DNA of 64,000 nucleotides from Sulfurirhabdus autotrophica (lineage in GTDB: Bacteria > Pseudomonadota > Gammaproteobacteria > Burkholderiales > SMCO01). The stretch is taken from positions 372,001 to 436,000 of the forward strand of contig NZ_SMCO01000001.1 in NCBI RefSeq assembly GCF_004346685.1, given 5' to 3'. The notes below the pieces were generated by a model. It worked only from the letters and a program-made list of their open reading frames with translations. It did no database searches and had not been told where the DNA came from. Positions 1 through 64,000 of this stretch are shown piece after piece (position 1 is the first letter of the stretch; every line of letters starts with the position of its first letter). The position numbers were made by a program, and so were the translations under genes.

Positions 1-57
1 CAGTTCAAAATATTAGCAAACGGCAAGTCTGCCACAAGCGGGCCCGCTTCGCCATTG

Positions 58-477
58 TTATTCCCCAATTAGATGCAATAACACATGCCGTCGCTGTGAT
101 TCGGTTCGATGTTCATACAGGTAAACCCCCTGCCAGGTACCTAATGCAGGTTTTCCCGCAACGACCGGAATCGACAAATGGGTTTGGGTCAAAGCAGCCC
201 TCACATGGGCAGGCATATCGTCCGGCCCTTCCAGAACGTGACTGTAGATGGGATCGCCTTCCGGTACCAAACGAGAAAAAAACCGTTCCAGATCGGTCTG
301 CACATCAGGATCATAATTTTCCTGTATCAGCAGGCTGGCAGAAGTGTGTTTCACAAAAATCGTCAGCAGACCCATTTGCAGGCCGGATAACTTCACCCAA
401 TGATTTATCTGATCGGTAAAGCTGTAAAGACCTTTCCCTTGTGTATTCATTTCTATCTGATAGGTTGTTTGCCTCAT
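58..477 (-). CDS. yjbQ: YjbQ/UPF0047 family protein
   Basis: A 139-residue protein of the YjbQ (UPF0047) family. Some members show weak thiamine-phosphate synthase activity in vivo, but the physiological role is not settled. The family core is visible: FVKHTSASLLIQENYDPDV, then DDMPAHVRAAL, then GTWQGVYLYEHR. The His and Asp/Glu residues of these blocks line the presumed active site. The reading frame is open up to 636, but homology starts at the ATG at 477 (MRQTTYQIEMNT), and the length then fits the usual 135-140 residues. It lies 162 bp downstream of the amylosucrase gene on the same strand and may be its last operon partner. Confidence 0.88.
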   Translation of the reverse strand: MRQTTYQIEMNTQGKGLYSFTDQINHWVKLSGLQMGLLTIFVKHTSASLLIQENYDPDVQTDLERFFSRLVPEGDPIYSHVLEGPDDMPAHVRAALTQTHLSIPVVAGKPALGTWQGVYLYEHRTESQRRHVLLHLIGE

Positions 478-639
478 GAAGATAAATCTGAAATTTGAAT
501 AAACACTTTGTATTTTCCTCTGAAATATTCGCAAGTTGCAACTTATCTTCAAATCAGAAAGATATTTTCGATTAGCAGCTTGGAAATTTGATAATGCTTG
601 AAGGAGGTTTGAAGAACTCGTCGCCAAACATCCCAAATT

Positions 640-2592
640 TTACTCGGTGAGCCAATAACAAGACAATGGCAGTAGAACAATTTCATCATTTTCAACTGCA
701 ATATGCTCTCCTGTGCAGAGGTCGTTCATGCCATCGAGTTGAAAGAAACCATAGGCTCTTAAAGCCCCGACAGGGAGCGTTTGCGCTTCAGCATTAAAGT
801 TCGCAGCAACTAACACTCTATTGCGATTGTTTTGCGGTTCAGTCCGGGAAAAAACCAGTAAATTCGGATTGTCGACTTTCAACAATTGGCGATTGTCAAA
901 ATCCGCAAACGCTATGGTTTCTTTACGTAATGCGATCAATTTTTTAATTGCACTGAATATCCGATTCTCCACCGTGCCAGCCTGGTGGCGTTTTTCTGAT
1001 TTGTTCCAGTCAAAATGTGAGCGATGCACCCACCGATTGTCTTCTCGCTTAGAGGGTTCTGCGAGATATTCCAGACTATTGAGCATGCCAATTGCGTCTC
1101 CATAATAGAGTAAGGGTATACCGCCAAATGAGAGAATCATGCTATGCAACAACACGATAGTCTTGATTGCTGCATCGATGGCTTCTGGATCTTGCGCTTC
1201 CAGTGCAGACTCTAACCCTACCAATGAAGCGAGAGAACCGGAAATACGTGCATCGCCGGTCTTGGGATTTTCGCCAAACGGCAGGCCTTTGGCAGATGAA
1301 CCTGTGAATCGCCCCGTAAAATAATCAATCAGAAAACGCCGGTGCTGAGCCGGGTCATATCCAGCCAGGCTGACATCGTGATCGTCAAAGCCCAAACCGA
1401 TGTCGTCGTGACAGCGCACGTAATTAAGCCATGTTGCTCGTTCCAATTTGTTTGGCAGGTTTTTGATTCCCTGATTGAGCAAAGCTGCATTCTTTGTCGC
1501 AACGGCATCCCAGAGCAACGCCATAAATGTGGCGTTGTAAGCTATTTCGCACTCTTTAGCATTGATTGCATCCTCGCCGAAATATTTGGATATTTCGCTT
1601 GGCGAAACAATCGCCTCCGCTATGAATAACACGCCCGGCGCTGTCACCTGACAGCAATCCTTCATTAATTGCAAGATAAGATGAGCTTCACGTTCATTCT
1701 GGCAGGCGCTGCCCATTTTTTTCCATAAAAATGCTACAGCATCCAGACGAAGTATATCTACACCCTTGTTTGCCCAAAACAGGATGATATCGATCATTTC
1801 TATCAGCACTGCCGGATTGCGATAGTTCAAATCCCACTGATAGCTATGAAACACTGTCATCACCCATTTACCTAATTCTTCATCCCAAGTGAAGTTACCA
1901 GGTGAAGTGGCCGGAAATATTTCAGGCATGGCTTCTTCATAAATGTCCGGAATTTCCCGATCATCGAATACGTAGTAATAGTCCTGATATTTTTTGTCGC
2001 CTTTACGGGCTTTTGTGGCCCATTCGTGTTCGTTTGAAGTATGGTTAACTACAATATCCAGCACCAGCAACATATCGCGTTTCTTGAGCGTAGCAGCAAG
2101 CTCTTCAACTTCCTCCGTTGTGCCGAAGCACGGGTCTACCTTGCTATAATCACGCACTGCATAACCACCATCGCTATGGTCAGGCGGACAATCAAGAATA
2201 GGCATAATATGCAGCATGTTCACCCCCAGTTCCTGAAGGTATGGAAGCTTTGTGCGCAAACCTTTTAAGTCTCCGGCAAAACGGTCACAGTAAAGCGCCA
2301 TTCCCACCCATTTCTGGCTTAAAAACCAGTTGTAATCCTGTTCGCGAGCCAGATCAGATTTGCGCAAATTGGGTGATCTTTCAATGTAGCGAAGTGCCAA
2401 TGTTTCAACCAGTTCGAGCATTTGTTGCTTGAAATCAGGTCGATTACCATACAGTAAATTGAACAGCGAATGAATGGCGTAAAAATTTGCACCGAGCCGG
2501 GTGTAAAAATGCCGTAACCGCATGTTCCCGATTTCAGGTTTGAGCTTATGCAGAATTTCATTCAATAATGCGTGTGAAGCTTGTTCGTACAT
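640..2592 (-). CDS. ams: Amylosucrase (GH13 family)
   Basis: A 650-residue glycoside hydrolase family 13 enzyme that best fits amylosucrase, which makes alpha-1,4-glucan from sucrose and releases fructose. The N-terminal helical region (about 1-90) is typical of amylosucrases. The TIM barrel then shows DIVVNHTSNEHEW, the nucleophile in ILRLDAVAF (Asp284), the acid/base in FIAEAI (Glu326) and the transition-state Asp in VRCHDDIG (396-397). These positions nearly match the Neisseria polysaccharea enzyme (286, 328, 393). The start has an AGGA Shine-Dalgarno 6 bp upstream. It lies 78 bp downstream of the formaldehyde-oxidation genes on the same strand. A sucrose hydrolase of the same subfamily is the main alternative; which one it is needs an assay. 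Confidence 0.85.
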   Translation of the reverse strand: MYEQASHALLNEILHKLKPEIGNMRLRHFYTRLGANFYAIHSLFNLLYGNRPDFKQQMLELVETLALRYIERSPNLRKSDLAREQDYNWFLSQKWVGMALYCDRFAGDLKGLRTKLPYLQELGVNMLHIMPILDCPPDHSDGGYAVRDYSKVDPCFGTTEEVEELAATLKKRDMLLVLDIVVNHTSNEHEWATKARKGDKKYQDYYYVFDDREIPDIYEEAMPEIFPATSPGNFTWDEELGKWVMTVFHSYQWDLNYRNPAVLIEMIDIILFWANKGVDILRLDAVAFLWKKMGSACQNEREAHLILQLMKDCCQVTAPGVLFIAEAIVSPSEISKYFGEDAINAKECEIAYNATFMALLWDAVATKNAALLNQGIKNLPNKLERATWLNYVRCHDDIGLGFDDHDVSLAGYDPAQHRRFLIDYFTGRFTGSSAKGLPFGENPKTGDARISGSLASLVGLESALEAQDPEAIDAAIKTIVLLHSMILSFGGIPLLYYGDAIGMLNSLEYLAEPSKREDNRWVHRSHFDWNKSEKRHQAGTVENRIFSAIKKLIALRKETIAFADFDNRQLLKVDNPNLLVFSRTEPQNNRNRVLVAANFNAEAQTLPVGALRAYGFFQLDGMNDLCTGEHIAVENDEIVLLPLSCYWLTE

Positions 2593-2670
2593 ACATATCC
2601 TATGAATTTACTCAGACGTGACGTTTAGTTATATCAATATTCCGCAGACTTATTACTATTCCCATTTATC

Positions 2671-3516
2671 TTACTTATTCAAATTCTGATGGTGAAAAGC
2701 AATATGGTCTTCCATGAAAGTGGAAATAAAATAGTAACTATGGTCATATCCAGCATGTCGTCGAAGCGTAAGCGGCTGTTGAGCTGTTTGGCATGCAGAT
2801 TCCAGATCATGTGGTCGCAATTGTTCTTCAAGAAACTTATCGCTCAGCCCCTGATCTACCAATATACCTTGCGGATAGGGTATAATTGATTGTTTTATCA
2901 ATTCACTGGCGTCATATTGCCGCCAGCTAGCTTCATCGGCGCCCAAATAGGTTGAAAATGCCTTTTGCCCCCAAGGACAATTTACAGGTGAAGCAATGGG
3001 TGCAAAAGCAGACACCGAAGCATAGATTTCAGGATTGCGAAGGGCCAGCACTAATGCCCCATGTCCACCCATCGAGTGGCCAAATATACCTAACCGATCT
3101 GAACGAGCTGGAAAAGATTGTAATATTAATGCTCGAAGTTCATGCACCACATACGATTCCATTCTGAAATGCGCAGACCATGGCGATTGCATTGCATCAA
3201 CATAAAACCCTGCCCCGGTGCCAATATCCCAACTATCGGCCTCACCCGGAATGCCCGTATCGCGAGGACTGGTATCAGGTGCAACCAGCATTAATCCGTG
3301 GTGCGCGGCATAACGCTGTGCGCCAGATTTGATCATGAAAGTTTCTTCGGTACAGGTTAACCCCGCAAGAAAAAACAGAACGGGAACCTTCCTTTCTTTG
3401 GCTTGTGGCGGCTGATAGACAGCGAACCGCATTGGTAGACCAATTTCGGTAGACGCATGCCGATAAAAACCTTGTACGCCACCAAAACAGGCGTGCTCAC
3501 TGATACATTCCAGCAT
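2671..3516 (-). CDS. fghA: S-formylglutathione hydrolase
   Basis: A 281-residue esterase-D type alpha/beta hydrolase. It hydrolyses S-formylglutathione to formate and glutathione, the second step of glutathione-dependent formaldehyde oxidation. Visible signatures are FFLAGLTCTEETF near the oxyanion hole, SPRDTGIPGEADSWDIGTGA, the nucleophile elbow GHSMGGHGAL and the C-terminal GYDHSYYFI with the catalytic His. The frame is open to 3561, but the ATG at 3516 (MLECISEHACFGG) matches the family N-terminus. It starts 10 bp after the stop of the formaldehyde dehydrogenase gene, so the two are surely co-transcribed. Confidence 0.95.
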   Translation of the reverse strand: MLECISEHACFGGVQGFYRHASTEIGLPMRFAVYQPPQAKERKVPVLFFLAGLTCTEETFMIKSGAQRYAAHHGLMLVAPDTSPRDTGIPGEADSWDIGTGAGFYVDAMQSPWSAHFRMESYVVHELRALILQSFPARSDRLGIFGHSMGGHGALVLALRNPEIYASVSAFAPIASPVNCPWGQKAFSTYLGADEASWRQYDASELIKQSIIPYPQGILVDQGLSDKFLEEQLRPHDLESACQTAQQPLTLRRHAGYDHSYYFISTFMEDHIAFHHQNLNK

Positions 3517-3526
3517 AAAAACCGCC

Positions 3527-4633
3527 CTAGTAAATAACGACAGAGCGAATTGACTCGCCACTTTTCATCAAATCGAAGCCTTCATTGATTTGCTCAAGAC
3601 TTAATCGGTGAGTAATCATGTCGTCAATATTGATTCTGCCTTCCATGTACCAATCCACAATTTTCGGAACGTCTGTGCGTCCGCGCGCACCACCAAAAGC
3701 CGAACCCTTCCAAACACGCCCAGTGACTAACTGAAAAGGGCGAGTACTAATCTCCTCCCCTGCAGCTGCAACGCCGATAATAATCGACTGCCCCCAGCCC
3801 TTATGTGTGCACTCGAGCGCCTGGCGCATGACCTTCACATTACCGATACATTCAAAACTGTAATCAGCACCTCCATCAGTCAATTCGATAATTCGATCAA
3901 CGACGTTTTCGACTTCATGGGGATTAATAAAATGCGTCATGCCAAATTTACGTGCCAATTCTTGCCGGTTAGGATTGATATCAACACCGATTATCTTTCC
4001 CGCACCCACCATTTTTGCACCCTGGATAACATTGAGTCCAATACCGCCTAAACCAAACACTACAACGTTCGCGCCAGCCTCAACCTTAGCCGTAAAAATG
4101 ACCGCACCTAAACCTGTAGTTACGCCACAGCCAATATAACAAACCTTGTCAAAGGGAGCATCTTCGCGGATTTTTGCCAATGCTATTTCCGGCACTACGG
4201 TGTAATTGGAAAAAGTAGATGTGCCCATGTAATGATATATGGGACGACCATCAATGGAGAAACGAGATGTGGCATCCGGCATCAGCCCTTTACCCTGAGT
4301 CGATCTGATTGCCTGACAAAGATTCGTCTTTTGTGAAAGACAGAATTTGCACTCCCTGCACTCAGGCGTGTACAAGGGAATCACATGATCACCCTTTTTT
4401 AAGGAGCGCACATTTTTTCCTACATCCACTACAATCCCCGCCCCTTCGTGCCCTAGAATTGAGGGAAAAATCCCTTCCGGATCAACGCCTGAATGGGTGT
4501 AATAATCGGTATGGCAAATTCCCGTTGCTTTCAGCTCAACCAGCACCTCACCTTCCTGCGGGCCTTGCAGATCTACTGTTTCAATAGTGAGTAGGGTGCC
4601 TGCTTTCCAGGATATAGCTGCTTTTGTTTTCAT
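3527..4633 (-). CDS. frmA: S-(hydroxymethyl)glutathione dehydrogenase
   Basis: A 368-residue class III zinc alcohol dehydrogenase. It oxidises S-hydroxymethylglutathione, formed from formaldehyde and glutathione, to S-formylglutathione with NAD+. The catalytic zinc site is seen in GICHTDYY (Cys40) and GHEGAG (His62, Glu63). The structural zinc is held by four Cys in CRECKFC (92, 95, 98) and Cys106. The Rossmann glycines are in [10 protein letters not shown]. The frame runs up to 4723, but the ATG at 4633 has a GGAG ribosome site and gives the normal length. It heads an apparent minus-strand operon with S-formylglutathione hydrolase, amylosucrase and perhaps yjbQ. Confidence 0.95.
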
Positions 4634-5031
4634 TATTACTCCATCAATAAGTACGGGGAACCTTCTGCACTGACGTAATGTAAAAATATTCGCAGAATGC
4701 GGCGCTTGGCATAGATATAGCACAGTCTAATTAAAACATTCGGAGACTTGCACTAAAATGAGGAATCTATCTAATACAAGTTTGCCACAAGCCACTAACT
4801 GAGCCAAATTTATATAACAGACACATCAAAAGGTCGAAATATTGAATCCATTGTTATTTCAAGCAATGCCACCAGCCGCATCAAATTGTGATGCCATAAT
4901 ACAAATTAACTGACTTGCATCAACCAAAATAATAATGTTAACCTTTAACTCGGCTAATCAACCTGAACAAAATTCAGGATTACGCGTCCAACCGAGTCCC
5001 AATGCTACGCTTCTCAGGATAAGGAAACACC
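4634..5031. other. Intergenic region, no gene seen
   Basis: About 400 bp between the divergent formaldehyde dehydrogenase and DUF3096 genes. It is AT-rich and should hold promoters for both directions, but I could not pick a clear -35/-10 pair. No RNA gene or repeat is apparent. Confidence 0.5.
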
Positions 5032-5184
5032 ATGAATTTGCACCTGAACTTTGGCCCACTCGCAGCATTAATCGCAGGCATTCTTATTTTGTTAATGCCC
5101 AGAATGCTTAACCTGATTGTTGCTATTTATTTGATTATTATCGGCTTGGCAGGCCTCTTTGGCACTCGCCTTTTTAACTTTTAA
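5032..5184 (+). CDS. DUF3096 small membrane protein
   Basis: A 50-residue hydrophobic protein beginning MNLHLNFGPLAALIAGILIL and ending FGTRLFNF. It matches the DUF3096 pattern: a short N-terminus, a first membrane segment with IAGILILLMPR, and a second with VAIYLIIIGLAGL. A good AAGGA Shine-Dalgarno sits 8 bp before the ATG. It lies 45 bp upstream of the OmpA-type lipoprotein gene on the same strand, so both are probably expressed together. The function of DUF3096 is unknown to me. Confidence 0.85.
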   Translation: MNLHLNFGPLAALIAGILILLMPRMLNLIVAIYLIIIGLAGLFGTRLFNF

Positions 5185-5229
5185 TCATTAAGTAACCACA
5201 AATCAGTTAACCCTAAATGGAGAACCATA

Positions 5230-5883
5230 ATGCGTAAACTCATTATAAGCATCTTCGCCGCTACCCTCGCACTCACAGGCTGTGCAAACATGTCAGAAAC
5301 CCAACGCGGAACAGCGACAGGCGCTGGAATTGGAGCAGGTCTTGGCGCGATTCTGGGCGCAACTACCGGTGACGGTGGTGGTGGCCGTGCAGCAACAGGT
5401 GCTGCATTAGGTGGTATTGCTGGTGCAGTTGCTGGTAATGTATGGTCTACCCGAATGGAAAAACAGAAACAGGATATGGAACAAGCCACACAGGGAACAG
5501 GCGTACAAGTCAGCCAGACTGCGGATAACCGTTTGAAACTGGACATCCCTAGCGACATCTCATTTGATACCGGCCGCTCAGATATCAAATCAAATTTCCG
5601 CCCTATTCTGGATAAATTTGCTGCAAGCCTGGCCGACAATCCGGCAACCATGGTCACTATCGTCGGCCATACAGACAACACTGGCAGCGATGCTATCAAC
5701 GACCCACTTTCCGTTGAACGCGCGACTCGCACACGCGATTACTTAACAACAAGAGGTGTCGCCCCTGCACGATTCACTATAAACGGCCGAGGTTCACATG
5801 AGCCAGTCGCTTCTAATGATACAAGCGCTGGCCGCGCCCAAAACCGTCGTGTAGAAATTTACGTCGCTGAGACGAAACGATAA
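5230..5883 (+). CDS. OmpA-family outer-membrane lipoprotein
   Basis: A 217-residue lipoprotein of the YiaD type. The signal peptide ends in the lipobox LTGC (Cys18). A glycine-rich stretch follows (about 29-72: GAGIGAGLGAILG, GGIAGAVAG), a glycine-zipper module thought to pack in or against the membrane. The C-terminal OmpA domain (about 95-215) carries VGHTDNTGS, PLSVERATRTRDYL and GRAQNRRVEI. These include the Asp and Arg positions that bind diaminopimelate in peptidoglycan. It likely tethers the outer membrane to the cell wall. It follows the DUF3096 gene closely and is followed by a large stem-loop. Confidence 0.9.
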   Translation: MRKLIISIFAATLALTGCANMSETQRGTATGAGIGAGLGAILGATTGDGGGGRAATGAALGGIAGAVAGNVWSTRMEKQKQDMEQATQGTGVQVSQTADNRLKLDIPSDISFDTGRSDIKSNFRPILDKFAASLADNPATMVTIVGHTDNTGSDAINDPLSVERATRTRDYLTTRGVAPARFTINGRGSHEPVASNDTSAGRAQNRRVEIYVAETKR

Positions 5884-5900
5884 AAATTCACTGCTTTACG

Positions 5901-5932
5901 GACAGCACTTGCATACATATACAAGTGCTGTC
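5901..5932 (+). terminator. Stem-loop after the OmpA lipoprotein gene
   Basis: Perfect 11-bp arms GACAGCACTTG and CAAGTGCTGTC enclose a 10-nt loop. It lies 17 bp after the stop codon. No T-run follows, so it may be a weak terminator or an mRNA-stabilising 3' structure rather than a classical intrinsic terminator. Confidence 0.5.
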
Positions 5933-6130
5933 ACGCAGTAAAATAACTGACAAAAGCATGAATCGTTAGATACACTGCTGCACAGGGTCACACTATCCCC
6001 TCTAAAATCAAAAGGCTTCCAATTCCGGTTTTAAACGGCAAATTTACAACGCGCATATTGGCCAGCACATATTACAAGCCAACCATGCCGCCTATGTTAA
6101 ACTTTGCACAGCTATCTGACTGGAACTTCC

Positions 6131-7159
6131 GTGCATTGCCATTTACTTATCCCCAACCTTTTTCTCACACTTCCATCTGGCCATGACCCTTTTCAGGGCT
6201 TGCATCTACCCTGCTTAAAAACTTTGTTGGGTAAAAGCTCACAACAACCCCCAACAAATCAAAGCATGGAAGCTTGGCTATGTGAGATTTTCGGAATTGA
6301 AAAGCAACAAGACTGGCCTGTTGCACCGCTAACACTTACTACAGATGGAGGTATGCCAGAGCAATATTACTGGTTGAGAGCAGATCCGGTGCATTTGCGC
6401 GTACAACGCGACCAGATTATTCTTGCAGACAGTGGCACATTAACCATAACGCAAAACGAGGCCGATGCACTGACCGAATCACTCAATCGCCATTTTGAAC
6501 AGGATGGGATGCTGTTTTACGGGCTAAGGCCTGATCGCTGGTATCTCCGGCTCACCACCCCTCCTGCAATACAAACCCATATGCTGCCAGAGGTTGCCGG
6601 GAATAATATTGACGAGTTGTTGCCTTTTGGTCCCGAAGGTATGCGCTGGCACGGTCTTTTCAACGAAATCCAAATGTTATTTCACGATCACCCTGTTAAT
6701 GAACAACGGGAAATGCAGGGTGAAATGCCTATTAACAGCGTCTGGATATGGGGAGGCGGCATTTTACCCAGCGTTCAAAAAACACCTTTCTCAAGCATCT
6801 GGTGTAATGATAATTTTGCCCGTACATTGGCGCATATTACACAAACAAAATTTTCCAACTTACCTGAAAATGGTACTGCATTCCTTGAACAGACCGACAA
6901 GGAGGGAAAATGCCTCATCGTACTGGATATTCTTCGCGGTGCCGGGCAATATGGGGATGTGTACGGCTGGCAGGAAGGCATGCAATCACTGGAACAGCAG
7001 TGGTTCTCTCCCCTGCTTCAGGCACTGAAAAACAGAAACTTGACTGCGTTAACTATTCATGCCGGAGCCGGCAAAGAAATTCGGACATTTACACTTGCTC
7101 CTAGCGATTTGTGGAAAATATGGCGTCGAAATAAACCACTTAAGTCCTACATGGAATAA
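6131..7159 (+). CDS. RpfE-type regulatory / phosphoglycerate-mutase-like protein
   Basis: A 342-residue protein of the betaproteobacterial family annotated as regulatory protein, RpfE type (COG4255). It has distant similarity to alkaline-phosphatase-fold phosphoglycerate mutases. Its molecular function is not established. Diagnostic features are the N-terminus HCHLLIPNLF, QYYWLRADPVHLRVQRDQ in the middle and NSVWIWGGGILP near residue 220. The frame also has a TTG at 6104. I prefer the GTG at 6131 because homologues start directly with a similar HLLIP block, though the ribosome site is weak. It sits 8 bp before recJ, its normal neighbour in betaproteobacteria. Confidence 0.8.
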   Translation: MHCHLLIPNLFLTLPSGHDPFQGLHLPCLKTLLGKSSQQPPTNQSMEAWLCEIFGIEKQQDWPVAPLTLTTDGGMPEQYYWLRADPVHLRVQRDQIILADSGTLTITQNEADALTESLNRHFEQDGMLFYGLRPDRWYLRLTTPPAIQTHMLPEVAGNNIDELLPFGPEGMRWHGLFNEIQMLFHDHPVNEQREMQGEMPINSVWIWGGGILPSVQKTPFSSIWCNDNFARTLAHITQTKFSNLPENGTAFLEQTDKEGKCLIVLDILRGAGQYGDVYGWQEGMQSLEQQWFSPLLQALKNRNLTALTIHAGAGKEIRTFTLAPSDLWKIWRRNKPLKSYME

Positions 7160-7167
7160 TCAACACT

Positions 7168-8862
7168 ATGCCCAAAATTTCAACTCGCAATTATTCAAGC
7201 GAAACAGCTAAGGAATTGACTCAGCAAGGACTGCACCCCGTGTTAGCACGTATTTTTTCTGCCCGCGGCATTATTAGTTCAACGCAGCTTGAAAGTGATT
7301 TAAGTGGCCTGATCCCCCCCAAGCAACTCACTAATACAGAAAAAATGGCGAGTTTGCTGGCTGACGCGATCGAGCAAAAGAAACGACTGATCATCATTGC
7401 GGATTATGACTCTGATGGCGCAACGGCCTGCGCAGTGGCAATCAGAGCATTACGTGAATTTGGTGCCATTGTGGATTACATCGTTCCTAACCGTTTTGAA
7501 TACGGCTATGGACTAACACCTGAAATCGTTCAACTTGCAGCAACAAAGCAGCCGGATATTCTGATAACCGTAGATAACGGCATCGCTAGTGTGGCTGGAG
7601 TTGCAGAAGCCAATCGATTGGGTATGGAAGTACTGGTGACTGATCATCACTTACCCGGAAACGAACTACCGAAAGCTGCATGCATAGTCAATCCAAATCA
7701 GCCCGGCTGCCCTTTTCCCAGTAAAAATCTGGCGGGAGTAGGCGTAATATTTTACGTCATGCTGGCCTTACGGGTAGAGCTAAGGAACCGGGGTGTTTTT
7801 GAAAACAAACAGGAACCTAATTTAGGCAACATTCTTGATCTTGTGGCACTGGGAACCGTAGCTGACGTGGTTAAACTGGACGATAACAACCGCATTCTTG
7901 TCCAGCAGGGTTTAAAGCGCATACGTTCCGGTAAGGCCCATGCGGGCATTAAGGCCTTGTATCGCGTTTCTGGCAGAGACTTCCGCAAGGCATCTACCTA
8001 TGACTTGGGCTTTATGCTGGGGCCGAGGCTTAATGCGGCTGGCCGCCTTGATGATATGGCACTGGGGATTGAATGCCTGATTACAGACAATGAATTCCGC
8101 GCGCTGGAAATTGCTCAGAGGCTTGACACATTGAACCGTGAACGACGTGAAATCGAAGCGGATATGCAGCTAAGCGCCCTTGCCGTTCTGGATACCATGG
8201 TAGTAGAAGACAGTTACAGCCTGAGCCTCTATGATCCGGAGTGGCACCAAGGTGTGATTGGCATTCTCGCATCCCGTATTAAAGAAAAATTTCACCGCCC
8301 GGTCATTACATTCGCACCGGGCAACGATGGCGAAATTAAAGGCTCCGGACGTTCCGTTGCAGGTTTGCATTTGCGGGATGCCCTTGATCTGGTTTCAAAA
8401 CGCCATCCTGATCTCATAAGAAAATTTGGTGGCCATGCTTTTGCTGCTGGATTAACCATTATGGCGTCCAGCTTTGACATGTTTACTCAGGCATTTGAAA
8501 AAGTGGCAAGGGAACTGCTTTCACCAAATGATCTGGAGCGCATTATAGAAACAGACGGAAATCTGCTACCCGACGAGATGACCATGGAACTCGCAACGCT
8601 AATAGAGAATCACGTCTGGGGCCAGGGATTCCCTCAACCGACATTTCAGGATGAATTTATCGTTGAGCAGCAGCGACTGGTTGGGGAAAAACATATGAAA
8701 TTACGCCTCAACAATGGCAAGCGCAGCTTTGAAGCCATCCAGTTTTTCAGGGAAAGCCCGGTCCCTGACAAGATTCAGGCCGCCTTTCAGCTAAGTATCA
8801 ATGAGTACAATGGCTCACGCACCTTGCAGTTGATGGTGCAACACTGCGAACCAAGCGAATGA
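7168..8862 (+). CDS. recJ: Single-stranded-DNA-specific exonuclease RecJ
   Basis: A 564-residue 5'-to-3' single-strand DNA exonuclease used in recombination, mismatch repair and stalled-fork processing. The DHH phosphoesterase motifs are intact: IIADYDSDGATACA, ITVDNGI, VTDHHLPG with its DHH triad, and LGPRLNAAGRL. The DHHA1 motif KFGGHAFAAGLT and a C-terminal OB-fold region follow. Length matches the family. In related genomes prfB normally comes next; here a patch of mobile-type DNA separates them. Confidence 0.96.
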   Translation: MPKISTRNYSSETAKELTQQGLHPVLARIFSARGIISSTQLESDLSGLIPPKQLTNTEKMASLLADAIEQKKRLIIIADYDSDGATACAVAIRALREFGAIVDYIVPNRFEYGYGLTPEIVQLAATKQPDILITVDNGIASVAGVAEANRLGMEVLVTDHHLPGNELPKAACIVNPNQPGCPFPSKNLAGVGVIFYVMLALRVELRNRGVFENKQEPNLGNILDLVALGTVADVVKLDDNNRILVQQGLKRIRSGKAHAGIKALYRVSGRDFRKASTYDLGFMLGPRLNAAGRLDDMALGIECLITDNEFRALEIAQRLDTLNRERREIEADMQLSALAVLDTMVVEDSYSLSLYDPEWHQGVIGILASRIKEKFHRPVITFAPGNDGEIKGSGRSVAGLHLRDALDLVSKRHPDLIRKFGGHAFAAGLTIMASSFDMFTQAFEKVARELLSPNDLERIIETDGNLLPDEMTMELATLIENHVWGQGFPQPTFQDEFIVEQQRLVGEKHMKLRLNNGKRSFEAIQFFRESPVPDKIQAAFQLSINEYNGSRTLQLMVQHCEPSE

Positions 8863-8965
8863 CTATATTCAACTGCGTGGCAGATACCGATACTCGCCGA
8901 AAGCAGCCCATCGTAAAAATTGGTGAATTATTCTAACTGACTGTTACTGATTCAACTATCTTATC

Positions 8966-8993
8966 TTGACTTATGTAATCGTTCGATTACAAT
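8966..8993 (+). promoter_or_regulatory. Promoter and palindromic operator of the toxin-antitoxin operon
   Basis: A sigma-70-like promoter reads TTGACT (8966-8971), a 16-bp spacer and TACAAT (8988-8993). A perfect palindrome TGTAATCG-TT-CGATTACA (8974-8991) fills the spacer and overlaps the -10. This is where an autorepressing antitoxin with a helix-turn-helix would be expected to bind. Predicted transcription starts near 9000, at the toxin ATG itself, and no Shine-Dalgarno precedes that ATG. Confidence 0.7.
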
Positions 8994-8999
8994 TAAATC

Positions 9000-9293
9000 A
9001 TGTTCTCGATTAAACCACTTCCTGAATTCACAGTATGGCTCGATGGGCTGACCGACGAGTCTGTACGTGGGGTTGTTGTCGCACGCATTAAGCGCTTGTC
9101 TTTAGGTTTAATGGGCGATGTAGAGCCTGTTGGAGGGGGTGTATCAGAACTTCGCATTCACTTGGGCGCAGGCTGGCGTATTTACTTTACCCAACGTGGA
9201 AAAGAGGTGATCGTGTTATTGGCTGGCGGCTCAAAACGCACCCAGAAAACCGACATCAAGCGAGCCAAAGTCTTGGCTGCGCTGCTGGTTTAG
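9000..9293 (+). CDS. higB: RelE/HigB-type toxin
   Basis: A 97-residue toxin of the RelE/ParE superfamily (phage Gp49/HigB-like group). Members are usually ribosome-dependent mRNA interferases. The core fold pattern is seen in VVARIKRLSLG, GGGVSELRIHLGAGWRIYFTQRG and VLLAGGSKRTQKTDIKRA. The basic Arg/Lys residues and the aromatic RIYF block fit the active site of this group. No Shine-Dalgarno is visible before the ATG at 9000. The toxin gene comes first and the antitoxin second, as in hig systems, 16 bp apart. The pair lies in a small foreign-looking patch between recJ and prfB. Confidence 0.85.
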   Translation: MFSIKPLPEFTVWLDGLTDESVRGVVVARIKRLSLGLMGDVEPVGGGVSELRIHLGAGWRIYFTQRGKEVIVLLAGGSKRTQKTDIKRAKVLAALLV

Positions 9294-9309
9294 CTATAAG
9301 GAGATAACG

Positions 9310-9618
9310 ATGAAACCAATCAAAGTGGATGACTTACCTGAATTCAACGCTGCACCATATCTTGGCAGTGAAGCGGCAATTGCGGCTTATCTGACAGATA
9401 TTATTGAGGCGAATAATCCCGCGCTTCTGGCTTCCGCGCTCGGCGATATCGCTCGTGCACGCGGTATGGGCGAGATTGCCAAGGCATCTGGCATCTCCCG
9501 AGAGGCATTATATAAAGCTTTACGTCCTGGTGCCCAACCGCGTTTCGATACTATAAGTCGTGTTTGCACAGCCTTGGGGGTACGCCTGGTGGCGCAGGCC
9601 ACTCATCCTTCAGTGTAA
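9310..9618 (+). CDS. higA: HigA-type antitoxin (addiction module antidote family)
   Basis: A 102-residue antitoxin of the family called putative addiction module antidote protein. It has a C-terminal helix-turn-helix (about 55-95) with MGEIAKASGISREALYKAL, then FDTISRVCTALGVRL. It should neutralise the upstream toxin and repress the operon through the palindrome at 8974-8991. The ATG has a strong TAAGGAG ribosome site, whereas the toxin has none, which would favour antitoxin over toxin synthesis. Confidence 0.87.
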   Translation: MKPIKVDDLPEFNAAPYLGSEAAIAAYLTDIIEANNPALLASALGDIARARGMGEIAKASGISREALYKALRPGAQPRFDTISRVCTALGVRLVAQATHPSV

Positions 9619-9633
9619 TGTAGTGCCTGACAG

Positions 9634-10229
9634 ATAGGCCAGAAACCACCACTGAAGCTGAAGGAAATCTGGGCCATCCGTATCCATCTGCAACTCGGCA
9701 AACGTATCCGTGACTTGGCCATGTTTAACTTGGCCATCGACAGCAAGCTGAGAGGTTAGACCTGGTGAACATACGGGTCCTGGACATAATTCACGGCATC
9801 CAGATGTTGACACGAGCTATGGTCATTCAACGAAAGACGCAGAGGCCTGTGCAGCTTGAACTGACGGAAGATACCAGAAATGCCGTCGCAGCATGGATAG
9901 CTAAAGCCAATCTAAAGTCGGAACATTACTTGTTCCCCAGTCGGTTGCAAAACTCTCCGCATGTTTCAACCCGGCAATACGCTAGGATCGTGCATCGATG
10001 GGTCGCCGCAATTGGTCTTGATTCCACTTTCTATCGCACACATACGAAGCGCCGAACCAAGGCAAACCTGATTTACCGGCAAACCAAAAACTTGCGGGCA
10101 GTGCAACTGTTGCAGGGCCATTCGAAGTTGGAAAGCACTGTGCAATTGGATGAAGAAATGGTTCGGGAATACATTCGTAATCAGGAGCAGGAAGACGAAC
10201 GTTACGACCAAATGAAATTAGGGCTATAG
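9634..10229 (+). pseudogene. Broken tyrosine recombinase joined to an IS200/IS605-like transposase tail
   Basis: Remnant of a short phage-type integrase. The conserved text starts at 9643 (KPPLKLKEIWAIRIHLQ) and breaks at about 9756 with a one-base deletion after IDSKLRG. It then continues in another frame (RVLDIIHGIQM, VIQRKTQRPVQLELT, LFPSRLQNSPHVSTRQYARI). Box II reads HTKRR where HTLRR is usual. The block GHSKLESTV is retained, but the expected catalytic Tyr region is gone. Instead the frame ends LDEEMVREYIRNQEQED...MKLGL, which looks like the C-terminus of an IS200/IS605 TnpA. I infer a deletion fused two elements. It cannot encode a working recombinase. Confidence 0.78.
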
Positions 10230-10285
10230 CTGCCTTTAGGCGGCTCATGGGTTACCAGCGCCTTTGAGGCGCCAAAACTATAAAC
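10229..10285 (+). mobile_element. Possible right-end remnant of an IS200/IS605-type element
   Basis: Directly after the TnpA-like tail are two hairpins. The first is an imperfect AGCTGCC-TTTA-GGCGGCT. The second is a perfect GCGCCT-TTG-AGGCGC (10258-10272). Subterminal hairpins of this kind mark the ends of IS200/IS605 elements. No left end or full transposase is present, so this is only a remnant. The exact boundary is not visible. Confidence 0.45.
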
Positions 10286-10399
10286 TGCATAGAACCTCTT
10301 GCCTACGAAAGGCTAATGGGCATCCGCTTATCAGTATGAAGATCAAACAACGCCAGCTTGCTATTCTATTTATGGGCTGAATTACGAGGTTCCCTCGTG

Positions 10400-10405
10400 T
10401 ATAAT
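10400..10405 (+). promoter_or_regulatory. Likely -10 box of the prfB promoter
   Basis: A consensus TATAAT lies 28 bp before the prfB ATG. A 15-bp hairpin ACGAGG-TTC-CCTCGT (10384-10398) sits just upstream, in the spacer. No good -35 was found, so this is a moderate call. Confidence 0.45.
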
Positions 10406-10433
10406 CGAGAAATTTTCTCCAGGGTAGTATTTC

Positions 10434-11538
10434 ATGGAAGCAGAACAACTTAATACGTTAACCAATTTATTGGAAGACTTAGGTAAAAGAACCGAAGAAT
10501 TACGGGGGTATCTTTGACTTCGACCAGAAGAAAGATCGCCTGGTAGAAGTCGTTCAGTTGATGGAAGATCCAGCCATCTGGAATGACGCAAAAAAAGCAC
10601 AGGATTTAGGCCGCGAACGCAGATCATTAGAATCCGTTGTTTTTACGCTGGAAAAACTCGTTCAGTCACTGAATGATACCAGCGAATTATTTGAAATGGC
10701 GCGGGAAGAAGGCGACGACGACACCCTTGTCAGCATAGAAGCCGATACCAAAAAACTCGAAGAAATCGTTGAGGGCATGGAATTTCGCCGTATGTTTTCC
10801 AACCCCATGGATCCCAATAATTGTTTTATCGATATCCAGTCAGGTTCAGGCGGTACAGAAGCGCAGGATTGGGCCTCCATGCTCGAACGCATGTACCTGC
10901 GCTACGCCGAGCGACATGATTTCAAAGTTGAAATTCTGGAAGAATCCGAAGGCGAAGTAGCAGGCATCAAAAGCGCGACACTGAAAATATCGGGAGAATA
11001 TGCTTACGGCTACTTGCGCACTGAAACAGGCGTGCACCGTTTAGTACGAAAATCCCCGTTTGACTCCGGCAATCGTCGCCACACTTCCTTTTCCAGTGTG
11101 TTTGTCTACCCGGAAGTCGATGAATCCATTGAAATCGATATCAATCCCGCCGATTTGCGTGTTGATACCTATCGCGCATCAGGTGCGGGAGGTCAGCATA
11201 TCAACAAAACCGATTCTGCAGTCCGTATCACACACATTCCCACGAACATTGTGGTGCAGTGTCAGAACGACCGTTCTCAACACAAAAACCGCGCTGAGGC
11301 CATGAGCATGCTGAAAGCCCGTATGTATGAGGCTGAACTCCGTAAGCGCATGGAAGAAAAGCAGTCCCTGGAAGATACCAAATCCGACATTGGCTGGGGT
11401 CATCAGATTCGGTCATATGTGCTTGATCAGTCACGCATCAAGGATTTGCGCACCAACTTTGAAGTAGGTAATACCCAGGCTGTGCTGGATGGGGATCTGG
11501 ATGATTTCATCAGCGCCAGTTTGAAACAAGGTGTTTAA
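10434..11538 (+). CDS. prfB: Peptide chain release factor 2, with programmed +1 frameshift
   Basis: Release factor 2 terminates translation at UGA and UAA. The coding sequence is join(10434..10514, 10516..11538), 367 residues. The first 27 codons ([16 protein letters not shown]...RGYL) end at the in-frame TGA at 10515-10517. The shift skips T10515 and continues as [13 protein letters not shown]. The GGQ loop is seen in [18 protein letters not shown], and a tripeptide-type recognition region lies upstream of it (about 190-220). Length and order are normal for the family. lysS follows after 37 bp, as usual in proteobacteria, and the two are likely an operon. Confidence 0.96.
10504..10518 (+). 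promoter_or_regulatory. prfB recoding site (autoregulatory +1 frameshift)
   Basis: The canonical signal is present: an internal Shine-Dalgarno-like GGGGG (10504-10508), TAT, the slippery CTT (10512-10514), then TGA C (10515-10518). When release factor 2 is scarce, ribosomes slip +1 and make the full protein. Confidence 0.95.
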
Positions 11539-11575
11539 TCAATTAACACGCAAAGATAGATAAAAGGCTACAAGA

Positions 11576-13087
11576 ATGAGCGAACAAGAAAACCAACCGG
11601 TTCAAGATACAAATCAGATATTTGAAGAACGCAGAAGCAAACTGAAAGCTCTCCGCGAACAAGGGATCGCTTTTCCCAATGATTTCAACCGCGAACATTT
11701 AGCCGCTGACCTGCACCAGCAGAACGAGAGTAAATCCAAAGAAGAGCTGGAAGGTAGCCCAGTCAGTGTCAGCGTTGCTGGCCGCATGATGTTAAAACGG
11801 GTAATGGGTAAAGCCAGTTTTGCGACCATTCAGGATATGAGCGGGCGCATCCAGCTATACATTACAAACGACCATGTTGGTGAAGCCGCTCACGAGGCAT
11901 TCAAACACTTTGACTTGGGCGACATCATTGCCGCCAAGGGCGTATTGTTCAAAACAAAAACCGGAGAGTTGTCAGTCCGCGCCACTGAAATCCGTTTATT
12001 AACAAAAACGCTGCGCCCGCTACCTGAAAAATTCCATGGGCTGACAGACCAGGAGCAAAAGTACCGGCAGCGTTATCTGGATCTGATCACCAACGAAGAT
12101 ACACGTAAGGTATTTTCTACCCGTTCCAAAATCATTCAGGGCATTCGCGAATTCCTTGTACGCCACGGCTATCTGGAAGTTGAAACCCCCATGATGCATC
12201 CGATTCCGGGTGGTGCAGCTGCGCGTCCCTTTATCACCCATCACAACACGCTCGATATGCAATTGTATCTGCGCATTGCACCGGAACTGTACCTGAAGCG
12301 CCTGGTAGTGGGCGGAATGGAAAAAGTATTCGAAATCAACCGTAACTTCCGCAATGAAGGTATGTCCACCCGGCATAACCCTGAATTCACCATGCTGGAA
12401 TTTTACGAAGCCTATCGCGACTACCGTTACATGATGGACTTCACCGAAGCAATGTTCCGCGAAGTGGCAGAAAACGTCTTGGGAACAACCAAAGTGACTT
12501 ACCAAGGTCGCGAACTGGATTTGGGCCTCCCCTTCGCTCGTTTAACCATTGCGCAAGCTATTCAGAAATACAATCCTGAATTCACCGAAGCGCAGTTAAA
12601 CGACCGTGTATTCCTGATCAACAAATTCAATGAGCTCAAGGTCAGTTATAAGGAACATGATGGCATTGGTGGTTTGCAGCTTACCCTGTTTGAAGAAAAC
12701 ACAGAACACCTGCTGTTTGATCCCACTTTTATTATTGATTATCCGGCAGAAGTGTCACCATTAGCGCGTAGTAACGATAGCAACCCCGAGATTACAGAGC
12801 GTTTCGAGTTGTTTATGGTCGGGCGCGAAATTGCCAATGGTTTCTCAGAGTTAAACGACCCTGAGGACCAGTCTGATCGTTTCATGAGCCAAGTACAGCA
12901 AAAAGATGCAGGTGATGCAGAAGCCATGCACTACGACGCAGATTATATACGTGCACTGGAATACGGTTTACCGCCCACTGCAGGCGAAGGCATTGGTATT
13001 GACCGTCTGGTCATGCTCCTGACTGACAGCCCGAGTATTCGGGATGTTATTTTGTTTCCGCAAATGCGGCCTGAACAGCTGTCTTAA
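11576..13087 (+). CDS. lysS: Lysyl-tRNA synthetase (class II)
   Basis: A 503-residue class II lysyl-tRNA synthetase that charges tRNA-Lys in the cytoplasm. An N-terminal OB-fold anticodon-binding domain (about 60-150; [19 protein letters not shown]) precedes the catalytic core. Motif 1 includes [15 protein letters not shown], motif 2 [18 protein letters not shown], and motif 3 [18 protein letters not shown]. It is complete, follows prfB by 37 bp and is followed by a strong intrinsic terminator. Confidence 0.97.
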
Positions 13088-13167
13088 AAAACATCAAAAA
13101 ATTGGGGATAACCAGTTGAGATAGCACTGGAAATATTGCCTTATTTATAAGCATGATTCATTAAAAT

Positions 13168-13194
13168 GGCCCCAGAAATCCAGGGGCCTTTTTT
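13168..13194 (+). terminator. Intrinsic terminator after lysS
   Basis: A GGCCCC / GGGGCC stem (13168-13173 and 13183-13188) with a 9-nt loop, followed by six T (13189-13194). It ends the prfB-lysS unit. Confidence 0.85.
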
Positions 13195-13494
13195 ATCAAG
13201 GCTTATTTGAAACTTTTACTTGTTTCATCCCAGACTTTTTCATTAGGGAAGATCTCGGAAGCATTAATAATATAACGTACAATATAGTCAAAGTTATTAG
13301 TTTAAAACCTATAGCTTCAATGAGATTGATACACTTTCTTGCAAATAATTTACTGACGAAACTCATGAACTATAATTAATTGGTTCTGAAACCTGTTTGC
13401 CAGTAACTTCACACAATTAACAGACCTGAAGTTAATCTTCTTAGGTCAATCGCTTACCTGCATAATTAAATCATTAATCAACTGGAGTACCGCA
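13195..13494. other. Intergenic region, no gene seen
   Basis: About 300 AT-rich bases between the lysS terminator and the glycine-zipper gene. It presumably holds that gene's promoter. I see no ORF, RNA gene or clear repeat. Confidence 0.5.
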
Positions 13495-14208
13495 ATGGCC
13501 ACACAAACTACGAAAACCCATCCGATTATGATTATTGCTGCAATAGCAGTAATTCTATTCAGTGCTGTCGGAATTGGCGCTATTATGGGATGGATACCTG
13601 GCTCTGCTTCAAAAACCCAGGAACAGAGTACGCAACCATTAGTGACTGCTGAACAAACAGCCAAAATTGAAACGGCTGACACCAAGACTGTCACACCAGT
13701 ACCTGAGGAACAAAAACCGGAGCCCGCTACCCCACCAAAAGCGGAAACTAAGGCGGAAGTGACTAAACCGGCTTCACAAACACATAGAGAAAAACAAACC
13801 AAAAAAGTAACACATCAAAATGTGGCCAAGCAAACCAGTGTCAGTACTAACTCAGTACCAGCACCCACCAATATTTGCTCAAATTGTGGTGTCATTGAAT
13901 CTGTTAATGTCATTGAGCAAGCAGGTGAAGGAACCGGACTGGGTGCTGTAGCTGGCGGAGTTGCCGGAGCGCTTCTTGGAACGCAGATCGGTCAGGGACG
14001 CGGAACAACCGCGGCTACGATCGCGGGTGCAGCGGGAGGTGCTTTTGCTGGACATCAGGTAGAAAAAGCCGTCAAGAAAACCAAGCACTTTGAAATCAGT
14101 GTTCGCATGGAAGACGGCTCTTACAGAACCTTTAACCAGCCAAACGATTCCGGTTTGATGTCTGGAGATAAAGTCAAAGTGGTGGATGGTGCAATCGTAA
14201 GAAACTAA
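13495..14208 (+). CDS. Glycine-zipper 2TM-domain protein (SlyB-like)
   Basis: A 237-residue envelope protein. A single N-terminal membrane segment (about 12-32, IMIIAAIAVILFSAVGIG) has no lipobox and probably acts as an inner-membrane anchor. A Pro/Lys/Thr/Glu-rich periplasmic linker follows (about 40-125). The C-terminal domain has a Cys pair in NICSNCGVI and then a glycine zipper (GAVAGGVAGALLGTQIGQGRG, GAAGGAFAGHQVE). It ends in a small beta domain (ISVRMEDGSYRTF). This C-terminal arrangement resembles SlyB/PcP-type proteins. The ATG has a GGAG ribosome site. The stop lies 4 bp before the copA operator. Confidence 0.8.
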   Translation: MATQTTKTHPIMIIAAIAVILFSAVGIGAIMGWIPGSASKTQEQSTQPLVTAEQTAKIETADTKTVTPVPEEQKPEPATPPKAETKAEVTKPASQTHREKQTKKVTHQNVAKQTSVSTNSVPAPTNICSNCGVIESVNVIEQAGEGTGLGAVAGGVAGALLGTQIGQGRGTTAATIAGAAGGAFAGHQVEKAVKKTKHFEISVRMEDGSYRTFNQPNDSGLMSGDKVKVVDGAIVRN

Positions 14209-14211
14209 CCT

Positions 14212-14264
14212 TCAATATACCCCCTAAGGGTATATTGACAACATCCAGTCATTCAGAATATGAT
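14212..14264 (+). promoter_or_regulatory. copA promoter with CsoR-type copper operator
   Basis: Perfect inverted repeat TCAATATACCC-CCTAA-GGGTATATTGA (14212-14238). The TACCC...GGGTA core is typical of CsoR-family operators. It overlaps the -35 TTGACA (14235-14240), which is followed by an 18-bp spacer and TATGAT (14259-14264). A bound repressor would block RNA polymerase. A csoR-like gene lies downstream in the same cluster. Confidence 0.85.
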
Positions 14265-14287
14265 GGTTGCTCTAAGGAGTAATCATC

Positions 14288-16675
14288 ATGCATTTCCCTA
14301 TTTCCTCAAAACGCATTGAATTACCCATTGAAGGCATGACCTGCTCTGCATGCGCCAACCGTATCGAAAAAAGCTTGAATAAACTGCCAGGCGTCAAAGC
14401 TGCGGTCAATTTTGCCAGCGAAAAAGTTCAGATTGATTACGAAGTGGGTGAAGCCAACCCCGCCAACCTTGTTGAAACAATCAAAAAAACAGGTTATTCC
14501 GTTCCCAACCAACGCATTGAACTTGCTCTGGAAGGCATGACATGTTCTGCCTGTGCAGCCAGAATTGAAAAAGTGTTGAACAAAAAACCCGGGGTAGAAG
14601 CAACGGTAAATTTTGCAGCTGAAAAAGCGAGCATTATGCTGTCACCGGGTACATCAACCATTGCAGATTTGATCTCATCAGTGAAAAAATCCGGCTATGA
14701 CGCGCATGAGTTGGCAGAAGTCAGCCGCGAAGATGAAAAAGCACGCAGACAGAACGTATACCAGAAAGAAGTCCGGTTATTCTGGATATCGGCTGCGTTC
14801 ACCCTCCCTCTGGTTCTCCAGATGGGTGCCATGTTTTCAGGCAGCCATGAAGAATGGCTGCCTCGCTGGCTGCAAATGGTACTCGCCACGCCAGTGCAAT
14901 TCTGGGTTGGCAAGCGTTTTTACATGGGGGCCTGGAACGCTTTACGAGGTGGCAGCGCCAACATGGACGTGCTGGTAGCCTTGGGTACCAGCATGGCTTA
15001 CTTCTTCAGTGCTGTTGTCACTTTGTTTGGTCTGACTGAACTTCACGTCTATTTTGAAGCCTCCGCCGCCATCATAACTTTGATACTCATGGGAAAGCTT
15101 TTAGAAGCCCGTGCCAAAGGAAAAACATCTACCGCTATTGAACAACTGCTTAAACTTCAGCCAAAAACCGCTCGCGTAGAGCGAGATGGCGAGATTATTG
15201 AAGTAGAAGTGAGCAGCATCCATATAGGCGAAGTCTTTATAGTGCGCCCTGGCGAACGTATTCCTGTTGATGGTGACATCATCGAAGGCCATTCCAGCGT
15301 GGATGAAAGCATGCTTACGGGTGAAAGCTTGCCCGTCACTAAAGAAGTGGGTAAAAAGGTCTTTGCTGCCACTCAAAATAATCAAGGCATGTTGCGGTGT
15401 AAGGCCACAGGGGTGGGTTCTCATACCGCATTGGCAGAAATTGTACGCCTGGTAGAGGAAGCACAGGGTTCCAAGGCCCCTATTCAGCGTTTGGCTGATA
15501 CCATTTCAGGAATTTTTGTTCCGGTTGTAGTGGCCATAAGTGTCATCACTTTTGGCTTATGGTGGGGTATCGGAGGCAGTTTTACCGTGGCGCTGGTTAA
15601 TGCTGTCGCGGTCTTGGTCATCGCCTGCCCCTGCGCGCTGGGCCTAGCCACACCCACAGCGATCATGGTGGGTACTGGCAGAGGTGCGCAATCAGGTGTG
15701 CTGGTTAAAAATGCAGCCGCACTGGAACGCGCAGAAAAAATCCAGATACTGGTTGTGGACAAAACAGGTACCCTGACTGAAGGCAAACCCTCAGTTACCG
15801 ATGTTGTGCCCGTTAATGGTCATAGTGAACAAATATTGCTCAATATGGCCGCAACGCTTGAACAGGGTTCCGAGCATCCACTTGCACAAGCGATATTGAA
15901 TCACAACAAGGAACAATCTGGATCCACCTCTGCCATATTAAACTTTTCTGCCGTCGCAGGAAAAGGCATTCAAGCCGAAATTGAAGGTGAAATCGTATGG
16001 CTTGGCTCACCGCGCTTTCTGATTGAACAAGGTGTCGTCATTGACGATAAACAGATTGCTCAACTTACCACCCAGGGAAAAACAGTTATCGGCATTGCAA
16101 AGCCCAACGGGGTTATTGGATATATTGCCATCGCAGACAAAATTCGTACCACCTCAACTAACGCCATTTCCCGTCTGAAAAACATGGGGATTGAAGTGGT
16201 GATGATTACTGGCGACAATCAGGCCACGGCGAAAGCCATTGCTCAACAAGCTGGAATTGATACTTTTTTTGCAGAAGTTTTACCTCAACATAAAGCCGAA
16301 TCAATCAATAAGTTGCGCGAACAAGGAAAAATCGTTGGTATGGTAGGTGATGGCATTAACGATGCCCCTGCCCTTGCTGCTTCAGATGTGAGCTTCGCTA
16401 TTGGCAGCGGTTCAGACATAGCCATTGAAGCCGCAGATGTGACGCTGATGCGCAGCGATTTGAATAGTGTGGCTGATGCGATCAGTTTATCCAAGGCCAC
16501 GTTAGGGAAAATTCGACAAAACCTGTTTTTTGCATTTATTTACAATATTCTGGGCATACCTCTGGCAGCGTTCGGCATGCTTAATCCGGTTATCGCAGGG
16601 GCGGCCATGGCAATGAGCTCAGTATCTGTCGTCAGCAATTCGCTACTGTTAAAGCGTTGGAAAACAGCAAACTAG
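14288..16675 (+). CDS. copA: Copper-exporting P-type ATPase
   Basis: A 795-residue P1B-1 ATPase that pumps Cu(I) out of the cytoplasm. Two N-terminal heavy-metal domains carry [14 protein letters not shown] (about 17-30) and [14 protein letters not shown] (about 83-96). The transmembrane metal site is [14 protein letters not shown]. The phosphorylated Asp is in DKTGTLTEG, and the actuator has MLTGES. Later transmembrane ligands are in [12 protein letters not shown] and [12 protein letters not shown]. Together these identify a Cu(I) rather than a Zn/Cd pump. A strong AAGGAG ribosome site precedes the ATG, and copper control is expected from the operator upstream. It is complete and followed by copZ and csoR. 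Confidence 0.96.
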
Positions 16676-16740
16676 AATGCAACACATTTTCAAAAACGTT
16701 ATTTGTATTAGCATAATGCAATTTATAAAGGAGCATTAAA

Positions 16741-16950
16741 ATGGATTCAAAAAAACTGAATGTTAAAGGGATGACTTGCATGGGCTGCGTTAAAAGCGTA
16801 AAAAATGTACTTGAACCAATACCCGGTGTTAGTAATGTAGAAGTAGTCCTGGAAACCGGCAAAGTCACTATCGGTTATGATGCTTCTAAAACAGATACTG
16901 GTGCTTTTAAAACAGCAATCGAAGATGCCGGCTATGAAGTCGTCGGCTAA
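16741..16950 (+). CDS. copZ: Copper chaperone CopZ (HMA domain)
   Basis: A 69-residue single heavy-metal-associated domain that shuttles Cu(I) to CopA. The binding motif is GMTCMGCVKSV, where Met replaces the more common Gln, Ser or Ala between the Cys. The end DAGYEVVG is typical of the fold. Good ribosome site AAAGGAG. It lies 65 bp after copA and overlaps the start of csoR. Confidence 0.93.
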   Translation: MDSKKLNVKGMTCMGCVKSVKNVLEPIPGVSNVEVVLETGKVTIGYDASKTDTGAFKTAIEDAGYEVVG

Positions 16951-17257
16951 AACAGTCAGCAAACCTGTTTGTCACTCAGAACCTAAAAATGTCGTTCAGC
17001 CCCATAAAAACGCACTCCTTAAACGGTTAAACCGTATAGAGGGACAAGTGCGTGGCATTTCCAAAATGGTTGAAGGTGACCGCTATTGCATAGATATATT
17101 GACCCAGATCAGTGCAATTAAATCCGCACTTAATGCGGTTGGTATGCAACTTTTGGAAGACCATACCAAAGGCTGCGTTCAAAATGCAATAAAATCTGGA
17201 AACGGAGATGATGAACTGGCAGAGTTATTAACCATTGTCAGGCAATTTGTACGTTAA
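16934..17257 (+). CDS. csoR: CsoR-type copper-sensing repressor
   Basis: A 107-residue all-helical metal-sensing repressor (DUF156 family). Core motifs are LLKRLNRIEGQVRGISKMVE and RYCIDILTQISA. The metal ligands have exactly the CsoR pattern: Cys in RYC, His 25 residues later in EDH, and Cys 4 residues further in KGC. That supports Cu(I) sensing over Ni/Co (RcnR) or formaldehyde (FrmR) sensing. The frame is open from 16877. I chose the ATG at 16934, overlapping copZ by 17 bp; an ATG at 16925 is also possible. It should bind the operator at 14212-14238 and release when copper rises. Confidence 0.9.
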   Translation: MKSSAKTVSKPVCHSEPKNVVQPHKNALLKRLNRIEGQVRGISKMVEGDRYCIDILTQISAIKSALNAVGMQLLEDHTKGCVQNAIKSGNGDDELAELLTIVRQFVR

Positions 17258-17380
17258 CCCAAATCTCAAATAAAGATTTCCTTTGCAGCAGCATCAAAGG
17301 TTACAATAATCGTATTCGCAGTAGAGGAACAAACTGGGAAACCAGCTAATTACCGTATTTAGAAAACCGGAGCAAATTAA

Positions 17381-17674
17381 GTGAACGACGAAATCTTATC
17401 CAAAGAGCAACGCATTTTGCGCGTGATGCGCAAGGTACTGGCAAGCATTGTTAAAGACGCAACACCACAACCAGGTATGCTGCACCCCTTATCTGAAAGA
17501 ACGATTCAGGATATCCGTGAATGTTTTGGATTGATTTCTGCACGGGAAGCTGAATTGGCAGACAATGCCGGACTGAGCAGAAATGAAAAGCCTTTTTATA
17601 CAGATGAACCGCAAAAGAGCAATGTGGTTAAGTTACACAAACCCGGTTCTACCAAAAAACCAGAAGGGGAATAA
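17381..17674 (+). CDS. Conserved hypothetical protein (97 aa)
   Basis: A 97-residue soluble protein starting at GTG with a GGAG ribosome site. The N-terminal half is basic and helical (KEQRILRVMRKVLASIVKD), followed by PGMLHPLSERTIQDIRECFGLISARE. The tail is charged and Pro/Lys-rich (NVVKLHKPGSTKKPEGE). The regular structure and ribosome site make it a real gene, and I think similar proteins occur in related betaproteobacteria. I recognise no domain or function. It stands alone between the copper genes and the convergent DsrC-like gene. Confidence 0.75.
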   Translation: MNDEILSKEQRILRVMRKVLASIVKDATPQPGMLHPLSERTIQDIRECFGLISAREAELADNAGLSRNEKPFYTDEPQKSNVVKLHKPGSTKKPEGE

Positions 17675-17731
17675 TAATTCTGGCTGATCACTCAGGTTTT
17701 CAGCCATAATTTCCCATCTGTTAAATAGCTG

Positions 17732-18502
17732 TCAATTATCTATACACCCCTGAGGTTCAGGCAAACCGGCAATACGCGATCCTTGCCGGGATGGACCGCC
17801 AGGAAACAGATGATAAAGATAGTCGTGACTGCTCTTACCTTCACCTAGTTCACGCCGCATGTGCTTCATCAGCAATCTCACCATCGGGGTTATTCCATAG
17901 TTGAAATAGAATTTCCTGAGATAATTGATTACTTCCCAATGGTCAGGTGTAAGACGAATATGCTCTTTACTTGCCATGAATTCAGCCAGGCGCTCGTTCC
18001 AGTCAGCCAGGTTAACCAGATTACCCTTTTCTGTTACAGAGAAGACCTCCTTCTCAAACTCAAAAGTGCCTACAAAATGTGAAACTTCTTTTGCAGGCAC
18101 TGCTTTTGATTTCTTTCGGGTTATAACATGCATTCCCTCAATCTCAGCATCAAGCATAGGGACAGGGAGACCCGCAATTTTGGTACCTTGTGTCAAAACA
18201 CCATTCGGGAACAAGTTTTCCAGATATGCATCTGAAGATTTGATTTCCCCATCGGGCAATTTTTCGCTAATTTCCTTCTTGAGCAACTTTTTAATTGGCG
18301 AAATATTGTATTCTGTATAGTAAGCACGAAGTAAATTGAGAATCTCCCAATGGGCTGGTTTGAGCTCCAGTCCCTCTTTTTCAGCTAGCATAATAGCGAT
18401 CTCTTTATTCCACTCAGACAGGCTCTCCAAGCGCCCGCTACTAGTCAACTTCACTTTTTTTAAGGCATCCGAATGCTTTGCGGAATCAAACTGGCTGCTC
18501 AT
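17732..18502 (-). CDS. Tandem DsrC/TusE-domain protein
   Basis: A 256-residue protein made of two complete DsrC/TusE-like domains. Domain 1 (about 15-115) has LKPAHWEILNLLRAYYTEY, ISPIKKLLKK and YLENLFPNG...IAGLPVP. Domain 2 (about 142-256) has LTPDHWEVINYLRKFYFNY, TPMVRLLMKHM and YLYHLFPGG...IAGLPEPQGC. DsrC normally has two Cys in its C-terminal arm. Here the inner one is Ser (QGSRIAGLP), and the outer one is kept but is followed by three more residues. Domain 1 lacks both. There is only one Cys in the whole protein. It may act as a sulfur carrier like TusE or as a regulator. The ATG at 18502 has an AGGAG ribosome site. An unknown gene lies 100 bp upstream on the same strand. Confidence 0.85.
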   Translation of the reverse strand: MSSQFDSAKHSDALKKVKLTSSGRLESLSEWNKEIAIMLAEKEGLELKPAHWEILNLLRAYYTEYNISPIKKLLKKEISEKLPDGEIKSSDAYLENLFPNGVLTQGTKIAGLPVPMLDAEIEGMHVITRKKSKAVPAKEVSHFVGTFEFEKEVFSVTEKGNLVNLADWNERLAEFMASKEHIRLTPDHWEVINYLRKFYFNYGITPMVRLLMKHMRRELGEGKSSHDYLYHLFPGGPSRQGSRIAGLPEPQGCIDN

Positions 18503-18602
18503 GATCTTCTCCTGTACTGGAAGTACATATCCCAAGCAAGAATGGATAATTTAAAGGTTTCTTAATTCTAGAATGCAATGCCAATTATACAACTGTAAAG
18601 TT

Positions 18603-19655
18603 TTAGAATTTAAGAACTGAATTCCCATCAATCAGTAGTTTTTCCAAAAAGAGGCTACTGTTCTTCCCGTGTTTCTTGTATATATCGAGCAACTGCTGGC
18701 CCACTTTTGACCAATGATCTTTACCTTGGCAAACTGCTTCTGCCAATGGCTCAATATTTCCTGAAGCCACCCAACTCTGGTACCCCTTCATAGCCCGTGG
18801 AAAAAGCTCTTTGCGCATCCCATTAAAATTAGCAAAGTAAAAATGTAATGAGCTTGCAGCTTCTCTTTCAAGCAGCGCGGGAAGTGTGGAAAGACAATCT
18901 GCCATATGATCACGTACTGCACGCGCCATAATTTCTGCCTTGATTGACGTCAATGTTGACAACATTTCCGACCAACCCTCACCCAACAAATCTCCAGCCA
19001 TACCTTCACCCAGTTCATGCAGAATCATGGCTTCACTTTCATTTTCTGTCATGACCTCAAGCGCTAAATTAGGATTTTTCTGAAAATCATAAAAGCTGAA
19101 TGCACTGGCTTGCGTGTTATCCCGCTTCTTCCAATTCCATTCTTCGAATTTATCCCAGATATATCGTCGGACAGCTTCCCGGCGTAAATATATGGTGCGG
19201 TTTAATAATGCTGCCGGAGGGGAAATTAAATCTCGCGCGTATTCACAACCTGAAACAAGAATAGTAAATCCATTGCGCTTTTCTTCTTTAAGTAACTCAC
19301 CCAGAAAAAAATGCGGCTTGTGAAACCGGCCATACCCTCCGCTATACACATAGCCTTCTGGAAGTAATTTTCGGTTGATTGATTCACTATCAAACGGATC
19401 TTTCAAGTCTGAACCAACGCGCAAAGGAGCATAGGGTGATTCTTCAACGGTATTCCAGAGGTTTTCCCGCTCAACCATCCAGTTACCTAATTCATCCTTG
19501 GGCGGACTTTTACTGTATGGAATATCATTTTCCCATCGATAATACTGTCGCATTTCAAGAAGATAGGTGCACATTGTCATGTTTCGAGCATAACGTGCAT
19601 CCGTGATATAACAGTTTTGCTGGACAGCATCTACAAGATGGTGGAAATTTTGCAT
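18603..19655 (-). CDS. Hypothetical protein (350 aa), partner of the DsrC-like gene
   Basis: A 350-residue soluble protein with no signal peptide or membrane segment. I do not recognise the family. Features that stand out are an aromatic N-terminal third (LLEMRQYYRWENDIPY), a glycine/tyrosine block (LPEGYVYSGGYGRFHKPHF) and a strongly acidic helix ESEAMILHELGEGMAGDLLGE. The HELGEG part has the look of a metal site, but the full HExxH motif is absent. The start has a GGAGAA ribosome site. It is upstream of, and probably co-transcribed with, the tandem DsrC/TusE gene, so a sulfur-related role is a reasonable guess only. Confidence 0.75.
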   Translation of the reverse strand: MQNFHHLVDAVQQNCYITDARYARNMTMCTYLLEMRQYYRWENDIPYSKSPPKDELGNWMVERENLWNTVEESPYAPLRVGSDLKDPFDSESINRKLLPEGYVYSGGYGRFHKPHFFLGELLKEEKRNGFTILVSGCEYARDLISPPAALLNRTIYLRREAVRRYIWDKFEEWNWKKRDNTQASAFSFYDFQKNPNLALEVMTENESEAMILHELGEGMAGDLLGEGWSEMLSTLTSIKAEIMARAVRDHMADCLSTLPALLEREAASSLHFYFANFNGMRKELFPRAMKGYQSWVASGNIEPLAEAVCQGKDHWSKVGQQLLDIYKKHGKNSSLFLEKLLIDGNSVLKF

Positions 19656-19875
19656 AAAACTTTCTCCGTCTTATATCAAGCATATAAACCCCGAAAACTA
19701 AGGGGAATATACAATCAAAATATAGCACAAATGAAGATTTACTATTTTATATGAAGCACTGAGTACGTTAAATATAACGCTGAAAACCATCGTAAAGCAT
19801 CAGAAAATTCTTAACAAGCATTTATTTCAGAGGGGGCTCATTGTAAATGAGAAATCCAGTATTGACCTTACTTGT

Positions 19876-21192
19876 TCAACCAACAAGTTTTGCCCACAAA
19901 TCATGTTCGTCAGAATCAATAATTTCTACTTGAACCAAATCCCCTACTGCCAGCTTTTTAGCATCATCAATAAAAACCAACCCATCAATTTCTGGCGCAT
20001 CTGCTGCACTTCTGGCAACAACGCCTTCCGGCGTAATTTCATCAACAAGTACTATCATTTTCTTACCCACTTTACGTGCTAAGCGATTGGTACTTATGTC
20101 AGCCTGTAACGCCATTAAACGCGCTTTACGCGACTCTTTCACATCTTCTGGTACGTGGTCAGCAAGTTCATTGGCTTTTGCGCCATCTACTGCTGAATAA
20201 GTAAAGCAACCTACCCTGTCCAGTTGTGCTTCAGTCAAGAATGACAGCAACTGTTCAAAATCTTCTTCCGTCTCTCCCGGAAAGCCCACTACGAATGTGC
20301 TGCGAATGGTCAGATCAGGGCAAATTTTTCGCCATGACTGAATTCTTTCCAACGTGTTTTCACTATTCGCAGGCCGTTTCATGGCTTTCAGAATCTTAGG
20401 ACTTGCATGCTGCAAAGGAATATCCAGATATGGCAATATCTTCCCTTCCGCCATGAGTGGAATCACTTCATCTACATGAGGATAAGGGTAAACATAATGT
20501 AAGCGAACCCAAACACCTAATTCCCCTAATGCCTTCACGAGTTCTGTCATACGTGTTTTCAAAGGCTTGCCTTGCCAGAATCCAGTGCGGTATTTCACAT
20601 CCACGCCATAAGCGCTGGTGTCCTGAGAAATCACCAGCAATTCTTTCACGCCCGCTTTTACCAGATTTTCAGCTTCCTGCATCACGTCGCCAACAGGGCG
20701 ACTTACCAGATCACCACGCAATGCCGGGATAATGCAGAAGGTACAGCGATGATTGCAGCCCTCGGAAATCTTCAGATAAGCGAAATGCTTGGGCGTCAGT
20801 CGCACACCTTGCGGTGGAATCAAACTGGTATAAGGATCATGTGGCTGAGGTAAATGTTCATGAACGGCTGACATGACTTCATGTGTTGCATGAGGGCCTG
20901 TTACAGCCAGCACTTGAGGGTGCGCTTTCTTTACCACATCCCCTTTTGCACCCAGACAACCCGTTACAATCACTTTTCCATTCTCGGCCAAAGCTTCACC
21001 AATAGCATCCAAAGACTCTTCTACCGCAGCGTCAATAAATCCACAGGTATTAACCACAACCAGGTTTGCATCCTGATAGCTCCCCACGATCTCATAACCT
21101 TCCGCTCGCAACTGGGTCAGAATGTGCTCGGAATCGACCGTTGCCTTTGGGCACCCAAGGGAAACAAAACCAACTTTAGGAATAGCTTTCAT
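19876..21192 (-). CDS. rimO: Ribosomal protein S12 methylthiotransferase RimO
   Basis: A 438-residue radical-SAM enzyme that adds a methylthio group to an aspartate of ribosomal protein S12. The N-terminal MTTase domain starts [16 protein letters not shown] and has VVNTCGFID and [10 protein letters not shown], which bind the second iron-sulfur cluster. The radical-SAM motif is CNHRCTFC. The C-terminal TRAM domain ends [17 protein letters not shown]. It is complete and stands alone. Confidence 0.96.
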
Positions 21193-21350
21193 ATCAATTC
21201 ATTCTCAATAAAAATTCTGGGTTCGCGCAAAACGAAAAAATCATTTACATATTGCAGTTTGCCGAGCTGAACGATACATATTCACTCTACAAAACTTAAT
21301 TTTTTTCCAGCAGGTATAATTACTTTCATCTACACAACCTTGGTGCAACT

Positions 21351-21572
21351 TTGTATATTATTGCTATTGCCTGGATTTACATCATCTTTATGATGGCTAT
21401 TACCGCCAAAAGTTTTTTCGGAGGTCTCATGACCTTCATCTGGTACGGTATTTTGCCGTGTGCGCTATTTTTGTGGGTGTTTGGAACGCCTCAACGCAAA
21501 AGAACCAAACTACGCAAGATCGCCGAGCAGAAACTTAATCAGCCCGATACTACCAATACCAAGCCCGATTAA
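21351..21572 (+). CDS. Small conserved membrane protein
   Basis: A 73-residue protein with two membrane segments (IIAIAWIYIIFMMAIT and FIWYGILPCALFLWVFG) and a basic cytoplasmic tail (TPQRKRTKLRKIAEQK). The start is a TTG at 21351 with no clear ribosome site. A TATAAT (21315-21320) lies just upstream. Short betaproteobacterial membrane proteins of this layout exist, with unknown function. Its last 63 bp overlap, tail to tail, the end of the ZIP transporter gene. Confidence 0.65.
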   Translation: MYIIAIAWIYIIFMMAITAKSFFGGLMTFIWYGILPCALFLWVFGTPQRKRTKLRKIAEQKLNQPDTTNTKPD

Positions 21573-22331
21573 AGTCACTTGTTGTACAGTTGCATGCAGT
21601 TCAGTGCGCTTGTGCAATCCCGGAATCAGATCTGCTACAGCCACATACAACATGCTGGCTGAAGCAATACCCAGCACAAACGGCACCCAGTCCTGCATGG
21701 ATTGCAAAGCAAAATAACCTAAAACGCCCCCAACAATCGTGGCGGCACTCGACAGTAAATTAAAAATTAACGCTTGCCTTTTGGTATACCCGGAATGCAG
21801 CAAAATAAGGAAATCCCCTACTTCCTGCGGGATTTCATGTGCGATGATGGCAAGCGATGTCACGACGCCCAACTGGAAATCAGCCATAAATGCCGCGGCA
21901 ATAATAATTCCATCCACAAAGTTATGGAAAGTATCACCCACCATGATCATGATACCACTTCTGCCATGGTCACTGTGGTCAGCATGAGCACTATGGGAAT
22001 GGCCTCCAGTATGCTCGCCATGATCAGAGTCAGGTGTATGGACTTCGCATTCATGACCGTGACAATGACGCCAGATAACCAGCTTCTCCAGTATAAAGAA
22101 AAGCAGAATACCAAACAGAATAGTTGCCGCCATGTGCTCAATATTTTTTGTTAATTCAAACGCATGGGGCAATATTTCAAGAAAAACAGCGCCAAGCAAC
22201 GCACCAATGGCATAGCTGATCAACATCGGCACCCAAGAGGCGCGCGCCGATAAAGCGACAATTGCAGCAAAGGCTACACTAAGCACGCCACCGAGCAGGC
22301 TGGCTAAAATGATGGCAAGGAGAGTTGGCAC
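21510..22331 (-). CDS. ZIP-family metal transporter
   Basis: A 273-residue inner-membrane metal permease of the ZIP family, probably for zinc or a similar divalent cation. About eight membrane segments are expected. The two signature helices are present: GDTFHNFVDGIIIAAAF (helix IV) and AIIAHEIPQEVGDFLILL (helix V), with the metal-binding His, Asp and Glu. A His-rich loop lies between (HCHGHECEVH, then HTGGHSHSAHADHSDHG at about 115-130). Direction of transport is not clear from sequence. Its 3' end overlaps the small membrane-protein gene on the other strand. Confidence 0.9.
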   Translation of the reverse strand: MPTLLAIILASLLGGVLSVAFAAIVALSARASWVPMLISYAIGALLGAVFLEILPHAFELTKNIEHMAATILFGILLFFILEKLVIWRHCHGHECEVHTPDSDHGEHTGGHSHSAHADHSDHGRSGIMIMVGDTFHNFVDGIIIAAAFMADFQLGVVTSLAIIAHEIPQEVGDFLILLHSGYTKRQALIFNLLSSAATIVGGVLGYFALQSMQDWVPFVLGIASASMLYVAVADLIPGLHKRTELHATVQQVTLIGLGIGSIGLIKFLLGDLA

Positions 22332-22374
22332 GATGAATGACTGAGCGTAAAATTTTTGTATTATACGCTATGTG

Positions 22375-23124
22375 TCAAGTATCGTCAGATAGCCAGATCA
22401 ATGAAGCCATGCGACCTGTCACACCATCCCGACGATAGGAAAAAAAGGTTTCGTTATCTGTGTAAGTACAGAAATTACCACCGTAAACTCGCGTTATACC
22501 CAGGGCTGCAAGTCTCTGCCTTGCTAACAAATAGATATCAGCAAGCCATTTACTTTCGCCATGAGGTACAAATGCATCCTGCGCAGCAGCGTCATGATCC
22601 ATGAATGCCTGCCGCACTTCTTCTCCCACTTCAAAACGCTTAGGACCTATAGCCGGCCCAAGATAAGCCATCAACGAAACAGGGGGTACATGCATTGATT
22701 TTACCGTGCACTCTATGACACCGGAAACCAGTCCTCGCCATCCGGCATGGGCGGCACCCACAACCGTTCCAGCATCATCACAAAGTAAAACTGGCAGGCA
22801 ATCAGCAGTCATGACAGCACACACGTTATTTTTCGAATGTGATACACAGGCATCTGCTTCTATTACACCATCTGCCAAAATATCAGCATTCGCTACATGT
22901 ACCCCATGCACTTGTTTAAGCCAAACTGGCTCATTCGGTAAAAGTAGACGCAAAATAGCGCGGTTTTGGTTAACTGCATCCGATGCGTCACCAACGTGAT
23001 CGCCCAGATTCATTTCTGCATAAGGCGCGTCACTCACACCACCGTTACGCGTAGTGATGATAGCTTTAACTGTAGATGGCGCATCCCAATCAGGGATAAT
23101 CAGCTCATTGCTTGCTTTGTTCAT
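22375..23124 (-). CDS. pgeF: Peptidoglycan editing factor / multicopper-oxidase-like laccase domain protein
   Basis: A 249-residue protein of the YfiH/PgeF (DUF152) family. The E. coli member removes mis-inserted residues from cell-wall precursors, and other members have purine nucleoside or laccase-like activity. The metal ligands are in WLKQVHGV, MTADCLPVLL and AAHAGWRGL. GPAIGPKRFEVG follows. The frame opens at 23196, but the ATG at 23124 (MNKASNELIIPDW) fits the family. It overlaps the end of rluD by 20 bp, implying translational coupling, the usual arrangement in proteobacteria. Confidence 0.92.
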   Translation of the reverse strand: MNKASNELIIPDWDAPSTVKAIITTRNGGVSDAPYAEMNLGDHVGDASDAVNQNRAILRLLLPNEPVWLKQVHGVHVANADILADGVIEADACVSHSKNNVCAVMTADCLPVLLCDDAGTVVGAAHAGWRGLVSGVIECTVKSMHVPPVSLMAYLGPAIGPKRFEVGEEVRQAFMDHDAAAQDAFVPHGESKWLADIYLLARQRLAALGITRVYGGNFCTYTDNETFFSYRRDGVTGRMASLIWLSDDT

Positions 23125-24103
23125 CAGTTTTTCGTAATACTTCCAGCAAATCAACCATATCTTGTGGCATTTCAGCTTCCCATTCCATTGGCTCATGCGT
23201 AACCGGATGAATCAACCCAAGACGCGTTGCATGCAGGGCTTGTCTGCCGAAAAGTCGAATAGGCTCCCGCAATTCGGGATTAACATGGGCGGTTTGACCT
23301 ATATAAACCTGATCTCCCGCCAATGGGTGCCCTATCGATTGCATATGCACGCGAATCTGGTGCGTACGACCCGTTTCAAGACGGCATTGAACTAGTGTAT
23401 GACCAGAAAAATTCTCAAGCACGTGGTAATAGGTGATTGCCGGTTTGCCGTTTCTCACAACGGCCATTTTGGTACGTGATTTCGGGTGACGTCCGATTGG
23501 TGTTACCACTTTTCCGTCCTGAGTGATTTGCCCGCGTGCAATCGCCAAATATTCACGTTTAACGGTGCGTGCCTGCAATTGCCTTACCAGGTCGGTCTGC
23601 GCTGTAAGGGTTTTAGCCACAACCAGCAAGCCACTCGTATCTTTATCCAGCCTGTGCACAATGCCCGCACGAGGTACCTGTGACACTTGTGGTGCATGGT
23701 GCAACAATGCGTTAAGCAATGTTCCTTGCCAGTTTCCACTGCCAGGATGCACCACCAGACCAGCCGGTTTATTGACAATCAATATTGTATCGTCTTCATA
23801 AACAACGTTCAGCGCAATTTCTTCCGCCAGATAGGGCATCTCCGAGGGGTGAACTTCAGGGATCACACTGATATTTTCACCTCCCCAGACTTTTTGTTTG
23901 GCAATAGCTGGTTTATCATCCACCATGACCTTTTCTTCCTTGATCCACGTTTGCAAGCGGCTTCTGGAATAGTCGGGTAATAATGACTGCAAGGCTTGAT
24001 CTAATCGAAATCCGGCACAACTATCAGGAATGACTATATCAATCCGTTCTGCGTCGTCGTCGTTTAGGTTATAATCAGAAAAATTTTCTACGGGTTGGCT
24101 CAT
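23105..24103 (-). CDS. rluD: Ribosomal large subunit pseudouridine synthase D
   Basis: A 332-residue pseudouridine synthase that modifies helix 69 of 23S rRNA. An N-terminal S4 RNA-binding domain (about 28-90; FRLDQALQSLLPDYSRSRLQTWI) precedes the catalytic domain with the active-site Asp in GIVHRLDKDTSGLLVVAKT. The ending blocks GRTHQIRVHMQSIGHPLAGD and ALHATRLGLIHP are intact. Its ATG shares two bases with the divergent bamD ATG at 24101-24104. pgeF overlaps its 3' end. Confidence 0.96.
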   Translation of the reverse strand: MSQPVENFSDYNLNDDDAERIDIVIPDSCAGFRLDQALQSLLPDYSRSRLQTWIKEEKVMVDDKPAIAKQKVWGGENISVIPEVHPSEMPYLAEEIALNVVYEDDTILIVNKPAGLVVHPGSGNWQGTLLNALLHHAPQVSQVPRAGIVHRLDKDTSGLLVVAKTLTAQTDLVRQLQARTVKREYLAIARGQITQDGKVVTPIGRHPKSRTKMAVVRNGKPAITYYHVLENFSGHTLVQCRLETGRTHQIRVHMQSIGHPLAGDQVYIGQTAHVNPELREPIRLFGRQALHATRLGLIHPVTHEPMEWEAEMPQDMVDLLEVLRKTDEQSKQ

Positions 24104-24887
24104 GAAACAGATTTTAGCGTTATTTCTACTATTAATGGTAACGGCGTGTGGTTTACTGCCAGAAGTTCAGGACGAAACCAAAAACTGGTCGGCCCAAAAG
24201 CTCTACACCTCAGCAAAAGAGGAGATGAACGACAGTAACTACGAAAAAGCCATCAAGTATTTTGAAACTTTGGAAGCACGTTATCCCTATGGCCGTTATT
24301 CCCAACAGGCACAACTGGAAATAGCCTATGCTTATTACAAATCAAGTGAGCCGGTTTCTGCTATTGCTGCAGCAGATCGATTCATCAAGTTACACCCTAA
24401 CCATCCTTATGTTGACTATGCATACTATCTTAAAGGGCTAGTTAACTTCAACGAAGATAAAGGGTTGTTTGCCGTGTTGAGTGATCAGGATATGACACAG
24501 CGCGATCCAAAAGCCGCACGAGAGGCATTTGAATCATTCAAGGAACTGGTTACCCGCTTCCCGGACAGCAAATATACACCAGATGCTGCTGCTCGAATGA
24601 AATATTTGGTTAATGCACTTGCTTACCATGATGTTCATGTGGCGCGTTATTACGTTAAGCGTGGCGCTTATGTAGCCGCGGCTAACCGTGCTCAATCGGT
24701 TGTGAAGAATTTCCCGCAATCCCCTGCACAAGAAGAAGCGCTAGCATTGATGGTTAAATCCTACGATGCTTTAGGTTTAAAAGAGTTGCGTGATGACGCT
24801 CACCGCATTCTGAAACTTAATTTTCCAAAGAGCGCTTATTTGACTGGTTACTCACCTGAGACAAAAGACTGGTGGAAGTTTTGGTAA
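24102..24887 (+). CDS. bamD: Outer-membrane assembly lipoprotein BamD
   Basis: A 261-residue lipoprotein of the BAM complex, which inserts beta-barrels into the outer membrane. The signal peptide ends in the lipobox VTAC (Cys16). TPR-like repeats follow: AKEEMNDSNYEKAIKYFETL, RYPYGRYSQQAQLEIAYAYY, FIKLHPNHPYVDYAYYLKG and RFPDSKYTPDAAARM. Length matches the family. A TATAAT at 24070-24075, inside rluD, is the likely -10 of its promoter. A bidirectional terminator follows. Confidence 0.95.
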   Translation: MKQILALFLLLMVTACGLLPEVQDETKNWSAQKLYTSAKEEMNDSNYEKAIKYFETLEARYPYGRYSQQAQLEIAYAYYKSSEPVSAIAAADRFIKLHPNHPYVDYAYYLKGLVNFNEDKGLFAVLSDQDMTQRDPKAAREAFESFKELVTRFPDSKYTPDAAARMKYLVNALAYHDVHVARYYVKRGAYVAAANRAQSVVKNFPQSPAQEEALALMVKSYDALGLKELRDDAHRILKLNFPKSAYLTGYSPETKDWWKFW

Positions 24888-24981
24888 AACCCCTCATTTG
24901 AATGGGATTACTTTGAATAAACACCATTTTTCACATAGCTAAACCTTAGATTTACGCTGGCTGGTGTGTTAAATGAAATTT

Positions 24982-25013
24982 AAAAGCCCTTGACGATACG
25001 CCAAGGGCTTTTT
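24982..25013. terminator. Bidirectional intrinsic terminator between bamD and glnB
   Basis: Arms AAAAGCCCTTG (24982-24992) and CAAGGGCTTTT (25002-25012) with a 9-nt loop. The A-run on one side and T-run on the other let it work for both the plus-strand bamD and minus-strand glnB transcripts. Confidence 0.88.
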
Positions 25014-25033
25014 GTTTGGGCAACCAATTCGTA

Positions 25034-25375
<342 letters not shown>

Positions 25376-25407
25376 TCACTCCTGAGTGTTCGACTTTGTT
25401 CTGCTGA

Positions 25408-27012
25408 CTAAAATTTTGGTTTATATCTGGATGTTATAGGATAACGTCGATCCTTGCCAAATCCACGATGTGTAATACGTATACCAACCGGTGCCTGACG
25501 ACGCTTATACTCATTAATATCAATCAGGCGGGTTACCCGGCGCACATCTGCTTCTGTATAACCTGCAGCGATAATTTCTTGCGGACACAAATCATGCTCG
25601 ACGTATTTCTCCATGATTGCATCAAGAATCTCATAAGGTGGCAAGGCATCCTGATCTGTCTGGTCTTCACGCAATTCTGCTGATGGCGGCCGTGTAATCA
25701 CCCGTTCAGGTATCACCGCACCCAAACTGTTTCGATAACGCGCAAGACGGTACACCAATGTTTTCGGGACATCTTTCAACACAGCAAAACCGCCAGCCAT
25801 ATCACCATATAAAGTGGCATAACCAACTGCCATTTCGCTTTTGTTGCCGGTTGTTAATACAATCGTGCCATACTTGTTGGACATCGCCATCAGCAATGTA
25901 CCGCGAATCCGCGCCTGAATATTTTCTTCAGTAGTATCAAAAGGCAGGTCATTAAATTCATCTGACAGGCTGTTCATGAATGAGTCAAACATTGGTTTAA
26001 TCGATATTTCGCTGTAGCGCACACCCAAAGTTTCGGCCATGATGCGCGCATCTTCCAAACTGATATCCGCAGTAAACTGGGAAGGCATCATGACAGCATG
26101 AACTTTATCAGCACCCAGCGCATCGACCGCCACTGCCAGTACCATGGCAGAGTCTATCCCGCCAGAAAGTCCGAGTTCAATCCCCGGGAAACCATTTTTA
26201 CCGACATAATCCTTCACACCTTGGCACAATGCTTCATATGCACTGGCTTCCAGTGATAACAGGGGCAAAATTTCCCCTTTTACAGGCATGCCATTTTCAA
26301 GGGTTATGATCCCTAGCGTTTCTTGAAACCCAGCAAATTGATGGGTCAGTTCTCCACTGCTATCCATCGCAAAGGAAGCACCATCAAACACCAGTTCATC
26401 CTGCCCGCCAAACAAATTGCAATAAACTGCTGACATGCCAGTCTCAGCAATGCGTTCGCGCACAACCCGATAGCGTGATGCCTGTTTTTCCAGATGAAAG
26501 GGTGAAGCATTCAGCACGAGCAAAACCTGTGCGCCAGCTTTACGTGCAAATGAAGCCGCTTCTGCATCCCAAACATCGGCGCAAATATTGATACCAAACT
26601 TCACGCCATCCAGTTCAAAAACGCAGGGCTCACTACTGGGAGAAAAATAACGCACCTCATCGAATACCGTGTGATTAGGCAGACAATGCTTATGATAAGT
26701 GGCCACCACTTTACCATCTTGCAATACCGAAGCTGCGTTATAACGCTTATTTTCATCCCAGTGGGGATGCCCCACAATTACGGTAATACCTTCAATATTT
26801 GAGGCAAGTTTACTTAACACATGGTCACAGGCATCATAAAACCCTGATCTGAGCAACAAATCTTCAGGCGAATAACCTGAAAGCGCCAGTTCAGGTGTTA
26901 ACAGTATGGTTGCTCCTTGTGCTTTAGCTTGATTGGCAAAATCGAGAATTTTGTCGGCATTGCCTTCAAGATCACCAACAATACAATTTATTTGGGCTAT
27001 GGCTATTTTCAT
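25408..27012 (-). CDS. nadE: Glutamine-dependent NAD+ synthetase
   Basis: A 534-residue two-domain enzyme that makes NAD+ from nicotinate adenine dinucleotide with glutamine as the nitrogen source. The N-terminal nitrilase-type glutaminase (about 1-260) has its Glu in LLTPELALSGY, Lys in YHKHCLPNH and Cys in INICADVWD. The C-terminal synthetase has the P-loop LGLSGGIDSAMVLAVAVDAL and TTGNKSEMAVGYATLYGD. It is complete and upstream of glnB. Confidence 0.96.
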   Translation of the reverse strand: MKIAIAQINCIVGDLEGNADKILDFANQAKAQGATILLTPELALSGYSPEDLLLRSGFYDACDHVLSKLASNIEGITVIVGHPHWDENKRYNAASVLQDGKVVATYHKHCLPNHTVFDEVRYFSPSSEPCVFELDGVKFGINICADVWDAEAASFARKAGAQVLLVLNASPFHLEKQASRYRVVRERIAETGMSAVYCNLFGGQDELVFDGASFAMDSSGELTHQFAGFQETLGIITLENGMPVKGEILPLLSLEASAYEALCQGVKDYVGKNGFPGIELGLSGGIDSAMVLAVAVDALGADKVHAVMMPSQFTADISLEDARIMAETLGVRYSEISIKPMFDSFMNSLSDEFNDLPFDTTEENIQARIRGTLLMAMSNKYGTIVLTTGNKSEMAVGYATLYGDMAGGFAVLKDVPKTLVYRLARYRNSLGAVIPERVITRPPSAELREDQTDQDALPPYEILDAIMEKYVEHDLCPQEIIAAGYTEADVRRVTRLIDINEYKRRQAPVGIRITHRGFGKDRRYPITSRYKPKF

Positions 27013-27148
27013 GACCTAACCGCTCCATATGCCCGGAATATATGCATCAGTCTTAATAACTCACACAACCCATCAATACAGCCATTCCATACAAAATGAG
27101 ATAACCGGGTAAAAAGTTCATTATTTCCTGAACCTTTACTTATGTTGC

Positions 27149-28030
27149 TCAAGGTTTTTTCCCGGCAATTGCGGCCACCATGGCCTCTCCAATTTCGGCT
27201 GGAGATTTGGCTACAACTACACCTGCCTGTTCCAGCGCCTTGATTTTATCTTCTGCCAAACCGCTGCCTGCAGAAATGATAGCGCCGGCGTGGCCCATTC
27301 GTTTACCTTTGGGTGCAGTCTGCCCTGCAATATAACCGGCTACGGGTTTAGAAACATGCGATTTGATGTAGTCTGCTGCTTCTTCTTCACGGGTTCCGCC
27401 AATCTCACCTACCATAATTATCGCTTCGGTTTCAGGGTCGTTCTGGAACATTTCCAGACAGTCAATAAAATCCAGACCTTTAATCGGATCACCACCAATG
27501 CCAACGCAGGTGGTTTGCCCTAAGCCTAACTGTGTTGTCTGATAAACGGCTTCATAGGTTAACGTGCCGGAGCGGGACACAATCCCCACCTTACCGCGTT
27601 GATGAATAAAACCAGGCATAATGCCGATCTTGCATTCATCCGGTGTAATCACACCCGGGCAATTCGGGCCGATCAATTTGGCACCATTGGCCCTGATTGC
27701 TGCCTTTACATTGAGCATATCCAGCACCGGAATACCTTCCGTGATGCACACTATCACTTCTATACCTGCATCTGCCGCTTCCATCACTGAATCCGCAGCA
27801 TAGAGCGAAGGCACATAGATTACGCTAGCATTTGCGCCGGTTTCTCGAACAGCTTCACGCATGGTATTAAACACGGGTAAATCCAGATGTTTCTGTCCGC
27901 CTTTTCCAGGTGTTACGCCACCCACCATCTTCGTGCCATAGGCAATTGCCTGTTCCGAATGAAAAGAACCTTGTTTGCCGGTAAATCCCTGGCACAGAAC
28001 TTTGGTGTTTTTATTGATTAAAATGCTCAT
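27149..28030 (-). CDS. sucD: Succinyl-CoA synthetase alpha subunit
   Basis: A 293-residue subunit that binds CoA and carries the phosphorylated His. It forms succinate and nucleotide triphosphate from succinyl-CoA in the citric-acid cycle. Visible motifs are [38 protein letters not shown] and the active-site His in [12 protein letters not shown]. The frame starts with a TTG at 28036, but the ATG at 28030 has an AGGA ribosome site. It lies about 100 bp downstream of sucC. Confidence 0.96.
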
Positions 28031-28132
28031 CTTCAATCCTAAAGTTTTTATTCGCTGCTGATCAGACTGACAGATTTAAGGAAAATATCATGCCATTACC
28101 TATTAACCAGACGCTTGTTCAGCGGCTAAAAA

Positions 28133-29293
28133 TCAGCTCACTGCTTCTACTACCCGTTTAGCCGAATCCGTTAATCCGTCAGCCGAAATGATTTTCAACC
28201 CGCTTTCAGCCAGCATTTTCCGGCCTAGATCTACGTTAGTGCCTTCAAGACGGACAATGACAGGGACAGTCACAGCCACTTCCTGTACGGCCTTGATAAT
28301 GCCTTCAGCGATAATATCGCAGCGCATGATGCCACCAAAAATATTCACCAGAATGGCCTTTACTTTGCTATCTGAAAGAATAATCTTGAAGGCTTTGGCG
28401 ACTGTTTCTGCCGTAGCAGCCCCGCCCACATCCAGAAAATTTGCCGGTGCACCGCCATGAAGTTTAATCAGGTCCATTGTGGCCATGGCAAGGCCAGCGC
28501 CATTTACCATGCAACCTATATTGCCGGATAGCGCAATATAGTTCAGCCCGGCAGCGTGAGCCGCAGCCTCTTTGGGATCATCCTGCGTATGGTCACGCAA
28601 CTCTGAAAGTTTTTTCTGACGATACAGAGCATTGTCATCCACACTTATTTTGCAATCCAGCGCTACCAGTTCACCCGTATCTGTCACAATTAGGGGGTTC
28701 ACTTCTACCATAGACAAATCAGCCGTAGTGAATAACTTGTACAGTCCTTTCAATAGCTTGGTTAGCGCTACGATCTGTTTGTCTTTCAACTCAAGTGCGA
28801 AAGCAATATTACGACACTGAAAATCTTGCAGTCCCATCAATGGATCGCACACTTCCTGCACAATTTTCTCTGGCGCAGTCCGGGCAATATCTTCAATATC
28901 CATTCCGCCGCTGGCTGAAGCCACAACTGTAATGCGCTCATGCTCACGGTCCACCAGCAAACTCAGATAAAGTTCACGTGAAATGTTGAGCGTTTCTTCA
29001 ACCAGAACACGCGAAACCATTTGTCCATCAGGTGCATTCTGGTAAGTAACCAATGATGACCCCAACAGCGCATCTGCTGCTTCTCGCAGCTCATCCACAG
29101 AGTTCACAAGGCGCACCCCTCCAGCCTTACCTCGCCCCCCGGCATGTATTTGCGCCTTGACCACCCACTTTTCGCCGCCCAGATAACCTGTTGCGACTTC
29201 AGCATGACCTGTATTTTCAACCACCACGCCACGCGGTGTGGTGATACCATGTTCACGCAAGAGTTCTTTTGCTTGGTATTCGTGTAAATTCAT
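28133..29293 (-). CDS. sucC: Succinyl-CoA synthetase beta subunit (ADP-forming)
   Basis: A 386-residue ATP-grasp subunit that supplies nucleotide binding and specificity. It starts MNLHEYQAKELLREHGI, with QIHAGGRGKAGGV, VEVNPLI and the C-terminal FLDVGGAATAETVAKAF and NIFGGIMRCDIIAEGI blocks. Length is standard. A malate-CoA ligase beta subunit is a possible alternative in methylotrophs. No serine-cycle genes are nearby, so succinyl-CoA synthetase is preferred. Confidence 0.94.
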   Translation of the reverse strand: MNLHEYQAKELLREHGITTPRGVVVENTGHAEVATGYLGGEKWVVKAQIHAGGRGKAGGVRLVNSVDELREAADALLGSSLVTYQNAPDGQMVSRVLVEETLNISRELYLSLLVDREHERITVVASASGGMDIEDIARTAPEKIVQEVCDPLMGLQDFQCRNIAFALELKDKQIVALTKLLKGLYKLFTTADLSMVEVNPLIVTDTGELVALDCKISVDDNALYRQKKLSELRDHTQDDPKEAAAHAAGLNYIALSGNIGCMVNGAGLAMATMDLIKLHGGAPANFLDVGGAATAETVAKAFKIILSDSKVKAILVNIFGGIMRCDIIAEGIIKAVQEVAVTVPVIVRLEGTNVDLGRKMLAESGLKIISADGLTDSAKRVVEAVS

Positions 29294-29353
29294 GGTGTTT
29301 TCGTCTTATTCAAAATTTTATGAAGATAAAGTTTATATTTTGGAGCAATTCCA

Positions 29354-30505
29354 CTGAACACGCTAGTCTCTAACCCAGATATTCGCATAATTGATTCATT
29401 AGCTGACATCAATCCACAACAATGGAATGTATTGGCTGGTGAACAACCCTTCTTGCGGCACGAATTTCTTTTCGCGCTGGAAACCACTGGTTGCGTGTCT
29501 CAACAAGCCGGGTGGATTCCCAGACACATCACGCTTTGGAAAAACAATGTACTCACCGGTGCCATGCCGCTTTATGTCAAATCGCACTCCTATGGCGAAT
29601 ACGTTTTCGACTGGGCATGGGCAGATGCTTATCAGCGTCATGGAATAAGATATTACCCCAAACTGGTAAATGCCACTCCATTTACGCCCGTTACGGGACA
29701 GCGTTTGCTTGCTGCGACTGAAAGTGATCGGCTTTTGCTATTATCAGCCGCTCTAAAACACGCCCAAGATATTGGCGCGTCTTCACTGCATTGTCTGTTT
29801 CCCACACAACCTCAAGCCAAAGAGATGCAATCCCTGGGCATGATGCTAAGAAGCGGCGTGCAATTTCATTGGCAAAACAATGAATACGCAGATTTTGATG
29901 GTTATCTGGCCAATATGAGCCATGATAAACGCAAAAAAATCAAACAGGAGCGCCGTAAGGTCAGCAATTCAGGTATCACGTTCGAACACCTCACAGGTAA
30001 TGCCATTTGCGATACTCATTGGGAGTTTTTCAATTCCTGTTACCAAACTACTTATAGACAGCACCGGTCCACTCCTTACCTTAATCTGGCTTTCTTTCGC
30101 CAGATTGGCGCTACGCAACCTGAAAATGTGCTTTTAATCATTGCCAGCCGGGATGGCATCCCTATCGCAAGCGCTTTGAACTTTTATAATGATCATACTT
30201 TGTATGGCCGCTACTGGGGGGCTATTGAGTATGCACCAGGGCTGCATTTTGAAACATGCTATTACCAGGCCATCGAGTTTTGCATACAACATAAAATCCT
30301 CACCTTTGAGGGTGGAGCTCAAGGCGAGCATAAGGTTGCGAGGGGGTTTCTGCCCACCCCAACCTGGTCAGCGCACTGGCTGGCACATCCTGAGTTTTCT
30401 CACGCGGTAGAAGAATTTCTGGAACGAGAGTCTCGCGGTATTGCGCAATATATTACCGAACTGAATGAAAGCAGCCCTTTTAAAAGTGAGAAACCTTCCA
30501 TATAA
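29354..30505 (+). CDS. FemAB-like N-acyltransferase (COG3146 family)
   Basis: A protein of about 383 residues with the double GNAT/FemAB-like fold of the COG3146 (PF04339) family, whose substrate is unknown. Key blocks are EQPFLRHEFLFALE near the N-terminus, FDWAWADAYQRHG, FHWQNNEYADFDGYLANMS, KRKKIKQERRKV and LHFETCYYQAIEFCI with TFEGGAQGEHK. Homology reaches upstream of the TTG at 29432 (IRIIDSLADINPQQWN). No ATG, GTG or TTG is available there. A CTG at 29354 with a TGGAG ribosome site 8 bp upstream gives the normal family length, so I place the start there with reservation. Archease follows after 16 bp. Confidence 0.82.
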   Translation: MNTLVSNPDIRIIDSLADINPQQWNVLAGEQPFLRHEFLFALETTGCVSQQAGWIPRHITLWKNNVLTGAMPLYVKSHSYGEYVFDWAWADAYQRHGIRYYPKLVNATPFTPVTGQRLLAATESDRLLLLSAALKHAQDIGASSLHCLFPTQPQAKEMQSLGMMLRSGVQFHWQNNEYADFDGYLANMSHDKRKKIKQERRKVSNSGITFEHLTGNAICDTHWEFFNSCYQTTYRQHRSTPYLNLAFFRQIGATQPENVLLIIASRDGIPIASALNFYNDHTLYGRYWGAIEYAPGLHFETCYYQAIEFCIQHKILTFEGGAQGEHKVARGFLPTPTWSAHWLAHPEFSHAVEEFLERESRGIAQYITELNESSPFKSEKPSI

Positions 30506-30521
30506 CCGTCTATAAATAAAC

Positions 30522-30938
30522 ATGGATGCAGGCGACTACAGCTATTTCGACCATGATGCAGATATCGGCATTATCGGCCATGGCAAGTGCCTTGAGGCTG
30601 CCTTTGAATCAGCAGCCAAGGCCATGTTTGCAATTATGGCCGAACTTGAACAGATCAAGCCCGTAAACGAGATAAACCTCTCGTTTGAAGAGTCTGATCT
30701 TGAATATGCACTGGTAACCTGGCTAAACCTGTTAATTACTGAAGCGAGAGAAAATGGACTCGCACTTGGTAAATTTTACATCACCCGCAACAAATTTCAC
30801 TGGCATGGAAAAGCATGGGGAGAACCTTGGCGAGCAGGCCTCGAACGAGGTGTTGAGGTAAAAGGCGCCACCCTGACGATGTTATCAGTGAAAAATGATG
30901 GTAACGAATGGGAAGCACGTTGCATCGTGGATGTCTAA
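30522..30938 (+). CDS. Archease
   Basis: A 138-residue archease, the cofactor that activates the RNA ligase RtcB and allows several turnovers. The N-terminal metal-binding block YFDHDADIGIIGHG and the C-terminal RCIVDV ending (the terminal Asp-Val is typical) are present. It lies 10 bp upstream of rtcB, the classical pairing for RNA repair. Confidence 0.94.
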   Translation: MDAGDYSYFDHDADIGIIGHGKCLEAAFESAAKAMFAIMAELEQIKPVNEINLSFEESDLEYALVTWLNLLITEARENGLALGKFYITRNKFHWHGKAWGEPWRAGLERGVEVKGATLTMLSVKNDGNEWEARCIVDV

Positions 30939-30948
30939 AGGATTTTAT

Positions 30949-32382
30949 ATGAATCTTGCTGGATTAAATAAAATAGAACCTTATTGCTGGGAAATTCCAG
31001 CAGTTAAAGGTGAAATGCACTCCCCAGTCCATCTTTATGGCAGCGAACCGCTTCTCGCCAGCATGGATGAAAAAGTTCGTGAGCAAATCACCAATGTTGC
31101 CAAATTACCTGGACTTGTCGGTGCTGCCATGACCATGCCCGACGCTCATTGGGGATATGGGTTTCCTATAGGCGGCGTAGCAGCATTTGATCCGGACTTA
31201 GGGGGCATCATTTCTGCTGGAGGCGTGGGATTCGACATTTCTTGCGGTATACGTTGCCTGCGAACCAATCTGAATCTTGCTGATGTTACCAGCCAGGCAG
31301 AGAGGCTTGCCAACACCTTGTTTCAGCGCATTCCGGCGGGCGTTGGAGAAGAAGGTGCCTTGAAACTGAGCATACTTCAGCTGGATGATATCATGCTGGG
31401 TGGAGCAGAATGGGCAATCAGGCAAGGCTATGGCGTTCAGGAAGATTTGTCCTTTATTGAGGAGCACGGGCGTATCCATAACGCTATTCCAGCCAATGTG
31501 TCAGATCACGCAAAAAAACGTCAGCATGGCGAAATGGGCACCCTGGGCTCGGGAAATCACTATCTCGAAGTACAGGTGGTTGACCGGATTTACGATGTTG
31601 ATGCAGCCCGGACATTTGGCCTCAAGGAAGGACAAATTGTCATCTCCATCCACTGCGGCTCTCGCGGGCTTGGCCATCAGATTGGCACTGAATACTTGGT
31701 CAGCCTCGCTAAGGCTGCCAGCCGTTTGGGCATAGAACTACCGGACCGGGAACTAGCCTGTGCACCTATCAATTCTCCAGAAGGACAGGAATACCTTGGC
31801 GCCATGAATGCCGCAATCAATGTGGCGCTCGCCAACAGACAAATACTGACCCATCTCACACGTGAAGTGTTTAATCAAATTTTCCATGACAGCATTTTGG
31901 AAACACTCTTTGACGTCTCACACAACACCTGCAAACTGGAAAAACACAAGGTAGATGGCAAAGGACGATGGCTTTACATCCATCGCAAAGGTGCCACCCG
32001 GGCTTTTGGACCCGGACACCCCGCCCTGCCTGAACGTTATAAAGAAGCAGGTCAGCCTGTGATTATTGGCGGCAGCATGGGTACGGGCTCTTATGTGTTA
32101 GCTGGAATCAGCGAAAGCGAAAATAAAGCATGGTCTTCTGCCAGCCATGGTGCCGGCCGTGCGATGAGTCGGCACACAGCCATTAAGCAATGGCGTGGCA
32201 AGGAACTGATAGAAGAGTTAGCGTCAAAAGGCATACTGATCCGCACTAAATCCTTAAGGGGTGCAGCAGAAGAAGCGCCAGGTGCCTATAAGGATGTCGA
32301 TCTGGTTGCAGAGGTGACAGAAAAAGCAGGTTTGGCGAAGCGTGTTGCATTTTTGCGACCAAAAGTCTGTATCAAAGGCTGA
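30949..32382 (+). CDS. rtcB: RNA-splicing ligase RtcB
   Basis: A 477-residue GTP-dependent ligase that joins RNA 2',3'-cyclic phosphate or 3'-phosphate ends to 5'-hydroxyl ends. Signatures are MPDAHWGYGFPIGGVAAF, GGVGFDISCGIRCLR (the metal-binding Cys), GTLGSGNHYLEVQ, SIHCGSRGLGHQIGTEY and SASHGAGRAMSR near the guanylylated His. The frame opens at 30895, but the ATG at 30949 (MNLAGLNKIEPYCW) has an AAAGGA site and matches the family start. It is co-transcribed with archease. No sigma-54 regulator rtcR is seen nearby. Confidence 0.96.
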   Translation: MNLAGLNKIEPYCWEIPAVKGEMHSPVHLYGSEPLLASMDEKVREQITNVAKLPGLVGAAMTMPDAHWGYGFPIGGVAAFDPDLGGIISAGGVGFDISCGIRCLRTNLNLADVTSQAERLANTLFQRIPAGVGEEGALKLSILQLDDIMLGGAEWAIRQGYGVQEDLSFIEEHGRIHNAIPANVSDHAKKRQHGEMGTLGSGNHYLEVQVVDRIYDVDAARTFGLKEGQIVISIHCGSRGLGHQIGTEYLVSLAKAASRLGIELPDRELACAPINSPEGQEYLGAMNAAINVALANRQILTHLTREVFNQIFHDSILETLFDVSHNTCKLEKHKVDGKGRWLYIHRKGATRAFGPGHPALPERYKEAGQPVIIGGSMGTGSYVLAGISESENKAWSSASHGAGRAMSRHTAIKQWRGKELIEELASKGILIRTKSLRGAAEEAPGAYKDVDLVAEVTEKAGLAKRVAFLRPKVCIKG

Positions 32383-32642
32383 CCATTTGCTTCTCTGTAG
32401 CTCGCCCTGCAACTCGCATTTCCAAGGCATTCATTTAAATTAAAGCGATAAATTCAATCAATTTTCAATACCTTTTCTTCAAGTACCAGCACAACTCAAT
32501 TCAGGATGCGCGCATCCAACTAATTGATATTTATATGAAGATTTCTTGCACACACGTTAAAATAAGTTAATAATCAATCAAAAGCAACTATTGTGAATTG
32601 CACCGCAATTTAAGACAATACACTGGTTAAAAGGATAACAAT

Positions 32643-33470
32643 GTGATTTCCAAAAAAACGCGTTCTCTCCTTCTCTTACTCTCAATTGTAACTACCACTG
32701 TTGCAAATGCTGCCCAGGAATTATCATTCGGTGTTATACCTTATGTGTCTGCCGGTCCATTAATACAAACTCAAAGCCCACTCAAACAATATATTGCCAA
32801 GGTGCTGGGCACACCCATCAACCTTGTTACAGCTCCTGATTTTCGTGCGTTTCTTGATCGAACTCAAAAGGGTGAATATGACATTCTTTTTACTGCCCCC
32901 CATTTTGGCAGGCTTGCTGCGGAGCGTGATGGCTACAAAGCGTTAGTTATGACTTCCCACCATGTGCAAGGCTCATTTCTGGCAAGAAAAGACTCGCCCA
33001 TTGAATCTATTGATGATCTGAAAGGCAAGACCGTCATGATTGCCCAGCGGATTTCAATGCTTTTTCAATTAGCCGAAACAACTTTGCAACAAAGAGGTCT
33101 GATTGATGGTAAAAACATCACTATCATTGAAACGCGAACCCATAACAACGCGTTATATGCACCAATGCGTGATGAAGCAGACGCATCTGTCACAGGTGTA
33201 CTGATCTGGCACCTGCTCGGCCAGGAGTTTAAAGACAAACTCAAAGTAATCGGCACAACAGCAACAGTGCCTGGATTTTTGCTTTTAGCGCACCCTCGAA
33301 TGCCTGTAGACATTCAAAACAAACTAAAAGATGCCTTACTAAAATTTGGTGATACACCAGAAGGAAAGACTTATTTTGAAAACACTGGATTTATTGGATT
33401 TGAGCCGATTTCTGATAACACAATGAAGGCGCTAGATCCTTACACAAAAGTACTGAGAACCAAACCATAA
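32643..33470 (+). CDS. PhnD-like periplasmic substrate-binding protein
   Basis: A 275-residue protein with a cleavable signal peptide (VTTTVANA before AQELSFG). It has the fold of phosphate/phosphonate ABC-type binding proteins. Family features are LSFGVIPYVSA, YDILFTAPHFGRLAAERDGYKAL, IDDLKGKTVMIAQRISM and LAHPRMPVDIQNKLKDALL. The start is GTG with an AAAGGATAAC ribosome site. There is no ABC permease or ATPase here. The next gene, a membrane-bound PAS-GGDEF-EAL protein, starts 1 bp after the stop, so the protein more likely acts as a ligand sensor for it. The ligand is unknown. Confidence 0.85.
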   Translation: MISKKTRSLLLLLSIVTTTVANAAQELSFGVIPYVSAGPLIQTQSPLKQYIAKVLGTPINLVTAPDFRAFLDRTQKGEYDILFTAPHFGRLAAERDGYKALVMTSHHVQGSFLARKDSPIESIDDLKGKTVMIAQRISMLFQLAETTLQQRGLIDGKNITIIETRTHNNALYAPMRDEADASVTGVLIWHLLGQEFKDKLKVIGTTATVPGFLLLAHPRMPVDIQNKLKDALLKFGDTPEGKTYFENTGFIGFEPISDNTMKALDPYTKVLRTKP

Positions 33471-33471
33471 A

Positions 33472-35916
33472 ATGTTTAATCGCCTCTTTGCTCCGCATCG
33501 GTCAATCAGAACCAAACTGGTTCTCGTCAGTATTGTCGTTGAAATTTTTATGCTTGGCCTGCTACTGGCAAATAGCATGCGTCTGCTTAACCAGACACTG
33601 GAGGAACAAACCCAGGCAAAGATAGAGGCAGTGACCCCCTTACTGGATTCAGCCATCAGCGCACGCCTGTTTGAGCGTGATCATGTAGGTATTACTGAAA
33701 TCCTGCAAAAATTGATGAAAAGTCAGTTTAGTAACTTTCAATACATCGTTATCTACGACAATCTCGGTGAAGTATATGCACAAACAGGCAACATTGATAT
33801 CCACAAAATGCCTGTGATTGACAAACATGTTTCAACAAGTATCCCAAGTGGCGTGTATAACTCCATGACTGCCCTGACACTAGGACATGAAAAAATTGGC
33901 GCAGTCCGCTTTGGCCTTTCTTTGCATTCTTTGATCACCTCTCGCGACAACGTACTTCAACAAGGTCTGCTTATTGCTTCAATTGAAGTCATTCTCACTT
34001 TTATTTTGTTATCTGTCGGCGGGTATTTGCTGACACGCCACATACACACGCTCATGACCGCCACTCAGGAAATTGCTGCGGGAAACAATGCCACTCAAAT
34101 ACCAGTAAGCAGCAGGGATGAAATCGGTATGCTGGCAACCAACTTTAATATCATGACCCAAGCCATTCATGACCGAATCGATGCGCTACACCTTTCTGAG
34201 CGCGCTTTGTTTGAGGAAAAAGAACTGGCTGAAGTAACCCTTCATTCCATAGGGGATGGGGTAATAACAACTGATGTTCATGGCCTCATTCAATATATTA
34301 ACCCTGCTGCGGAGCTCATTATCGGGTGGGAATCAAAGTTGGCAAAAGGCCGCCATATTGTTGAAGTATATCGCACTGTTGACGAGCTAACGTTAACACC
34401 ACTGGACAACCCTGCTAGTGAATGCCTGCAGGAAAAAACCGTCATCAGTCGGCAAACTCAATCCGTTCTGATACGAAAGGATGGCAGGCAATTTGCTATA
34501 GAAGAGACGGCCTCGCCCATTCTGGATCGTGATGGAAAAATGACAGGGGCAGTGCTGGTATTTCACGATGTTACTGCCAGCAGGGAATTTGCGCGTCAAT
34601 TGGAATACCAGGCAACCCATGATGCCCTTACCGGGCTGGTAAATAGACGAGAATTTGAAAGACGCACCATGGAGGCACTTGTAGATGCCCGTGAAAATAA
34701 TCATAACCATGCCATGTGCTATCTCGATCTGGATCAATTCAAAATTGTAAACGATACCTGCGGACATTCAGCGGGCGATGAACTATTGCGGCAATTGGCT
34801 CACAATCTTGCTTCTGAAGTTCGTGGCATTAACACCATCGGCCGACTTGGTGGAGATGAATTTGGCCTCCTTATCAAAAAATGTTCCATTTCAGAAGCTA
34901 CCCGCGTTGCAAAGGGGATCAGTGAATGCATCAAGGATTTTCGCTTTGTATGGAATGACAAGATATTTGAAATTGGTGTCAGTATAGGTGTAGTACCTAT
35001 CAGACCAGATAGTGCGGATATCTCCGAAATATTCAGTACAGCAGATGTTGCCTGCTACATTGCCAAGGAAAAAGGGCGAAATCTGATCCATGTATCTCAA
35101 GTGGATGATATTGAGCACGCACGGCGACAGGGAGAGATGCAATGGTCAACCCGCGTAACAGATGCGCTTAAAGAAAACCGCTTTGTACTGTATTACCAGA
35201 AAATCATTCCCCTTTCCTCCACAACTATTACTGATGAAAAATGCGAAATTCTGGTGAGAATGGTCGACACCGATGGAAAAATCATCCCGCCAATCAAGTT
35301 TATTGGTGCCGCTGAGCGCTATCATTTAATTTCCAACCTTGATCGCTGGGTCGTCCGTAAAGCGCTATCATTGATCAGCCAACCAGACTCAAGTAGTGTA
35401 TGCAACGGCATTTTTTCCATTAATCTGTCAGGTGACTCTGTTGGGGATCTCGAATTCCTCCAGTTTGTTATCCAGGAAATACGCATAAGCAAAGTAGATC
35501 CTGCCAAGCTCTGTTTTGAAATAACCGAAACGGCAGCCATCTCCAATCTGAGCCGCGCTGTTCAATTTATTTCAGAATTGAAAATTCTGGGATGCAAATT
35601 TTCACTTGATGATTTTGGCAGTGGGCTGAGCTCTTTCGCCTATTTAAAAGCGCTGCCTATTGACTACCTCAAGATTGATGGTGCTTTTGTCAAAAACATT
35701 GCCAAAGACCCGAATGACCGCGCTATGGTCACTGCCATCAACCAAGTTGGACATGCACTCGGCATCAGCACCATTGCAGAGTTCATAGAACATCATGAAA
35801 TCAATAGCGTTTTAAAGGAAATCGGGGTAGATATGGGGCAAGGTTATTTCATACATATGCCAGAAGAATTCATCATCGCTCAACAGTCAAAATCTACTGA
35901 CTTCATTGCAAAGTAA
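33472..35916 (+). CDS. HAMP-PAS-GGDEF-EAL cyclic-di-GMP signalling protein
   Basis: An 814-residue inner-membrane sensor. Transmembrane 1 is at about 16-34, a periplasmic domain at 35-163, transmembrane 2 at 166-187, HAMP at 187-240, PAS at 255-370, GGDEF at 375-540 and EAL at 560-805. The cyclase motif is intact (GRLGGDEFGLLI, 458-469), but the product-inhibition site reads RGIN in place of RxxD. The EAL signature is EIL at 592-594. NLSGDSVGD, EITETAA and DDFGSGLSSF keep the metal-binding residues, so phosphodiesterase activity is plausible. It likely reads the state of the PhnD-like protein encoded 1 bp upstream. Confidence 0.93.
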   Translation: MFNRLFAPHRSIRTKLVLVSIVVEIFMLGLLLANSMRLLNQTLEEQTQAKIEAVTPLLDSAISARLFERDHVGITEILQKLMKSQFSNFQYIVIYDNLGEVYAQTGNIDIHKMPVIDKHVSTSIPSGVYNSMTALTLGHEKIGAVRFGLSLHSLITSRDNVLQQGLLIASIEVILTFILLSVGGYLLTRHIHTLMTATQEIAAGNNATQIPVSSRDEIGMLATNFNIMTQAIHDRIDALHLSERALFEEKELAEVTLHSIGDGVITTDVHGLIQYINPAAELIIGWESKLAKGRHIVEVYRTVDELTLTPLDNPASECLQEKTVISRQTQSVLIRKDGRQFAIEETASPILDRDGKMTGAVLVFHDVTASREFARQLEYQATHDALTGLVNRREFERRTMEALVDARENNHNHAMCYLDLDQFKIVNDTCGHSAGDELLRQLAHNLASEVRGINTIGRLGGDEFGLLIKKCSISEATRVAKGISECIKDFRFVWNDKIFEIGVSIGVVPIRPDSADISEIFSTADVACYIAKEKGRNLIHVSQVDDIEHARRQGEMQWSTRVTDALKENRFVLYYQKIIPLSSTTITDEKCEILVRMVDTDGKIIPPIKFIGAAERYHLISNLDRWVVRKALSLISQPDSSSVCNGIFSINLSGDSVGDLEFLQFVIQEIRISKVDPAKLCFEITETAAISNLSRAVQFISELKILGCKFSLDDFGSGLSSFAYLKALPIDYLKIDGAFVKNIAKDPNDRAMVTAINQVGHALGISTIAEFIEHHEINSVLKEIGVDMGQGYFIHMPEEFIIAQQSKSTDFIAK

Positions 35917-35985
35917 TGGAATTTCAAATACGGTTCAGAGTGACTTTGAAACAATCAAAAGCATCACGAATTTTTGTCAAAAAAT

Positions 35986-36171
35986 CTACTTTGCTTCTAT
36001 TTTCGTCACCCCGCAACGTATACAAACAAAATGGGTAATGAGACGACCACTGTCAACATCAAACGGTTTTCCATTGCTCACCTCCCATTTATGAAAACCA
36101 CTGCTGCACAATGATCTCCCCTTATGTTTTTCCCCGGGTTTCACTTTTTTGAATTTAACAATTTCACCCAC
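35986..36171 (-). CDS. Small zinc-ribbon-like protein
   Basis: A 61-residue basic protein. It starts at GTG (36171) with an AAAGG ribosome site 8 bp upstream. Likely metal ligands are SLCSSGFHKW (Cys and His) and FVCIRCGVTKIEAK (CxxC), as in a small zinc ribbon. The charged N-terminus is GEIVKFKKVKPGEKHKG. I know no function. The good ribosome site and Cys pattern support it as a real gene. Confidence 0.65.
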   Translation of the reverse strand: MGEIVKFKKVKPGEKHKGRSLCSSGFHKWEVSNGKPFDVDSGRLITHFVCIRCGVTKIEAK

Positions 36172-36292
36172 AATCTGTACCTTTCTGAGACAATATTTAA
36201 ATATTCAATCATTATCATAATTCTATCTGGGACAAGGCCAAAAAATTGCGTATGTTTTTCCAGTATCTATGTCAAAATTTTACCCATATTAA

Positions 36293-36563
36293 ATGTTGAG
36301 CAGTAATTCAGTGACTGACCCAAATTTGCTAGGCATGATTGCCGGCACCCTGACAACTGTAGCATTCGTACCCCAAGTACTCAAAACATGGCGATCCAAA
36401 TCAGCCAAAGACGTTTCCTATGGTATGTTCCTGATTTTCAGTACTGGCGTACTCTTCTGGCTATTTTATGGCATTGCGATAGGCGCGGCACCCATTGTGG
36501 TCGCATTCGATCACGCTGGTTTTGGCTGTTGTTATATTGGTGCTTAAATTTATTTACAAATAA
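36293..36563 (+). pseudogene. Frameshifted SemiSWEET (MtN3-type) sugar transporter
   Basis: A SemiSWEET three-helix transporter gene with a broken third helix. Frame 1 (36293-36505) gives MIAGTLTTVAFVPQVLKTW with the PQ motif, SYGMFLIFSTGVLFWLFYG and GAAPIVVA. It then runs into a false tail. From 36507 the next frame reads SITLVLAVVILVLKFIYK and stops at 36563, exactly the missing helix. Comparison with the expected sequence suggests that two bases were lost at about 36505. It is either a recent pseudogene or a sequencing error. Start could also be the GTG at 36311. Confidence 0.8.
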
Positions 36564-36575
36564 ATAAACAACCCA

Positions 36576-36998
36576 CTACTCAGCGTTCACTGGCGCTTTT
36601 CTTGAACGTTTTATATCTCCGCGCTGTTGTTTACTTTCTAATCGACGCTTTTGAGAAGCCTTAGTTGGCTGGGTTTTATATCGGGGTTTGGGGGGCTGCG
36701 CAGCTTGACGAATTAATTCACATAATTTGACTCGCGCATCATCACGATTTCTACTTTGAGTTCGAAAACGTTGCGCCTCAATAATCAATATGCCTTCATC
36801 CGTCATGCGCCTGCCGGCAAGTTTGAACAACCTTTGTCGCACATCATCCGGCAAAGCAGGGGAATTGGCTGCATCAAACCGCAATTGCACTGCAGTAGAC
36901 ACCTTGTTAACGTTCTGACCGCCGGGGCCAGATGCGCGGATAAATTGCTCTTGAATTTCGCTTTCATCTATCACGATGGTGCGGGTTACATGAATCAT
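36576..36998 (-). CDS. arfB: Alternative ribosome-rescue factor ArfB (YaeJ)
   Basis: A 140-residue peptidyl-tRNA hydrolase that frees ribosomes stalled on mRNAs without a stop codon. The catalytic GGQ motif is in RASGPGGQNVNKVSTAVQL. A basic C-terminal tail (KASQKRRLESKQQRGDIKRSR) enters the mRNA tunnel. I chose the ATG at 36998 (MIHVTRT); a GTG at 37007 adds three residues. Confidence 0.94.
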   Translation of the reverse strand: MIHVTRTIVIDESEIQEQFIRASGPGGQNVNKVSTAVQLRFDAANSPALPDDVRQRLFKLAGRRMTDEGILIIEAQRFRTQSRNRDDARVKLCELIRQAAQPPKPRYKTQPTKASQKRRLESKQQRGDIKRSRKAPVNAE

Positions 36999-37032
36999 GT
37001 CAGGCACCGTAAGAAAATATCATCTGTAAATA

Positions 37033-38343
37033 CTAATTGAGCTGAATCCGCTGCCCCCAAGGTATCTTGGCCTTCCCTTTCACCAACCAAATGACGGGAT
37101 AAGGGGGTTCATATTTTGGAAACTCACCTTCTGCATCGGTAAAATAAAGCAATAAATCCGGACGAGGCGTATCCGTTTCGACCCAGTCAAAAATCGGACG
37201 AAAATCAGTACCCGCACCCCCATTAATTTCATCTGGCAAAATAAGCGGTTCCCAGGACTGGAATATCCACGGCCCCTTTGCATTCAAGCGCTCATCGCAG
37301 GCATGCAAAGTCACCCTTGCCTTGATTTGCCCCTTCAGTGCATCCACCTCACTCACAAACTCTGCGATTTCAGCATCGCCAATAGAACCACTCGTATCAA
37401 GCACAACCACAAGTTCTACCTGACCACTTAACAGGCTGGGCATCATGGCGGCCCCCTCCCTGCGGGACGGGCGCTGAAAGCTGTAGTCATCTCGTGCCAC
37501 GCTGACCATATAACGTGCCAGCAACATACGCCATGGCAGTTTTGGCTGAATCAACTCATCTACCACACGCATCCATGACTCACCCAGTTTTCCCGCCTGG
37601 CGAGCTTGCTGTGCTGCCGAAGCAAGGCGTTGCTTCCATTGGCTAGCCAACTCTTCTTTCGCTGTGGGGGACGAATCCAATGGCTTAGGCTTACCTTCTA
37701 AAGCCTCATGCTCCTCTGAGCCACCTGTTTTGCCCTGTTGTTCCTGATGCCCGTCAGCCGTGGTGCCGCCCTTGCCTTCGTTTTTCTCCTCACCACTGCT
37801 GCTGCCTTTACCTTCTTTTTCCTGACCACGATTGCTGCCAACCTGGCTCAATGCATTGTCGCCCTCACCCAACCCCTGCTCTTCGTCACCCTCACCATCA
37901 TACAAATGGTCGTCCAGGGGCTCTTCAGTGGGCTCTGCCAGTATGAAAGGATAAATCTCTTCTGCAGTCAGATGCTTGTAAACGGGGTTCATCAAGGCAC
38001 CCGGCGGCGCTTTCAGGCCTTCTCCAGCCAACAAGTGATTAACGGCATGATCACAGGCCACATCCCAGCGGCGTTTAGTGCGGTGATGACGTCGAGCAAA
38101 ATGGCCCAAAGCACAATGAAGTGCTTCATGAGCCAACATGAATTGCGTTTGGCTCAGATTCAACCCATCTATAAATTCAGGGTTGTAGTAGAAAGCGCGT
38201 GCATCTGTTCCGGTAGTTTTACACCACTTCACAGGCTTGAGAGTCAAATGCATCACTAATGCGCCAAGGAATGGTTTCTCTAAAATCAACCGTGTACGCG
38301 CGGCAGCAAGCTTTATCTCTATATCGTTTTGTGCTGTACTCAT
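37033..38343 (-). CDS. vWA-like/DUF2201 putative metallopeptidase-domain protein
   Basis: A 436-residue cytoplasmic protein. The N-terminal part has a zincin-like helix LAHEALHCALGHFARR (HExxH) followed by WDVACDHAVNHLL. A long acidic, Gly/Glu/Lys-rich linker lies in the middle (about 150-225). The C-terminal DUF2201 domain has a vWA-type metal site beginning VVLDTSGSIGDAEI (DxSxS) and ends with LLLYFTDAEGEFP. Such proteins pair with MoxR ATPases as chaperone-like complexes. Here the start ATG overlaps the MoxR stop in ATGA, which shows strict coupling. Substrate is unknown. Confidence 0.87.
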   Translation of the reverse strand: MSTAQNDIEIKLAAARTRLILEKPFLGALVMHLTLKPVKWCKTTGTDARAFYYNPEFIDGLNLSQTQFMLAHEALHCALGHFARRHHRTKRRWDVACDHAVNHLLAGEGLKAPPGALMNPVYKHLTAEEIYPFILAEPTEEPLDDHLYDGEGDEEQGLGEGDNALSQVGSNRGQEKEGKGSSSGEEKNEGKGGTTADGHQEQQGKTGGSEEHEALEGKPKPLDSSPTAKEELASQWKQRLASAAQQARQAGKLGESWMRVVDELIQPKLPWRMLLARYMVSVARDDYSFQRPSRREGAAMMPSLLSGQVELVVVLDTSGSIGDAEIAEFVSEVDALKGQIKARVTLHACDERLNAKGPWIFQSWEPLILPDEINGGAGTDFRPIFDWVETDTPRPDLLLYFTDAEGEFPKYEPPYPVIWLVKGKAKIPWGQRIQLN

Positions 38344-39410
38344 GCCTCGGCAGTATTCGACCACTTCATGTCATACAGCAACAAATCGGTGATGGTATTT
38401 GCCCATTCAGCGAATTCCGGTACGGAAAATAACGGTTTTCCGATAGAACGATGAAGATCCGTTACCAGCATCACACCCATTTCGCGCTGTGGAAACAATT
38501 TGGCATAACGCAGAATATTACCCAATACTTTTGCGGCATCTGCTGTGCTTTTTGCCTTCACTGCACGCCTGACCAGCGCAGCTGCTACACCATACTGAAG
38601 ATCGATACTGCGCGGTACATCGCTAACATCTCCGTTCAAAATACCATCAAGATCCGGCAACTGATCCATATTATCGACAAAAGCTTTAAGTTCTACACCA
38701 GCAGCCGGGCCGATACAGGCTTGTAATGTATCCAGAAGCAGCGTTGGCATTTCGCTGAATTTTTGTAGTGCGCGGTGTGCAAATTCCCATGAACGGGGTG
38801 AAGGAAATGCAACTGGATTGTGTGCAGGATCAAAATCAAACAACAGATCAGGACGGAAACGCAGAAAGGCAATTACCCGCTCATCCACATCGTTTTCATG
38901 AGCCCATGATACCCAGTCATCCAGATTAGCTTCCACTTCATAATGGGTAAAACGATTGGCCAATGGGGCTGGCATGGTATATGTCACCCCCCTGTCACCC
39001 TGCCTGTTTCCGGCAGCAAATATGGCCCAACCTTCAGGTACCACATATTCACCCAGCCGGCGATCAAGAATCAGCTGGTAAGCTGCAGCAGAAACGGTCG
39101 GTGGAGCTGAAGTTATTTCATCCAGAAAAAGAATACCATGTTTACCATGACGCTTGGCATCCGGCAAAATTGCTGGGACTGACCATTCCACCAAAGATTC
39201 ATGACGAAATGGAATTCCCCGCAAGTCTGTGGGTTCCATCTGGGATAAACGAATATCAATCAAGGGGACATTATGTTTGGCCGCAATGCTAGCAATAATC
39301 TGCGACTTACCCACTCCTGGTGGGCCCCAAAGCATAACAGGCGTATGCTGTTTGTTCAGTGTGCTGCAAAATTCGCGATCAAGAATGGTTTGTATGTGTG
39401 AAGGTCTCAT
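38340..39410 (-). CDS. MoxR-type AAA+ ATPase
   Basis: A 356-residue AAA+ ATPase. Walker A is LWGPPGVGKSQI, Walker B ILFLDEITSAPP, and the sensor regions include FAAGNRQGDRG and PAPLANRFTHYEV with the Arg finger. MoxR proteins work with vWA-domain partners to remodel or activate other complexes. The partner gene overlaps its stop codon. I chose the ATG at 39410 (MRPSHIQ) over a TTG at 39428. No methanol dehydrogenase or other obvious target lies nearby. Confidence 0.9.
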   Translation of the reverse strand: MRPSHIQTILDREFCSTLNKQHTPVMLWGPPGVGKSQIIASIAAKHNVPLIDIRLSQMEPTDLRGIPFRHESLVEWSVPAILPDAKRHGKHGILFLDEITSAPPTVSAAAYQLILDRRLGEYVVPEGWAIFAAGNRQGDRGVTYTMPAPLANRFTHYEVEANLDDWVSWAHENDVDERVIAFLRFRPDLLFDFDPAHNPVAFPSPRSWEFAHRALQKFSEMPTLLLDTLQACIGPAAGVELKAFVDNMDQLPDLDGILNGDVSDVPRSIDLQYGVAAALVRRAVKAKSTADAAKVLGNILRYAKLFPQREMGVMLVTDLHRSIGKPLFSVPEFAEWANTITDLLLYDMKWSNTAEA

Positions 39411-39534
39411 ATTCTTTTCTATTAACAATACATTTACATAGGTTACCGCAAAACGGGTTATTTTTGCATAGGGTTTTAACTGTTACAATAGGCAAACCCT
39501 TATAAAGGAAGCGGAATCAACGCTTTAATAACCA

Positions 39535-40077
39535 ATGAAATTTTGTAGCACATGCGGAGCAACCGTTGTTCTGCGTATCCCTGAAGGCGACTCCATACCC
39601 CGGCATGTCTGCATTGCCTGTCACACAATTCATTATCGTAATCCTAAGATTGTAGTGGGTTGTTTACCCGTTTGGGAAGATAAAATTCTACTGTGCCGCC
39701 GTGCTATTGAACCAAGATATGGACTGTGGACACTCCCTGCCGGTTTTATGGAAAACGGGGAAACAACAGCGCAGGGTGCAATGCGCGAAACACTGGAAGA
39801 GGCCAATGCCCTGGTTGAATTGAAGGGGCTTTATACATTGATCAACTTACCTCACATCAGCCAGGTTTACATGATGTTTCGGGGCAAACTGCTTGATCTC
39901 GATTTCAGTCCCGGAATCGAAAGCCTTGAAGTGGCCCTTTTCAGGGAAGAAGACATTCCCTGGAATGAGCTTGCTTTCACCACTATTCGTGACACTTTAA
40001 AGCATTTTTTTCTTGACCGAAAGAATGGGAGCTTTCAGTTCCATGAAGGGGACATCATTTCGAGCAGTTGCGATTAA
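39535..40077 (+). CDS. Nudix hydrolase with N-terminal zinc ribbon
   Basis: A 180-residue Nudix hydrolase. An N-terminal zinc ribbon (CSTCG and CIACH) resembles NudC/NADH-pyrophosphatase-type ribbons. The Nudix box is GFMENGETTAQGAMRETLEE with the catalytic Glu residues. The substrate could be NADH, ADP-ribose or another nucleotide derivative, which is not clear from sequence. Its stop overlaps by 4 bp the end of the convergent 530-residue gene. Confidence 0.9.
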   Translation: MKFCSTCGATVVLRIPEGDSIPRHVCIACHTIHYRNPKIVVGCLPVWEDKILLCRRAIEPRYGLWTLPAGFMENGETTAQGAMRETLEEANALVELKGLYTLINLPHISQVYMMFRGKLLDLDFSPGIESLEVALFREEDIPWNELAFTTIRDTLKHFFLDRKNGSFQFHEGDIISSSCD

Positions 40078-41666
40078 GCTGCGCGGGATCGCCTTCCCAG
40101 AATATCAAACTTGATGCGCGCCCAATCCTCACTATTTTCAAGTATTTCTGTAAATCTGATTTTGTATGTCAGCTGTTTATCATGAAGGTCCATGATTTTG
40201 CCTGCCGTAAATTCCGATATTGGCAAAATCAAACTGCTGGCCATCCCTTTATTATCTACGTTTGGCAAAAACAATGCTCTCAATTCCTTTACATCTGCCG
40301 TAATAATGCCAGCCTGCTCCTGTAAATTTTCACTATGCAGCTGAGCCAACTCTAGTCTTTCAATTTTTACGGCTCTAGGTGAATCACTCAGTTTTTCAAC
40401 ACCTAACGAAATCTTGCCAGACTCAGCATTCTTGACCCAGCGAATAGCGCCAATTTTCCAGGGTCCGTTACTCTCTGCATCGCGCACCCCAATCAATCTG
40501 CCAACCTCTGCATTACTACATGCATCGGAATGAATAATCAAGCCATAGCCTGTAGCACTTTCATTTTCAATCGGCCATTTTGCTGACAGGGCATTTAATG
40601 AACAACTTTCACTATTAGAAGAATGACTGTCCAGCATAGAGATAACACAACTGATGCCACAAACAACTTCAACTGTTTTATTGTCACTCAGCTCTCGTGG
40701 ATAAACTCTTGCAGCAGAATCAGTCATCCATAGCGTAGAAAGTTGCTCCATAAAATCTAAACAGGCACTGTCGCAATATTTACCCTCAATTCCAATCCGA
40801 TCCAATTGTTTACCTTCACGCTGCAAACGCAAGGATCTGGTAACTTCAGCAAGCAATGGGCTGATATCCCAAAACCGCAATTTTTCTCCTTCAGTCTCAG
40901 GAACAATTTTTCCGGCACCTGCTGGTTTAGACAAATCGATAAAATGCGTATGCCTGTTTTCAGCATAGTGGTTATCCAGATGCATTACCTCAGCCCATCG
41001 CATCAGCCACTGTTCAACCAACTCAATTTGCTCAATCTGCAAGCTTGTAGGCACCAGCATATCCAGCATCAGGATTCTGAAATATTCCATCATGCATGAA
41101 CTTTCACTACTGCCGCCTGCTATCGTTACTTTTTCGTTTGAAAATCCATGCAACTCACTCAGCCGATAAAGTTTATGCAATCGCTTCCACATATTAGGCT
41201 GCACCATCTCCTGATGGAAATAACGCCACTTTATCTCTCCGCTTAAATAATGAATTGCCCTCACTGTTATTAACGGGATCATTTTACTGATCTCACTCTG
41301 TTCAGGATGATCCAGGTAATCACGTATAAATGCCTGATATCCATGTGCAAGGTGCCAGAAATTGGCAAATATGCATTTCCACAGTTTTTGTTCTAATTCT
41401 GGATCTGATGCATGCTTTTTTAAATAAATGTCACACAAATTTTTCTGCAGAAGCTGGCTTCCTTCATCCAGCCTCATCAAAATTTGCAAGCGTTCTTTAG
41501 TCAAAGGATCTGTACTGGAATTGAAAATATTCAAAGCATCTGAAATATGCTTGTGAGCCTGATATTCATCTTTAAGTGATAAAGAGTTCAACCACCGCTC
41601 GGTAACCCGCAAGCTGGAAAGCGGATCAATAATTTTCTTTCTGAAATAATAAAATAGGTCAATCAT
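40074..41666 (-). CDS. Conserved hypothetical protein with PilZ-like C-terminal domain
   Basis: A 530-residue cytoplasmic protein. The first 300 residues are mostly helical and unrecognised (TERWLNSLSLKDEYQAHKHI, FWHLAHGYQAFIRDY). The C-terminal region shows a PilZ-like pattern: RVYPR (RxxxR, about 320-324), then NESATG (NxSxxG, 368-373), then beta-strand text VGRLIGV, WKIGAIRWVK and ISLGVEKL. PilZ domains bind cyclic di-GMP through those two motifs. The gap between them, about 43 residues, is longer than usual. A role as c-di-GMP effector is an inference that fits two GGDEF/EAL genes in the window. The ATG at 41666 is chosen over a TTG at 41684. Confidence 0.7.
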   Translation of the reverse strand: MIDLFYYFRKKIIDPLSSLRVTERWLNSLSLKDEYQAHKHISDALNIFNSSTDPLTKERLQILMRLDEGSQLLQKNLCDIYLKKHASDPELEQKLWKCIFANFWHLAHGYQAFIRDYLDHPEQSEISKMIPLITVRAIHYLSGEIKWRYFHQEMVQPNMWKRLHKLYRLSELHGFSNEKVTIAGGSSESSCMMEYFRILMLDMLVPTSLQIEQIELVEQWLMRWAEVMHLDNHYAENRHTHFIDLSKPAGAGKIVPETEGEKLRFWDISPLLAEVTRSLRLQREGKQLDRIGIEGKYCDSACLDFMEQLSTLWMTDSAARVYPRELSDNKTVEVVCGISCVISMLDSHSSNSESCSLNALSAKWPIENESATGYGLIIHSDACSNAEVGRLIGVRDAESNGPWKIGAIRWVKNAESGKISLGVEKLSDSPRAVKIERLELAQLHSENLQEQAGIITADVKELRALFLPNVDNKGMASSLILPISEFTAGKIMDLHDKQLTYKIRFTEILENSEDWARIKFDILGRRSRAA

Positions 41667-41847
41667 TCGGTTCACACAATGCAATAGTTAACTCTATCCT
41701 TGCATGAATCGTGCCCGATATCGGCGCCACAAAATAGATAGTATATATTTAATTATCAATATGTTATGAAAAATAGTACATAAGTACTAAGATGAGAACA
41801 CGAACAAGGATGTCAGTAAAATGACACCTCATTCTGTAGTGCAGACG

Positions 41848-41873
41848 AAAAAAAGGGTGCCTCAGCACCCTTT
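41848..41873 (-). terminator. Intrinsic terminator after htpG
   Basis: Read on the minus strand: AAAGGGTGC, a TGAG loop, GCACCCTTT and more T. It lies about 25 bp after the htpG stop codon. Confidence 0.85.
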
Positions 41874-41895
41874 AAAATGTTACAACTTACACGGT

Positions 41896-43806
41896 TTAGT
41901 GAGTCGCAAGCGCCAGCATCAAACCATTCAGACGATGCACAAAACCGGCAGGATCTTCCAGTTGACCACCTTCTGAAAGCATCGCCTGATCAAAAAGAAT
42001 AAAACTCCAGTCAAAAAAACGCTCCTGCCCCGCTTCTGACTTGATTTTCTGAACGATCGGGTGCTGGGGATTAATTTCCAGTACAGGTGTGCTATGAGGC
42101 ACATTTTGTCCAGCCGCTTTAAGCATACGTTCAAGGTTACCACTTAAATCCTGCGCACCCGCAACCAGGCAAGCTGGCGAACTGGTCAGACGATTAGTAG
42201 TGCGCACCTCTTTAACCTTGTCGCCAAGTACTTCCTTGATTTTGTCGGTCAATTCCTTGAATTCATCAGCTTCTTTTTCAAGCTCGGCCTTTTCCGATTC
42301 ATCCTGCAGTTTACCCAAGTCCAAATCACCCTTGGCAACAGACTTCATGGATTTACCATCAAATTCAGTAAGATGCGACACCATCCACTCATCTACGCGC
42401 TCGTGCAGCAATATGACTTCAATGCCTTTCTTGCGGAAAATCTCCAGATGAGGACTGTTTTTTGCTGCAGCAAAGCTATCTGCAGTTACAAAGTAGATCG
42501 TGTCCTGCCCTTCTTTCATGCGGGAAACATAATCTTCCAGGCTTACATCCTGAGCATCAGTGTCAGTATGGGTTGAAGCAAAACGCAATAATTTCGCTAT
42601 GCGCTCTTTATTAGAGAAATCTTCACCGACACCTTCTTTCAGCACCAGACCAAATTCTTTCCAGAATGTGGCATATTTTTCTTTATGGTTTTCCGCAAGA
42701 TCTTCCAGCATGGAAAGAACCTTTTTTACGGAGCCAATGCGCATCGCATCAATGTCTTTACTGTGCTGCAATATTTCACGGGATACATTCAGCGGCAGAT
42801 CATTTGAATCAATTACTCCACGAACAAAGCGCATGTAGTAAGGCATCAACTGTTCGGCATCGTCCATAATAAATACGCGACGAATATACAGCTTTATGCC
42901 ATGACGGTTCTCTCTATCCCACAAATCAAACGGCGCACGGGAAGGCACATACAACAGCTGTGTATACTCCTGTTTACCTTCTACTTTGCTATGGGTATAA
43001 GCAAGCGGCGGCTCGAAATCATGCGCAACGTGCTTATAAAACTCCTCATACTGCTCCTGAGTTATTTCATTCTTTGGTCGTGCCCACAATGCATTTGCCT
43101 GGTTAACCGTTTCATCTTCATCGGTTACAACATTCTCGCTCTTGTCCTTATCCCACTCTTCCTTCTTCATGACAATCGGCAAGGTGATATGGTCTGAATA
43201 TTTACGGATTATGCCGCGTAAACGCATTCCGCTGAGCAACTCATCTTCGCCTTCACGCAGATGCAAAATTACATCCGTTCCACGAGTTTCCTTTTCTACT
43301 GTTTCCAGCGTATAGTCGCCCTCACCGCCAGATTCCCAGCACACGCCATGCTCTTTAGTCAGCCCAGCGCGACGTGTGATCAAAGTCACTTTATCCGCAA
43401 CAATAAAGGCTGAATAAAAACCGACACCAAACTGTCCAATCAGGTGTGAATCCTTGGCCTGATCACCAGTTAATGATTGAAAAAACTCTTTGGTGCCTGA
43501 TTTTGCAATGGTTCCGACATTCTCTATCACTTCACTGCGGGACATACCAATACCATTATCGGAAATACTCAGGGTACGAGCCGCTTTATCAAACGAAATG
43601 CGGATTTTCAGATCACTGTCATTTTCATATAGCGCTTCGTCGGTAAGCCCCTCAAAGCGCAATTTATCTGATGCGTCAGAAGCATTCGAAATCAGCTCCC
43701 GCAAAAAAATTTCCTTGTTGCTGTACAAGGAGTGAATCATCAGTTTCATTAATTGCTGGACTTCAGCCTGAAAGCCAAGTGTTTCCTTGTGAGTTTCCCC
43801 AGTCAT
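41896..43806 (-). CDS. htpG: Chaperone protein HtpG (Hsp90)
   Basis: A 636-residue Hsp90 chaperone. The N-terminal ATPase domain has [37 protein letters not shown] and [18 protein letters not shown]. The middle domain has [32 protein letters not shown] with the catalytic Arg, and the C-terminal dimerisation domain ends at [13 protein letters not shown]. It is complete, has a TAGGAG ribosome site and is followed by a terminator. Confidence 0.97.
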
Positions 43807-44062
43807 TTCTTATAACTCCTAAATTGCCAGATTGATCTTAAAACAGCTGAATTTCAAATGGGGATGGCAAATGATTTTTCAAGTAGGAAGACAAACCAAA
43901 CAAGAATGAAACTGATAAGGCAGATGGATGAGACCAAAAGCGGAGATGCGCTTTCCCCCATCTATCTGTGCAATTCAAAATGGCTATGAATGATGCTACA
44001 GAAGGGGTAAAGCAAGATGCTTTATCAATAAAGCGACCAGCATTTGATTGCCGCTGTAAAAA

Positions 44063-46948
44063 TCATTCAAAAACGGCTGTGAAGGAAATTTCCTTGTCTG
44101 GTTTACCTATGTAATACCCTTGAGCGTAATCCACTCCGTATCCCTTCAACAAAGCAAGAATTTCGGCATTTTCAACAAATTCTGCAACTGTCTTCTTACC
44201 AAACCCTCTTGCTGCTTCAACCAAGACTTTGACAAAAACCTGATCATCCGGATTCTGGGTCAGGTTACGTATAAATGAACCATCGATTTTGACATAATCT
44301 ACAGGCAATTGTTTCACATAGTGAAATGATGAAAAACCAATTCCAAAATCATCCAATGCAAATGTGCACCCTAATTCCTTAATACTTTGCATCAAAGCTC
44401 TTGCTGCTTGAAAGTCTTCAACAGCTGCCGTTTCTGTAATTTCAAAAATCAGATTTTCTGGATTGACCTGATATCGTTCCAATTCACGCTTCAACAAATC
44501 GACCAGAATCGGGTCTTCAAAACTGCGGCCGGAGAGATTAATGGAAAGCATGACGCTATTATTCATCTTCTCAAGTTCCGCAAGTTTTCGTATCGCCTTG
44601 CTTAATACCATATGATCAATTGATCGTATCAAGCCGGTTTCCTCTGCCACCCCGATGAAATCACCGGGCATTGCGAGGGTGCCATCCCGTTTGCGTATCC
44701 GTATTAATGTTTCATAATGAGATACGGTTTTTTCTGCTATTGACATGATAGGCTGAAAAAATAGCTCGAACCTGTCTTCTGCAAGCGCCTTTTCGATATT
44801 TTCTGCCCAGTGAACGCGTTTTGTAATTCGTTCCATGAGTTGAGTATCCGGCGCATATAAATGCCAGTTTCCTCGCCCCTTCGCTTTCGCCTGGAACATG
44901 GCAAGGTCAGAATAAGTAAATACTTCCTGGGGTGTATTACCGTATTGGGGAAAGATGACTATACCAATACACACGGTAATCTTATGAGATTTCCATGCAC
45001 CAGGTAACTCAATTTTACCCAGTTGCAGATTAATTTTTCTTGCCATTTGAATGGCACCGGCCGCATCCATCTGGGAAAATGCAACGACAAAATCATCTCC
45101 TCCCATCCGGCCAGTTAATGCAGGTTTAGGCGTCAATGACTGCAATTCCGTGGCCACCGCCTTTAAAAGCGCATCACCAACATCATGCCCCCCCGTATCA
45201 TTCACATATTTAAATTCATCCACATCAAAACTCAGTAACGCGCCGGATGTACCATCCGCTGAAACCGAATCCAGAATAATACGTAATTCTTCATCAAACC
45301 GTCTTCGGTTCATTAATCCGGTCAGCGAATCAAAATCAGCAAGGAATGAAACCTGTTTTTCTGCCTGGCGAAGTTCAGTAATATCCAATCCAACAGACAA
45401 AACTACGGGATCGTCAGGATTCATACTATAGAGCCGGGAATGTGACCAAATAATATTATGCAGCCTCCCATCTCTGGCCAAAATACGGCACTCATTACTT
45501 AAATGGCCATCTTCCTGAGAAATCAGCTGTGCAAATTCAATTCGGCGTTTTTCCACTTCCAATTCGTTACTAAAATGCTTGGCAAAGTCCATCCCTATTA
45601 TTTCAGAGTGCGTATAACCAAATATCTTCTGGGCGTATCCATTTGCCATCATGATACGCCCCTGCCGATTCTGGGTAATAATGATCGCTTGTGCGGTATC
45701 CAGTAAACCTGTTACAAAATCCTTTTCCTTGGAAAGTTCGCTAACCAGTTTTGCCAGCACATCTGCACGTTGCGCAACTTCTTCATTCAAGCTTTCAAGG
45801 CGGTCTGCCAACGCTACAGCCGTTTCATCAAGCAGGTCAATTTCATCAATATGCCCGCTTTTTCGGACATGCTGACGGATGCTGGAACGAACCAATTCAA
45901 ATTCACCCTGCCCCAACATCGGAATTGTCTGAGCAGTACGGCGCAAACGCATCATTGGTAGCCACAAAAACGCAAGCAGCAATATTTCTGACAACAACAA
46001 ACCGAGCAAACCAGCCACAAACCCTTTCCAGTTTGCATTCCGTATTTTTGCCATTGATTCCGTAATATCAAAAATCATCACGAAATTTGCCTGTCCTGGG
46101 TAATTGGCAACGAGTAATGGAATCCTTGCAATTTCGAAGTTAAAATCTTTTAAACTCAATTGATTTACGGTCATTTGATGTTGATCAGCTTTACCTTGAA
46201 AAGGGAGCAGATCCAATATAGGCAGGTTATTTTCAGCTCCGGAGAGCGCTACCACTCTGGATTTAAGTGCCGGAAGAGCACGGTAGGTAGACTTAAGACT
46301 TTTTTCCTGGTCGTAAGGCACAAGCAAACCGACATCTGATCCAGAAATCTGTTTAAACGCAAGAATAACGTCCGCAAGGGATGCAGAAACAAACAAAGCA
46401 CCTACATATTTACCTTTAACCAAAACTGGAATCACCATATTCTGTATACAGCCATTCAAACAATCGATGTAACTAACTGGTTTTTCCTTTATATGCACCT
46501 GCTTGACATATTCACTTCTAAGCCGTTCAGACACTGGCGAGTCTTCGAAATTATCCCAGTTAGCTAATAACTCACCTGCCTCACTATAAAAACGAACGCC
46601 ATCGAGTCCCATATCCAATTGCATGGAAGACCAGTGGCTCTCAAATGCGTCCTGCACAAGGTTTGCTCGAGAAGATTCCAGTGACTCTTTCATCAGCGGC
46701 AAATCCGGGATTAAACTTCCTAATTGCTGCAGCCTTGAAGTAGATTGCTTCAGCAACCCTTGCAGTAACTGTTCATGCTGCAAGCGAAATGCTCTTCGTG
46801 AATCTTCAAATTGTTGCTGGAGATTGAGGTAATTTAATAAGGTGAATGAACCGTTGATGATAAGCAATACAAGGCTGAGCAGAAGCATTACTTTCCACTT
46901 CAGACTAAAGAAACCAATTGTTTTGGGTAATCCCAAAGATTTATTCAA
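44063..46948 (-). CDS. Sensor PAS-GGDEF-EAL protein with periplasmic domain
   Basis: A 961-residue inner-membrane protein. Transmembrane 1 is at about 18-40, a large periplasmic sensor domain at 41-305 (with DCLNGC at 162-167), transmembrane 2 at 309-333, a HAMP-like linker, PAS at 410-525, GGDEF at 530-695 and EAL at 710-955. The cyclase motif is altered to GGDDF (616-620), replacing the Glu normally needed for catalysis. The EAL part keeps ETL (746-748), NLSGRSF, EITETAA, DDFGIGFSSF and KIDGSF, so it is more likely a phosphodiesterase. It is third in an operon with a PstS-like binding protein and an outer-membrane barrel, 28 bp after the barrel gene. Confidence 0.93.
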   Translation of the reverse strand: MNKSLGLPKTIGFFSLKWKVMLLLSLVLLIINGSFTLLNYLNLQQQFEDSRRAFRLQHEQLLQGLLKQSTSRLQQLGSLIPDLPLMKESLESSRANLVQDAFESHWSSMQLDMGLDGVRFYSEAGELLANWDNFEDSPVSERLRSEYVKQVHIKEKPVSYIDCLNGCIQNMVIPVLVKGKYVGALFVSASLADVILAFKQISGSDVGLLVPYDQEKSLKSTYRALPALKSRVVALSGAENNLPILDLLPFQGKADQHQMTVNQLSLKDFNFEIARIPLLVANYPGQANFVMIFDITESMAKIRNANWKGFVAGLLGLLLSEILLLAFLWLPMMRLRRTAQTIPMLGQGEFELVRSSIRQHVRKSGHIDEIDLLDETAVALADRLESLNEEVAQRADVLAKLVSELSKEKDFVTGLLDTAQAIIITQNRQGRIMMANGYAQKIFGYTHSEIIGMDFAKHFSNELEVEKRRIEFAQLISQEDGHLSNECRILARDGRLHNIIWSHSRLYSMNPDDPVVLSVGLDITELRQAEKQVSFLADFDSLTGLMNRRRFDEELRIILDSVSADGTSGALLSFDVDEFKYVNDTGGHDVGDALLKAVATELQSLTPKPALTGRMGGDDFVVAFSQMDAAGAIQMARKINLQLGKIELPGAWKSHKITVCIGIVIFPQYGNTPQEVFTYSDLAMFQAKAKGRGNWHLYAPDTQLMERITKRVHWAENIEKALAEDRFELFFQPIMSIAEKTVSHYETLIRIRKRDGTLAMPGDFIGVAEETGLIRSIDHMVLSKAIRKLAELEKMNNSVMLSINLSGRSFEDPILVDLLKRELERYQVNPENLIFEITETAAVEDFQAARALMQSIKELGCTFALDDFGIGFSSFHYVKQLPVDYVKIDGSFIRNLTQNPDDQVFVKVLVEAARGFGKKTVAEFVENAEILALLKGYGVDYAQGYYIGKPDKEISFTAVFE

Positions 46949-46976
46949 AGATAATTCCCTAAGTAATCAATGCCAT

Positions 46977-48215
46977 TCAGAACCTGTAAGCACCTTGAAA
47001 AAGAAATAAATTCCAGCGTCTTACCGGTGATACAGATCCCAAATTATCTTCAAAAGGTAGCCATCCAGTTCCATCAATTGTATGGAACTCTCCACTTAAC
47101 ATGAATGAAGGTGTTACATCATGACGCAAGCCAATTGTCCAATCCTTGGCGTAATAAAAATAAGCAGGTCTTTTGGATAGCGTTGCATTTCGCTCACCAC
47201 TCCGGTCATGTCTGTCTTGATACAAAACGTCATATCGAATCAACCCTTCCCAACTTGGCGCGAATCGATATACACCTTGAACATACGCGCTTTCACCTTG
47301 TACTTCCCGGTCAGCCAAAACAGGGCCAAAACCGGAAAATTGACTTTCTCTTAAGGCATATTCACTGGTAAAGCTCCACTTTTCAGTATTGTATTGAAAG
47401 GAAAGCATCCAGGGAGAAAAAGAGAAAGTACCCGATGCAAAAGGATCCGAAGCCCCGGGATTATATTGTGAGTTAACCTTGCCATGTGTCACAGCGAGCC
47501 GCAGCCTGTCACCGTCCCATTCATACATCAAGTGCCCTAAATAAGAAGTTTTGCCTGAAATATCTCCCGGTCGATCGCCGCCCAGTACTGCATATTCGCT
47601 GCTTTTATCACCCAGCTTTGGATTCCCAACACTTGCGCGAAACGACAGTAAACCGGAATCGTTTGTATGTTCAGCATAAAATTGCACACCTGTAGCTGAC
47701 AGAGCAAAATTCCGGGTTCGATCAAAATAGATAGACTGAGGCAACACAATACTTGGCCGTGTAAAAGCAATATCTCTGGTTTCATTGTAAAAACCGAGCG
47801 GGTTTTTAATCTTCCCCAATAAAAAGCCGGCCTTGGTACTTTCAGTAGAAATAAGGTTATAACCAATAAAACCATAATCAAGACGAATGCTGCCATTATC
47901 GGTTTCACCCGCGCGCCTTGACATGGCTTGAGCAGACAACTGTAAATCCGGATGAGGCCTATAAGAAAAATTCACACCTAATTCGGTATATTCTGTGCTG
48001 ACGCTATTTCCACTAGGGCCAAAAAAATTGTTATGCGTTGAGGAAATAAGCCCTTGGCTAGCAAATCCATGAATCTGAAGATTTTCAGAGATTTCTGCAC
48101 CTGATGCGCACATAGAAAATACGCCGCCGGCTAATATCAGAAACGTTTTGAATAGCCACAGCAGATAACGAAAGTGTCCGTTATCAATGAAGCGGTATTG
48201 TGCGAATGCGATCAT
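46977..48215 (-). CDS. Outer-membrane beta-barrel (porin-like) protein
   Basis: A 412-residue protein with a long signal sequence (FKTFLILAGGVFSMCASGA before EISENL) and many alternating amphipathic strands rich in Tyr, Phe and Arg (LQIHGFASQGLIS, YTELGVNFSYRPHPDLQLSAQ, WSFTSEYALRESQF). It ends in a C-terminal aromatic strand, WNLFLFQGAYRF, the usual BAM recognition signal. The start ATG at 48215 has a strong AAGGAG site and overlaps the end of the upstream binding-protein gene by 32 bp. Substrate is unknown. Its operon links it to cyclic-di-GMP signalling. Confidence 0.85.
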   Translation of the reverse strand: MIAFAQYRFIDNGHFRYLLWLFKTFLILAGGVFSMCASGAEISENLQIHGFASQGLISSTHNNFFGPSGNSVSTEYTELGVNFSYRPHPDLQLSAQAMSRRAGETDNGSIRLDYGFIGYNLISTESTKAGFLLGKIKNPLGFYNETRDIAFTRPSIVLPQSIYFDRTRNFALSATGVQFYAEHTNDSGLLSFRASVGNPKLGDKSSEYAVLGGDRPGDISGKTSYLGHLMYEWDGDRLRLAVTHGKVNSQYNPGASDPFASGTFSFSPWMLSFQYNTEKWSFTSEYALRESQFSGFGPVLADREVQGESAYVQGVYRFAPSWEGLIRYDVLYQDRHDRSGERNATLSKRPAYFYYAKDWTIGLRHDVTPSFMLSGEFHTIDGTGWLPFEDNLGSVSPVRRWNLFLFQGAYRF

Positions 48216-48615
48216 TCACAATGCTCCTTCTCAAATATCCAATAGCGCCAGGATTGGAAGCTACCATAGCAATCATTTCATCTTCTGAGGACACACTGAT
48301 AGGTGCCTGACCAGTACCTGAATAAACCAGACGATCCCAGGATTGCCTTAATTGATAGGGATAAATATCAAGAACCTCCTTACAAAATGCGATATGAGAC
48401 AAACTGGCATCTTCCATAACAAATACTTTAATTGGCCGGCCATCAGGCCACTTCAACAAACGCATACCAAATATGGCACGCGCAGTTCCTCGACTAAGTG
48501 AATTAACTTGAATGCTGGAATTTATAATGATATCCACAGCTTTAGCAGGTGAAACGAGAAACACATAGCCAAACAGTAATATGAAAATCATAATCAGGTG
48601 CCTGATACCCCTCAT
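48184..48615 (-). CDS. PstS-like short periplasmic binding protein
   Basis: A 143-residue secreted protein. The signal peptide spans MRGIRHLIMIFIL to SPAKA, with mature VDIIINSSIQ. The body matches one lobe of the PBP-like (phosphate-binding PstS) superfamily: LSRGTARAIFGMRLLKWPDGR, AFCKEVLDIYPYQLRQSWDRL, SEDEMIAMVASNPGAIGYL. This short form lacks the second lobe and has no ABC transporter partner. The frame is open to 48681, with other ATGs at 48639 and 48681. The start at 48615 gives the best signal peptide. It leads the operon with the barrel and GGDEF/EAL genes. Confidence 0.8.
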   Translation of the reverse strand: MRGIRHLIMIFILLFGYVFLVSPAKAVDIIINSSIQVNSLSRGTARAIFGMRLLKWPDGRPIKVFVMEDASLSHIAFCKEVLDIYPYQLRQSWDRLVYSGTGQAPISVSSEDEMIAMVASNPGAIGYLRRSIVNDRIRTIPLH

Positions 48616-49216
48616 TTTAATCTGAAGTATTTCAAACATCCCTGTCACCGTTTGTCCGTTATCATGGGACGAATTGTGCATTGTTAAGCCAATTTAAGTA
48701 AAAAAACCAATTATAAAAATCTGAATATTTATCGGCACAATTCTAAAAAACTTTATGTTGAATATGAATCCCAATCTTGAATCACCACACACAATTAGAT
48801 TAGGATCATGTAGATACATGAATATTAAACAAAGTTCATAGGAAGCATTCATCTTAAAATACAAATGGAGTTAATTTATTCTAGAGGATTTGAGCAAAAT
48901 TGCTGGAAATTCAAATATTCATGCAGGATTATTCTAGAATAACTATTTGTGTAGATAGGACATTCGGAGAGAAGTCACTTTAGCTTCAGGCACATTTTTT
49001 GTCAGATAGTGTTGAAACCGGTGAAGTAATAAGCCCTAAACTGACAACCTGATGCACAATCAGCCAAAGCTGCGTATTCAGGCAATCAATGATACAATAA
49101 ATGCATTTAGCATGTTATGAATAAAAAACTTAGCATACTTATCAGATAAATGTAAAAAAACCATACACATTATTCTAACCAATTAAACTGTAACCAAGAT
49201 AATCTCCTGATTATTA
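48616..49216. other. Intergenic region with two TTATTCTAGA copies
   Basis: About 600 AT-rich bases between divergent genes, with no convincing ORF. It holds a perfect 14-bp palindrome TTATTCTAGAATAA (48929-48942) and an earlier copy of its left part, TTATTCTAGA (48876-48885), 53 bp upstream. These could be operator sites for either neighbour. Confidence 0.5.
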
Positions 49217-51049
49217 ATGAACGCTTCGAAAACCTCACATCCAGATGTAATTACTTGCGAAGAAGCCCGCACTCTGCCAGGCCTGTTTGATTGCCGTGTG
49301 CACAAAACACCGGATACCGTCGCCTACCAACAATTTGATAAATCAGAAGGTATTTGGCAAAACTACACTTGGGCACAAACTTACGCATTGGCTAAGCGCT
49401 GGCGAAAATCCCTCTCAACGGAACAACTTGCTGAAGGTGATCGGGTTGCGGTGTTAATGCGCAACTGTCTGGATTGGGTATGTTTTGAACAGGCCGCGCT
49501 TTCTCTGGGTTTGGTTGTTATCCCCTTATATACAACTGATACTGCAGAAAATATAGCTTATATCCTAAAAGATTCGAACACAAAGCTTTTACTGGTTGGG
49601 AATGCCAGGCTATGGGAAAGTTTAGCATCACTTTCACCCCCTCCTGTTTTATCCAGAGTTATTTGTCTGCAGTTGGAAAATACAGAGGATTGCAGACAAA
49701 ATTCAATCATCTGTAATGCAAAAGAATGGCTATCGCAAACAGGGGAGGAATTTGATGTTTCCCAACTATCACCTCATTCCCTTGCCAGCATTGTCTACAC
49801 TTCCGGTACAACAGGCCAACCAAAGGGAGTGATGCTTACTCACTTCAATATATTTTGGGATACAAGAGCCACGCTTGAAGCAATCCCAGCCTATCAAAGC
49901 GATGTTTTTCTCTCTTTTCTACCCCTATCTCACATGTTTGAGCGCACCACCGGTTACTACCTGCCCATGATGGCAGGTAGTTGTGTAGCTTACGCACGAT
50001 CCATACAAGAGCTTGGCACTGATTTATTAACTATCCGACCAACGGTGCTTATTGCTGTACCAAGAATCTATGAACTGTTTTACGGAAAAATTCAGGAACA
50101 ATTAGTAAAGAAAGGCTGGTTGGCCAATTTTCTGCTACATCAGACAGAAATTTTTGGGTGGCAGCAATTTGAGAAAACTCAGAGGCGAGGTAATTCAAGC
50201 ATCTTGTTGATTATATTGTGGCCGCTGTTGCGCCATTTGGTTGCCGACAAAATCCTGTCAAAAATGGGGGGGCGTTTACGCGTGGCAGTCAGTGGCGGTG
50301 CACCGCTATTCAACAAAATCGCCAATTTTTTTATTAGCATGGGATTACCCTTGATACAAGGGTATGGCTTAACTGAAGCTTCTCCAGTCATCAGTAATAA
50401 CCGATTAGAAAACAACATGCCCGACTCTGTGGGTATCCCCCTAAGTGGAATCGAGTACCGCATTGGCGAAAATAAAGAATTGCTGATCAAAGGCCCTAAC
50501 GTCATGAAAGGCTACTGGAACAGGCCTGATGAGACAAAACTGGTGATCGATAGCGATGGATGGTTGCATACTGGCGATCAGGTTAAAATCGAAGGTAACC
50601 ACATCTATATTCTTGGCCGAATCAAGGAAATTCTGGTCACATCATCCGGTGAGAAAGTGCCACCTTACGATATGGAAATGGCCATCTGCCAGGACCCACT
50701 TTTTGAAATGGCAATGGTTGTTGGTGAAGGAAAACCCTATCTGACCGCCTTGCTGGTTCTGAATCAAGATGCCTGGGAAGAAGTAGCCAGCGTCAATGAA
50801 TTGAATCCTGATGACTTAATGTCACTTCAGTCTAAAAAAGTAACCAGTTACATCCTGACTAAAATAACACAATTAATTCAGGGATTTCCCGGACATGCCA
50901 GAATCCGCTCTGTCTACCTGACCCTAGAACCATGGACAATCGACAATAGCTTGATTACTCCCACCTTAAAACTCAAACGATCAGCAATAGCAAATCGATT
51001 TGCCGAGCAAATACTTCAGCTATATGCAAAACATGATCTGCCACAGTGA
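49217..51049 (+). CDS. Long-chain acyl-CoA synthetase (AMP-forming)
   Basis: A 610-residue ANL-superfamily ligase of the COG1022 (FAA1) type that activates long-chain fatty acids as CoA thioesters through an acyl-AMP. The AMP-binding P-loop is YTSGTTGQPKGVMLTH. Further motifs are FLPLSHMFERTTGYYLPM, QGYGLTEASPVIS and DGWLHTGDQVKIEGNHIYI with GRIKEILVTSSGEKV. Length matches the family. It lies 107 bp before the ABC-F gene on the same strand. Confidence 0.93.
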   Translation: MNASKTSHPDVITCEEARTLPGLFDCRVHKTPDTVAYQQFDKSEGIWQNYTWAQTYALAKRWRKSLSTEQLAEGDRVAVLMRNCLDWVCFEQAALSLGLVVIPLYTTDTAENIAYILKDSNTKLLLVGNARLWESLASLSPPPVLSRVICLQLENTEDCRQNSIICNAKEWLSQTGEEFDVSQLSPHSLASIVYTSGTTGQPKGVMLTHFNIFWDTRATLEAIPAYQSDVFLSFLPLSHMFERTTGYYLPMMAGSCVAYARSIQELGTDLLTIRPTVLIAVPRIYELFYGKIQEQLVKKGWLANFLLHQTEIFGWQQFEKTQRRGNSSILLIILWPLLRHLVADKILSKMGGRLRVAVSGGAPLFNKIANFFISMGLPLIQGYGLTEASPVISNNRLENNMPDSVGIPLSGIEYRIGENKELLIKGPNVMKGYWNRPDETKLVIDSDGWLHTGDQVKIEGNHIYILGRIKEILVTSSGEKVPPYDMEMAICQDPLFEMAMVVGEGKPYLTALLVLNQDAWEEVASVNELNPDDLMSLQSKKVTSYILTKITQLIQGFPGHARIRSVYLTLEPWTIDNSLITPTLKLKRSAIANRFAEQILQLYAKHDLPQ

Positions 51050-51156
51050 ATAGAAACTATTGCAAGCAAATGATATAATGCCAAGTTTTCTACCAATACT
51101 AGTGCCTGGATTCAGCCAACACAGTATTTGCGATATTTACTTGCAGGAATTCCACC

Positions 51157-52758
51157 TTGATTTCTACCGCTAACATTACTATGCAATTTGGGGCAAAACC
51201 CCTGTTTGAAAATGTCTCCGTGAAGTTTGGAGAAGGCAACCGCTACGGACTGATCGGCGCCAATGGTTGTGGAAAATCCACGTTCATGAAAATTCTGGGT
51301 GGCGATTTAGTACCCACCAGCGGCAATGTGATGATTGACCAAGGTGAGCGCCTTGGTAAACTTCGCCAGGACCAGTTCGCATTTGAAGACAACATTGTTC
51401 TTGATGTCGTTATGATGGGTAACACTGAGTTATGGGACGTCAAGTTCGAAAAAGATTCAATCTACGCCAATCTTGAAGCAACTGAAGAAGATTATATGCG
51501 TGCTGCTGAACTGGAAACCAAATTTGGTGAACTGGATGGCTACACGGCTGAATCACGCGCTGGCGAGCTGTTACTTGGTGTGGGTATACCCATCGAACAA
51601 CACACTGGCCCGATGAAGGAAATAGCACCAGGTTTCAAATTACGAGTTTTATTGGCACAGGCTTTGTTTTCAGATCCTGAAATTCTGTTGCTTGACGAGC
51701 CTACCAACAACCTGGATATCAACACAATCCGCTGGCTGGAAGACATCATCAACGAACGCTCCAGCACGATGATTATCATCTCCCATGATCGCCACTTTTT
51801 AAATAGTGTCTGCACCCATATGGCTGATCTGGATTATGGTGAGATTCGTATTTATCCTGGTAATTACGATGATTACATGGTTGCTTCAACTCAGGCACGC
51901 CAGCGCTTACTCTCTGATAATGCAAAGAAAAAAGAACAAATTGTCGAGTTACAGGCTTTCGTTGCTCGCTTCTCTGCAAACGCATCCAAAGCTCGTCAGG
52001 CAACCAGTCGCGCCAGAAAAATCGACAAACTTAAAGATTCTGCCGTTGAGGTTAAGCCCTCCAGCCGCCAAAATCCTTACATTCGTTTTGAGTACGATGA
52101 AAGAGAAAAACTGCATCGCAAGGCTTTTGAACTGCTGGAAATTGGAAAAGGCTACGACAAGCCCCTCTTCCATAATCTGTCCCTCATACTGGAACCGGGT
52201 GAACGTATTGCAGTGATCGGGCCTAACGGCGCCGGTAAAACCACCTTGCTTAAAACACTTGTTGGAGATGTAGAGCCTGATCAAGGCGAAGTCAAATGGG
52301 CAGAAAAAGCCAAAATTGGTTATTTTGCTCAGGACCATGCATCTGACTTCCATGGCGACATGTCCCTTTTCGATTGGATGGAACAATGGGGACGAGCGAG
52401 TGATGATGATCAGATGATTCGCGCTACACTAGGAAGACTATTGTTTACAGGTGATGATTCCAAAAAGTCTATCCGTGTACTGTCCGGAGGTGAAAAGGGC
52501 CGCATGTTATACGGCAAGTTACTATTAGAGCGCCCCAATGTTTTAGTAATGGACGAGCCTACCAATCATATGGACATGGAATCCATTGAATCGTTGAATA
52601 TGGCTTTGGAGGAATATAAAGGTACGCTGGTATTTGTCAGTCACGATCGTCAGTTTGTTTCGTCACTGGCAACGCAGATTATCGAATTGGATGGTAAAGG
52701 CGGCCACAAACACTTTATTGGCAATTACGAAGACTACCTCGCCACTCAGGAAAGCTAG
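51157..52758 (+). CDS. ybiT: ABC-F family ATPase YbiT-like
   Basis: A 533-residue soluble ABC protein with two nucleotide-binding domains and no membrane part. ABC-F proteins act on the ribosome E-site to help translation. The first Walker A is [16 protein letters not shown], with [20 protein letters not shown] charged linker follows ([22 protein letters not shown]). The second Walker A is [17 protein letters not shown], with [16 protein letters not shown] and [11 protein letters not shown], where Met replaces the usual Leu. The text is closest to E. coli YbiT. The start is TTG at 51157 with an AGGAA ribosome site. A terminator follows. Confidence 0.94.
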
Positions 52759-52781
52759 ATAGACATCACAATACAGTATCA

Positions 52782-52809
52782 GGTGAGAGCCGTCCGGTTC
52801 TCACCTTTT
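52782..52809 (+). terminator. Intrinsic terminator after ybiT
   Basis: Arms GGTGAGAGCC and GGTTCTCACC (one G-T pair) with a 4-nt loop, then TTTT. It overlaps the last bases of the convergent lipoprotein gene. Confidence 0.8.
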
Positions 52810-53073
52810 CTTACATAAATCGTATCCATCACGCCAACCAGAAGCATACTGACTGTCAGTTTTGAAACGTTTGATGTCTTTTTTCATTTCTGATCTGTCC
52901 ACACTTTCACAACCATCTTGGTACCCTACTTTATAGGCAGGCGGAAAACCAGATAGATTGACTGATTGTGGCTGATATTTATGGGGTTGCAAAGAGGAAT
53001 TGGATTTTTGCGCGTAGGTGGAACAACCACCTACCATTACCGTAATTAAAAACAAAATCACTAACTTATTCAT
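52801..53073 (-). CDS. Small hypothetical lipoprotein
   Basis: A 90-residue lipoprotein. The signal peptide MNKLVILFLITVMVGGC ends in the lipobox VGGC (Cys17). The mature part has a Ser/Gln/Pro-rich linker and a C-terminal block AYKVGYQDGCESVDRSEMKK...YASGWRDGYDLCKKR. The repeated GYxDGC / GWRDGYDLC pattern is found in short lipoproteins of unknown function. It lies just downstream of the MCE lipid transport operon, which ends 24 bp upstream, and may belong to it. Confidence 0.78.
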   Translation of the reverse strand: MNKLVILFLITVMVGGCSTYAQKSNSSLQPHKYQPQSVNLSGFPPAYKVGYQDGCESVDRSEMKKDIKRFKTDSQYASGWRDGYDLCKKR

Positions 53074-53096
53074 ATTCAATTAAATCCCTATCATCA

Positions 53097-53753
53097 CTAA
53101 GGATGTTGCACAATTCCAGCAGCATAGGCAGAACAAAATTCGGCAATTTGGTTCAACAAGTTTTTAACGGCCAGATTAGCAGCAATCACGCCACCATACG
53201 GATCTTCACTTGCTGCTTTCTCAGAAACATCAAATTCTTTTGTTGCTAAAACTTTTTTCCCTGAAATATCTATCAACTGCGCACGTATCGTCATCTGAAG
53301 CGTACTGGGATGAGTCAAAAAAACTTGCTGGATTCGTATTATTTCAGTTTCCAGGCGCATATCAGCGGTTGCTGAACCCGAATTTTGAATGACTGCGCGG
53401 AAATGAGACCTGCGTTCCAAAGCCTGCACCAACAATGGTGCCAACATTTTTGCGGGACTATCAACCCATTGGTTCTTAGCAAAGTAATTAAGCTCGTGTG
53501 GCTTCTGGATATAAACCATTCCTGTACCGTCATACCCAGGTCTGGCAAGCGGCTTACTCACTAGCAAGGTCAATACATTTTTTGTACCAGCAGATTGCTC
53601 AAATTCCGCCTCTAAAGCATAAGTATTCATGCTTTGAATATTTGCAGGTTGCAAAATTGAACAGCCACCTACGAGCAAAATCCCCCCTAAAAAAATTAGT
53701 TTAAATATAACATCAATATGGGATTGCCTGACTGATTTGATAGAGTGCTTCAT
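53097..53753 (-). CDS. PqiC-like ABC-type transport auxiliary lipoprotein
   Basis: A 218-residue outer-membrane lipoprotein of the DUF330/PqiC family. The lipobox is VGGC within LIFLGGILLVGGCSIL. The family pattern YALE, VLTLLVSKPLARPGYDGTGMVY, LNYFAKNQWVDSPAKMLAPLL and LERRSHFRAV is clear. It should be the outer-membrane end of the MCE phospholipid-transport system whose MlaD-type gene ends 2 bp upstream. Confidence 0.9.
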   Translation of the reverse strand: MKHSIKSVRQSHIDVIFKLIFLGGILLVGGCSILQPANIQSMNTYALEAEFEQSAGTKNVLTLLVSKPLARPGYDGTGMVYIQKPHELNYFAKNQWVDSPAKMLAPLLVQALERRSHFRAVIQNSGSATADMRLETEIIRIQQVFLTHPSTLQMTIRAQLIDISGKKVLATKEFDVSEKAASEDPYGGVIAANLAVKNLLNQIAEFCSAYAAGIVQHP

Positions 53754-53755
53754 CT

Positions 53756-54682
53756 TTATTCCCCTGGCCCTGGTTTTGGTGCCTGTTTTCCGCGCAACAA
53801 CATTGCAGGGTTTTGTTCAACTTGTTCTGTAATGCGACGCAACGATACCGACACGTCACGCATTTCCCGCAACAGCCTTTCCAACTCAGGTAATGAATCA
53901 TCCGCAAATCGCTGTGTCTTCTGCCCAACGCTTTCAGAAGTGTTACGCACACTCACGCTGGCACGGGAGGCATCATTGGCCATTTTCCCTACAGCATCAG
54001 CACTACGCGCAATGTGGTTGAGCAGTTCAGGCAATTCAGCGCTCACTTGTGCAGTATTTTCCATTGTACGAGCAGCGCCCTTAATCCCGGCATCAATCTC
54101 TTTTTTATTTGTTGCAATAGTATTGCTCAAAACAGCAAGATCAGCCAATGCCTGCTTGACTGAATGGCGATTATCTTCACTCAGCAACGCATTCAGATTT
54201 TCAGTTGTTTTATTCAAATTCGTTAAAAGGGTTGTCAACGCCACATCTAAACGCCCCAGCAAAGATGGCCCCGTTTTGATGACAGGGTACTTTTCTTCTC
54301 CCACAGGTTTTAGCAGTGGCGAATTTCGGCTACCACCACTTAACTCTACGTAAGCAATACCAGTCAAGCCTTGTACTTTCAATATCGCTATAGTGTCCTC
54401 TTTGATCGGTACACCGCGTTCAATCGCAAACTCGAGGTGCACTTGTTCAGGATTGCCATCATCCAGAGAAATTTGCTTCACCTGACCCACTTCTACACCA
54501 CGATATTTCACTGGCGCATTCATGTTCAAACCCGACACAGATTCACTCATGTAAGCTGTATAGTTGTCATACGTTTTACTGTATTGTTTGCCGGAACCTA
54601 ACCACAGTACGCCAGCAATCAGCGCAAAAGAAAGGAGTAAAACGAACGAACCGACAATAACATAATTTACTTTTGATTCCAT
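53756..54682 (-). CDS. MlaD-type MCE-domain protein
   Basis: A 308-residue periplasmic lipid-binding protein anchored by one N-terminal membrane helix (YVIVGSFVLLLSFALIAGVLWL). The MCE domain (about 40-120) has SVSGLNMNAPVKYRGVEVGQV and VQGLTGIAYVELSGG. A long helical C-terminal part (about 150-300) probably forms the hydrophobic channel. It overlaps the ATPase gene by 16 bp. The system moves phospholipid between membranes; direction is not clear from sequence. Confidence 0.92.
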   Translation of the reverse strand: MESKVNYVIVGSFVLLLSFALIAGVLWLGSGKQYSKTYDNYTAYMSESVSGLNMNAPVKYRGVEVGQVKQISLDDGNPEQVHLEFAIERGVPIKEDTIAILKVQGLTGIAYVELSGGSRNSPLLKPVGEEKYPVIKTGPSLLGRLDVALTTLLTNLNKTTENLNALLSEDNRHSVKQALADLAVLSNTIATNKKEIDAGIKGAARTMENTAQVSAELPELLNHIARSADAVGKMANDASRASVSVRNTSESVGQKTQRFADDSLPELERLLREMRDVSVSLRRITEQVEQNPAMLLRGKQAPKPGPGE

Positions 54683-55455
54683 GCCTTATCCCATGCCGCC
54701 CGGCCGCGCGGCCCGTAAAAATATTCTCTGATTAAGGGATGATCCGACTCGGATAACTCTTGCATCGACCCAATGCCTAACACTTTTTTTTCTCCCAGTA
54801 TGGCAACCCGATCTGCAACTCTCCATAGCAAATCCAGATCGTGTGTAACCATCATGATGGTTAATCCCAACGACTGTTTCAAGTGCAATACCAGTTCATC
54901 AAATCCGCTTGCACTCAGTGGATCAAGCCCTGCGGTTGGCTCATCCAGAAAAAGTAGTTCGGGGTCCAGCGCTATTGCACGAGCCAGTGCCGCGCGCTTA
55001 CGCATACCACCGCTTAATTCACTGGGATATTTCTCCCCGGCACTTGCTGGCAGTCCCGCCAATGCAATTTTGACGGCGGCAAGCTCATTAATCAAAGCGT
55101 CACTCAATGTTGTATGTTCATGAAGCGGCAAGCCGACATTTTCAGACACAGTCAGCGAACTGAACAACGCACCACGTTCAAACATCACTCCCCAGCTTTT
55201 TCTGAATGACAATGCTGCTTCATCATCCAGCCCCAAGATTTCTTTACCGAATACACGAATAGAACCAGCTTGAGGGCGCTGCAACAAAATAATTTCTCGC
55301 AACAGGGTTGATTTACCACATCCGCTTGAACCTGCCAGACCAAATATCTCACCTCGGTGTACTTCAAGATTCACACCATCATGAACCTGTGTACTGCCAA
55401 AACGGGTGCTTATATTGCTAATTTCAATAATAGGCTCTGCTGATGGTTTGATCAT
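54667..55455 (-). CDS. MlaF-type ABC transporter ATPase
   Basis: A 262-residue ATPase of the MCE/Mla transporter. Walker A is GLAGSSGCGKSTLLREI, the ABC signature LSGGMRKRAALARAIAL, Walker B LLFLDEPTAGLDPLSA, and the switch His VTHDLDL. It starts 1 bp after the permease stop and overlaps the MlaD-type gene. Confidence 0.94.
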   Translation of the reverse strand: MIKPSAEPIIEISNISTRFGSTQVHDGVNLEVHRGEIFGLAGSSGCGKSTLLREIILLQRPQAGSIRVFGKEILGLDDEAALSFRKSWGVMFERGALFSSLTVSENVGLPLHEHTTLSDALINELAAVKIALAGLPASAGEKYPSELSGGMRKRAALARAIALDPELLFLDEPTAGLDPLSASGFDELVLHLKQSLGLTIMMVTHDLDLLWRVADRVAILGEKKVLGIGSMQELSESDHPLIREYFYGPRGRAAWDKAWNQK

Positions 55456-55456
55456 G

Positions 55457-56599
55457 TCAAATCTTCAACCAGCTAAAAACAACAGAAAAAAGAGCATCAG
55501 CCACTATGATCACAAAAATAGCCTGGACAACGCTCACGGTCGTTTGTCTGCCAACACTGTCGGCACCATTACTGACCTGAAAACCCTGAAAACATCCCAC
55601 CATGGCAATAATAACAGCAAACACTGGCGCTTTCCCAACCCCAACCATAAAGGAAGAAAGTTTGACGGCATCATCAAATCGATCAATAAATTCGGCATAT
55701 CCCACACCTAACTGAGATTTAGCCATGATCATCCCACCTATTACACCCATCATATCGGAATATACTGTGAGTAGCGGCAAAGCAATAACCAACGCCAGCA
55801 ATTTAGGTAACACCAGCAATTCCATTGGTGCTATACCGATAGTACGCAGTGCATCGATTTCCTCAGTTACCTTCATGGTGCCAATCTGCGCTGTAAATGC
55901 GGAACCTGAGCGGCCCGCTACAATAATTGCAGTTAACAGCGGTGATAACTCCCTGAGCATGGATAATCCCACCAGATCAGCAATAAAAATATTGGCCCCA
56001 TAGCGCTGCAATTGTTCCGCACCTTGATAGGCAATCACAATGCCCATCAGAAAACCTAGCAAACCTACTATAGGTAGTGCATTAAAACCTGCATGCTGCA
56101 AATTATACAAAATTGGTGACCAGCGGATTCGTGAAGGCTGGGCGATTGATCGGAATATGGCAATCGCACTCTCACCAAAAAATGCGAGCATACCCATCAC
56201 CTGTTGAAAATGCATCCAGGTCGACAGCCCAATTTTACCTAGGAAATTAAGTTTGGAAGGTAGCGCCTGCAATGATGTCTCAGTGCTTGCCAATTGAATC
56301 ATTTTAAAGAGGGCTATTTGTTCTGGACGTTGCCCCTGCAGCTTTACTACTCGCCCGCCCTCTTCAAGCTTATGAATAGCACGTTGCAAAAACCAGGCTC
56401 CTGCGGTGTCAATGGAATCGATAGCATTTAAGTCAATGATCAGTTCACTACCGTCTGGCCAATCAAAGAAAGTAAGGCGTTGCTCAAGATTGCCAACTCC
56501 CTTCAAAGTCCAGTCACCAATACAGTTAACGACCTTGTCAGAGGTTGCCAATTTGATATCAGCGTAAACGCATGTTTTGCGAGGAGAATAAATCGTCAT
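55457..56599 (-). CDS. MlaE-type permease with N-terminal STAS domain
   Basis: A 380-residue inner-membrane permease. The N-terminal part (about 20-115) is a fused STAS domain (NCIGDWTLKGV, ELIIDLNAIDSIDTAGAWFL). In E. coli Mla the STAS protein MlaB is separate. The permease part has GLLGFLMGIVIAYQGAEQL, LRELSPLLTAIIVAGRSGSA and EEIDALRTIGIAPMELLVLPK. The frame opens at a TTG (56635); the ATG at 56599 (MTIYSPRK) is chosen. It is first in the operon mlaE-mlaF-mlaD-pqiC. Confidence 0.92.
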   Translation of the reverse strand: MTIYSPRKTCVYADIKLATSDKVVNCIGDWTLKGVGNLEQRLTFFDWPDGSELIIDLNAIDSIDTAGAWFLQRAIHKLEEGGRVVKLQGQRPEQIALFKMIQLASTETSLQALPSKLNFLGKIGLSTWMHFQQVMGMLAFFGESAIAIFRSIAQPSRIRWSPILYNLQHAGFNALPIVGLLGFLMGIVIAYQGAEQLQRYGANIFIADLVGLSMLRELSPLLTAIIVAGRSGSAFTAQIGTMKVTEEIDALRTIGIAPMELLVLPKLLALVIALPLLTVYSDMMGVIGGMIMAKSQLGVGYAEFIDRFDDAVKLSSFMVGVGKAPVFAVIIAMVGCFQGFQVSNGADSVGRQTTVSVVQAIFVIIVADALFSVVFSWLKI

Positions 56600-56743
56600 T
56601 TGTACAAGGTTTAAAATTATTTTCTTATGCCTCAACCTTACCTGACGACTATAAGTTCAGCAAGTAAATAGTCAACTTGAGCGTGACTGCAGATTACTCA
56701 ATAGGGGGCGTTATGCAAAAATTTCGGCCAACACTTCCCAAAT

Positions 56744-57118
56744 TTACTGGTGGATGGTCTTAACACGCTTAAAAGGCAATATTTGCGCGCTCTTTATTGT
56801 TGGGTTTCGTTCTTTTACGGATAAATCTTCCCCAGTTAGCTTTTGCAAAGCTTGCAAAAATCCCCGATCAGACAAAATCGAATCCCACATCATTGAATAG
56901 AGACGTAAACATGCTGAAAGTGGGTTGGAACTGCGTTTTCGTTCCAAATCAATACGCCATTGCAAACAACGCAACCGGTGTTGCAGTCGCGCTGGTGCGC
57001 GGGAGATTAAATTTTCAATTTCTTGCCTCCGTTTTTCTTCAAATGCAATCGGATCTTCTTTGACCAACGTCGCCCAATCAATGAAAGTCCTTGGTGGCGT
57101 ATTAATATTGACCATCAT
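56744..57118 (-). CDS. DUF3135 domain-containing protein
   Basis: A 124-residue soluble protein matching the DUF3135 pattern: FIDWATLVKEDPIAFEEKRRQ, ENLISRAPARLQHRLRCLQWR, IDLERKRSSNPLSACLRLYSMMW. The family has no known function. Two ATG codons in a row (57118, 57115) are both possible starts. Confidence 0.82.
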   Translation of the reverse strand: MMVNINTPPRTFIDWATLVKEDPIAFEEKRRQEIENLISRAPARLQHRLRCLQWRIDLERKRSSNPLSACLRLYSMMWDSILSDRGFLQALQKLTGEDLSVKERNPTIKSAQILPFKRVKTIHQ

Positions 57119-57338
57119 TCGCCCTTTGCTAACACAATTAAAATAAACCCTACAATTTAATTGTAGCCATATCCATCATAATTTCAGATTAAATATAGTT
57201 ATTACAATGGACTGTTAGCATGTGAATGACGCAATAAATTTCATGACTTGAAACCACCTGCTTGCACTGTAACAAAGCAAGCAGCATATCAGCTACGAAA
57301 CAATACTAAATTAATCTTACGGAGATAGAAAAACAGAA

Positions 57339-58151
57339 TTAACCTTGCGAAACGATGTCTTCCAGCATTATCATTTCGTCTTCAGTAAACCCGGCAGCCA
57401 AACGTGCCTCGGTGTGAAGCGGGCCGCGAAGTTTTGGTGCATTGTACTCACGTAACAATTGTCGAAAAGTAGCAATAGGCTCTAAACCGCGCTGATTACA
57501 CAAAAAAGCGTACCAACGATTACCAATAGCAACATGGCCGATCTCATCGCGATGAATAATCTCAAGAATATCAGCAGCCGCCCTGTCGCCACTTGAAGCC
57601 AGCTTTTGCCTGATGGCGGGGGTTACATCCAGACCACGCGCCTCTAGCACACGAGGAACCAGAGCCATACGGACCAGCGGGTCATGATCTGTCACAACGG
57701 CCATCTCCCACAAGCCGTTATGCGCCGTAAAATCACCATACTGAAAACCCAGGGTTCGTAAATGATCTCGCAACAAAGCAAAATGATAAGCTTCCTCAGC
57801 AGCCACCTTTAACCAGTCGCCGTAATACGCTTCAGGCATATCACGAAATCGATAAACTGCATCCAGCGCTAAATTGATGGCATTGAATTCAATATGCGCC
57901 AAAGAGTGTATCAGCGCAGCTCTGCCTTCAGGCGTAGAAAGCTTACGTTTTTCAACAAGCAATGCTGATACCAGCTCCGGTTTTTCAGGATGACCCGGAG
58001 TCGCAATAGATTCAACGGATGAAAGATCTAGCCAGCAGGATAACTTGCCCAGCTCCCAGGCTTGACGCAATTCGGCAACCAGCGTCAGCTTGGTATCTGT
58101 ATCGGAGGTTTGCAGACAGGTAAACGCCCTGTTAAAAAGATCATGTTGCAT
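57339..58151 (-). CDS. DUF455 ferritin-like protein
   Basis: A 270-residue protein of the DUF455 family, related to ferritin-like di-iron proteins such as MiaE. The likely metal helices are SLAHIEFNAINLALDAVYRF, KVAAEEAYHFALLRDHL and IIHRDEIGHVAIGNRWY, with the Glu and His positions of a di-iron centre. The enzymatic role is unknown. The ATG at 58151 is chosen. A GTG at 58169 is equally possible. Confidence 0.85.
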   Translation of the reverse strand: MQHDLFNRAFTCLQTSDTDTKLTLVAELRQAWELGKLSCWLDLSSVESIATPGHPEKPELVSALLVEKRKLSTPEGRAALIHSLAHIEFNAINLALDAVYRFRDMPEAYYGDWLKVAAEEAYHFALLRDHLRTLGFQYGDFTAHNGLWEMAVVTDHDPLVRMALVPRVLEARGLDVTPAIRQKLASSGDRAAADILEIIHRDEIGHVAIGNRWYAFLCNQRGLEPIATFRQLLREYNAPKLRGPLHTEARLAAGFTEDEMIMLEDIVSQG

Positions 58152-58264
58152 ATGTTCATATGCTACCACGACTTAATCAGTTTCAAATCAAGATGCATCC
58201 GTATTCCAAATAATCAATGACAAGTGATAGCTCAGCAATACGGATCGCCTCAAAATTTCAGGAT

Positions 58265-58753
58265 TTAGCTAGCATCACCTAACTTTGCATCCATGGTTGG
58301 GTTTTTAAGCCAGCCAGCCACATCGCCACCAAGCTCTTCGCCTAGATTATCCAATGTAGCGCATGCTCTGAAAGTCCCACCGATTGTTCTGCGAAGCGCC
58401 TCGAAACTTCCGATCACTTTTCCTTTTTCGCTCAGCTTACCCCGAATATGCGCCCACTTTGGGCCAGTAAATCCACCGCCACCGATAGAATGTACCTGAT
58501 CAATCATGATCACGAGTTTTTTACCTGAAAATTTAGCCAAATCCTTATCGGTTGCCTCAACACTTGTATTGGATTCTTTAACAATATTTTGTGCCAGCTT
58601 CTGGTTCCAGTCACAGTCCTTTCGAATATCATCAGTCGCCGCATCATTATTTTCGTAAGGAATGGTAGCGCTGATCATGATTTTTTCATCAGCATGCACA
58701 GGTGCAGCTGAAAAGAACAAAAGTGGAATAACAACACTCACAAATTTTTTCAT
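58265..58753 (-). CDS. Hypothetical secreted protein
   Basis: A 162-residue protein with a clear signal peptide (MKKFVSVVIPLLFFSAAPVHA before DEKIMISA). The mature part has two Cys (KDCDWNQKL and FRACATLDN), probably disulfide-bonded, and a block KLVIMIDQVHSIGGGGFTGPKW, GSFEALRRTIGG. I recognise no family. The frame opens at 58804. The ATG at 58771 has the better ribosome site (GGGGA), while the ATG at 58753 gives the cleanest signal peptide. Confidence 0.72.
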   Translation of the reverse strand: MKKFVSVVIPLLFFSAAPVHADEKIMISATIPYENNDAATDDIRKDCDWNQKLAQNIVKESNTSVEATDKDLAKFSGKKLVIMIDQVHSIGGGGFTGPKWAHIRGKLSEKGKVIGSFEALRRTIGGTFRACATLDNLGEELGGDVAGWLKNPTMDAKLGDAS

Positions 58754-59046
58754 ATCAGATACTAAAATCATACTTACATCCCCAGTTAAATTGATTAAAT
58801 GCATAGTTTGTTTGAGCTATTCCTGAATCTCAGAAATATCGATGGACTAGCTAAGCCAAGCAATATTTTACTGCCAATGATAAACAAATGACATAAGAAT
58901 AAGCATTAAAATCCAATTTTTCTGCAATATCCGCTCACAAACATATAAATCTGGCAATATAACGACAGGATTATATTGATGCTCACTTTTATAGGGTTTC
59001 TTTATAAATCACGTTCCGCATGATCAAGCAACAATTGGAGAAATAA

Positions 59047-60105
59047 ATGGCTGATATAAAAGTACTCTTGAAAATGATGCTTGAATTCGGTGCCTCCGAT
59101 TTATTTCTGACAGCTGGAACAACCCCACATTTCAAGATTGACGGCGCTACCAGACCCGCAAATGTACCCGCACTAAAGCCAGGCGAATCAACACAACTGG
59201 TCTACGAATTAATGAACCAGCAGCAACGTCATGAGTTTGAAACAGCCAAGGAATGTAATTTTGCACTGACGCTAGATGGCGAAGCTCGTTTTCGGGTGAA
59301 CGTATATTACCAACGTGGGGAGGTTTCTGCAGTTATACGGCTAATAAAGTCCGTTATCCCTAGCTTTGAAAAACTCGGTTTACCCGAACAGGCCAAAGTA
59401 CTTTCGCTATTAAAACGTGGACTTGTGCTCATGGTAGGTGCAGCCGGTTCAGGAAAAAGCACTACCATGGCAGCAATGGTTGCTTATCGCGCAAAAATGA
59501 TGGAAGGACATATACTCACCATCGAAGATCCAATAGAGTTTCTTTTTTCCCATGACCGATCAATTGTGGAACAGCGTGAAGTTGGCCTTGATACGCTGTC
59601 ATTTGGAGATGCACTGCGCAATGCAATGCGTGAAGCGCCGGATGTGATTGTCATCGGTGAAATTCGTGATCGACTTACAGCTCAAAACGCGATTATGTAT
59701 GCTGAAGCTGGCGTGCTATGCATCTCCACCATGCACGCCAATAACGCAAATCAGGCAGTCGACCGCATTATTAATTTTTTTCCAGAAGAAGCTCACAAAC
59801 AGGTACTGCTTGATTTATCGCTTAACCTGAAAGGGGTGATTTCTCAGCGCTTGCTTCCCGGGCTAAATGGCAAACAAGTACTAGCAACAGAAATTCTGCT
59901 GCAATCAGCTTACGTTACGGACATGATCCAAAAGGGGCAAACCCATACACTCAAAGATGCGATCAAAAAAGGAGCGGACGTCGGCATGCAGATTTTTGAC
60001 GATTCCCTGTATACCCTTTACAAGGAAGGCCGAATCAGTAAAGAAGAAGCCATAAGCAATGCTGATTCCCATACTGATTTGGCACTGAGAATCAGGTTGA
60101 CTTAG
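59047..60105 (+). CDS. pilU: Twitching-motility ATPase PilU/PilT-like
   Basis: A 352-residue type IV pilus retraction-type ATPase, probably PilU. Motifs are GASDLFLTAG at the N-terminus, Walker A GAAGSGKSTTMAAMVA, the Asp box ILTIEDPIEF, Walker B DVIVIGEIRDRLT and the His box STMHANNANQAVDRI. The C-terminus is DSLYTLYKEGRISKEEAI. No other pilus genes lie in the window, so PilT versus PilU rests on sequence feel alone. A GGAG ribosome site precedes the ATG. Confidence 0.9.
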   Translation: MADIKVLLKMMLEFGASDLFLTAGTTPHFKIDGATRPANVPALKPGESTQLVYELMNQQQRHEFETAKECNFALTLDGEARFRVNVYYQRGEVSAVIRLIKSVIPSFEKLGLPEQAKVLSLLKRGLVLMVGAAGSGKSTTMAAMVAYRAKMMEGHILTIEDPIEFLFSHDRSIVEQREVGLDTLSFGDALRNAMREAPDVIVIGEIRDRLTAQNAIMYAEAGVLCISTMHANNANQAVDRIINFFPEEAHKQVLLDLSLNLKGVISQRLLPGLNGKQVLATEILLQSAYVTDMIQKGQTHTLKDAIKKGADVGMQIFDDSLYTLYKEGRISKEEAISNADSHTDLALRIRLT

Positions 60106-60213
60106 GCAAAGGGCAACAAAATAGCCGAGTTTTTATTCCTGATTTCAACAAGAAAGCATTAATAAAAAAGGACAATATAAAGCCACTCACCTTTCACACA
60201 GTCATCTTAAAAG

Positions 60214-60924
60214 TTAGTCCGGCAATTTACTGCGAATCGCATTACGATCAAACCACCATGTATCTCCCACAATTGCCCCTATCACCATGCTCAAACGAGG
60301 CAAAAAAACTTGTGGATCTCGCAACTCCAATTTATCCATCCACGCATTCAGTGCCTGCTGGTCTTGTACATTGCTATGACGCTCAGCAACGCGGGCAATC
60401 AGATGGTTAGCCAGTTGACTCTGGCCTTCGTGTTTTGCGTCATCGGCACGGATATCAATCACATAACGCGCTGTCACAGCTGCCAGCGCAGCGCCATCCG
60501 CGTGCTTAGGCGTTTCATCGACAACATGGTCTAGCATGGCATAAGTTAATTCAGGGTTTATCGGAAATGTAACTGCAAGCCACACTCCCATCCCCAATGC
60601 TGGAATAGATTCAGGCTGTTCAGCCTGGTAAAGCACATTGCACGCTTCTACAGCTTCTTGCCAGGATTCATTTTTCAACGCGGTTTCAAAGGCTTCTCGG
60701 GCTAATGTCCAGGCTTTTTCCTTACGATCTAATGCAGTCAGAATCTCAGCAATATCTAGTTGCAAGGTAGCATGCTCCATCGAGTGAGTATGCTTGAGTT
60801 GAGAAAGCTGAAGCAATTTTTCCTGCAATTGCTTTTCTAATTCCGCTTTATTTACTTCCGCCGAATTCCCCTCTTCCTGCCCGATCAAGCCGGCTACATC
60901 TATATCAGTTTCATTTTTGATCAT
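60214..60924 (-). CDS. Conserved hypothetical helical protein
   Basis: A 236-residue cytoplasmic, acidic, helix-rich protein. A coiled-coil-like stretch (EVNKAELEKQLQEKLLQLSQL, about 22-42) is followed by TPR-like repeats (LDRKEKAWTLAREAFETALKNE, WQEAVEACNVLYQAEQPES). I recognise no known family name; the TPR-like look suggests a protein-binding role. The ATG at 60924 is chosen because the sequence before it is unlike the rest and contains no better ribosome site. Confidence 0.72.
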   Translation of the reverse strand: MIKNETDIDVAGLIGQEEGNSAEVNKAELEKQLQEKLLQLSQLKHTHSMEHATLQLDIAEILTALDRKEKAWTLAREAFETALKNESWQEAVEACNVLYQAEQPESIPALGMGVWLAVTFPINPELTYAMLDHVVDETPKHADGAALAAVTARYVIDIRADDAKHEGQSQLANHLIARVAERHSNVQDQQALNAWMDKLELRDPQVFLPRLSMVIGAIVGDTWWFDRNAIRSKLPD

Positions 60925-61166
60925 AAGTTGTTTCTTGAATATTACCAATAAACTGGCAAGTTTAATTTGCAAAACTTAATATTTTATCTTGATTTTGTGC
61001 AGCGCACTGTATTTTCAGAAAAAATTTCCAAACCAATTGCAAATTCCAAGGAAAACAAATGAAGTGAATTGCCTCTGACAAAGCAACTGAGCAATAAGCA
61101 AAAGGATAATTTCCCTACAACGTTCACAAACACACGATTACATCAGGCGCAAAATTTCTTGAAGAT

Positions 61167-61649
61167 CTAAAATCGCCCACCGGTTTTGTTGATGTAATTG
61201 GATAAAGCCTGACTTTCCATATTCATGTGCATCAGATTTGTATGCGTAATGCGAAACAGCGATCGCATAACTTTGTAAACAATGCGGGGATGAGTCTCAA
61301 GCAAGGATTCAAACGCCTCAGGTTCAAGGGTATATACAGTTGACTCACCAACGGAACGAAGTGTAGCCTGCCGTGGCTTTCGGTCAACGAATGCACGGGT
61401 TCCTGCGCATTCACCCGGTTTCATTGTATATACGACCCTTTCATTACCATCCACTTTACTTGTGACTGATATCCGGCCTTCAGTCAGTGCAAACAGGGTG
61501 GTATTGGGTTCACCTTCGGTAACCAGCAGTTCGCCATCATGCAGTTTACGAACCCCCATGATATTGGATAAAACCTGACATTCCTGAACAACCAGTTCTT
61601 CGGTTAACGAAGAAATGCATGGTGGGGTTTATTGCTTTGAACTACTCAC
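61167..61649 (-). pseudogene. Cyclic-nucleotide-binding domain protein with an in-frame stop at codon 7
   Basis: A single cNMP-binding domain protein (Crp/cAMP-dependent-kinase type, no DNA-binding domain): LVTEGEPNTTLFALTEGRISV, YTMKPGECAGTRAFVDRKPRQATLRS (phosphate-binding cassette with the Arg), YTLEPEAFESLLETHPRIVYKVM. The best ribosome site (AAAAGGAG) lies before a GTG at 61649, in frame with the domain. A TAA at codon 7 (61629-61631) interrupts it. After that stop the frame is open and homologous-looking (SSLTEELVVQECQVLSN). Translation from the ATG at 61559 would give 130 residues without the N-terminal helices. Either the gene is damaged or there is a sequencing error. Confidence 0.7.
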
Positions 61650-62038
61650 TGAATTGCTCTCCTTTTGATAAGGTTTTTTTAACCTTTTTTATTGTTGCGC
61701 CAGCTTTATGATTAGCCATTCTGCATAGTTTATGCGTAAACCTTATCTTGTTCAATAACACTATAGATATAAGCGAGATCAAAAGCTATTTGTGCGAGAT
61801 TAAATCAACAAAACTTACATTTAAATGTGATTATGTTTCAGCATTCTGTTTACTTTGAGCATGTAGCAATTCAACTGATAAATGCCTCAACCTGCTAATA
61901 TTTACGCTAATAATTATGAACGTGATCAACGCTTAAGTCCCATTCAATGCAAATTTCTATAAGCAAGTAGTTCAAGGCTGGTGTTTGTTCGGTACAATTA
62001 CCAATGTAACCATTACACGCTAATTATATGGAAAATCA
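61650..62038. other. Intergenic region, no gene seen
   Basis: About 390 AT-rich bases between divergent genes. A weak hairpin AAGGTT-TTTTT-AACCTT (61670-61686) lies close to the cyclic-nucleotide-binding gene start. No ORF or RNA gene is apparent. Confidence 0.5.
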
Positions 62039-62374
62039 ATGAAATTTCACGAGCTCGCTATAGGCCAAAAATTTGAATTTCAGGGAACTGCTTTTGTTAA
62101 AAGCACCCCCATGATCGCGAGTGCATTAGATACATCAACGCAAAAATTCATGGCACGATCAGCAACTGTCAAGCCCCTAGACATAATGGTGGCATCCAGT
62201 AGCACAAACCCTTCCAAATTATGCGTTGATGTTGTTAACAACGCTTTTGAGATTTTTTATGCCAGTTGTCAGGCAACATTGGAAGAAATTCATAGAGAAC
62301 TGAGCGCTGAATCTTTTTTATTAGTTAAAGAAAAGCTAAAAAATGAGCGTCAGATTTTCCTGAATTCGATTTAA
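62039..62374 (+). CDS. Hypothetical protein (111 aa)
   Basis: A 111-residue soluble protein. It starts MKFHELAIGQKFEFQGTAFV and has a helical C-terminus (SCQATLEEIHRELSAESFLL). The N-terminal half looks like a small beta domain (GQKFEFQGTAFVKSTPMIAS). I recognise no family. It lies 19 bp before the TSUP transporter on the same strand. Confidence 0.68.
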   Translation: MKFHELAIGQKFEFQGTAFVKSTPMIASALDTSTQKFMARSATVKPLDIMVASSSTNPSKLCVDVVNNAFEIFYASCQATLEEIHRELSAESFLLVKEKLKNERQIFLNSI

Positions 62375-62393
62375 GAAAGCGCTTTGCCTGACC

Positions 62394-63143
62394 ATGCTTC
62401 TTGATTTTAATATTTACCAAACCGTCGCTATTGCCTTGCTCTTTATATGGACTGGATTTGTTCGTACTGGCCTGGGATTTGGCGGAGCTGCATTAGGTCT
62501 GCCGCTGCTTCTGTTTATCAGCGATCAACCCTTATTATGGCTGCCCATTATAGCGGTTCATTTATTATTCTTTTCTGGACTGACGCTACGCACACGTCTG
62601 CACAACGTTGACTGGGCCTATTTGCGTTATGCATCCCTGTTTATCGTGCCGCCTGCGATTATTGGTGTCTTTGGACTGGTTAGCCTGCCCACCCTGTGGC
62701 TGAATATTTTCATTTACTCTATCACGCTGTTTTACGGCATTATCTGGTTGTTGAACCGCGCTATTGAAAGCCGTCACAAAGGGGTGGATAAACTGCTATT
62801 AATGCTAGGCGGCTATATCGCTGGCACCTCTCTAACTGGTGCGCCATTAATGGTTGCCGTATTTATGCGCAATGTGCGCAAAGAACAATTACGCGACACT
62901 TTGTTTGTTTTATGGTTTGCTTTGGTCAGCATCAAGATGACAACGTTTATCATGTTATCGGTGAACTTGCACTTTCTGATTGCTTTAAGCTTGATACCTA
63001 TTGCCTTCATTGGTCACTATATTGGATTGAGGGCACATGAAACTATCAGCAAAAATGATATTATTTTTAAACGATGGATGGGTGGTGGACTGGTTATTAT
63101 CAGTTCGATGGGTTTATGGGGACTGATATCACCCTTGATTTAG
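62394..63143 (+). CDS. TSUP family (TauE/SafE) transporter
   Basis: A 249-residue inner-membrane protein with about eight membrane segments. The TauE/SafE repeat motifs are GFVRTGLGFGGAALGLPLLL near the N-terminus and GYIAGTSLTGAPLMVAVFMR in the middle. Such permeases are thought to export sulfite, sulfoacetate or other organosulfur anions; the substrate is unknown here. It follows the hypothetical gene by 19 bp. Confidence 0.87.
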   Translation: MLLDFNIYQTVAIALLFIWTGFVRTGLGFGGAALGLPLLLFISDQPLLWLPIIAVHLLFFSGLTLRTRLHNVDWAYLRYASLFIVPPAIIGVFGLVSLPTLWLNIFIYSITLFYGIIWLLNRAIESRHKGVDKLLLMLGGYIAGTSLTGAPLMVAVFMRNVRKEQLRDTLFVLWFALVSIKMTTFIMLSVNLHFLIALSLIPIAFIGHYIGLRAHETISKNDIIFKRWMGGGLVIISSMGLWGLISPLI

Positions 63144-63197
63144 ACAATTGCGCTTAATCTTGTTTCGGGTTGGCAGATACTATAGTACTCGGACTTT

Positions 63198-64000
63198 TTA
63201 ATTGCCCTTATACTCCCACTCGCGCCAGCCACCCAATACCGGAAAATACAACCCCAACCGAATTGGCCGATCATCAAGATGGGACATCAACGCTGCATAC
63301 CGCTCTAACTGGCCTCTGTAACGCAGTTGTTCGTTATCCAGAAATCCTTCCAGATTACCCCCTTCATGGGCACTGGTTTTGTAATCAATTATCCATCGGA
63401 CACCTTGATCATCAACAAATGAACGATCGATTATAATATTCACCAACTCGTCGCGATAAATCCCGGTCAACGCATATTCCGCCTGCGATTCATGATGGCG
63501 GCTATCCAGCACCCATCTACCACGCTGGTCGTCCAAAGTAAGGCTCAGGGCATGTACAGTTTTATCCACGGCGACGTGTAGTTCATTACGAGGCACACCA
63601 AGATTTAAAAGCGTATTAGTAAAGGAAGCGCGCAGATTTTCCACACGAGCAAGGTCCCATGCCTGCGCTCCTTCCTGCACAATTATTTGCAGCCATTTAT
63701 GGACTACTATCCCGATAAATTTTGCAGTTTCGCTGGCCCATTCAAACTCAACCTCGTCCTGATCTATCAAGGGTTCTTCGTCCCTCTGTTCACTTTCAAC
63801 CCATTGCACAGCAAGGGGTGGCGGAGTTAACACCCAGCCGGCTTTCAGCCGCTGAATGGTGCTTGAAAAAACCATGGGAGGTTGCCCAGCTTCATTTTCT
63901 GCTTCTTCCGCAAGTTTTGCCGCCTGATCAGAAGCTGCACTGGTATACAAAGGACCTACAACAGGCCATAACTGATTGAGTAAAGAATGAGAGGATACGC
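63198..64000 (-). CDS. Helicase-nuclease (UvrD/RecB/AddA type), C-terminal part
   Basis: The 3' part of a large gene that continues past the window edge; the frame is open from 64000 down to the stop at 63198. The encoded C-terminus carries a RecB/AddA-type PD-(D/E)XK nuclease: IGIVVHKWLQIIVQEG, VNIIIDRSFVDDQGVRWIIDYKTSAHEGG (the Asp and the DYKT motif) and YRGQLERYAALMSHL. Such proteins unwind and resect double-strand breaks with an N-terminal UvrD-like helicase, which would lie outside the window. An internal TTG at 63950 is not the start. Confidence 0.85.
   Translation of the reverse strand, partial: VSSHSLLNQLWPVVGPLYTSAASDQAAKLAEEAENEAGQPPMVFSSTIQRLKAGWVLTPPPLAVQWVESEQRDEEPLIDQDEVEFEWASETAKFIGIVVHKWLQIIVQEGAQAWDLARVENLRASFTNTLLNLGVPRNELHVAVDKTVHALSLTLDDQRGRWVLDSRHHESQAEYALTGIYRDELVNIIIDRSFVDDQGVRWIIDYKTSAHEGGNLEGFLDNEQLRYRGQLERYAALMSHLDDRPIRLGLYFPVLGGWREWEYKGN

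Follow-up and report, generated by a model that had tools for sequence, protein, structure and literature searches.

Two DsrC/TusE domains in one gene

The window (the whole 64,000-nucleotide stretch analysed here) carries on its minus strand a gene whose product has two DsrC/TusE domains. The gene begins with an ATG at 18502, its stop codon ends at 17732, and it has no internal stops. We refer to proteins of this architecture as doubles; 22 were collected (see below), and all counts of invariance are based on an alignment of these 22 proteins (A2). The features of the locus, in window coordinates, are as follows.

17732–18502, minus strand: double DsrC/TusE gene (P0001), 256 residues; from the open reading frame and the PF04358 and TIGR03342 profiles
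18158–18460, minus strand: domain 1, DsrC fold without arm cysteines (residues 15–115; PF04358, 93.7 bits)
18059–18142, minus strand: inter-domain linker (about residues 121–148; low pLDDT, faster dN)
17741–18058, minus strand: domain 2, DsrC fold with the outer Cys only (residues 149–254; PF04358, 128.5 bits)
18182–18184, minus strand: Thr107 codon, inner-Cys (CysB) position of domain 1; from the alignment of 22 doubles
18149–18151, minus strand: Asp118 codon, outer-Cys (CysA) position of domain 1; invariant, 22/22
17777–17779, minus strand: Ser242 codon, inner-Cys position of domain 2; from the alignment of 22 doubles
17744–17746, minus strand: Cys253 codon, outer arm Cys of domain 2; invariant, 22/22, then Ile-Asp-Asn
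18507–18512, minus strand: AGGAGA, a ribosome-binding-like site before the ATG; by sequence inspection
18603–19655, minus strand: Sfum_1244 family (DUF6866) gene upstream of the double, on the same strand and 100 bases away

On the plus strand, an open reading frame of 97 residues (17381–17674) is convergent with the double gene and had no Pfam or NCBIfam matches, and at 14288–17257 a P-type ATPase carrying two HMA domains precedes a Trns_repr_metal (CsoR-like) repressor, an ordinary metal-export pair. A promoter scan gave matches no more frequently than in shuffled sequence.

DsrC is a central sulfur carrier of dissimilatory sulfur metabolism, and a sulfur oxidiser may have as many as about ten members of its family. 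A sequence-only reading of this DNA had proposed that two DsrC/TusE domains sit in one 256-residue chain, each with its own W-E helix, LFP block and IAGLP arm, and had suggested a profile search of each half against PF04358. Both halves scored far above the curated cut-offs: PF04358 gave 93.7 and 128.5 bits for domains 1 and 2 (Pfam cut-off 24.9), and TIGR03342 gave 94.1 and 130.6 bits (NCBIfam cut-off 53.5). All three motifs were located twice, as the HWE helix (51–53 and 188–190), LFP (97–99 and 232–234) and IAGLP (109–113 and 244–248). The family profile was matched by all 22 doubles and also by all 22 first domains taken alone, and a sequence search found solved relatives in the DsrC of A. 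vinosum (1yx3), of A. fulgidus and of sulfate reducers.

Both halves are predicted to fold like solved DsrC. The model of the full protein had a mean pLDDT of 88.7 and a pTM of 0.81, and within it domain 2 matched A. vinosum DsrC (1yx3) with a Z of 15.5 (rmsd 2.0, 111 residues aligned). Domain 1 modelled alone (pLDDT 81.2) matched 7syb with a Z of 16.0 (rmsd 1.6 over 100 aligned residues) and A. vinosum DsrC with a Z of 15.6. Chance similarity to DsrC was ruled out by the E-values and the structure models, and by profile and predicted fold the double protein is a member of the DsrC/TusE/DsvC family. Linker residues 121–140 had a pLDDT of 56–59, and residues 253–256 fell below 50, which fits the expectation for a mobile arm. 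The arm of domain 1 (arm 1, residues 111–120) had a pLDDT of 85 in the full protein versus 64 in domain 1 alone; together with the pTM, this rise fits a packing of the two domains, and it may be partly a truncation end effect.

Arm cysteines and their conservation

We located the outer Cys (CysA) of DsrC as position +5 counted from the P of the AG[LIV]P motif. Domain 2 has Ser242 at the inner position and Cys253 at the outer position, the chain then ending in Ile-Asp-Asn; domain 1 has Thr107 and Asp118 at these positions, followed by Ala-Glu. Cys253 is the sole cysteine of the protein. This agrees with the sequence-only reading, which had noted that the inner Cys of domain 2 is replaced by Ser, that its outer Cys is not penultimate, and that domain 1 has neither arm Cys. 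C253, D118 and E120 are invariant (22/22), and in every double the chain continues for two residues or more beyond the outer Cys of domain 2. Ser occupies the inner position of domain 2 in 21 proteins, the exception being a Cys in one protein of the metagenome-assembled genome SZUA-229 (L115). In domain 1 the inner position holds Ser or Thr, apart from a single Ala and a single Val.

The cysteines of domain 1 had been described as lost. They are indeed absent, but this is not mere loss: because the outer-Cys position is an invariant Asp, within an invariant D-x-E, arm 1 (consensus IAG[LIV]PxPxLD[AVS]E) is, judged from the alignment, rebuilt rather than lost, which is a new result here. The missing inner Cys of domain 2, singled out earlier as notable, is likewise real but is in itself the normal TusE state; in organisms without DsrAB, TusE has Ala, Ser or Thr at this position (PMC3397948). 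The oddity is a TusE-like state in DsrAB-bearing organisms, with an outer Cys that is not penultimate. Neither domain has the two arm cysteines of canonical DsrC, and the C-I-D-N terminus departs from its penultimate outer Cys. Domain 2 has the outer arm Cys alone, as TusE does, and domain 1 by itself lacks an arm Cys, as do the Cys-less, putatively regulatory DsrC relatives, from which the double as a whole is set apart by Cys253.

Purifying selection acts on both domains: between closely related doubles dN was far below dS in each domain, and the dN of the linker exceeded that of either domain in five of six pairs. Domain 1 has diverged about 1.3 times as much as domain 2, and the two sets of distances correlate (r 0.68). 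Nearly all 22 doubles are acidic in both domains, with a net charge of −2 to −8 in domain 1 and −7 to +1 in domain 2.

Distribution and origin of the doubles

A profile built from the first four doubles (A1) was used with a threshold of 1e-45, which parts doubles from singles. In total, 22 doubles were found in 20 genomes of at least 17 genera, in the same class as the window's genome, so that the architecture and the single Cys, whose conservation across genera had been proposed as a check, do recur. All 22 are intact and, apart from the one inner Cys, have the same pattern, which excludes chance and sequencing error and rules out a frameshift fusion or other artefact. In an even sample of the class (369 genomes), 16 genomes carried a double, representing 14 of 272 genera; the carriers outside this sample are three in the window's own order and SZUA-229, a gammaproteobacterial genome. 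The sampled genomes of the window's own order numbered 399, of which three had a double and 88 had any match to the query, and in a phylum sample of 398 genomes (its make-up shown only in part) no genome but the window's own had one. SZUA-229 and G497 each have two doubles. The two complete genes of G497 are adjacent, about 320 bases apart (L065:8761–10571), giving four DsrC domains in a row. A phage or plasmid origin was rejected. The hits among phage and plasmid records were single TusE matches, each aligned to the query two times, and one scan of viral contigs, in which only two motifs were used, confirmed no relative.

A phylogeny of the two halves, also proposed in the sequence-only reading, was built from 104 domains and then, more carefully, from 73 (117 columns, with the deep branches unsure). 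The first domains of the doubles formed one clade (bootstrap 100, SH-aLRT 99), the second domains formed another (97/90), and the branch parting both from all singles had support of 94/92. Since the two clades are sisters, a single old tandem duplication, before the family spread, would explain all doubles; independent fusions are unsupported, as each domain forms a single clade. Single-domain relatives with the arm QGCRIAGLPxPxDC[IV]D ('CxD' singles, L155–L163) keep both cysteines and form a clade separate from the doubles in the tree of 73, and their arms suggest that the doubles descend from a protein with both arm cysteines. In two genomes, G612 (L160:1489–2235) and G492 (L162:1489–2230), two CxD-type singles, which each keep the two arm cysteines, follow one another head to tail at a distance of 34–39 bases. 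This is an unfused tandem with its own duplication in the tree, and it adjoins Rieske-like and phosphoribulokinase-like genes (identified by eye).

Genome context and co-occurrence with Dsr genes

A dsr operon that looks complete, with its own canonical two-Cys DsrC, lies on contig C6 of the window's genome; dsrA and dsrE were confirmed in it, and the other genes were named from order and sequence. The double gene lies on C1 and thus is not encoded with dsrAB/dsrEFH as canonical DsrC is; four further single DsrC paralogues are present. The double is an extra family member, since carriers have DsrC paralogues besides it, and most carriers count a canonical two-Cys DsrC among these. Within the class sample, dsrA was found in 14 of 16 carriers versus 105 of 353 non-carriers (Fisher odds ratio 16.5, p 4.8e-6, uncorrected for phylogeny, species not being independent); three of the four carriers outside the sample also have it, making 17/20 overall. 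The same 17 carriers have a DsrE/TusD homologue, and 14 of them have only one, which leaves no separate TusD copy for a dedicated TusE. The three carriers in which neither dsrA nor dsrE/tusD was detected are G576 (95% complete), G583 (81%) and SZUA-229; G443, a genus-mate of G583, has both dsrA and a DsrE/TusD homologue.

When the neighbours of the doubles were compared, no conservation was found beyond close relatives. This rules out an operon partner, and the double gene therefore appears to work alone or in trans. No DUF6866 gene was seen beside the remaining doubles, so the one upstream here is probably not a partner.

A proposed one-cysteine sulfur carrier and its rivals

The sequence-only reading had offered an asymmetric carrier, a scaffold or a regulator. 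The asymmetry is real and conserved, and this short list stands as a set of candidate roles. The double, carried by many sulfur-oxidising bacteria, looks like an unnamed branch of a known family, and this branch probably carries or senses sulfur. In A. vinosum DsrC the outer Cys alone binds sulfane sulfur, and the inner Cys, dispensable for binding, has been proposed to act in product release via a disulfide; TusE-type relatives lack the inner Cys (PMC3397948). The substrate of DsrAB, according to current models, is a trisulfide of DsrC, which spans both cysteines (PMC13293266). Because the canonical DsrC cycle needs both arm cysteines, the sequence makes it very unlikely that the double is a substrate of DsrAB or DsrMK: with the inner Cys absent, the intramolecular disulfide or trisulfide that these enzymes use could not form, and the outer Cys alone could carry a persulfide while the DsrAB/DsrMK cycle should not run.

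We tentatively favour, with somewhat less than even confidence, a persulfide carrier that works, like TusE, through one cysteine, and whose other domain is catalytically dead and would serve docking or arm control. As to loading, donor and docking, we infer that Cys253, on the flexible C-terminal arm of domain 2, would receive a persulfide from the TusA/DsrEFH pool and pass it on to a client. Domain 1, as an inert DsrC copy, may dock on the same partner as domain 2 (DsrEFH offers two donor sites) or on domain 2 itself, in which case its rebuilt arm could hold or gate the reactive arm. The invariance of the outer Cys alone, the presence of dsrA with a DsrE/TusD homologue in 17/20 carriers and the purifying selection on both domains argue for a carrier. 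Against it stand the lack of a conserved neighbour linking the double to any partner, the three carriers without detected dsrA and dsrE/tusD, and the position of Cys253, which, unlike that of DsrC and TusE, is not penultimate and so may not enter the same active sites.

The main rival, possible but doubtful, is a sulfur-sensing regulator, in which the fused pair would form a built-in dimer of DsrC's winged-helix-like fold and persulfidation or oxidation of Cys253 would alter how it acts on DNA or a regulator protein. A regulatory role has been proposed for Cys-less DsrC relatives, and DNA binding has been reported for A. vinosum DsrC; a gene that stands alone among variable neighbours, and whose product has lost the two-Cys cycle, would suit such a role. 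The fold has a weak likeness to the DNA-binding domains of PerR, Fur/Zur and LexA, but the Z values of about 3–5 lie in the range of common arrangements, and the acidity of both domains, unlike most DNA-binding domains, argues mildly against direct DNA binding. The loss of two-Cys chemistry, with DsrC motifs kept in both halves and dsrA co-occurring, would also suit a decoy or brake that replaces DsrC on DsrEFH or DsrAB and leaves the cycle uncompleted, tuning sulfur flux, with Asp118, in place of CysA in domain 1, helping to mimic a charged arm. We consider this unlikely: the invariance of Asp118 is in its favour, but in the model this residue begins a short helix (118–128), so that structural capping is as likely as mimicry, and the invariant Cys253 would be needless for a pure decoy.

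TusE takes a persulfide from TusBCD (or DsrEFH) and delivers it to MnmA. tRNA thiolation is near universal, and the double's rarity even where dsrA is present (14 of 119 such genomes in the class sample) argues against a dedicated TusE for tRNA 2-thiouridine synthesis where DsrEFH has replaced TusBCD. The single outer Cys, as in TusE, and the lone DsrE/TusD homologue of most carriers would agree with such a role, but that Cys is not penultimate, and the double scored 179.7 bits (in two stretches) on the NCBIfam TusE equivalog NF008562, below its cut-off of 191; we hold this reading to be highly improbable. Something of a long shot, too, is an autoregulated sulfur switch, in which arm 1, with its Asp in place of Cys, would sit on domain 2 (or DsrEFH) as a permanent mimic of a charged DsrC arm, and persulfidation of Cys253 would displace it, so informing a client outside the Dsr pathway of the cytoplasmic load of sulfane sulfur. 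If true, this would be a new way to read sulfur flux.

We found no description of a tandem DsrC form in the literature searched, although key subscription reviews lay outside the search and may mention one. The conserved asymmetry, with a reactive Cys in one half and an invariant Asp substituting in the other, comes with a defined target: one gene, usually single copy, in organisms that keep a normal DsrC. The double thereby makes testable the role of extra DsrC-like proteins, and also the question of whether sulfur in the cytoplasm has carriers or sensors outside the Dsr cycle.

Comparison with known systems

Genomes with a double have up to eleven PF04358 matches, and several Cys-poor arm types (RAWSTG, SFGSV, PGEEAKAYM, KGEH and KGGY) recur in them across genera, a largely unexplored set of paralogues. 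Upstream of dsrA in the window's genome, and divergent from it, is a Cys-less single DsrC paralogue (L083:11720–12049, which is G000:C6:50231–50530), and about a dozen other carriers have PF04358 matches divergent from dsrA, roughly 1–4 kb off, with arms ending GKGGY in those read; the Cys-less paralogue divergent from dsrA is a candidate dsr regulator. These GKGGY paralogues resemble domain 1 in lacking an arm Cys but differ from the double in being single-domain, in belonging to another clade and in lying divergently beside dsrA. The CxD singles resemble domain 2 in that the outer Cys is followed by [IV]-D and a few residues; unlike the double, they have one domain and both cysteines, and form a separate clade.

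The solved DsrC-family sulfurtransferase of Acinetobacter (7syb) is closely alike in fold to both domain 1 and domain 2 (Z about 15–16). E. coli TusE shares with the arm of domain 2 a single Cys, the outer one, but is single-domain with that Cys penultimate, and the double occurs mainly in Dsr-bearing genomes. With DsrC of A. vinosum (1yx3), the dissimilatory sulfite reductase 'gamma' protein, the double shares the fold in both halves, the arm motif and, in domain 2, an outer Cys at an equal distance after the GLP motif; it differs in its two domains, in lacking the inner Cys, in the two or more residues after its outer Cys and in lying outside the dsr operon.
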